From a virus, in the IMG/VR virus record IMGVR_UViG_3300048584_000095, positions 1 through 25,780 of that record: DNA of 25,780 nt; one strand, written 5' to 3'. A program made the translations under genes and the position numbers. The notes below the pieces were generated by a model. The model was not told the DNA's origin and ran no database searches. It worked only from the letters and a program-made list of their open reading frames with translations. Shown one piece after another: positions 1 through 25,780 of this stretch. How positions within the stretch are numbered: position 1 is the stretch's first letter; every line of letters starts with the position of its first letter.

Positions 1-1
1 T

Positions 2-520
2 GCAGGTTCAGGCGTGACCGTCACAGATGCAGGCGGCGGAGAAGCACTTGTAACTATTCCAGGCGGGGGAGGTGGCGGAAGTGTCGGACCTTGGACGTTG
101 GTAGCTTCTTGGATTTGGAGCAGCAACGTAACTTTCGTGGATTTGACAGGCTTCGGATCATACACTGATTTATATATTGTAAGCGAAGGTTTGGCGGTTG
201 CATCATCTTCCGCACGCTTTATTTTGTTCAGTGTGGATGGAGGTGCCACCTTCTTTACAACAAATCAGTACATCAACATTTCCAACATTGGACAACGTAT
301 TTCAGAAAATCAGGCTGTCGCCACAGCTGCAAGCGCCGCTGTAAGAGATGTTTTACTTATCGCTTTGGGTGCAGGTAAAATTTCGACTAGGAAACCCATA
401 CAAGCAATGACAGGTGATAGATTTTTCATTGGTTCGGATCAGCCGATAAACGCAATACGTTTGCTAACTTCTCCTGTGGTGAATCTGACGGGCGGATCAA
501 TTTTTGTCTATGCCAGATAG
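2..520 (+). CDS. Tail fibre / receptor-binding protein, C-terminal part (5' truncated)
   Basis: The reading frame is open from base 2, so the gene begins upstream of the window; a GTG at 14 is in frame but lies inside a Gly/Val/Thr-rich stretch and is probably not the true start. The first 30 residues are a glycine-rich linker of the kind found between repeats in phage tail fibres. The remaining ~145 residues are rich in beta-prone, hydrophobic and Ser/Thr residues and end in GGSIFVYAR, which fits a C-terminal beta-sandwich tip domain. The position just upstream of other tail and internal virion genes supports this. The codons look more AT-rich than in the genes that follow, as is common for exchanged receptor-binding tips. 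The family is inferred from composition and context, not from a diagnostic motif. Confidence 0.6.
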   Translation, partial: AGSGVTVTDAGGGEALVTIPGGGGGGSVGPWTLVASWIWSSNVTFVDLTGFGSYTDLYIVSEGLAVASSSARFILFSVDGGATFFTTNQYINISNIGQRISENQAVATAASAAVRDVLLIALGAGKISTRKPIQAMTGDRFFIGSDQPINAIRLLTSPVVNLTGGSIFVYAR

Positions 521-628
521 CTTGACCGGATCAGTGACCTAGATTAAAAAGCGTTCCGTTCCCTCGCCTGCGAGCGTTTCGTCCACATAGCCCGACCGGG
601 AACCTCGGGGCCATCTGGAAACGAAACC
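521..628 (+). other. Short gap between tail fibre and GNAT-like gene
   Basis: There is no convincing promoter or T-tailed hairpin here. The frame of the downstream gene is open back to a stop at 545-547 but has no ATG, GTG or TTG before 629. The Shine-Dalgarno before 629 is weak (GGAAACG). Confidence 0.4.
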
Positions 629-1030
629 ATGCTTGCGCCTGCCCATATCATCAACGCCATTGACGAAAGCCCGCTCAATCGCGGACTGTCTGGCGCTGCT
701 TGGTTGGCCTCGCCGGGGAATGTTCCGATCATCTTTGAAAATGGTGACGTTGCCTTGTTCGATTACGAAGGTAACAAGGTCTATCAAATCCACCTGCTTT
801 TCAATTCACGTGGCCGGCAAGCGATCGATCACGTCAAGGAAGCCACGCGGCAGATGATGATCGATCACGGCGCCGAAGTGATCTTCGGGATGGTTCCGGA
901 TTTCCGCCGCGATGTGAAAATGCTCGGGCGTTGGGCAGGCTATAAATTTGCGGGCAAGAGACAAACTCCTGAGGGAGTTTGCGAACTTTTCGTCATTTCC
1001 TACCTCACATTCTTCAAGGATCATTCGTAA
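629..1030 (+). CDS. GNAT-like acetyltransferase-fold phage protein
   Basis: This 133-residue protein has the look of the short GNAT-fold proteins often encoded among phage tail genes. A beta-strand region (PIIFENGDVALFDYEG), a GRQAIDHVKEATRQM-type helix and a region around VIFGMVPDFRRDVKMLGRWAGYKF resemble the acetyl-CoA-binding part and C-terminal half of a GNAT fold. The usual Q/R-x-x-G-x-G/A signature is not clear, so catalytic activity is uncertain. Such genes sit between fibre and internal virion genes in many podoviruses; their role is unknown. The ATG at 629 is the only start in the open frame. The stop overlaps the next start as TAATG at 1028-1032, so the pair is probably translationally coupled. 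Confidence 0.55.
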   Translation: MLAPAHIINAIDESPLNRGLSGAAWLASPGNVPIIFENGDVALFDYEGNKVYQIHLLFNSRGRQAIDHVKEATRQMMIDHGAEVIFGMVPDFRRDVKMLGRWAGYKFAGKRQTPEGVCELFVISYLTFFKDHS

Positions 1031-1743
1031 TGGGTTTCCTCCGTCCGAAGGCTGCGAAGTCTGACAATGCCAACATGGGCCTCATTAACTCGACCTATGG
1101 CGGGCAGATGGGTCAAGGCACTGGCGCGACCAATTTCCTCGCGCAACTTCTCGGCGTGAGTCCCGGCGCTGTCAGCAGCGGTGCAAATACGGTTGGCAAT
1201 GTAGCCAACGGGATCGCCGAAGCCGGTGGCGCACAGGCAGGCTATAACGGATTCCTCCAGCAAGCAGGCTTCGCGCCTGCGATGCGTCAGATGGCACAGG
1301 CGACGACCGGGCAAGGCGCGGCATCGGGACTCTTGCGCAGCGGCACCACAGCCAACCGTCTCCAGACACGCGGCACCGAACTCAACTCGCAAATGTTCAA
1401 CAATTATCTGAGCCAGCTTTCCAACCTGTCAGGGCTCGGACTGCAAGCCGGTGGCCTTGTGGCGAATGCAGGACAGCGCAGCACTGGCGGCAGACCGTCA
1501 ACGGCCGGAAGTATTGCAAGCGCGGTAGGGGGCATCGCGTCGATCTTTTCGGATCGGCGATTGAAGCGAGATATCGTCAAGATCGGCGAAGAAGCGGATG
1601 GGCTCGGGATTTACGAATTCCGCTACCTCACCAGTATCAAGCGCGTGGTCGGTGTCATGGCAGATGAAATCGCCAAGCTGCGACCGCACGCACTCGGACC
1701 GAAGATCGAAGGCTACGCGACCGTCAACTATGGGGCGCTGTAA
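1030..1743 (+). CDS. Tail/virion protein with C-terminal S74-type (intramolecular chaperone-like) motif
   Basis: This 237-residue protein is rich in Gly, Ala, Ser and Gln and of low complexity over residues 15-170, like many phage tail-assembly or internal virion proteins. From residue 174 it has SDRRLKRDI, matching the start of the S74 peptidase/intramolecular chaperone domain, in which a Ser and a Lys (here S174 and K179) form the catalytic dyad that cuts the chaperone off endosialidase-type fibres. Only about 60 residues follow the motif, far fewer than a full chaperone domain, so it may fold or anchor rather than cleave. The chosen start, MGFLRP at 1030, overlaps the upstream stop as TAATG; the same frame opens earlier but runs over the previous gene. 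The stop overlaps the next start as TAATG. Confidence 0.65.
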   Translation: MGFLRPKAAKSDNANMGLINSTYGGQMGQGTGATNFLAQLLGVSPGAVSSGANTVGNVANGIAEAGGAQAGYNGFLQQAGFAPAMRQMAQATTGQGAASGLLRSGTTANRLQTRGTELNSQMFNNYLSQLSNLSGLGLQAGGLVANAGQRSTGGRPSTAGSIASAVGGIASIFSDRRLKRDIVKIGEEADGLGIYEFRYLTSIKRVVGVMADEIAKLRPHALGPKIEGYATVNYGAL

Positions 1744-3113
1744 TGAATTTTCTCCGATCTCTTTTCAATCCGCAGTCGTCGCCTTCGATGCCGCTCAATC
1801 CGGCATCGGCACCGCCTATGGCACCTGCGGTTTCCGGCAATCTGCAACGCATGACCCAAGGCGCTCCCGAAAACTCGCGGGTGGCCGAAATCATGCAAGC
1901 CATTGGAGGAAGCCCTGACACACCGCCTGTCCAGATGCAGCAACAGCCGCAGCAATCTTCGCAGCGTCCGCGCCGCTCGTTTCTCGATACGGTCGGTCAG
2001 ATTTCCGATGTGCTGGCGCGTGTCGGCGGCGCAGAGGCGTTGTACCAGCCGACATTGGATGCGCGGGAGGACAGGCAAAAGCAAACTGACCTCGAAGAAA
2101 TGCAAAACCGGCTCCGAGAGCAGCAACTCCAAATCGGTGAGCAGACCCTAGAAGCCAATCGCGGCGAACTGGCAGGAAGCCAACGGGAAACGCTCGGGCA
2201 GGCTCTCGGTGCTATTGCGAGCAACCCCGACGCTGCGGCAATGTGGCCTCAAATCGCAGCACAAGCCGGGATCGACGAGCAGACCGCGCAGGCGGTCGGG
2301 CAGATCATCCAGCAAAGTCCGCAGGCAGCGGGCGTCCTTGCACAGTCGCTCGGCTGGTCGCCCGCACCGACACGGCAGGGGTCGCAGGCAAAGGAATTGC
2401 AGGTTTACGGGATGCTCCAGCAGGCCGATCCCGAACTTGCACAAGCGTATCTCCAAAGCATCGCCAATCCCGATGGTATGAGCGAATACCAGCGGGCGCA
2501 GCTTGATTTGGGCATGGCACGGCTCGGATTGCAGCGTGACGCACTCGACCAGAGGCAGGCTCGTGACGAGCGTAAGGACAGCGCGGGAGCAGCCGAAGCA
2601 GGCGATTCCAACTCCGTTGCGAGCATTCTCACCGATTTCGGCGTGGTGCTGGATGGGCCGGAAGATCCGATTGCCGACATGATCCAGCAATCGACAAACG
2701 GATGGGTCCAGTACGGCGCTGCCATGATCCCCGGCGCGTTCGGGCAATCGACCGAAGGCATGGAACAGATCGCCAAGTTGCAAACGATCGACAATGCGCT
2801 GATCTTGGCCTTGGCAGGCGGGAAACTCGGGGCCGGTGTGTCGAACGCTGACCGCTCGTTCTTCGAGAAAATGGCAGGCCGGATTTCTGATCCGACCATT
2901 CCGGCTGACCAACGCCTTGCAGCCTGGCAACAGATCAAGACGCGGTTCCGTGGTGTAGTCCAGCGGGAAACCAAGAAGCCTGCCATTGCGCCCGCTCGGC
3001 GATCGGGATCGGGACAGCGCATCATGCCGCGAACGCCAGCGGGACAGCGCCCGACAGCGCAGCGAAATCCGGCAGTCGAAGCGGAATTGCGCCGCAGAGG
3101 ATTGATTGACTGA
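1743..3113 (+). CDS. Internal virion / structural protein, Gln-rich and coiled-coil
   Basis: This 456-residue protein has a Pro-rich N-terminus (residues 10-75), then a long Gln/Glu/Arg-rich segment around residues 100-150 with the pattern of a coiled coil, then helical segments rich in Ala and Gln. The C-terminus is basic and Pro-rich. There is no enzymatic motif. Its place directly before a very long protein with a terminal transglycosylase domain, and the 1-base coupling to it (TGATG at 3111-3115), are as expected for an internal virion or ejection protein of a podovirus. The product name is inferred from context. Confidence 0.6.
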   Translation: MNFLRSLFNPQSSPSMPLNPASAPPMAPAVSGNLQRMTQGAPENSRVAEIMQAIGGSPDTPPVQMQQQPQQSSQRPRRSFLDTVGQISDVLARVGGAEALYQPTLDAREDRQKQTDLEEMQNRLREQQLQIGEQTLEANRGELAGSQRETLGQALGAIASNPDAAAMWPQIAAQAGIDEQTAQAVGQIIQQSPQAAGVLAQSLGWSPAPTRQGSQAKELQVYGMLQQADPELAQAYLQSIANPDGMSEYQRAQLDLGMARLGLQRDALDQRQARDERKDSAGAAEAGDSNSVASILTDFGVVLDGPEDPIADMIQQSTNGWVQYGAAMIPGAFGQSTEGMEQIAKLQTIDNALILALAGGKLGAGVSNADRSFFEKMAGRISDPTIPADQRLAAWQQIKTRFRGVVQRETKKPAIAPARRSGSGQRIMPRTPAGQRPTAQRNPAVEAELRRRGLID

Positions 3114-5980
3114 TGGCAAAGCCGCCCGCAAAAAAGACTGTGACACCTCAAGAAGCCAAGCGCATTTATGAAAGTGCGCGGCAGTCGGTCGTGGATCGGG
3201 TGAAAGACCCCGAAAAGCGGAAACGTGCATTGACGAGGTTTGATAGCGATCCTCGAATCCAGACTATTCGAGGTCTGGCAGGGATGCCGTTTGTCACTAC
3301 AAAATTTCAAGAAATTCGTGGGCAGGCGAAAAAGCCGAAATGGCAGCAAGAAACCGAAGAAATTGCACGTCTCGCAGGGCAAGCAGACGTAGCAAAGCGC
3401 CGCGCACGTGCCGTGAAGGAAGCCCCGCGTCGAGTTATCGAAAAGGCACGTAAGGAGGAATCAATCATTCCGCTGACTGTCCGTGACAAGGGCGCAGCGT
3501 TGATTGGTTCGGCAAATGATGCACTGTTCGGCCTTCCGGCAAGGGCTGCGGCTGGCATCCTTGACGTTGACAATGACGTGATGCAGGAATTTGCCGATCA
3601 GCAAGGTCAGCGCGCACCTGTCACTAATTTCCTCGGAACCTTGGCCGCAAGCATCCCTACGGGCGGTGCAATGCTCAAGGGTGGTGCCGCGCTCGGAAGC
3701 CGTCTTGCTGCGTCCGGATCGCGTCCGATTGCCGCAACAGGTCGAGCGATCCAAAAAGGCCAGGGGGCCGCGACACTCAAGCGGGGCCAAAACGTCAGGA
3801 ATGCCGGTAGACTTGCCGCAGGCGGGGCAGCAGTCGGTGCAGCTACGGAAGCAGGCAAGGGCCGGGACGCGGCAGAAGGTGCGCTGTTCGGCGCGGGCGG
3901 CTCCGTGGCCTTGGGAGCCGGTTTCAAAGCGGGCAGTTTGCTTGCAGGCAAGGCGAGCGATGTTTTCCGGACTACCGGAGCCAATGCCTTTATCCGCAGG
4001 TACACTACAACGACCCGCGAAGCCTTGCAGCAGCGAGCGGATGATTTCCGTCGCCGCACCGGAACCGAGCCGACATTCTTTGAATTGCTGAGTACCCGCG
4101 ACAGGCAGGCTCTCAGCAAGCAATTCGGTCGCCTTGATGAAGGTGAACTGGAGCGCGGTACCGGACTTGCCCGCGAACGTGTCGCTGCCGCACCGGGCGA
4201 GGTTGCTCAAGTGGTCCGCAATGCCACGCGAGGGCAGCGGCGGCAAAATGTCCGCAATCTCGCCACGGCACAAGCAGAAGCCCGCGGCGCAGCAACACCG
4301 ACCACAGCCGAAGCCCGCCTTGCAGTCGGTGCAGCGGACAATCCGACGCGGCTTGCACAAATTCGCCGGGATGAAGGCGCTGCAATCATGCGCCCGTTCG
4401 ATGATGAGCAAGCAGCCGAGAATGTCGGCAGCTTGATCCCGACTGAAATGCGGGCTCTCGACCCGAACAAGCCTGGAGAGATTTCCGAAGTCGAAATTGA
4501 TCCCGAAATGTCGGCCATGATCCGGTCTGCGGCCGGCCTCGCACGTATTCGCCCCGAAGGCGAAGGTTTGACGGTGCGGGAACTCACCAGCATGATCCGC
4601 GAACTCAAGTCGATTGCCAGCGACAGCCGGGATGCCATTCAGAGAGGCAATGCACAGCGTGCAGTCGATCACCTTGAAGGTGTACTGACAGAAAACGTCC
4701 CCGGCGTCGAAACGGCGCTTGCTCGCATGAATGAAAATTGGGCGGCACGGTCGCGCCAGTTGGAAGGCATGAGAGAAACCCGGATGCAGGCTGATGTGGA
4801 CCCGAGCACGTCTCAGCGGCTCCGCAAGTCGGAGAACGTATTCGAGACACCGGAAGGTGGCGTAGGTCGTGCATCTGCGCAGCGCGTCGATCTGATCGAC
4901 GGCCTCCAGCGCCGTCCTGATGTGGCTCTCGGCACTGTCCGCAACCTCGCGGACGATCAGACCATGCAGCGGCAGGTGGCACAGAACATTGGTCGGCCGG
5001 CGACAACGCAAATCTCCGAAGCTGCCCAAGCGCAGAGCGAAGGTGTGCAAAATCTCGCGTCCGCAATCCGCGATCCGGATTTCGACCTTTCCAGCGTGAC
5101 CAGCGGCGATCTTGCGACCGTGTTTGCTGGCTTCACGCCGGGATCAATGGTCCAGACGAAGGGACGCGCCATTGCAACGCTGTGGGAGAAATTCGGCGAG
5201 AGCATTTCCCGCAATCGCTCCCGAACAATCGTTGATATGCTGTTTTCCCGTGATCCGGCAATGACCCAGCGCGCTATCGAAGCGTTGAAGGGGCAGGGTC
5301 GCCAAGGCGTTGACGCGCTCAAGGATATCGTCTCGATGGTCGGCGGCGCACAAGCCGGGAATACCGCGGCTTTTGAGTCGTCCGACAGTGCGCCGATGCC
5401 GGAAGCCACAGAAGCGCCTGAAGCAGAAACCGACCTCACGCAGCTTTCCGACGAGGAATTGCTCCAGATGTACGAGGGCGAAGAAACCGACCTCACGCAG
5501 CTTTCCGACGAGGAATTGCTCCAGATGTACGGGGAAGGTGAAGCAGCGCAGGAATCGAGCCCGTATGCCGCTGATGTGGACGCACTGTACGCTTCCGAAG
5601 ATCCGGCACTGATCGACCTTATCGAGCGCGTGTCGAAGCAGGAAAGCGGCGGCAGGCAGTTTGACCGCAGCGGAAACCCTGTCACGTCCAAAGCAGGCGC
5701 GATCGGTGTAATGCAGGTGATGCCGACCACAGGACCGGAAGCCGCGAAGCTTGCAGGCGTGCCGTGGGATCGCAATGCCTACCGGAACGATGAAGCCTAC
5801 AACAAGCTGATCGGGACCGCCTATCTCTCGGAAATGCTCCGGAGATATGACGGGGACGTGGAGTTGGCACTGGTGGCCTACAATGCCGGCCCGAAGCGTG
5901 CCGATGCCTATGCAAAGGGTCAGGTGAAATTCACTTCGCTTCCGGCAGAAACACAAGAATATGTGCGGAGAATTATGTGA
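3113..5980 (+). CDS. Internal virion protein with C-terminal lytic transglycosylase (SLT) domain
   Basis: This 955-residue protein has a basic N-terminus (PPAKKT, then many Lys/Arg), an Ala/Gly-rich hydrophobic region around residues 140-300 that could interact with membrane, and a long helical middle. The last ~120 residues are a soluble lytic transglycosylase domain: the catalytic Glu is E844 in KQESGG, followed by GAIGVMQVMP and, near the end, ALVAYNAGP, all hallmark motifs of the SLT family. Such proteins are ejected with the DNA and locally cut peptidoglycan. A tandem 57-base duplication (5426-5530) encodes two copies of an acidic DLTQLSDEELLQMY segment just before the enzyme domain. The neighbours, another virion protein and the lysis cassette, fit this role. 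Confidence 0.85.
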   Translation: MAKPPAKKTVTPQEAKRIYESARQSVVDRVKDPEKRKRALTRFDSDPRIQTIRGLAGMPFVTTKFQEIRGQAKKPKWQQETEEIARLAGQADVAKRRARAVKEAPRRVIEKARKEESIIPLTVRDKGAALIGSANDALFGLPARAAAGILDVDNDVMQEFADQQGQRAPVTNFLGTLAASIPTGGAMLKGGAALGSRLAASGSRPIAATGRAIQKGQGAATLKRGQNVRNAGRLAAGGAAVGAATEAGKGRDAAEGALFGAGGSVALGAGFKAGSLLAGKASDVFRTTGANAFIRRYTTTTREALQQRADDFRRRTGTEPTFFELLSTRDRQALSKQFGRLDEGELERGTGLARERVAAAPGEVAQVVRNATRGQRRQNVRNLATAQAEARGAATPTTAEARLAVGAADNPTRLAQIRRDEGAAIMRPFDDEQAAENVGSLIPTEMRALDPNKPGEISEVEIDPEMSAMIRSAAGLARIRPEGEGLTVRELTSMIRELKSIASDSRDAIQRGNAQRAVDHLEGVLTENVPGVETALARMNENWAARSRQLEGMRETRMQADVDPSTSQRLRKSENVFETPEGGVGRASAQRVDLIDGLQRRPDVALGTVRNLADDQTMQRQVAQNIGRPATTQISEAAQAQSEGVQNLASAIRDPDFDLSSVTSGDLATVFAGFTPGSMVQTKGRAIATLWEKFGESISRNRSRTIVDMLFSRDPAMTQRAIEALKGQGRQGVDALKDIVSMVGGAQAGNTAAFESSDSAPMPEATEAPEAETDLTQLSDEELLQMYEGEETDLTQLSDEELLQMYGEGEAAQESSPYAADVDALYASEDPALIDLIERVSKQESGGRQFDRSGNPVTSKAGAIGVMQVMPTTGPEAAKLAGVPWDRNAYRNDEAYNKLIGTAYLSEMLRRYDGDVELALVAYNAGPKRADAYAKGQVKFTSLPAETQEYVRRIM
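5426..5530 (+). repeat. Tandem 57-bp duplication inside the internal virion protein gene
   Basis: Bases 5426-5473 and 5483-5530 are identical over 48 bases, with a period of 57 bases (19 codons). Each copy encodes ETDLTQLSDEELLQMY. The duplication keeps the frame and lengthens an acidic linker before the transglycosylase domain. Identity at the DNA level indicates a recent event. Confidence 0.95.
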
Positions 5981-6312
5981 TGCCGGGAACTCCAGAAACC
6001 TCTAACCCCAAAGAACAGATCGCAGATGCGGTTCTGGATCGATTCGTGTCGCAACACCCGGAACTAAGGCAAGCAACTATCGTGACCGAAATTCCTCCGA
6101 GCCTGCGATGGGCAGGAATCATCATGGGAGCAGTCATGACCGCCGCGGCAACCGCGGGCTTGTTCTGGCTCGTGGCAACCGTGAGCGAAATGCAGGTGAC
6201 GCTTGCCCGCATGGATGAACGTATCGGTAACTGGATTTCGACACAGGATCAGCGATACGCTGACCTCGAAGCCAGGATTGAAAAACTCGAAACGAAAATG
6301 GAGAAACGATAA
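5980..6312 (+). CDS. Single-pass membrane protein with C-terminal coiled coil (lysis region)
   Basis: This 110-residue protein has a hydrophilic N-terminus of about 40 residues, one predicted membrane helix at roughly residues 44-66 (WAGIIMGAVMTAAATAGLF and following), and a charged heptad-like helix to the end (DLEARIEKLETKMEKR). This resembles an inner-membrane spanin or another lysis-region membrane protein, but no partner outer-membrane lipoprotein was found. The ATG at 5980 overlaps the previous stop as TGATG; a GTG at 5977, one codon earlier and in frame, is equally well placed behind the GGAG at 5964-5967. Its place before the endolysin and holin-like genes supports a role in lysis or virion entry. 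Confidence 0.6.
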   Translation: MPGTPETSNPKEQIADAVLDRFVSQHPELRQATIVTEIPPSLRWAGIIMGAVMTAAATAGLFWLVATVSEMQVTLARMDERIGNWISTQDQRYADLEARIEKLETKMEKR

Positions 6313-6536
6313 TGCCCAATCCGGCACAGCAGCGGCTCGATGCAATGGCGAAGAAAAAGGGATTTCCCAACTACGCCGCCATGAAGGCGTGGAATGAGAA
6401 ATATCGTGCGCCTGTCACCAATTCTGGCACCGCTCCCAAGAAAAATTTCTTTCAGCGGGTTATGTCAAGGATACACCCCATGAATGTAGCCGCTGAAAAG
6501 GTTGATCGAGCCGTGAAAAAGTCTCGCAGACAATGA
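6312..6536 (+). CDS. Small basic protein of unknown function
   Basis: This is a 74-residue, strongly basic protein with many Lys/Arg, especially at the C-terminus (VKKSRRQ), and no membrane helix. The start overlaps the preceding stop as TAATG and the stop overlaps the endolysin start (6533), so it is translated within the lysis cassette. I do not recognise a family. The segment from residue 6 (QQRLDAMAKKKGFPNYAAMKAW) looks helical and may bind nucleic acid or an acidic partner. Confidence 0.6.
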   Translation: MPNPAQQRLDAMAKKKGFPNYAAMKAWNEKYRAPVTNSGTAPKKNFFQRVMSRIHPMNVAAEKVDRAVKKSRRQ

Positions 6537-7159
6537 CGACCGCAGACCGCATCGCCGCCGCACTCAGGGCAATCGCGCCGGAAGGCAAGCTGCTTGCAGA
6601 GGACGTGCCGCTACTCGACCAGATCGCAGCGAATTGGGATCGGCGCACCCAGCCGACCCCCGACATTGTCGATCCGCCGTGGCTGGTTCATGCACGTTCG
6701 AAACTCGGCGAGCGCGAAATCAAGGGACCGAAGCACAATTCGTGGATCGCAAAGGGATGGGCTCGGCTCGGCGCAACCTGGTTCAATGACGATGAAACGC
6801 CGTGGTGCGGATACTTCATCGCCGATGCGCTCGATTCTGCGGGTTTACCCTATCCCAAGAATTTCCCCGCCGCTGCATCCTTCCGAACCTATGGGGTTGC
6901 CGTGCCGGCACAGCTTGGCGCGATTGCGACAATGCGCCGACCGGGCGGAAATCACGTTTTCATCATTGTCGGTGAAACGCCGGACGGGCTCGCCTACAAG
7001 GCGCTCGGCGGCAATCAGTCTGATGGTGTGACGATCATGGACGTACCGAAGGATCAGGTCGATGCGATCCGTTGGCCTCCCGGCGTTCCACTGGTGCCGC
7101 GTTCGCAGATACAGCTTCCGGTAATGCCGAGAGGCACCATTCTCAGGAACATGTCATGA
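6533..7159 (+). CDS. Endolysin, TIGR02594/NlpC-P60-like cysteine peptidase
   Basis: This 208-residue protein most likely cleaves peptidoglycan peptide cross-links at the end of infection. Residues 50-160 match the TIGR02594 group: an N-terminal WLVHARSKLGEREIKGPKHN block, then DDETPWCGYF with the probable nucleophile C92, and GGNHVFIIVGE with the probable catalytic H141. The first ~45 residues form a helical segment that could help localisation or peptidoglycan binding. No signal peptide is seen, so export would depend on the holin-like product downstream. The ATG overlaps the stop of the preceding gene, and its own stop overlaps the next ATG as ATGA (7156-7159). Confidence 0.85.
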   Translation: MTTADRIAAALRAIAPEGKLLAEDVPLLDQIAANWDRRTQPTPDIVDPPWLVHARSKLGEREIKGPKHNSWIAKGWARLGATWFNDDETPWCGYFIADALDSAGLPYPKNFPAAASFRTYGVAVPAQLGAIATMRRPGGNHVFIIVGETPDGLAYKALGGNQSDGVTIMDVPKDQVDAIRWPPGVPLVPRSQIQLPVMPRGTILRNMS

Positions 7160-7383
7160 AGGCGCCACAGGAAGCCATGATTGCCTACCTGTCAACGCTC
7201 GTAGCCATCGTGGCGTTGTCGGGCTTCGGTGCGCTGGCAGTAGCGTTCGCACCGAAAGAGCGGCTGGATGAAGTCCTCGCCGCTCTCGGCTTCCTCTCGG
7301 CTGGCGTCACCGGCCTTGTTGGCGTTATCGGTACATTCCGGCCCAAAGGCCGCGACGATCCGCCCCATGATGGAGAAATTTGA
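7156..7383 (+). CDS. Holin-like two-helix membrane protein
   Basis: This 75-residue protein has two hydrophobic helices, at about residues 9-30 (IAYLSTLVAIVALSGFGALAV) and 40-60 (VLAALGFLSAGVTGLVGVIG), a short charged loop (APKERLDE) and a charged C-terminal tail. The size and topology are those of class II holins, which permeabilise the inner membrane to release or activate the endolysin. It directly follows the endolysin with an ATGA overlap. The MKAPQE start is chosen because of that overlap; the same frame extends upstream into the endolysin gene. Family membership rests on topology and context. Confidence 0.7.
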   Translation: MKAPQEAMIAYLSTLVAIVALSGFGALAVAFAPKERLDEVLAALGFLSAGVTGLVGVIGTFRPKGRDDPPHDGEI

Positions 7384-7568
7384 TGTTCAAGAAACTGATC
7401 AAGAAGCTGGTGCGCAAGGTCGTTAAAAGCCCGATTGCTGCCGAAGTGATCGCCGAGAAAGCCGATGATGCGATCATGGACGTGCTCGACGCAAAAACAG
7501 GCGGGCTTGCCAGCAAGGCCGAAGAAGTAGTCAAGCGCCGGAAGCGGGACCGAGAGATTGATCAGTAA
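7383..7568 (+). CDS. Small basic protein at the end of the lysis operon
   Basis: This 61-residue protein starts with an amphipathic, Lys-rich helix (MFKKLIKKLVRKVVK) and ends with another basic stretch (VKRRKRDREIDQ). The N-terminal helix could lie on the membrane. The ATG overlaps the preceding stop as TGATG. The stop (TAA, 7566-7568) lies inside the last codons of the first leftward gene, so the two operons converge with a 7-base overlap. I recognise no family. Confidence 0.6.
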   Translation: MFKKLIKKLVRKVVKSPIAAEVIAEKADDAIMDVLDAKTGGLASKAEEVVKRRKRDREIDQ

Positions 7569-7672
7569 TCCCAACGATCCGGCTCGTCCTCATCATCCCA
7601 ACGGGTTGCCCACAGGCACCCGCAGACGAAGCCGACACAGAACACGCAAATTCCGATTGCGGTGGCAAACAT
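7562..7672 (-). CDS. Tiny single-pass membrane protein
   Basis: This is a 36-residue product: one hydrophobic helix (FATAIGICVFCVGFVCGCLW) with four cysteines, followed by a short, very acidic tail (RWDDEDEPDRWDY). The ATG at 7672 follows GGGAG at good spacing and begins 2 bases after the preceding stop (7674). A longer in-frame ORF starting further upstream would overlap the previous gene and is not preferred. It is the last gene of the leftward cluster and converges on the lysis genes. The function is unknown; a membrane regulator of lysis or a membrane-targeted effector are only guesses. Confidence 0.55.
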   Translation of the reverse strand: MFATAIGICVFCVGFVCGCLWATRWDDEDEPDRWDY

Positions 7673-7673
7673 T

Positions 7674-7781
7674 TCAATTCTCCCAATCTCGTTCTCGGGT
7701 GTTATCCCTACGGGTTTCGTAAATTTCGGACAGGATGCCAAGAGCAATTCCGCATCCGATCATGATGATTGCAAGGGTCAC
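7674..7781 (-). CDS. Tiny single-pass membrane protein
   Basis: This is a 35-residue product with one hydrophobic helix (LAIIMIGCGIALGILSEIY) and a charged tail (ETRRDNTRERDWEN). It starts at GTG 7781, which overlaps the TGA of the RuvC-like gene as GTGA and has AAGGA eight bases upstream. Together with the next gene it forms a pair of miniature membrane proteins. It was recognised by start, ribosome site and overlap only; the function is unknown. Confidence 0.5.
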   Translation of the reverse strand: MTLAIIMIGCGIALGILSEIYETRRDNTRERDWEN

Positions 7782-8251
7782 AGGAATTTCCTTCCATAAT
7801 GTGCCAGAAGCAAAGCTTCGGCCCTGCCATCATCTTTGACCCTCGCCACGGCCGCAGCAGTCGCCGGATAAAGGGTGCGGCAGACTTCGCGGCTCGCACC
7901 CTTCCCGCTGTTCAACAACCCTAGCTTGGCCTTCCACGTGCTCGGCGTGACGAAATGCACCGGACAGTCGCAACTCGTCACCACCAATCCGTGCGCAAAG
8001 CCGAGCGATCTTCCGAATGAAAACATGGACGTAACGCCTTGACCGGGACGTGCTGCCACGTCCTCGATCACCACCATGTCAGGGCTTGCCCATCGCAACG
8101 CGTCCGACCAGACATTGACCCAATCGCTCCATGCAGGCTTTTCCTTCCCGCGCAGCTTGATTACTGGCACGTCAAAAAACTGCGCACTGCCGTCCTGATG
8201 CAGCAAGGCCAGTGCGCCGGTTTTGCCAGGATCAATGCCAGCTACGAGCAT
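7778..8251 (-). CDS. RuvC-like Holliday junction resolvase
   Basis: This 157-residue protein has the RNase H-fold layout of RuvC-type crossover junction endonucleases: GIDPGKTGALAL with D7 at the N-terminus, MVVIEDV with E63, and a C-terminal KDDGRAEALLLA with D140/D141 and E145. These acidic residues would bind two Mg2+ ions. In phages such enzymes resolve branched replication intermediates before packaging. The ATG overlaps the end of the LuxR-type gene upstream. The length is close to that of bacterial RuvC (about 170). Its place at the downstream end of the replication block fits. Confidence 0.85.
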   Translation of the reverse strand: MLVAGIDPGKTGALALLHQDGSAQFFDVPVIKLRGKEKPAWSDWVNVWSDALRWASPDMVVIEDVAARPGQGVTSMFSFGRSLGFAHGLVVTSCDCPVHFVTPSTWKAKLGLLNSGKGASREVCRTLYPATAAAVARVKDDGRAEALLLAHYGRKFL

Positions 8252-8493
8252 TTCAAAAATTCCTGTGCTCGATAGATCAGAACAGCGGCTTGGTTTGCCC
8301 GAGGCACGTTGAATTTTCCGAGCACGGCCTTGATGTGCAATTCTGCCGTGCGCGGACTGATACCGAGTTTCGGACCGATCTGCTTGGCTCCCAAACCTTG
8401 CACCATGAATTCGGCCGCTTCCGCTTGCCGATCAGATAAGGATTGATACATTTGCACGACTTCATCAATCGGTACTTTTCGTGGGTCAATCAT
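8242..8493 (-). CDS. Short LuxR/GerE-type helix-turn-helix protein
   Basis: This 83-residue protein is almost entirely a GerE/LuxR-type DNA-binding domain: LSDRQAEAAEFMVQGLGAKQ, then IGPKLGISPRTAELHIKAVLGKFNV, which matches the usual pattern of L-x-x-R-E/Q ... G...K-I/Q-I ... LGIS..T...H...... It lacks a receiver or autoinducer domain, so it may be constitutive or act as a small regulator of phage or host promoters. The ATG overlaps the preceding stop as ATGA (8490-8493). An RNA polymerase sigma-region 4-like role is possible for this fold but less likely. Confidence 0.8.
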   Translation of the reverse strand: MIDPRKVPIDEVVQMYQSLSDRQAEAAEFMVQGLGAKQIGPKLGISPRTAELHIKAVLGKFNVPRANQAAVLIYRAQEFLKCS

Positions 8494-8594
8494 GTTTCGC
8501 CATCCTCTCTTGTCAGTGAAAAGCCGATAATTGCGAGAACCGCCAATACAGGCGGAATGGACTGCTTCATCGCCTCAACAAGTTCATCACGCAT
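8490..8594 (-). CDS. Tiny membrane protein
   Basis: This is a 34-residue product with a short polar N-terminus (MRDELVEAMKQS) and one hydrophobic helix (IPPVLAVLAIIGFSL). The ATG at 8594 overlaps the upstream stop by 8 bases and its TGA overlaps the next start as ATGA. The function is unknown. The support is tight coupling on both sides and uninterrupted coding between neighbours. Confidence 0.5.
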   Translation of the reverse strand: MRDELVEAMKQSIPPVLAVLAIIGFSLTREDGET

Positions 8595-9237
8595 TGCTGT
8601 TCTCCTTGGCGCGATCCATGCCGCGAAGAAAGGCGTCTTTCAGGGCGTGCCCTACTATCGGCATCGCGGACAAATCGAGCACCCAATCTTCGGCCACGTC
8701 TAGTGCCAACGCTTCCACATCGAAGTCCACCGGCCACCGTGCGCCGCGATGGGAGAGGGCCTGCACCAGTTGCTGCATCGGCTCGCCAGCGGAAAACCAC
8801 TCACGAATGTCCACTTTCATGGCGTCACAGACAGTGGAGTCTTCTAGGGCCGCGCTCATCCATCCGCCTAGCTTGACGGATGCCATGACAGCGCGATGTG
8901 CGGCCTTGTGCCATTCAAGCTTATCGACCCAAGCGAATGGTTCATCCACCGGCTCGGCGGGCGCGAGGGGTGGGGGCGCGGCGAGTTCCATGCCACGGCG
9001 AAGAGCGGCGAGGGCGATTTGAACGCAAAAGCCTTCATCCTTCCAGCCTCGGCGAATTTCTGCCTTACGGATTTCAAAATTCCGTTGGGGTTGGGGCGTA
9101 GTGGCGATAACAATCTCCCGCGCTTCGATCAGCAACGGGTCAACAGCCTTCGCCTCCAACGCGGCACGTTCCGCAGCGTGGCGGGCTTCCATCTGTTCGA
9201 GGGTTTCGGGTGTGGGGCGGGTTTTCACATTATCCAT
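8587..9237 (-). CDS. Hypothetical protein downstream of the DNA polymerase
   Basis: This 216-residue protein has a Glu/Ala-rich helical N-terminus (TLEQMEARHAAERAALEAKA), a Pro-rich linker near residues 85-95 (APPPLAPAEPVDEP), and a tryptophan-containing helical C-terminal half. No catalytic motif is recognised. The start at 9237 (MDNVKTRP) has AAGGAG seven bases upstream and lies 11 bases after the polymerase stop; a longer in-frame version would run into the polymerase gene. It may be an accessory replication protein, but this is inferred from location only. Confidence 0.6.
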   Translation of the reverse strand: MDNVKTRPTPETLEQMEARHAAERAALEAKAVDPLLIEAREIVIATTPQPQRNFEIRKAEIRRGWKDEGFCVQIALAALRRGMELAAPPPLAPAEPVDEPFAWVDKLEWHKAAHRAVMASVKLGGWMSAALEDSTVCDAMKVDIREWFSAGEPMQQLVQALSHRGARWPVDFDVEALALDVAEDWVLDLSAMPIVGHALKDAFLRGMDRAKENSNA

Positions 9238-9248
9238 AGTCGTTCTCC

Positions 9249-11246
9249 TTACTTCCGGTATCTCAGCATTTTTTCGACTTCGGCCTTGACGCGGAATTTC
9301 CGCTCTCGCGCCCAAGGCTCGATATCTTCCATGACCTGTTTGACTGTCTGCACCAGATCAGGCCGATCCACTTCCTCGAATACCAATTCGTCATGGACCT
9401 TGAAAATTGTCCGCAACCCCGCCGCCTCGGCACGCTTCATGGCTTCCACCATCAAATCACGTGCGCTGCCCTGAATGCAATCGGCTGTGATCATGCCGTG
9501 CCAGGCAAGATGCCTACGGAATTTCTTGCCTTGGTAACTCATGAAGGTCCAAGACGGCTTCTCGTCACCAGCCGGCGTGTAGCTGACGGCCTTGCGCGGG
9601 CGGTGATACCAGATCTTCCGACCGCTCGGCAGGCGCATCGTCAGGAAGTCATTTTCCTTGCGAAATTCAATCCCCTCATAGCTGTATGCCTTGGCGTGGT
9701 CGCAATAGACCGCCCGCACGCTCGCGTCGAAAAGGCCATACCAGAACCGAGGCACCATCGGTGCGACCTCTTTGCGGTAAGTGTTGATTGCGAGCATCGC
9801 CAGATCAATGCTTTCCTTCGGCGCGAAGCGAGCACGGAAGCCGACAGGGCCAAGGCCGTAGCCCGAGCCGAGAAACGTGTTCTTCCCAATCTGCCCTTCC
9901 TTCTGCATCGATGGGTCTTTGCGATTGATCGGCCGCTTGAAGATCAGGCTGGCAGTCTCGGAATACACGTCAAGGCCGGCGTGCATCTGCTCGACGCGAT
10001 CGTGTTGACCTGCCATCGAAAGAAGGTTGCGCGCCTCGACCGCTGCGAAGTCCCCACCGACCAGCACCTTACCCTTTTCCGGAATGATGCAGGAGCGCAG
10101 TGAGGAAATGACGGCCGAGAAAATATCTGGTCCCCACAATTCCTGAATGTGAGGGACATTGCGGGTCAGAATAGCATCGGCAAGGATATCGGCGGTGAGT
10201 CCTTGACGGTCGCCAATTTCACCACGTGGATAGTTCTGGATTTGGATGAGGCGTCCAGCGTCTCGCCCTGTCCGCGCTCCGTGATATTGCGTGGCATATC
10301 GAACCCGACCATCTCCACCCGCACAGTCGAGCATTCTCTGGAGTTTCGCAACACTGCTAGATGCGAGGCTTCGGCGCAGAGTGAGTGCTTCATGGACGTG
10401 GTAGGGGAGCGGTTCTCCGAAATCTTCGATTCCAAATTCATCATCGGGATCAAGAATTGCATCGAGCGTGGCCTTTTTCATATCGCCAAGGGCGATGCCT
10501 TGATCGTTTACCCAATTCAGCACCTTTTCGCGCTGTGTCGGCTTCAATCCTGTCAGTTCCCGGAACCGCTCGACCATCGGCACCCGCACCTGGTTAAGCA
10601 CGTCCATGCAAGCATGAACAAATTCCGTATCGACCTTGATCCCGCGCTGATTGATCTTCTGATCCAGCACCCAAGCGTGACGTTCGGAAGGGCCGAGCCC
10701 CTGAGTGGCGACGTAGACGCCATATTGCGCGTTGGCATCATCAGCGCAGTAATCCGAAAGCTTCTGGAGATTGTAATCGTTGTGCTGTGACCAGCCGCCG
10801 TAGCGATCAGGCTTGCACATAGTCAGCATCAGCTTGTGACCGTCCATGTCCTTCTTTGCCGGCAGTTCCAGTGCCGACACGAGCGCGTCAAGGCCGAGCG
10901 GCAACGCCTTCATCCCGGCGACGGCCATCGTATCGTGCCAGCGTTCGGGCGGCAGCGCCGGATAACCTATCGGCACCATATGAAAATGCCACATGGCCTG
11001 CTCGAATCCGGCATTATGCGCGACAAAGATCACAGTCGGATCATTGGCGAGCGCGAGCAATTCCGGATCGACCGCGTGCATCTGCTTTTCGGAAAGAACG
11101 CGGGTCGGCTGCGGCTTGCCGTCGATCACAACCTTGAGCGACAGGCAGAGCGGAAACGTAGTCATGTCCGAAGCATACTTCCATGCCCCGACCTTGCGCA
11201 GATCAGCACGGCTGGCAGTTTCGAAATCGGCGACAACGTATTTCAC
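9249..11246 (-). CDS. Family A DNA polymerase with 3'-5' exonuclease (phage SPO2-like)
   Basis: This is a 665-residue replicative polymerase. The N-terminal exonuclease domain shows DFE (D7, E9), the HN of VAHNAGFE (H77, N78) and YCADD (D169/D170). The polymerase domain has motif A as GGDFAAVEAR (D399, E404), motif B as GKNTFLGSGYG (K455, Y463) and motif C as VHDE (H618-E620). No 5'-3' exonuclease domain is present. Motifs A and B differ from E. coli Pol I but match the SPO2/phage branch of family A. The start is GTG at 11246 with GGAG seven bases upstream. It is transcribed leftward after the DUF2815 and DUF2800 genes, a common replication-gene order in phages. Confidence 0.95.
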   Translation of the reverse strand: MKYVVADFETASRADLRKVGAWKYASDMTTFPLCLSLKVVIDGKPQPTRVLSEKQMHAVDPELLALANDPTVIFVAHNAGFEQAMWHFHMVPIGYPALPPERWHDTMAVAGMKALPLGLDALVSALELPAKKDMDGHKLMLTMCKPDRYGGWSQHNDYNLQKLSDYCADDANAQYGVYVATQGLGPSERHAWVLDQKINQRGIKVDTEFVHACMDVLNQVRVPMVERFRELTGLKPTQREKVLNWVNDQGIALGDMKKATLDAILDPDDEFGIEDFGEPLPYHVHEALTLRRSLASSSVAKLQRMLDCAGGDGRVRYATQYHGARTGRDAGRLIQIQNYPRGEIGDRQGLTADILADAILTRNVPHIQELWGPDIFSAVISSLRSCIIPEKGKVLVGGDFAAVEARNLLSMAGQHDRVEQMHAGLDVYSETASLIFKRPINRKDPSMQKEGQIGKNTFLGSGYGLGPVGFRARFAPKESIDLAMLAINTYRKEVAPMVPRFWYGLFDASVRAVYCDHAKAYSYEGIEFRKENDFLTMRLPSGRKIWYHRPRKAVSYTPAGDEKPSWTFMSYQGKKFRRHLAWHGMITADCIQGSARDLMVEAMKRAEAAGLRTIFKVHDELVFEEVDRPDLVQTVKQVMEDIEPWARERKFRVKAEVEKMLRYRK

Positions 11247-11340
11247 AAAGTATCTCCGCCAAGAGAAAAATCAGCATACGTTCACACCAGGTATGCCAGC
11301 CGGTTTTCCAACGGGGCGCATCGCGCAGCCCGATCGTGAA

Positions 11341-12069
11341 TTACCAAGCGTCTGCGGTTTCCGCAGGCTTGTCCATGCCTTCGCTGCTCGGAGCGTTGGC
11401 AAGAGGATCATAGTCGGAGTACCCGGCGAAGCCGCCGAACACCTGCCCGTTGTCGGGACCGCCGCCTCCTGCAAGCCGCTCACCCTTGCGGATATAGAGG
11501 CAGTTCTGGAGGTAGGCCGTCACGCCGTCCTTGGCATCCAGCGTCTTGCGCCGGAATGCCTTGAAGGCAATCGCCGGGACCACATAGGCGCCGGGATAGA
11601 ACAAGTCCTTTCCTGCCGATGCGCGGGCGTGTTCCTCGTTCGGAATGTCGATGATCTTGCCAGCTTCGAGCCGAGCAAGTTCCACGTCGAATTGCGACGA
11701 GGCAGTGAGGATGCCAGCGTAGGGCTTGTAGAGTTCCATACGCTTCTCGGCCTTCTCGCGGATCTTGAAAGCTTCGTCGGCGCTCTTGCCCTGTGCCTTC
11801 AATTCCGCAGCCTGCATCGCACGCTTGCCGCTGGTCTCGCCGCTCATAGCCGCAAGGTAATAGTCGGTCGGATTGGTGAAGGTGCCGAGTTCACTCTTGA
11901 TCGCCTGAACCATGATTTCCACGATCTTGTCGAAATCTTCCTTCTCGATCCCGAACGTGCCGGAAAACTTCGGCGTGGCATTCGTGCCGGGAGGGGCCGA
12001 CTTCGCAGTGATCGACGAGTAGAGAAGCCGAGCGGGCTTGATGAGCGTGTAGCGGATTGTTTCAGCCAT
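11341..12069 (-). CDS. DUF2815 protein, probable single-stranded DNA-binding protein
   Basis: This 242-residue protein belongs by its sequence and context to DUF2815. Recognisable segments are KFSGTFGIEK, YAGILTASSQFDVELARLE, DLFYPGAYVVPAIAFKAF and VTAYLQNCLYIRKGERL, and it ends in an acidic/Pro tail (residues 220-242), a feature of many SSB proteins. Family members are regarded as OB-fold-like ssDNA-binding proteins of phage replication and recombination. The ATG at 12069 has AAGGA upstream. It lies between the DUF2800 nuclease and the DNA polymerase, as in many other phages. Confidence 0.85.
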   Translation of the reverse strand: MAETIRYTLIKPARLLYSSITAKSAPPGTNATPKFSGTFGIEKEDFDKIVEIMVQAIKSELGTFTNPTDYYLAAMSGETSGKRAMQAAELKAQGKSADEAFKIREKAEKRMELYKPYAGILTASSQFDVELARLEAGKIIDIPNEEHARASAGKDLFYPGAYVVPAIAFKAFRRKTLDAKDGVTAYLQNCLYIRKGERLAGGGGPDNGQVFGGFAGYSDYDPLANAPSSEGMDKPAETADAW

Positions 12070-12124
12070 TATCAGATTTCCTTGGTTTCATCGTTGTTGC
12101 ATGGAACCGCCATGCCGGATTTCG

Positions 12125-13339
12125 TCAAAACCCCATCTGTTCGGGAGTCTGTGCGAAATTCTCGAATACGGTTGCATTGCCCTTCGGCTTTGCTTCGGGG
12201 CGAGGATCGGACAGCGGCGCAACCGAAAGGCCATTGGCATCGGGCTTGTAGCCGTATTCCAGAGCCAGTTCCTTGCCAAGAGTAGACAGCTTCTCGACTG
12301 CCGCAGGGCTCTTGATCTTCTTCGGCTCGTAAGCCTTGTCCCCGAACGCCGCGATCAGGGCAGCTTGCGCACCAGGCTTCCACACCCGGTTTGTGCGCTT
12401 CTCGACCAGCTTTGCGCTGTTGATCTTCGCGCCGCCGATCAAGCGAGCATGAACCGTGCTTTCCAGCGCGTTCATGAAGCGGCGGGCTTGCTCCCGCATG
12501 GCGTAGTAGCGATCCAGTTCCTCGTTCGAAAGCATGGCGATAAATTCCTCGTCTGCGGCAGCGTATTCCTCGAAGGCGCGCTGCATCTTGGGGCAATCCA
12601 GAAGCACCGGGCAAAACTGGCAATGCTCGCCCGGTATGAAATCTTCGTCGGTATAAGGCCGCTCGACCATGAGAGCGTTCATGCGCGGCAAAAGCTGCTC
12701 ATGCCCCCAATCGATCACGAAACCGAGCGTAACCTCCCAAATGTCGGGCTCGTCGAATTTGCCATAGAAATTCGGCTGCACGATCCCGAGCCGCACCGGC
12801 AGATCGCGGGGACCACCACGCAGCCGATGATCCGACATGACCATCAGGAAAGCGTAATAGAGAAGCTGCTTGTTGCCAGCAGCAGCAACGCCGATGCCTT
12901 CCCCATTCTTGTAGTCGAGAAGGTCAAGGCCATCGGTCAGCGACCAGAAACCGAAATCGACTGTGCCGCGCAGCAGCGGATGCAGATCGGGCAAGTGGAT
13001 CGTTTCTTCGATCAGCAGATAGCCGCGCTCTTTCCGGCGATCCAGCACGCGCATACAGGCATTGAAATAGACCTGGATTGCGTCAAGGTCGATGCCATCC
13101 GGCCAGCCGACCATGTAGCCATCGACTTCCTCGCCGAGAAATTCGAACGGCTCGATAGCTTCCGCAACCGATCGTGCGCAGACCTCATGCGCAGCGGTGC
13201 CTAGCTTGGCGTACTCGCTTTCGACGTGCTCGAACGTGTCGGTTTCAAGCTGGTGGCGGTGCATCAGGAATGAGCCTGTGCAAGCCATGAAGCGATGCGC
13301 TCCAGATCCACCGAGTGGGGAATGCTCCAGGTGGATCAT
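12125..13339 (-). CDS. DUF2800 protein, Cas4/AddB-like Fe-S PD-(D/E)XK nuclease
   Basis: This 404-residue protein has a PD-(D/E)XK core: GTVDFGF (D128) followed by LLDYKNGEG (D142, K144). Four cysteines suit a 4Fe-4S cluster: C54 in AHEVCARS, and C240, C243 and C249 in EHCQFCPVLLDC, the same split arrangement as in Cas4 and AddB. The N-terminal HSPLGGSGAHRFMACTGS is typical of DUF2800. It probably acts as an exonuclease in recombination or end-processing with the neighbouring DUF2815 protein. The ATG overlaps the stop of the tiny upstream gene as ATGA. Confidence 0.9.
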   Translation of the reverse strand: MIHLEHSPLGGSGAHRFMACTGSFLMHRHQLETDTFEHVESEYAKLGTAAHEVCARSVAEAIEPFEFLGEEVDGYMVGWPDGIDLDAIQVYFNACMRVLDRRKERGYLLIEETIHLPDLHPLLRGTVDFGFWSLTDGLDLLDYKNGEGIGVAAAGNKQLLYYAFLMVMSDHRLRGGPRDLPVRLGIVQPNFYGKFDEPDIWEVTLGFVIDWGHEQLLPRMNALMVERPYTDEDFIPGEHCQFCPVLLDCPKMQRAFEEYAAADEEFIAMLSNEELDRYYAMREQARRFMNALESTVHARLIGGAKINSAKLVEKRTNRVWKPGAQAALIAAFGDKAYEPKKIKSPAAVEKLSTLGKELALEYGYKPDANGLSVAPLSDPRPEAKPKGNATVFENFAQTPEQMGF

Positions 13340-13461
13340 TGCAGTTTCTCCGCAATTTCCAGCAGTCGATCACTGTCACCTTGATCGAAACCCATTGCAG
13401 GAGTGCAATTCTCAAAAATGCGCTGTGCAAGGTCGCGCAAAAATCCAGCATCATCAAACAT
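13336..13461 (-). CDS. Small conserved-context protein upstream of the DUF2800 nuclease
   Basis: This is a 41-residue acidic helical product (begins MFDDAGFLRDLAQRIFENC, ends ERL-like IAEKLQ). The start at 13461 is preceded by a perfect AAGGAG, and its TGA overlaps the nuclease ATG as ATGA. It is the first gene after a 100-base gap holding two inverted repeats, so it may be the promoter-proximal gene of this block. No family is recognised. Confidence 0.55.
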   Translation of the reverse strand: MFDDAGFLRDLAQRIFENCTPAMGFDQGDSDRLLEIAEKLQ

Positions 13462-13503
13462 TGTCCTGTCTCCTTAGCTGCATCGTGGTTTCTTCGTTGT
13501 GGT

Positions 13504-13579
13504 GTTGGGCCGGCCGCTTTCGGGTCGCATGAAAATGGACCGGCCCAACGTTCGCGGGGAATTGAGGTTATCCCGCGAA
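13504..13579. repeat. Two consecutive inverted repeats in the gap 13462-13567
   Basis: GTTGGGCCGG (13504-13513) pairs perfectly with CCGGCCCAAC (13540-13549), a 10-bp stem with a 26-base loop. TTCGCGGG (13551-13558) pairs with CCCGCGAA (13572-13579), an 8-bp stem; the latter arm lies in the last codons of the gene ending at 13568. Neither is followed by a T tract on either strand, so a simple intrinsic terminator is unlikely. Processing, attenuation or protein binding are possible. Confidence 0.7.
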
Positions 13580-14332
13580 TTCAATTCCTGCCTTGGCTTC
13601 GACGGCAGCGACGAAATCACCCCGCTTGTCGGCCGGCACGTTGCGGCTGTGCGCCACTTCACCAGCCGGGACGAATTCAGCGATCAGAGCCTTGACGGGT
13701 GCCGGATCACCCAGCTTCACCGCAGCCTGATTGCAGAGCGCGCCGAGGTCGGCATCCGTCCAGACGCGAGCCGGAACGTTGGCCGCAGCCTGTGCATCGG
13801 CAGCATCGACCTTGGCAGCAGCTTCGCGGAAAGCGGCGAATTCATCATCGTCAGCGTCCGGCGATGCAGCAGCAGATGTGGCCTCCACGGTCGGCGTAGA
13901 ACCAGCCGGTTCCGTCACACCAGCGGCAGTCTCGGTCGCCGGGAAAGCTGTCGAAGTCGCGGAAGGTGTTTCGGTCGTCACAGGAAATCCCGGCTTGGGA
14001 TCGGGGCGAGTGACTCCGACCTTCATGCGCCAAAGGCCGTCCTTGGTCTGCCCCTTCGTCGAAGCGTGCAGTTCCGCCGACCACGGCCAGCCATGAGCAT
14101 CGACTTCCTGATCTTCATCAGTTTCGTACGGTTCGGATGCTTCGGGCGAATTCGGCGTATCCGAAGCGATAATTTCCGGCATGATCGCTTCTGCGACCGT
14201 AACCGGCTCCGAGCGCGGGATGCTTGCCAATGCGGCGTTTCCCGCCAGCACAGCATATACCGCCTGAATCTGGTTCGGATCGGTGATCGTGATCTGCATC
14301 ACGAACGGAAGCGGATGATCAAAGTTCTTCAT
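13568..14332 (-). CDS. Conserved phage protein with HGWPWSAELHAS motif
   Basis: This is a 254-residue protein. Residues ~78-110 contain DAHGWPWSAELHASTKGQ and then DGLWRMKVGV, a block I recognise from phage proteins encoded beside replication genes (commonly of the form D..G.PWD.RIHAS.K....G.WR..RGV). The middle is a disordered Ala/Thr/Pro/Glu-rich linker (about residues 115-165). The C-terminal ~80 residues look like a small helical domain (TDADLGALCNQAAVKLGDPA). The function is unknown. It starts just after the helicase stop, with GGAG overlapping that gene's last codons. Confidence 0.65.
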   Translation of the reverse strand: MKNFDHPLPFVMQITITDPNQIQAVYAVLAGNAALASIPRSEPVTVAEAIMPEIIASDTPNSPEASEPYETDEDQEVDAHGWPWSAELHASTKGQTKDGLWRMKVGVTRPDPKPGFPVTTETPSATSTAFPATETAAGVTEPAGSTPTVEATSAAASPDADDDEFAAFREAAAKVDAADAQAAANVPARVWTDADLGALCNQAAVKLGDPAPVKALIAEFVPAGEVAHSRNVPADKRGDFVAAVEAKAGIEFAG

Positions 14333-14335
14333 TTT

Positions 14336-15964
14336 TCATTCTCCGTGTCTGTGGTCTAGGACCTTGTGGATCGTATTCAGCTTTTCGAGAGCCCGAACCA
14401 ATATCTTTTCAGAGATTGATCCAGGTGCAACGAAAATCTCCGCAGTGACTTCTTCACCTTGGCCAAATCGATCTAGTCGGGAAACCGCTTGCTCGTTCTG
14501 CGCAGGCACCCAATCAGGTTCGGCCAAATAGCAGCGGGAGCAAACTTTCTGCAATCCATCAAGGCCAGTTCCCGCTGCCTGAATATTGCCAATGAATACC
14601 CGGACATTATCACGTCCTATGAAATCTTCAACGGCTTTCTGTCTGGCTTGCGGCGATTTCCGTCCATCGACACGCACCGTACCAAACTTGGACAATTCTT
14701 CCTCGAAAATATCCAGCACCTCCAGATGCCAGCCGAAGATCACCAGCTTTTCTTCCGAGCCTTCGAGAAAGTCGCGGGCGTAGTCGGCGATCTGCGGCGC
14801 CAGCGCGATCCCCATCAGTCTGCGCGCTTCGGCGATGTGTCCGAGAATTTCGAAATCCTTGGTAGTCTGGATATCCTCGATTTCGATATCCAGCAGACCT
14901 TCGGCAGCGAGCGCCTGATTGACGGCACCGTCAGCCTCGCAGCGAACGATAGCATAGCGCGGCGGCTTCATGAATTTCAGAACGTCCTTCTTCTCATGCC
15001 TCGCCATGACATTCACCCTCAGTCGATTTTGCAATTCCTGCTCCAGTGACGTGCTTTCCAGCTTGAACCGCTTCCCCTCGATCGTGTGAAGGTTGGCTTG
15101 CCGGTTGTAGCGGTCCTTGAATTTTTCCCATGAGAGGAAATCGATGGCCTCCCAATCGAAGAACCGGAATAGCACATAAGCTTCGCTCGGCCGGTTCAAG
15201 AGCAAAGTTCCGGTGAGTGCCAGATGCTCGCGGCAGTAAAATGCAATCGCCTTCATTTTCAGGTCGCCGTGGACATACTCACCCTTGTTGTTGCCGATGA
15301 TCGCCCGCGTGGTCAGCGCGTCGATATTCTTCATCTTGTGCGCCTCGTCGCAAATCAGTACGTCCCATTGATATTTGGAAATTGCGCGAATGATCGCCGG
15401 ATTTCTCGCAGCGTCATAGCTGATGATCTGGTAATTCGCGGTCGGATGAATGCCGTCCTTGACCTTGAGCATGGTCGAGACTTTCAATCCGGGGATCGTA
15501 GACCATTCCCGGATGCGTTCCTCCCATTGCAGCCGCACCGATGCCGGAACGATCACCAGAACGCGCGTGGCTTCTCGCTCGTTGCAATAGGCAATGCTGG
15601 TCGGGGTTTTGCCAAGTCCAGGTTGGTCGCCATTGATCCCACCGCCGCGCTCTAACAAGAAATCTAATGTAGCCTTTTGATAATCCCACAACTCGCGCCC
15701 TGGCGGCAACTTATGCGTGCCTTTACCATCTAAAGCACGTGAGGCTTCGATCTTGCGCTTATAGGCACCGAGCACCGGTAGGCTATCATCGGCAAGGTCT
15801 GCAAGTGCATAAGGATTACCGAGCGCAAACAGCACAGCTTCCTCTCGACTGCTCGCAGACGTACTAAACGAAAGTCCTCGATAGGCCATCAGAGATGCTA
15901 TGATTTCTTTTTTCGCCGCAGGCACTCGCAATATGAAATTTTGTCCATTTTCTTCAACTTTCAC
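14336..15964 (-). CDS. SNF2/SF2-type DEAH helicase
   Basis: This 542-residue protein has the helicase motifs of superfamily 2 SNF2 proteins: motif I GDQPGLGKTPTS (about 112-123), motif Ia VIVPASVRLQWEE, motif II ICDEAHKMKN (DEAH at 206-209), motif III LALTGTLLLNRP, and the C-terminal motifs GTGLDGLQ and QNEQAVSRLDRFGQ. Such phage proteins are thought to remodel replication or recombination intermediates. The start is GTG 15964, which overlaps the HNH stop as GTGA with AAGGA eight bases upstream; an alternative ATG at 16003 would overlap the HNH gene by 43 bases. The first ~300 coding bases look more AT-rich than the rest. Confidence 0.9.
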   Translation of the reverse strand: MKVEENGQNFILRVPAAKKEIIASLMAYRGLSFSTSASSREEAVLFALGNPYALADLADDSLPVLGAYKRKIEASRALDGKGTHKLPPGRELWDYQKATLDFLLERGGGINGDQPGLGKTPTSIAYCNEREATRVLVIVPASVRLQWEERIREWSTIPGLKVSTMLKVKDGIHPTANYQIISYDAARNPAIIRAISKYQWDVLICDEAHKMKNIDALTTRAIIGNNKGEYVHGDLKMKAIAFYCREHLALTGTLLLNRPSEAYVLFRFFDWEAIDFLSWEKFKDRYNRQANLHTIEGKRFKLESTSLEQELQNRLRVNVMARHEKKDVLKFMKPPRYAIVRCEADGAVNQALAAEGLLDIEIEDIQTTKDFEILGHIAEARRLMGIALAPQIADYARDFLEGSEEKLVIFGWHLEVLDIFEEELSKFGTVRVDGRKSPQARQKAVEDFIGRDNVRVFIGNIQAAGTGLDGLQKVCSRCYLAEPDWVPAQNEQAVSRLDRFGQGEEVTAEIFVAPGSISEKILVRALEKLNTIHKVLDHRHGE

Positions 15965-16458
15965 AGCGAAAATCCTTGTTTTGCTGCAATTCGAGCAATC
16001 CATAAAAGGAAATCTTTTTCCGTTTTCGCTCTCTTAGCGTAATTACAATCGGAACAACATGCTACACCATTGCCTCGAATATATCCAAGGTTGTTATCCC
16101 GCCGATCAATGCCTTTTGCCGGAGTAACTCCGCAATAATGGCAAGCTGCTTCATAAAATTCACGAAATTCATTTTCGGAAAATTCAAAGGCAAGAGATTT
16201 ACGGTCAGCACTTGATTGGTACGCATGAAAACGTCGGCGAAATGCAATGCTTTCCGGCGATTTTCTCCATGGCGCACATCGGAAACACCGAGAAACTTCA
16301 CCTCGGTTGAGACGTACGGATGCGACGAAATAGACGTTACCGCAATCGCACATACACTCGACTGATCGCGGTTTATTCGATCCTCCGGGATGTACCCGCA
16401 CCACTGAGAGTCGACCAAAACGCTGCCCTTCGTGGAAGTGTATGCGTACACCTTTCAC
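15961..16458 (-). CDS. HNH homing-type endonuclease
   Basis: This is a 165-residue protein. An N-terminal zinc-ribbon-like part has CMCDCG and CFRC; the C-terminal half has an HNH/beta-beta-alpha-metal core: CHYCG, GIDRRDNNLGYIRGNGVACC and CSDCNYAKRA, where the paired CxxC motifs bind structural zinc and the Asp/Asn residues form the active site. The layout matches free-standing phage homing endonucleases. It starts at GTG 16458, overlapping the previous TGA as GTGA, and ends in GTGA with the helicase. The DNA appears more AT-rich than the polymerase region, and both borders share CTGTGAAAG followed by KTG, consistent with later insertion between two coupled genes. Confidence 0.85.
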   Translation of the reverse strand: MKGVRIHFHEGQRFGRLSVVRVHPGGSNKPRSVECMCDCGNVYFVASVRLNRGEVSRCFRCAPWRKSPESIAFRRRFHAYQSSADRKSLAFEFSENEFREFYEAACHYCGVTPAKGIDRRDNNLGYIRGNGVACCSDCNYAKRAKTEKDFLLWIARIAAKQGFSL

Positions 16459-16664
16459 AGATCAAACTCCAATGCTTCGGTCTGACCCATGATCGGCAGC
16501 GGACCTACCCAGCCTGCGACGGTGCCGACAATCGGTTCCCTGAGATTGTTAAGCCACACATCATTGCCGCGCAGCCAGAAGCGAACGACTGTCGGCACAT
16601 CGACGCCGTGCATGTAGCAGACGTAATGTCCTGTCTCAGTCGGATTGCCTGTCTGGATTTTCAC
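16455..16664 (-). CDS. Small hypothetical protein ending in EFDL
   Basis: This is a 69-residue protein with many Trp, Gly and Val residues (GHYVCYMHGVDVPTVVRFWL, then DVWLNNLREPIVG and AGWVGPLP), probably a small beta-rich fold. It starts at GTG 16664 inside the junction cassette 16661-16676 and ends with Glu-Phe-Asp-Leu encoded by the next cassette. No family is assigned with confidence; it resembles short phage proteins of unknown function with a WxGPLP-type ending. Confidence 0.6.
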   Translation of the reverse strand: MKIQTGNPTETGHYVCYMHGVDVPTVVRFWLRGNDVWLNNLREPIVGTVAGWVGPLPIMGQTEALEFDL

Positions 16665-17152
16665 AGATCATACTCCATTTTCGGGCGAAGAATAAAACAA
16701 GCGATATGTCTGCCAGTTCCTTTACCGGGTGTTCCGTCCTCAATAGCTAACCATTTTACGTCGCCAAGATTTCGTACCTCTGCATGGTCGCCTAAAATCT
16801 CTTGCAAAATCATCAGAACCCACTTGTCTATGGGAAAAACCAACACAGTTAATTTTCCTTTGCGCCGTTCCTCGATCGCTTTGCGTACCCATGCTGTCAC
16901 GCCTTTTTTACGTCCGTTATGAATCACGGAACCAAATGGCGGATTAACGTAATTTGATTTTCCCCACTCGCAAGAAAGACCATCAAAATCATCAGGTTTC
17001 GGAAAAGGGCAAGGATCAAAATCAAAGTGAAATTCAGCGTCCAATTTAGCATACATTTCAGGTGGAGTAAGCCAGTAATGCTTGCCGTCCGAACCGTTAC
17101 CAACATGAAATTTATTGTTGGTCGGTTCAATCTTTCCCGGCTTTCCCTTCAC
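16661..17152 (-). CDS. Phage DNA N6-adenine methyltransferase (Dam-like)
   Basis: This 163-residue protein matches the short phage DNA adenine methyltransferase family (PF05869 type): YWLTPPEMYAKLDAEFHFDF followed by DPCPFPKPDDFDGL, and the catalytic motif IV NPPFG. It would transfer a methyl group from S-adenosylmethionine to adenine in DNA. No restriction partner is adjacent, so protection from host restriction or control of gene expression are likelier roles. The target is unknown; GATC is a reasonable first guess. It starts at GTG 17152 within a junction cassette. The gene looks more AT-rich than its neighbours. Confidence 0.88.
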   Translation of the reverse strand: MKGKPGKIEPTNNKFHVGNGSDGKHYWLTPPEMYAKLDAEFHFDFDPCPFPKPDDFDGLSCEWGKSNYVNPPFGSVIHNGRKKGVTAWVRKAIEERRKGKLTVLVFPIDKWVLMILQEILGDHAEVRNLGDVKWLAIEDGTPGKGTGRHIACFILRPKMEYDL

Positions 17153-17478
17153 AGATCATACTCCTGAACCATGCCGACAGGCTTAGGCAATGCTTGCCCA
17201 AGACGCACCGCAGCACGCATCTGATCATCGAGCCGGATCATGATCGCTTCATAGGCTTCCTGCCCCCACTCAGCCAGCATCGCGCCGATTTCTTCGAGCG
17301 TCCAGCCGCCGAACGATGCCGCTGCAATGATCCTGGCCTTGTCAAGCTGCGCATCCGTGTAGCGCCTGTGACCGCCTTCGGATCTTGCGACCTCGCCGAG
17401 CAATCCCTTCTCCTCCCAAAAATGGATACCTCGTGCCGTGGTGCATCCGGCCCGCATCATTTCCTCAATGCTGTGCAT
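17149..17478 (-). CDS. MerR-family transcriptional regulator
   Basis: This 109-residue protein opens with a MerR-type winged HTH: HSIEEMMRAGCTTARGIHFW, EEKGLLGEVARSEGGHRRYT and DAQLDKARIIAAASFGGWTL, that is, the usual recognition region, R-Y-Y-like IHFWEEKGLL and the HRRY wing. A dimerisation helix follows; no metal-binding cysteine cluster is seen at the C-terminus. It probably regulates promoters with unusually long spacers. The start at 17478 (MHSIEE) has AAGGG upstream and overlaps the previous gene by 14 bases; longer in-frame starts would overlap it further. It ends in Glu-Tyr-Asp-Leu, encoded by the cassette at 17149-17164. Confidence 0.85.
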   Translation of the reverse strand: MHSIEEMMRAGCTTARGIHFWEEKGLLGEVARSEGGHRRYTDAQLDKARIIAAASFGGWTLEEIGAMLAEWGQEAYEAIMIRLDDQMRAAVRLGQALPKPVGMVQEYDL

Positions 17479-17890
17479 CGAATTCCCTTTCGATCTTCTC
17501 AAGCGGCGCGTCTCGCCAATAGTGAATGCGTTCGACAATGAAATACTGCCGTAGCGTAGGAAACTCAAGCCGCGGCAAACCGGCGTAATCGAGTTCGAAT
17601 TCCAGCCGCTTCGCCGACTTCGGGACAGGTCGCCAATGCGCCGTATGACCTACCACGATTGCAAGAGCCGGCCACATCGGCGCCAGTTCTTCGGCAGTGT
17701 AGAACGGGCGCACCTGCCAAAGCGGAAGCCATGCGAGCGCGGCCGCAGCGTTCGGATCGCGGGGATTGTTCTCGGCCCACAGCTTCACGCTCTCTTTCCA
17801 ATCAGCGATAAGCCCCGGTTGGTTCCCTTTCGCCCGCATGGCCTTGATAATTGCCCATGTCTCACCCTTCCAGAATTCCCGCCCGCTCAT
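17465..17890 (-). CDS. Hypothetical protein downstream of the primase-helicase
   Basis: This 141-residue protein has several Trp residues and no obvious catalytic motif (MSGREFWKGETWAIIKAM, then WLPLWQVRPFYTAEELAPMW and AIVVGHTAHW). The start at 17890 has GAGGA five to six bases upstream; in-frame ATGs at 17905 and 17929 are possible. The junction with the previous gene is a variant of the coupling cassette, but its GTG is out of frame here and opens a six-codon ORF that ends at an ATGA over the ATG at 17905. The function is unknown. Confidence 0.6.
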   Translation of the reverse strand: MSGREFWKGETWAIIKAMRAKGNQPGLIADWKESVKLWAENNPRDPNAAAALAWLPLWQVRPFYTAEELAPMWPALAIVVGHTAHWRPVPKSAKRLEFELDYAGLPRLEFPTLRQYFIVERIHYWRDAPLEKIEREFDAQH

Positions 17891-17918
17891 GCTCGTTCCT
17901 CTCATGAAAGCTGCGCGC

Positions 17919-19802
17919 TCACAAATCATACTCCAGCTTCGGAATTACCCATTTGTTGCGATCAGGACGGAGAAAAACGAGGCTTGAATTCTTGTCGAGT
18001 TGCTTGCGCACCATAACGGGATCAATGCCATGTGCGCCCGCGATTTCGTGGCTTAGAACGCTTGTACTGGTTTCGCCGCCGAGCGTTGCCAGCATCCTTG
18101 TCACTTCCTCCACGCTTGCCCAAGCGTAGCGACTGCCAGCCTCTTTCTTGTCGCCTGCCAGATCGCCGAGCGAAGCGCACCGCTCCAGCACGATCGATGA
18201 TGCGACCTCCTTCACGGCAAAGTAGCTGATTTCATCCGTTACGTCAGCGTCCTTCTGTTTGCGCACTCGCAATTCAGTTCCGCCCTGTTTCAATTTGGTA
18301 CTGATTACCGCGTCCATATTGGCGTAAAAGGCGCTGGAACCGCGAGCGCCTTTCGACTGATCCTTGCCGGTGTGATGCACCGCGAGCACGAAACATTGAT
18401 AGTGCCGTGCCAAGCTTTCCATGAAACTCGTTATCAGGGTGGCGTCCTTGGCCGAATTCTCATCCATGCCGGTGATGAGCCGCGTCAAGGTGTCGATCAC
18501 GATCAGCGAAGGCTTTGCCCCCAATTCGTCAAGGTCGTCTTTCACACCCTGCCAGCCATCAGTATCGGTATAGACTGGAACGCGGTCCTTAATCAAAAAT
18601 CGGTGCCCTGCCTTATCGGAAATCCCCTGCCACTCCATCCAGGCAGGCCAACGCTTCTTGGCCGTCGAGACCGGCCCTTCCCCTGCGAAAAACAGCACGT
18701 CATGTTTCACAGGCGGGCCGTTCCATTGGCCGGGGATGCCATGCGCAAGGCACAAAGCCATGTCGAGCGCGAGGAACGACTTGTAGCTGCCGCTCTCCCC
18801 GTAAATCATCCCGATACCTTGCGCGGGGAGCATATTCGGGATGAGCCAAACAGGGTCACTCACACCATCAGCATAATCGTGCAGAAACTTGATACGGTCG
18901 CGGGATCGGTCGGCTGGTTTCGGTGTCTCGATTTCCTGCCCTGCGAAAGCTGCAAAAGCGTCGGTGTTTGCTTGAAAACCTTTCACGCCGCCGCTGGTGT
19001 CCTCACCATATTCGGCTGCGTTGCGAATAATCTGCTCCAACTCCCATTCATCCCACATCGGAGCGCAATGGGGATTCCAATGCTCGTCCATCAGGTCAAA
19101 GCACATTCCGGGCGAAATGGCTTTGTCGAGGATTGATGCCGCGACCTGAAAAGCTGTGTTGTTTCCGCCCTTCCCCTCAACAGACACGCGCCCGCTGGCA
19201 ACGTACCCTTTCAACAGATCCACCGCCCACGAGACATTGCGCGGCTGGTCCGCATCGGGGTTTTTCTCAAGCCCGAGGGTGTCCGTTTTCTTGCGCTCTG
19301 GCACGATCGCCGACACACAGGCAGGCAAGGGCAGGATTTCACCGCCGAGAGCCTGATAGATGCCGGCTGACGTTCTGGAACCAGGCAACAACACATAGCC
19401 GCCCGACACAATCTTGCCGTCCCGCTTGATTCCGCCGCGAGTGTCGATGCCATCGGCAATCCGGCTGGCCGTGCTCGGCCCCTCGCCACGGAAATAGACG
19501 TGCAGACCGCCCCGAGGGGTGCGGACCTGAAAGGCTTTGCCGACTGCCTCACGAATGACAGGATCGCGCTCCAGCAGCGAATGCCACCAGTCCAGACCGT
19601 TCGGATCAACGTCGATCACGAAAAGGTCACTAAGGCCCGTCGCTACAGCCCAATTGCAGCCAGGTAACAGACGCGACCATTCGGCGAGCGTTGCCGGATC
19701 ATCGGTCGCAATGTGCCAACCTTCCTTAGTGGCAGGAACCTTGTCACCTGCCACGATAGGAAAAAGCTTGCAGCCTTTGAATACGTCCGGTAAATCTTGC
19801 AC
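17919..19802 (-). CDS. Bifunctional primase-polymerase / RepA-like AAA helicase
   Basis: This 627-residue protein joins two replication activities. Residues 1-170 are an archaeo-eukaryotic-type prim-pol domain: VIDVD with catalytic D64 and D66, GGLHVYF with H101, and GGYVLLPGS. Residues ~320-520 are a RecA-fold ATPase of the RepA/AAA_25 type: Walker A GESGSYKS (335-342), Walker B LIVID (433-437), and VHHTGKDQSKGARGSSAFY as the following motif. It would prime and unwind phage DNA. The C-terminus carries a small helical, HTH-like region and ends with Glu-Tyr-Asp-Leu. The start is GTG 19802 behind AGGACAGGG. It is preceded by a 78-base gap containing a terminator that points the other way. Confidence 0.93.
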   Translation of the reverse strand: MQDLPDVFKGCKLFPIVAGDKVPATKEGWHIATDDPATLAEWSRLLPGCNWAVATGLSDLFVIDVDPNGLDWWHSLLERDPVIREAVGKAFQVRTPRGGLHVYFRGEGPSTASRIADGIDTRGGIKRDGKIVSGGYVLLPGSRTSAGIYQALGGEILPLPACVSAIVPERKKTDTLGLEKNPDADQPRNVSWAVDLLKGYVASGRVSVEGKGGNNTAFQVAASILDKAISPGMCFDLMDEHWNPHCAPMWDEWELEQIIRNAAEYGEDTSGGVKGFQANTDAFAAFAGQEIETPKPADRSRDRIKFLHDYADGVSDPVWLIPNMLPAQGIGMIYGESGSYKSFLALDMALCLAHGIPGQWNGPPVKHDVLFFAGEGPVSTAKKRWPAWMEWQGISDKAGHRFLIKDRVPVYTDTDGWQGVKDDLDELGAKPSLIVIDTLTRLITGMDENSAKDATLITSFMESLARHYQCFVLAVHHTGKDQSKGARGSSAFYANMDAVISTKLKQGGTELRVRKQKDADVTDEISYFAVKEVASSIVLERCASLGDLAGDKKEAGSRYAWASVEEVTRMLATLGGETSTSVLSHEIAGAHGIDPVMVRKQLDKNSSLVFLRPDRNKWVIPKLEYDL

Positions 19803-19840
19803 CGCTGTCCCTGTCCTGTCAGCATCACCGCCAAAGAGAG

Positions 19841-19873
19841 CCCCGGAAGCCCGCCAAGGTTTCCGGGGTTTTT
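19841..19873 (+). terminator. Intrinsic terminator facing against the leftward operon
   Basis: On the + strand CCCCGGAA (19841-19848) and TTCCGGGG (19861-19868) form a perfect 8-bp stem with a 12-base loop, followed directly by TTTTT (19869-19873). The T run is on the + strand, while all genes here are on the - strand. On the - strand the stem is followed only by CTCTCTTT. It should stop rightward (antisense) transcripts between the two genes, though it may act weakly in both directions. Confidence 0.75.
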
Positions 19874-19880
19874 CTGTGGG

Positions 19881-20399
19881 TTACAGATCGAATTGAGGTT
19901 CGAACGCTTCACCCGCCAACGCAAGACATAAACCTGCGTCAAGCATCATGGCAAGTGAATACCAATCGCCGGGGTGCGACGTGGCTTTGGGAAACGGGCG
20001 CCGCAGACAGTCGCTGCCGACCAGCCGACAAAATCTTGTAGTGAAATTGCGGCTTGGATACTCGGTATTGTGCCAGTGGATCAGGGACCAGCTTCCACCG
20101 TGCAGATTGTCGATATCGACCATCGCCCCCACACCCTTGAGGGAAAAGCGCAGATCGATACCAGCCCCGCCGAATCCAGCCACGGCAGGGCTCTCGTGAC
20201 GCTCCACAGTCGCACCATGCCGCTCCACAATCGCACAGATCGCTTTGGCGATATATTCCCGATCAGACTTGCGGCCGGCGTTGCTCTTGTTGAGTGTGTC
20301 GCGGTCCACAATCATGTGGACCTTGTTGCCTCGCATGATTGCAAGACTCATCCGATCCTCACCGTTGGCGAGGTCGATATTCAATCCGGTGATTGTCAT
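19881..20399 (-). CDS. Hypothetical phage protein
   Basis: This is a 172-residue protein. The N-terminal half (MTITGLNIDLANGEDRMSLA, KVHMIVDRDTLNKSN) looks like a small alpha/beta fold. The C-terminal half has the well-ordered string GAMVDIDNLHGGSWSLIHWH and then RPFPKATSHPGDWYSL, reminiscent of conserved phage proteins of unknown function. It ends in Gln-Phe-Asp-Leu through a weak version of the junction cassette (stop TAA rather than TGA). The ATG at 20399 has GGGGAG upstream and lies 15 bases after the preceding stop. Confidence 0.65.
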   Translation of the reverse strand: MTITGLNIDLANGEDRMSLAIMRGNKVHMIVDRDTLNKSNAGRKSDREYIAKAICAIVERHGATVERHESPAVAGFGGAGIDLRFSLKGVGAMVDIDNLHGGSWSLIHWHNTEYPSRNFTTRFCRLVGSDCLRRPFPKATSHPGDWYSLAMMLDAGLCLALAGEAFEPQFDL

Positions 20400-20414
20400 T
20401 AGGTTTGCTCCCCT

Positions 20415-20780
20415 TCACAGATCATAAGTAAGCCAGTGGTCGGAATCGAACGCCGCTCGCAGCTTGTCAGCAATGTCACCAATCGGCGCACCGTTCGGAT
20501 AGGTGACGAATTCGAAAAGATACTCTTTGCCGACTTCCTCGACTGCCTCCAGGATATCCAGAGCATCGCAGACACGTTCGGCAAAGCGTGCAGCCTCACC
20601 TTCACTCAGCAGCGCCCGAACAACGGCTGGCATTCTGTCCGCTATATCCTCCAGCGCCGCAGATCGAATTTGCAAATCCTCCACGTTCTCCAGCATGTCC
20701 AGCAATTCCGGAGCCCATTCACAACCGGCGATCCTTTGGCTTTCCAGCCATTCCCGAGCGTTCAAATGTAAGTGGGGCAT
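20415..20780 (-). CDS. Hypothetical acidic helical protein
   Basis: This 121-residue, acidic, mostly helical protein (ELLDMLENVEDLQIRSAALE, EAARFAERVCDALDILEAVE) has no catalytic motif. Strong negative charge and small size are common among phage proteins that inhibit host enzymes, but that is only a possibility. The ATG overlaps the preceding stop as TAATG. The last codons give Tyr-Asp-Leu from TATGATCTGTGA, without the GGAG part of the cassette; the next gene uses its own GGGGAG. Confidence 0.6.
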   Translation of the reverse strand: MPHLHLNAREWLESQRIAGCEWAPELLDMLENVEDLQIRSAALEDIADRMPAVVRALLSEGEAARFAERVCDALDILEAVEEVGKEYLFEFVTYPNGAPIGDIADKLRAAFDSDHWLTYDL

Positions 20781-20899
20781 TATCTCACGTCCTTTTCATC
20801 AGTCGCGCCGCAGACCGAGCACACAAGGCCGATACAGCCGCCCGAAGTAGTGCCGTCCGGTTGCCAGTCGCAACCGCCTTTGCATTGCTTGTCGTCCAT
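20780..20899 (-). CDS. Small Cys-rich (possible zinc-binding) protein
   Basis: This 39-residue product has five cysteines arranged as CKGGC near the N-terminus, then C22 and CSVC (C27, C30), consistent with a small zinc ribbon. The ATG at 20899 shares a base with the stop of the upstream gene (TGATG) and the TAA overlaps the next ATG (TAATG). A longer in-frame version would overlap the upstream gene. Similar mini zinc-binding ORFs are common in early regions of phages; the function is unknown. Confidence 0.55.
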   Translation of the reverse strand: MDDKQCKGGCDWQPDGTTSGGCIGLVCSVCGATDEKDVR

Positions 20900-21399
20900 C
20901 AGAACGCCTGCGGATATACCGAGCCGCCATGCGACCACTTGCCAAGATCCCGAATTTCGAAAATTGTGAACCAATCGACACGCGCCGCAGGATCATTGAA
21001 TCGATCCATAGGGAAATGCTGCGGATAGAGCGAAGCCACGTTGAAAAGCGTATGCGGGATGCGCCAATTGATCGAAAAGCGCATCTTCACGTCATCCGGT
21101 AGCGCCTTCATCACTGCCAAAACCTCGCGTGTTCGCTCCAGATCACAGCCGCCGCAAACTTGGGTAATTTCGCCGCCAGCTTCACGATATCGGCGCCGGA
21201 TAGCGTCAGCAATTCCCTCCATTTGCAGCACGCCCCCGACGCGGTGCAATTGTCGGCCGATATCGGTTCGGCTGGCACGATCAAACGCCTCTTGGAAGTC
21301 AGCCGCAATTCCGCTGTTGCCTTCCAAGGGATACCAGACCCGCGGCGAGGTTTGCAGACATATCATCCCGTCTTTATCGACAATGGTTCCGAGCAGCAT
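20899..21399 (-). CDS. Hypothetical phage protein
   Basis: This is a 166-residue protein. The N-terminus looks beta-rich (MLLGTIVDKDGMICLQTSPR), the middle helical (ADAIRRRYREAGGEI), followed by GGCDLERTREVLAVMKALPD and a Trp/Pro/Phe-rich end (FSINWRIPHTLFNVASLYPQ). No motif is recognised. It is coupled to both neighbours by TGATG junctions. Confidence 0.6.
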   Translation of the reverse strand: MLLGTIVDKDGMICLQTSPRVWYPLEGNSGIAADFQEAFDRASRTDIGRQLHRVGGVLQMEGIADAIRRRYREAGGEITQVCGGCDLERTREVLAVMKALPDDVKMRFSINWRIPHTLFNVASLYPQHFPMDRFNDPAARVDWFTIFEIRDLGKWSHGGSVYPQAF

Positions 21400-21548
21400 C
21401 AGAATTCCCCTTCCTTCACAAGATCAAGATTGACGTAGTAGCGCCATGCGCCGCCACGGGATTGCTTGCGGAACAGTGCGGAATTCTCAAATCCGCCGCG
21501 ATCGTACCATTCCCGCTTAGTAATACGTTTCTTGCGTTCGCGCTGCAT
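21399..21548 (-). CDS. Small basic protein
   Basis: This 49-residue product is very basic at the start (MQRERKKRITKREWYDRGGF) and ends YYVNLDLVKEGEF. The ATG overlaps the preceding stop as TAATG, and its TGA overlaps the next ATG as TGATG, so it is surely inside the translated chain. Near the end the DNA reads GATCTTGTGAAGG, one base longer than the GATCTGTGAAGG seen at other gene junctions here, so the gene may once have ended at Leu-Asp-Leu. Confidence 0.6.
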   Translation of the reverse strand: MQRERKKRITKREWYDRGGFENSALFRKQSRGGAWRYYVNLDLVKEGEF

Positions 21549-21910
21549 TATTCACACTCCACAAAATTAACGACTAGGCGCTGTGTGGCTTCTGGCAGAT
21601 CAAGCCAACGAATGCGCCTATGTTTGCTGCGATATCGATAAGCCGCGACTTGGTACGCCTCATATTCGAGAGCGCCAGAAAATCCGCCGTTTTCAGACGT
21701 GCCGAGCCCCGTAAGCCACGTGTTGCTAAAGCGGTCGCATCCGGGCGCGGTCGATCCGTCCCGATTGACGTGATACGCCTGCGAACCGTCAAACCAGACC
21801 GTGAACCTATCGGCGAATTGCGGATGGTCGAACACGTCCAAGACGTAGGGTGGTGCACCCTCCAGCCAACGCTTGCCAGCGCGGCGGGGCGAATACTTGC
21901 GGGCGGTCAT
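21548..21910 (-). CDS. Conserved hypothetical phage protein
   Basis: This is a 120-residue protein. PPYVLDVFDHPQFADRFTVW followed by FDGSQAYHVN and a C-terminal AYQVAAYRYRSKHRRIRWLD resembles conserved phage proteins of unknown function that share a PYVLDVFDDPxxADRYTV-type start and a RxRRIRW-type end. It is basic at both ends. The ATG overlaps the preceding TGA as ATGA. Confidence 0.65.
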   Translation of the reverse strand: MTARKYSPRRAGKRWLEGAPPYVLDVFDHPQFADRFTVWFDGSQAYHVNRDGSTAPGCDRFSNTWLTGLGTSENGGFSGALEYEAYQVAAYRYRSKHRRIRWLDLPEATQRLVVNFVECE

Positions 21911-22152
21911 TCCTCCAGCCTCCAGCTTGCAATTGCCAGCGCGGCGCCGAGGATCGTGCCGGCGTCATGGTCGCTTGCGTAAGCATCGCCGCACTTCACC
22001 ATTGCCCGGTAAGCCTCTTGCGCCAAATTCAAACAGGCATAAGCGCGGCCGGAATCTGAGAGGAAATTGCCAGGGATAGAAATTCCCAAAAGCTTTTTAT
22101 AATGTGGCCTACTGGATTCAATCCAAGCCAGAATGTGTTCTGCACCAGTCAT
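21907..22152 (-). CDS. Hypothetical small protein
   Basis: This 81-residue helical protein (MTGAEHILAWIESSRPHYKK, then FLSDSGRAYACLNLAQEAYR) has no recognised motif. The start at 22152 follows GGAGCGAAAA; an in-frame ATG at 22167 lies in the leader element and would place the ribosome site inside the coding region. It is the first gene after a gap with the palindrome 22184-22197 and the repeated leader (22157-22180), so it may head a sub-operon. Confidence 0.6.
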   Translation of the reverse strand: MTGAEHILAWIESSRPHYKKLLGISIPGNFLSDSGRAYACLNLAQEAYRAMVKCGDAYASDHDAGTILGAALAIASWRLEE

Positions 22153-22156
22153 TTTT

Positions 22157-22180
22157 CGCTCCATCAAAAGCGGTTGAAAC
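22157..22180 (-). promoter_or_regulatory. Repeated gene leader, copy 1
   Basis: Read on the - strand: GTTTCAACCGCTTTTGATGGAGCG, ending just before the ATG at 22152. It shares TTCAACCGCTTT..ATGGAGC with the copies at 23622-23645 and, in part, 24236-24252. It includes the Shine-Dalgarno GGAG and an upstream conserved part that translation alone does not explain. Confidence 0.6.
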
Positions 22181-22183
22181 TAA

Positions 22184-22197
22184 ACCCTACGTAGGGT
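22184..22197. repeat. Perfect 14-bp palindrome ACCCTACGTAGGGT
   Basis: It begins at the last base of the stop codon of the upstream gene and precedes leader copy 1. No T run follows, so an operator site or RNA end-structure is more likely than a terminator. Confidence 0.75.
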
Positions 22198-22772
22198 CAC
22201 AAATCCAAGGACGCAAGCGGATTTGCGTAGATTGTCACCTTGCGGCTTTTCCGACCGTCATAATGCCACCAGCTGGCGAATTCAGGCGACTTGCGGCAAT
22301 GCGCCAGAGCGCGGCGAATTTTCACAGTCTCGAATTGCCGGATATTGGCAGCAATCGGCAACATCAGCCGAACCGCCAGCCAGTGATAGCCAACCGGCGA
22401 ACCGTCACCAGGCAAGGCGCCTTTGATCCAATCAATCAGCAGTGCGATTGCGTCCGCTTCCCCATTGGCTGCATCCATGACAGCTAAAGCCACATTGCGC
22501 GGCGCTTGGCCTGCCACAGCGTCTCCGAGGGGCTCAATTTGATCCAATGCCCGACCGGCGAACCTGCCCAACTGCGTCAGTAATCCGGGGCTCTCGATAA
22601 GGGCGCACAAGTCCATGACTGTCAGGGGATTGCCATGAGCAAAGACTTCTCGAATTCGTGCCAGATCCAGGTTACATTCATCGACCAGCACCAGCACACC
22701 ATCGCGCTGCATCCACTTGGCCTTTGCGTGCGAGATTCTGTATTTGTCGCAGAATTCCAAAAGTGTCAGCAT
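22197..22772 (-). CDS. Hypothetical protein with HTH-like N-terminus
   Basis: This is a 191-residue protein. Residues 1-35 (LLEFCDKYRISHAKAKWMQR, DGVLVLVDE) look like a small excisionase/MerR-like helix-turn-helix. The rest is helical (LCALIESPGLLTQLGRFAGR, MDAANGEADAIALLIDWIKG) and ends with IRRALAHCRKSPEFASWWHY and then a lysine/arginine segment. A DNA-binding or replication-related role is possible but not proven. The ATG overlaps the previous gene by 7 bases. It ends in Leu-Asp-Leu with a divergent form of the junction sequence. Confidence 0.55.
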   Translation of the reverse strand: MLTLLEFCDKYRISHAKAKWMQRDGVLVLVDECNLDLARIREVFAHGNPLTVMDLCALIESPGLLTQLGRFAGRALDQIEPLGDAVAGQAPRNVALAVMDAANGEADAIALLIDWIKGALPGDGSPVGYHWLAVRLMLPIAANIRQFETVKIRRALAHCRKSPEFASWWHYDGRKSRKVTIYANPLASLDL

Positions 22773-22996
22773 GTCAAAGCCTCATAATCCTGAAAAATGA
22801 CTGTCAACGCATCAGCGAATGTCAGCGCCGGCAATCCGCTTGTGAGATTGTCAAATTCCGTCCGGAATTGTTCCGCGTCCTCGCCTTGGAAAAATACGCT
22901 CGCAAGGGAAGGCTTAGAGACAATTTCATAGGCCAAGCCGTTGCCATAGCTAGTCACCTGCCAGTCTGGCAGATCATGGATTATCTGAGAGCGCAT
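22766..22996 (-). CDS. Hypothetical small acidic protein
   Basis: This is a 76-residue protein (YGNGLAYEIVSKPSLASVFF, then QGEDAEQFRTEFDNLTSGLP), acidic, mixed alpha/beta. The start lies 3 bases after the preceding stop (TAATCGATG). No family is recognised. Confidence 0.6.
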   Translation of the reverse strand: MRSQIIHDLPDWQVTSYGNGLAYEIVSKPSLASVFFQGEDAEQFRTEFDNLTSGLPALTFADALTVIFQDYEALTC

Positions 22997-22999
22997 CGA

Positions 23000-23617
23000 T
23001 TAGATTCCTGCATCTTGCAGCGCGGTTACAGTCGCCGCGGCTTGCACCAGTGGCAGAATTGCCGATTGATAGGCTTCATCTGCTAATTCGTTGGCCACGT
23101 CCAAGAGATACGAATTTTCTGAGCCCGGATAATTCATTTCGACTCCCCACAGCGCGAAGTCATATTCGCACGTCAATTCCTCATCATCCGAACCAAAGAC
23201 TTGCACGGCAATACCGCAATAGGCCCAATCGCTATTGCACCAGGCGCGCAGCACGTCATAATCGTGGTGCGCAGCACGTGCAGCAATAGCGCGCTTAGTC
23301 ATATTTTTATCATAGCCTGCGACAATCAACGCTGCGTCTTCAGGCGACCGCCAACCGTCTTTGCGAGCGATACGGCACGCCGCGGCAAAGTCATAGAAAC
23401 GCTTGGATCCTCGATCCTCGCACAGTACCAATTCACCCGGCAGCTTGTCGCGGCGAGTCCAATCAATGACGGGTCCGTGACAGTCTGACTCTTCCCAAGG
23501 CGCGCCATAGTCGGAATCGTGGTGAACAGTGGCGACAAACCGAAAGCCGGAAAATTCCGCTTCGATCGTATCGCCGTCATAGGTGCAACTGCCAAAGCCA
23601 GATTGAAAAATTGCCAT
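23000..23617 (-). CDS. Conserved phage protein, family widespread but uncharacterised
   Basis: This is a 205-residue protein. The segments GAPWEESDCHGPVIDW, KLPGELVLCEDRGSKRFYDF, AAACRIARKDGWRSPEDA and the C-terminal CEYDFALWGVEMNYPGSENS (then YLLDVANELADEA) match a protein type found in very many tailed phages (P-W-x-E-x-D-x-H-G-P-V, RGSKRxYDFxxAxxIAxxDGW, LWGIES), for which I know no proven function. The conserved acidic, His and Trp residues suggest an enzyme or a nucleotide/protein binder. The start at 23617 follows leader copy 2 with GGAG at good spacing. Confidence 0.7.
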   Translation of the reverse strand: MAIFQSGFGSCTYDGDTIEAEFSGFRFVATVHHDSDYGAPWEESDCHGPVIDWTRRDKLPGELVLCEDRGSKRFYDFAAACRIARKDGWRSPEDAALIVAGYDKNMTKRAIAARAAHHDYDVLRAWCNSDWAYCGIAVQVFGSDDEELTCEYDFALWGVEMNYPGSENSYLLDVANELADEAYQSAILPLVQAAATVTALQDAGI

Positions 23618-23621
23618 TGTC

Positions 23622-23645
23622 TTTGCTCCATTGAAAGCGGTTGAA
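23622..23645 (-). promoter_or_regulatory. Repeated gene leader, copy 2
   Basis: Read on the - strand: TTCAACCGCTTTCAATGGAGC followed by AAA, ending 4 bases before the ATG at 23617. It is the best match to the consensus and contains the GGAG ribosome site. Confidence 0.65.
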
Positions 23646-23657
23646 CGTCACTAGAAG

Positions 23658-23697
23658 GGCGAAAGCCTCGCCTCTCATGTGACGCGCCAAGCTTGGC
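23658..23697. repeat. Short hairpin and 12-bp palindrome upstream of leader copy 2
   Basis: GGCGA (23658-23662) pairs with TCGCC (23668-23672), and GCCAAGCTTGGC (23686-23697) is a perfect palindrome. Both lie in the 102-base gap 23618-23719. No T run is present on the - strand. Confidence 0.6.
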
Positions 23698-23719
23698 CTA
23701 GCACGCCTTAAAATTCGGT

Positions 23720-24004
23720 TTATTTTATCCGCCGGATCCCGAAAGAATTTTTACCCTTCCCGTACTCAAGTTTGAACGTGAATCCGTCCGAATTGAAAAA
23801 CGTGTTACCACGTCCGCGCTCCCAAACGCCTCTCGATCGTCCAGTCTCTTGCAGATAGTAACCGAATTCGAAAGCTTCCCACATGCGTGACGACCACAAA
23901 TGCGGGTTGATATATGCGGCCTTGCCATAAGCGCGCTGCACCCTCTCCCCTTCATCATAACCAAGCGTGATTGCGATTTGTTCGTCTGCACTAATTTTCG
24001 CCAT
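23720..24004 (-). CDS. Hypothetical small protein
   Basis: This 94-residue protein has many aromatic residues and Gly (YINPHLWSSRMWEAFEFGYY, then TFFNSDGFTFKLEYGKGKNS) and no known motif. It starts MAKISADE at 24004, overlapping the previous stop as TAATG with GGAGGA upstream; a longer in-frame ORF overlaps the previous gene. It is the last gene of its sub-block. Confidence 0.6.
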   Translation of the reverse strand: MAKISADEQIAITLGYDEGERVQRAYGKAAYINPHLWSSRMWEAFEFGYYLQETGRSRGVWERGRGNTFFNSDGFTFKLEYGKGKNSFGIRRIK

Positions 24005-24231
24005 TAGAAGTCCTCCCCCATTGCATCCTCGCAAGCGCACACCAGACCGTCAAAGTCCTCACGCGGCCCTAACACGTCTGCCAGAGCCCGAACCGTCCGG
24101 ATATTGAGACAATATTCGTCCGCCAACATTTCGAGATACTCAGCGCGATTCTCACAACCGTATTCGAGATACGATTCCAGATTGGCCGCAATCTCTTGCG
24201 CTTCGATAGCCTTAAAATTCGTGATTGCCAT
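24004..24231 (-). CDS. Hypothetical acidic helical protein
   Basis: This 75-residue, strongly acidic, helical protein (EIAANLESYLEYGCENRAEY, then DFDGLVCACEDAMGEDF) has cysteines near the end. No family is recognised. It follows leader copy 3 and is the first gene after the long gap 24232-24536, whose candidate promoters would serve it. Confidence 0.6.
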   Translation of the reverse strand: MAITNFKAIEAQEIAANLESYLEYGCENRAEYLEMLADEYCLNIRTVRALADVLGPREDFDGLVCACEDAMGEDF

Positions 24232-24235
24232 ATCA

Positions 24236-24252
24236 TTTGCTCCATTGAAAGC
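24236..24252 (-). promoter_or_regulatory. Repeated gene leader, copy 3 (shorter)
   Basis: Read on the - strand: GCTTTCAATGGAGCAAA, five bases before the ATG at 24231. It shares 17 bases with copy 2 but lacks the upstream TTCAACC part. Confidence 0.6.
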
Positions 24253-24266
24253 TTGTCAGAGAATTT

Positions 24267-24300
24267 TGCCTTAATGCCCTAATGTGGCAGGATTAAGGCA
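24267..24300. repeat. 9-bp inverted repeat TGCCTTAAT / ATTAAGGCA
   Basis: The arms lie at 24267-24275 and 24292-24300 with a 16-base spacer, inside the probable 5' leader of the gene at 24231. In RNA it would form a hairpin; in DNA it could be an operator. The half-site TTAAGGCA also occurs at 25358-25365 and 25609-25616, in the divergent control region. Confidence 0.65.
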
Positions 24301-24317
24301 GATAGTCAGAAACGTAG

Positions 24318-24346
24318 GTTATAGCCTGCGTTTATAACTGTGTAAC
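24318..24346 (-). promoter_or_regulatory. Candidate promoter GTTACA-17-TATAAC
   Basis: On the - strand GTTACA (24341-24346) and TATAAC (24318-24323) are 17 bases apart. They agree with sigma-70 consensus at 4/6 and 5/6 positions. Transcription would begin near 24311 and give a leader containing the inverted repeat 24267-24300. Confidence 0.35.
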
Positions 24347-24440
24347 GGCCTGCGCTACGCGTGCGCGTTAAATGTTTGCTTACTTAGTGTCGCGCTTAGC
24401 GCTGCGGCCCAAAGGGCCTTGCGCACGCCGCTCCACACTT

Positions 24441-24469
24441 ATTAGACGACTGAAAAATATTTCAGACAA
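24441..24469 (-). promoter_or_regulatory. Candidate promoter TTGTCT-17-TCTAAT with palindromic spacer
   Basis: On the - strand TTGTCT (24464-24469) and TCTAAT (24441-24446) are 17 bases apart. The spacer is filled by CTGAAA-AATA-TTTCAG (24450-24465), a palindrome placed where a repressor or activator would bind. Confidence 0.35.
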
Positions 24470-24536
24470 TCTCAAAATCCCGAAAATCGAAAAACTCAGA
24501 CCTGCCGAATTTTCCTCATCCGTGGCTTTCCGATTG

Positions 24537-24701
24537 TCACCCGCGCCCTAAAATAACCGTATAACCGGAAACTAGCGAATATTCGCCACTTTGTCGGTCA
24601 AACCGCCAGCTTTGGCAATTTTTCACCGTATGCATTCGCCGAGTATCGGAATCTTGAGTCCGGCGATACGCAAGCGCGTCTGAGTATTTTTCGAAAAACA
24701 T
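24537..24701 (-). CDS. Small hypothetical protein
   Basis: This 54-residue basic product begins MFFEKYSDALAYRRTQDSD and ends YSLVSGYTVILGRG. The ATG at 24701 has AAGGGAATAGGGAT upstream and follows the preceding stop by 22 bases. The alternating Tyr/Val/Leu end suggests a small beta fold. The support is ribosome site, spacing and an uninterrupted frame; the family is unknown. Confidence 0.5.
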   Translation of the reverse strand: MFFEKYSDALAYRRTQDSDTRRMHTVKNCQSWRFDRQSGEYSLVSGYTVILGRG

Positions 24702-24723
24702 ATCCCTATTCCCTTCTCTTACC

Positions 24724-24867
24724 CTACCACTTCACAAAGATCCGACCGCGCTCTTGATAGCTGTAAAGCCGTCTGGCGCGCTCCTGGTCCCGCAAATGCC
24801 GCCAGGCCGTCAATCGATCGAAACCCATTTCAGCTTGCAGCTTATCCAGCTTGTGTTCGCTAATCAT
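24724..24867 (-). CDS. Small basic helical protein
   Basis: This 47-residue product has LDKLQAEMGFDRLTAWRHLR, then DQERARRLYSYQERGRIFVK. The GFDRLTAxRHLR block looks like a short helix-turn-helix-like segment seen in small phage proteins. The ATG shares a base with the upstream stop (TGATG). The function is unknown; DNA binding is possible. Confidence 0.6.
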   Translation of the reverse strand: MISEHKLDKLQAEMGFDRLTAWRHLRDQERARRLYSYQERGRIFVKW

Positions 24868-25058
24868 CACGCAATCCCCCTTCCCTTGATATCCGACCGC
24901 TTCACCAGATGCGAAGTCTCACCGTTTGCGATATCGGAATCCGTCTTAATCTCGATAATGCCGCGATTGCCGCCCCAATTGAAAGCGGTAATGACACCGC
25001 GCAAATTCTCGCCAAGAAAGCGGAATGTAACCCTATCGCCGATTGTCAGTTTTGCCAT
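24867..25058 (-). CDS. Small beta-rich protein (SH3/KOW-like)
   Basis: This 63-residue protein (KLTIGDRVTFRFLGENLRGV, ITAFNWGGNRGIIEIKTDSD) has the pattern of a small SH3-like/KOW barrel: GDRV at the start, a G-x-x beta turn, then two more strands. Such folds bind nucleic acid or proteins. It starts at 25058 within a 22-base element repeated before the preceding gene (see repeat). Confidence 0.6.
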   Translation of the reverse strand: MAKLTIGDRVTFRFLGENLRGVITAFNWGGNRGIIEIKTDSDIANGETSHLVKRSDIKGRGIA

Positions 25059-25071
25059 TGCCTTGTTCCTT
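25050..25071 (-). repeat. Repeated start region, copy 2
   Basis: On the - strand AAGGAACAAGGCAATGGCAAAA: ribosome site, ATG and first codons. It matches 25226-25247 with a single difference. Confidence 0.8.
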
Positions 25072-25234
25072 ATGCCTTAGCCCGAGATTCGATGTAGTCG
25101 CGGCGATAGAGCGTTTTTCCGCAAAGCGTAGTCCGGTTTGCATAAATGAGAATAATCTCAGCTTGCAGGTCCGAATAATCGCCCTTGCCTGTGAGTAGCG
25201 CCATTGCCTGCCCGTGGTCGATGAATTTTGCCAT
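25070..25234 (-). CDS. Small hypothetical protein, first leftward gene
   Basis: This 54-residue protein (MAKFIDHGQAMALLTGKGDY, SDLQAEIILIYANRTTLCGK) is the first gene read leftward from the divergent control region. The start at 25234 has AAGGAATAAGGCA upstream; a longer in-frame start at 25333 would put that ribosome site inside the gene. No family is recognised. Confidence 0.55.
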   Translation of the reverse strand: MAKFIDHGQAMALLTGKGDYSDLQAEIILIYANRTTLCGKTLYRRDYIESRAKA

Positions 25235-25247
25235 TGCCTTATTCCTT
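25226..25247 (-). repeat. Repeated start region, copy 1
   Basis: On the - strand AAGGAATAAGGCAATGGCAAAA, the partner of 25050-25071. The shared part covers the ribosome site and first three codons, then the proteins diverge. Confidence 0.8.
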
Positions 25248-25642
25248 GCGTTAAGTGAGAATTCCTCTTGCCAGCGATTCGCGCGGATTGCAACGCCTAA
25301 ATTGCGAGTAGCAGCAAATGATCGACCTTGCATCGATATAGTTAACGCATGGTAAGGTTAAGGCATTGCAATACTACGCAAGGTGAGATATGGTTAAGAA
25401 AGCGTGAAAAGGGACCCGGTTAATTGAGGGGTTGACGACCGGGGGATACCTTCGAGCTCGGGGCCGGATGGCCGGGTCTAGGCGAGATACGCGACACAAC
25501 CGATTTTCACCGTCCGACTATATTATGACCGTCCGACTATATTATGACCGTCCGACTATATTATGACCATCCAAACCAATTTCCAGTTTACAAACCATTC
25601 TAACCCTATTAAGGCAACCTCCCCACTCAAGGAGTAATCGCA
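25235..25642. other. Divergent non-coding control region (408 bases)
   Basis: It separates the leftward small-gene block from the rightward gene at 25643. It contains the start repeat 25226-25247 at its left edge, TTAAGGCA half-sites at 25358-25365 and 25609-25616, and three 19-bp direct repeats (25511-25567). I saw no convincing -35/-10 pair with correct spacing for the rightward gene, although TATATT in each direct repeat could serve as a -10. No gene was found. Confidence 0.6.
25511..25567 (+). repeat. Three tandem 19-bp direct repeats (iteron/operator-like)
   Basis: CGTCCGACTATATTATGAC occurs three times without interruption, at 25511-25529, 25530-25548 and 25549-25567, followed by a partial copy CATCC. 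The exact identity and spacing of nearly two helical turns point to binding by a protein array: a replication initiator (iteron) or a transcription regulator. It ends 75 bases before the start of the next gene. Confidence 0.95.
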
Positions 25643-25780
25643 ATGGATGCCGACCCGATCATGAAGTATTTCGAATACGCTCACCTGCCGAGCCACCTCC
25701 AGCACACAAGCCGCCGATTTCATGATCTGGCGCACGACCTCGTAAACACCTTGCCACGCAACCCCGAGCGTACGGTGGCC
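25643..25780 (+). CDS. Candidate Acb2/Tad1-like anti-CBASS sponge, N-terminal part (3' truncated)
   Basis: The first 46 codons are in the window. The ATG at 25643 has a perfect AAGGAG 8 bases upstream. MKYFEYAHLPSHLQ, then a helix FHDLAHDLV, and LPRNPERTVA match a family of small phage proteins (consensus KYFxYxHLPxHLQxxSxPFxxLAxxL...LP...E...LRKLLEAKDAAVRA) that I associate with the Acb2/Tad1 hairpin type. Acb2 proteins form hexamers that bind cyclic di- and trinucleotides and so disarm CBASS signalling. The C-terminal half, where the second helix should lie, is outside the window. The family assignment rests on memory of the consensus, not on a search. The gene is read away from the leftward block and begins behind the direct repeats. 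Confidence 0.5.
   Translation, partial: MDADPIMKYFEYAHLPSHLQHTSRRFHDLAHDLVNTLPRNPERTVA

Follow-up and report, generated by a model that had tools for sequence, protein, structure and literature searches.

Short linear motifs common to unrelated proteins usually reveal a hub, such as a sliding clamp, an SSB, a protease adaptor or a capsid scaffold. The capsid targeting sequence (CTS) of bacteriophage T4 is a short terminal peptide common to several unrelated proteins of one phage and serves as an address (PMC9026906). Sliding-clamp motifs (QLxLF or QLxLxF) occur on many unrelated proteins of DNA metabolism, often in flexible tails (PMC11139829), and the tails of SSB (SSB-Ct, DDDIPF-COOH) and of T7 Gp2.5-type proteins combine an acidic-hydrophobic end with a free carboxylate. 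Two further systems operate on nucleic acid: the start-associated sequences (SAS) of cluster K mycobacteriophages, a repeated short sequence with a ribosome site that precedes unrelated genes in the non-structural region (PMC3203893), and the nin region of lambdoid phages, where accessory genes are chained by overlapping stop and start codons, ATGA (PMC8022706). Our literature search for a shared C-terminal motif in phages returned nothing relevant.

The window analysed here is a whole viral record of 25,780 nucleotides (IMG/VR IMGVR_UViG_3300048584_000095). With up to three mismatches allowed, it contains four copies of GGAGTATGATCTGTGA, all on the minus strand (Table 1), compared with 0.14 expected from dinucleotide shuffles; none of 100 shuffles reached four. 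The sequence-only reading had reported four copies ending four different genes, and this is confirmed, as are the functions it named (small protein, methyltransferase, MerR regulator and primase-helicase), which hold by profile matches. The Dam-like assignment lies just below the Pfam cut-off and is matched by PHROG 111 (DNA methyltransferase) at 7e-16. Every copy forms the in-frame end of an open reading frame, encodes Glu-Phe/Tyr-Asp-Leu and contains a GTG that overlaps the stop codon by 4 nt. The repeat had been described as a cassette of ribosome site, GTG start and stop; the overlap stands in all four copies, but behind the primase-helicase gene the GTG opens no gene, only a six-codon frame (VSAQLS-stop). 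The ATG at 17890 is the most likely start of the following gene, which means that here the repeat retains the tail without serving as a gene start. The weaker forms noted at 20415, 19881 and 22197 are genuine gene ends (TYDL, QFDL and LDL, respectively). The stop codon of family 44 is followed by a CCCCGGAA...TTCCGGGG hairpin, and the gene after family 28 starts 15 nt on, with its own ribosome site. TATGAT was also considered as a promoter -10 box and rejected, as no consistent -35 element was found by eye.

Table 1. Genes and gene ends in the window; all lie on the minus strand.
Gene	Coordinates	Strand	C-terminus	16-mer	Remarks
Small protein, family 0 (69 aa)	16455..16664	-	LEFDL	16455-16470	Tail codons and stop at 16455-16469
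Dam-like DNA N6-methyltransferase	16661..17152	-	MEYDL	16661-16676	
MerR-like regulator (MerR_1)	17149..17475	-	QEYDL	17149-17164	Start at 17457 or 17475
Primase-helicase (Prim-Pol + AAA_25)	17919..19802	-	LEYDL	17919-17934	
Family 44 (172 aa)	19881..20399	-	QFDL (stop TAA)		No start overlap
Family 28 (121 aa)	20415..20780	-	TYDL		Tail without ribosome site
HTH-like protein, family 10 (191 aa)	22197..22772	-	SLDL		No overlap
Family 1	17465..17890	-			Untagged; adjoins primase-helicase; in 28/30 clade contigs
HNH/endonuclease VII-like	15961..16458	-	GFSL		Untagged; started by GTG of the 16-mer at 16455
Gp2.5-like ssDNA-binding protein	11341..12069	-	ADAW		Untagged; acidic-aromatic end

The codons of the tail distinguish selection on the peptide from selection on the DNA. 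Among 35 genes of 11 families in which a start overlap is impossible, pairwise differences in the Asp and Leu codons (positions -2 and -1) comprise 126 synonymous and 0 non-synonymous changes, while codons -4 to -14 of the same genes differ mostly non-synonymously. As judged from these codons, selection is shown to act on the amino acids of the tail rather than on the DNA. Synonymous variation had been suggested as the check on a selected peptide tail, a proposal now strongly supported by this bias, by strict C-terminal placement and by recurrence of the tail in 41 families. A selected DNA element, the other proposal, is not needed: tagged genes without an overlapping start are as frequent as those with one (96 versus 95), 155 four-base overlaps occur without a tag, the wobble positions vary, and nucleotides are not conserved regardless of reading frame, as a border or SAS-like element would require. 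Of 93 16-mers, 82 coincide with the in-frame end of a called gene. Seven of the remaining 11 were looked at individually, and all end uncalled frames with the same tail, including +1 frames in Dcm-type methyltransferase genes. The 16-bp repeat is shown to need no cause beyond tail codons that coincide with a GGAG ribosome site and with the overlapping start of the following gene (GGAG / TAT / GAT / CTG / TGA). Within a genome the Asp wobble is more uniform than expected, which peptide selection does not account for; the other wobble sites are not or only weakly homogenised.

It is very improbable that the 16-mer is primarily a cassette-exchange or translational-coupling element with the shared tail as its passive by-product. 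True DNA border repeats do exist in another phage (L208), and the uniform Asp wobble would fit such an element, as would the slightly greater similarity of 16-mers within genomes than between them (2.34 versus 2.70 differences, P = 0.014); this excess is small, however, and the 20-nt flanks are unlike (0.33 within versus 0.31 between genomes), so DNA copying is rejected as the cause of the identical 16-mers. Exchange of gene cassettes through the shared border had also been suggested. Gene content between the primase and the SNF2 helicase genes does vary among relatives, but the excess of turnover at tagged borders is not significant (successor diversity 0.71 after tagged and 0.47 after untagged genes; 7 versus 24 families, P = 0.21). 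Together with the weak homogenisation of the remaining wobble sites, the absence of the overlap from half of the tagged genes counts against a DNA border, and the synonymous bias largely refutes it as the sole cause. The SAS is a DNA- or RNA-level element at gene starts, whereas the tag is a selected peptide at gene ends; for the nin chain no shared C-terminal peptide has been described, and the tag persists without overlap.

In 30 contigs of one clade of uncultured phages, 199 proteins from 41 non-homologous families end in [Y/F/L/H/W]-Asp-Leu. Tagged ends number 158 against 0.42 expected, a count made without a gene caller gives 185 [YF]DL-stops against 3-9 for permuted tripeptides, and the motif shifted inwards by 1-5 residues ends 0-1 proteins in these contigs. 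Enrichment at gene ends elsewhere, on which the initial proposal had been set beforehand to stand or fall, is therefore present throughout the genome and the clade. The consensus is [YFLH]DL; Glu occupies position -4 in 58%, and this position is unconstrained in the non-overlapping families. In many cases Glu or Gln precedes the tag, together with a stretch rich in Pro, Lys, Ala or Gln. It stays terminal behind variable linkers and extensions. The tag is present in 35 of 36 clade members of family 0 (Asp68 is invariant in the 36-sequence alignment), in all 24 MerR-like regulators, in 23 of 23 full-length primase-helicases, in nine of nine relatives of family 28 (overlap in none) and in all 18 members of family 10, where Asp and Leu are two of four invariant columns and remain terminal even after extensions of ~60 residues. 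Most tagged proteins are small and non-virion; the set comprises the primase-helicase, regulators, DNA methyltransferases, small accessory proteins and a protein whose gene lies a few genes upstream of that for the terminase large subunit and which is tagged in every member. The phage DNA polymerase is untagged.

The tag is shown to be confined to this clade: primase identity is at least 52% in all tagged contigs and at most 37% in all untagged ones. Homologs of the Dam-like methyltransferase outside the clade are untagged, and exact 16-mer matches there are mostly single, chance or unrelated. Among ~900 genes on contigs outside the clade, tags occur only on contigs that the seed pattern itself had retrieved, with the exception of two MAG contigs that are part of the clade. 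No close cultured relatives were found, and plasmids gave no DNA match to the phage. Single members of families 15, 36, 39 and 44 have gained the tag at their ends (relatives of family 44 end in FDM, ATA, PSA or ATK), showing that genes with untagged homologs can acquire it.

From these sequence comparisons we consider it probable that [Tyr/Phe/Leu/His]-Asp-Leu-COOH is a C-terminal short linear motif that docks onto a shared candidate receptor. The tail would be flexible, and its free carboxylate end would be bound by one common putative receptor, phage- or host-encoded, which would gather or route the tagged proteins (primase-helicase, regulators, methyltransferases and accessory proteins). 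Structure models of two families have flexible C-terminal ends: the last ~11 residues of family 0 lack secondary structure (pLDDT ~61), and pLDDT falls to 47 at the last residue of family 10, for which a fold search gave no significant match. The tail fits the class II PDZ ligand pattern (hydrophobic-x-hydrophobic-COOH), with Tyr, Phe or Leu at -3 and a terminal Leu, though His also occurs. No PDZ_6 domain or sliding-clamp gene was found in 12 clade contigs searched for phage-encoded receptor candidates. The tagged proteins have mixed functions and share no one obvious pathway, which counts against the docking-tag reading.

Other roles for the tail appear less probable. A host protease or adaptor could read the terminal tripeptide as a degron that sets the lifetime of phage proteins; we regard this as unlikely. 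The exact C-terminal position, the need for a free end and the predominance of small, non-virion proteins fit C-degrons, but -DL differs from the Leu-Ala-Ala or similar non-polar residues of LAA-type (ssrA-like) ends, and tagging the primase-helicase and the terminase-adjacent protein in every member seems costly. Two MAGs that contain relatives have almost no E[YF]DL ends outside the phage contigs (1 match); this is weak evidence for a degron, since chance predicts only ~3 host matches as estimated from pattern degeneracy. As 12 of the 13 E[YF]DL stops in these MAGs fall in phage contigs, host mimicry is rejected.

Delivery of tagged proteins in the head, as for T4 internal proteins, seems still less likely. 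The T4 CTS is likewise a short terminal peptide carried by unrelated proteins (PMC9026906); methyltransferases, nucleases and regulators would help the phage as it enters the cell, and the head gene region includes the tagged family 31. A primase-helicase and a MerR-like regulator would nevertheless be odd head cargo. The CTS is N-terminal, spans ~10 residues on a few internal proteins and is removed by the prohead protease, whereas the tag consists of three strictly C-terminal residues on 41 families, with a putative role as an address. Binding to the host sliding clamp is more doubtful again. In its favour, DNA is the target of many tagged proteins, the first four positions of the QLDLF consensus are similar to [E/Q]-[Y/F/L]-D-L, and C-terminal clamp motifs exist, the C-terminal carboxylate of Pol IV being bound (PMC11139829). 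Clamp motifs require Gln 1 followed by an aliphatic residue, Leu or Met at 4 and Phe or Leu at 5 or 6; in the tag the defining Gln is mostly Glu or unconstrained, a change to Glu that greatly lowers affinity (PMC11139829), nothing follows the Leu, and the untagged DNA polymerase also argues against this role.

The SSB-Ct, a terminal Phe or Trp with acidic residues, is carried by SSB itself; here unrelated proteins end in Leu, and the Gp2.5-like protein carries a separate acidic-aromatic tail (DDDVPF, DEEIPF and others in relatives). A sister lineage lacks the tag, but several tagged proteins have orthologs there with acidic-Phe tails (VDVSIF, TDPSIF, DESVF), and its SSB ends in VDTSQF; these Phe tails look closer to SSB-Ct. 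They are perhaps a second dialect on some of the same proteins, an idea that arose after the data had been inspected and is based on four contigs; joint change of receptor and tails would be expected to give such a dialect. The Dcm-type methyltransferase gene of relatives contains a long +1 frame, which ends in YDL in 10 of 10 contigs.

More tentatively, the docking tag may extend to a phage-wide C-terminal address code, in which one receptor reads the three residues on ~10-20% of phage proteins, mostly non-virion and including the overlapping-frame product, with PhiDL and DxSIF as dialects of related lineages. Such a code could keep together the proteins that a phage uses for its own replication and for takeover, or separate them from their counterparts in rival phages. 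We know of no proteome-wide sorting code of this kind in a small tailed phage. With a three-residue tag on 41 unrelated families of one clade, and an exceptionally clear signal of selection on it, the search for a new hub can be put directly to the test. The tag also provides a marker for dozens of small phage proteins of no assigned function and can unmask hidden genes, such as the frame overlapping the methyltransferase gene; what recurs at gene junctions as a DNA motif can in fact be a motif of the encoded proteins.

The window is one complete IMG/VR record. Its repeated 16-bp gene-junction sequence (the 16-mer) occurs in four copies at up to three mismatches, at 16455–16470, 16661–16676, 17149–17164 and 17919–17934, all on the minus strand, compared with 0.14 in shuffled sequences. 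The repeat claimed by the sequence-only reading was thus borne out, as were the identities proposed for its genes: a 69-residue protein, a Dam-like methyltransferase, a MerR-like regulator and a Prim-Pol/AAA primase-helicase. Every copy forms an ORF end, Glu-(Tyr/Phe)-Asp-Leu, whose stop is overlapped by a GTG. In the weaker tails (TYDL at 20415, QFDL at 19881 and LDL at 22197) there is neither a ribosome site nor an overlap with a start, and the frame begun by the GTG in the fourth 16-mer runs for just six codons, which together already suggested that the peptide is important.

An IMG/VR pattern scan, together with searches that used the small protein or the primase as query, gave ~30 related contigs, which were read whole (G and L numbers denote contigs examined). 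Two more relatives sit in MAGs labelled Erythrobacter and Chthoniobacterales; the host is uncertain because these labels disagree and the contigs may be mis-binned. A search of cultured phages found no close relative. Gene calling relied on a purpose-made dynamic-programming program using hexamers and ribosome sites, and families were built from mutual coverage. The counts describe metagenomic contigs and partial genomes with home-made gene calls and clusters, and related contigs are not independent.

Across this clade, [YF]DL ends 158 of 1192 proteins, against 0.42 expected from its internal frequency. Admitting Leu, His and Trp at position −3 gives 199 tagged proteins in 41 strict families, an approximate number because single-linkage families are possibly split or merged; looser clustering gives 36 families with Asp-Leu ends. 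The position is exact: the motif followed by 1, 2, 3, 4 or 5 further residues occurs 0, 1, 0, 1 and 0 times. A caller-independent count over 770 kb found [YF]DL-stop 185 times and permuted tripeptides 3–9 times. The tag is present in all primases (23/23), MerR-like proteins (24/24) and members of families 10 (191-residue, HTH-like; 18/18), 14 (15/15), 33 (8/8), 28 (121-residue; 9/9) and 31 (head gene region; 9/9), and in 35 of 36 members of family 0, the 69-residue protein, the remaining member ending in EYDF. Pro, Gln, Lys and Met are abundant in the preceding stretch. Leaving aside the two MAG contigs, which are part of the clade, the only tags in 930 genes from other loci were at the seed sites through which the contigs had been retrieved. 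In G031, an HNH/NUMOD-like segment is fused to the MerR-like protein, whose end is still tagged; family 66 is present in G007 and G012 too.

Selection acts on the peptide, as the sequence-only reading had offered as one option. Of the tagged genes, 95 have a 4-nt overlap and an equal share (96) have none; a further 155 such overlaps are untagged. Where a start overlap is impossible, the codons for Asp and Leu in tagged genes show 47 and 79 synonymous pair differences and no non-synonymous ones, and differences at codons −4 to −14 are mostly non-synonymous; although within-family pairs lack independence, the contrast is complete. Asp and Leu supply two of the four invariant columns of family 10 and remain terminal there despite ~60 added residues, and in family 0 the tag is likewise terminal behind linkers of widely differing length. 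Single members of families 15, 36, 39 and 44 (172 residues) have gained the tag at the chain end, their homologs lacking it. The 16-mer is therefore GGAG, serving as ribosome site and Glu codon, joined to tag codons and an overlapping start and stop.

Another option, that gene cassettes are exchanged through the shared border, gained no significant support: the gene that follows a tagged end does not turn over significantly more than one that follows an untagged end. ATGA-linked gene chains are of a known kind (PMC8022706). A true DNA-level border repeat, as the cassette model predicts and of a pattern absent from the clade, is found in another phage, L208: AATAGCGATGAAGCGTGAGGAATTG recurs at the ends of four genes and gives them a common C-terminus NSDEA and often a common N-terminus MKREEL. 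In L240, the ending ES is shared by four small adjacent genes and a fifth gene at a distance, mostly as (A)AGGAGTCC-stop; these tails probably arise because the tail codons contain the downstream gene's ribosome site. One DNA-level oddity remains in the clade beside peptide selection: the Asp codon of the tag (GAT or GAC) varies less inside single genomes than expected from codon usage or from shuffled labels. The effect was measured across the clade contigs (7/7 GAT in the window) and persists after thinning of related contigs. Asp codons near the tag show no such uniformity, and among the other variable sites it is weak and confined to the third base of Leu (P = 0.03).

Eleven 16-mers lie away from called gene ends. 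Several coincide with the terminus of a Dcm-type cytosine methyltransferase gene; the methyltransferase frame itself meets its stop within the motif (GGA GTA TGA). The +1 frame is open for ~180–440 codons and ends in YDL in 10 of 10 contigs inspected (two near-identical), with tail codons that differ synonymously and each of the three stops in use. In four of the ten, the Dcm frame too is closed by FDL or YDL, slightly farther downstream by a few codons. Synonymous-codon shuffles left the +1 frame equally open in 0–5 of 1000 cases (G005, G010, G017, G018 and outgroup G023); as scripted, the test is uninformative for G003, G004 and L179 because the +1 stop precedes the Dcm stop. Judged from sequence, the frame is a putative overprinted gene with a tagged product.

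Coordinates of features in the window and related contigs
Feature	Location	Strand	Remark
Exonuclease	window 12125-13339	-	E-x-x-G-F/W end in many relatives (EQMGF, EEQGF, EDAGW)
GCTTTCAATGGAGCAAA	window 24236-24252, 23622-23638, 22155-22171	-	just before three gene starts
ACCGTCCGACTATATTATG tandem repeat	window 25509-25572		upstream of leftward operon
Palindrome CCCTACGTAGGG	window 22185-22196		immediately after family 10 stop
HNH/NUMOD-like fusion	G031 7001-7744	-	tagged end
AATAGCGATGAAGCGTGAGGAATTG gene ends	L208 2869-3951	-	NSDEA
ES gene ends	L240 5559-7136	-	
Dcm +1 frame	G005 6870-8049	-	open frame, YDL end
Dcm +1 frame	G006 6111-7290	+	open frame, YDL end
Dcm +1 frame	matching genes in G003, G004, G010, G017, G018, G031, L179, L180		YDL end

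The window contains other repeats. Three matches to GCTTTCAATGGAGCAAA (0.13 expected; the third copy has three changes) resemble a start-associated sequence, a known kind of DNA repeat (PMC3203893). The 19-bp unit ACCGTCCGACTATATTATG, in 3.4 tandem copies, is iteron- or operator-like. In relatives, the position of the palindrome is occupied by variants built around TACGTA / GTTACGTAAC.

At a primase identity of at least 52% every contig is tagged, and relatives at 37% or below are untagged. A terminase search recovered relatives of G023, forming a sister lineage (G023, G035, G036 and G038; L171–L173, L287–L290 and L292) in which Phe is the last residue of orthologs of tagged proteins, including tails of an acidic-x-x-Phe type: the primase (VDVSIF, EGTEF, QGMEF), family 14 (TDPSIF, IDLEQF, RPEDF), Dcm (DESVF, DESIF, LMEKF) and its +1 frame (FDPSIF, FDPNMF, FDPGMF; absent in G035). 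The ssDNA-binding protein of this lineage also has a Phe end (VDTSQF or VDAYQF). The exonuclease adjoining the ssDNA-binding protein in the window has its own recurrent end in many relatives. Terminal Phe is found in 25 of 187 sister-lineage proteins versus 3 of 166 proteins from contigs less closely related (P = 4e-5), and is weakly higher than in untagged clade proteins (63/845; P = 0.013). These tails are possibly a second tail dialect, a pattern noticed after the fact in a small sample.

Several known ligands do not match the tag, which lacks the Gln that defines the motif binding the host sliding clamp (PMC11139829), the terminal Phe of the SSB-Ct pocket ligand and any LAA-type degron sequence. 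The PDZ ligand pattern fits; a search of 12 clade contigs for PDZ_6 found none. The tag may still be a degron, or may be a virion-targeting signal. The capsid targeting sequence of T4 is already an example of a terminal address peptide on unrelated phage proteins, although at the opposite end of the protein (PMC9026906). Searches of an open-access library turned up no precedent for a small tailed phage with a three-residue C-terminal tag on ~41 protein families. The ends of tagged proteins are weakly structured in two AlphaFold models. For a tag selected as peptide, exactly C-terminal, spread over unrelated proteins and restricted to one clade, we propose a putative common receptor, which would recognize its free carboxylate end.
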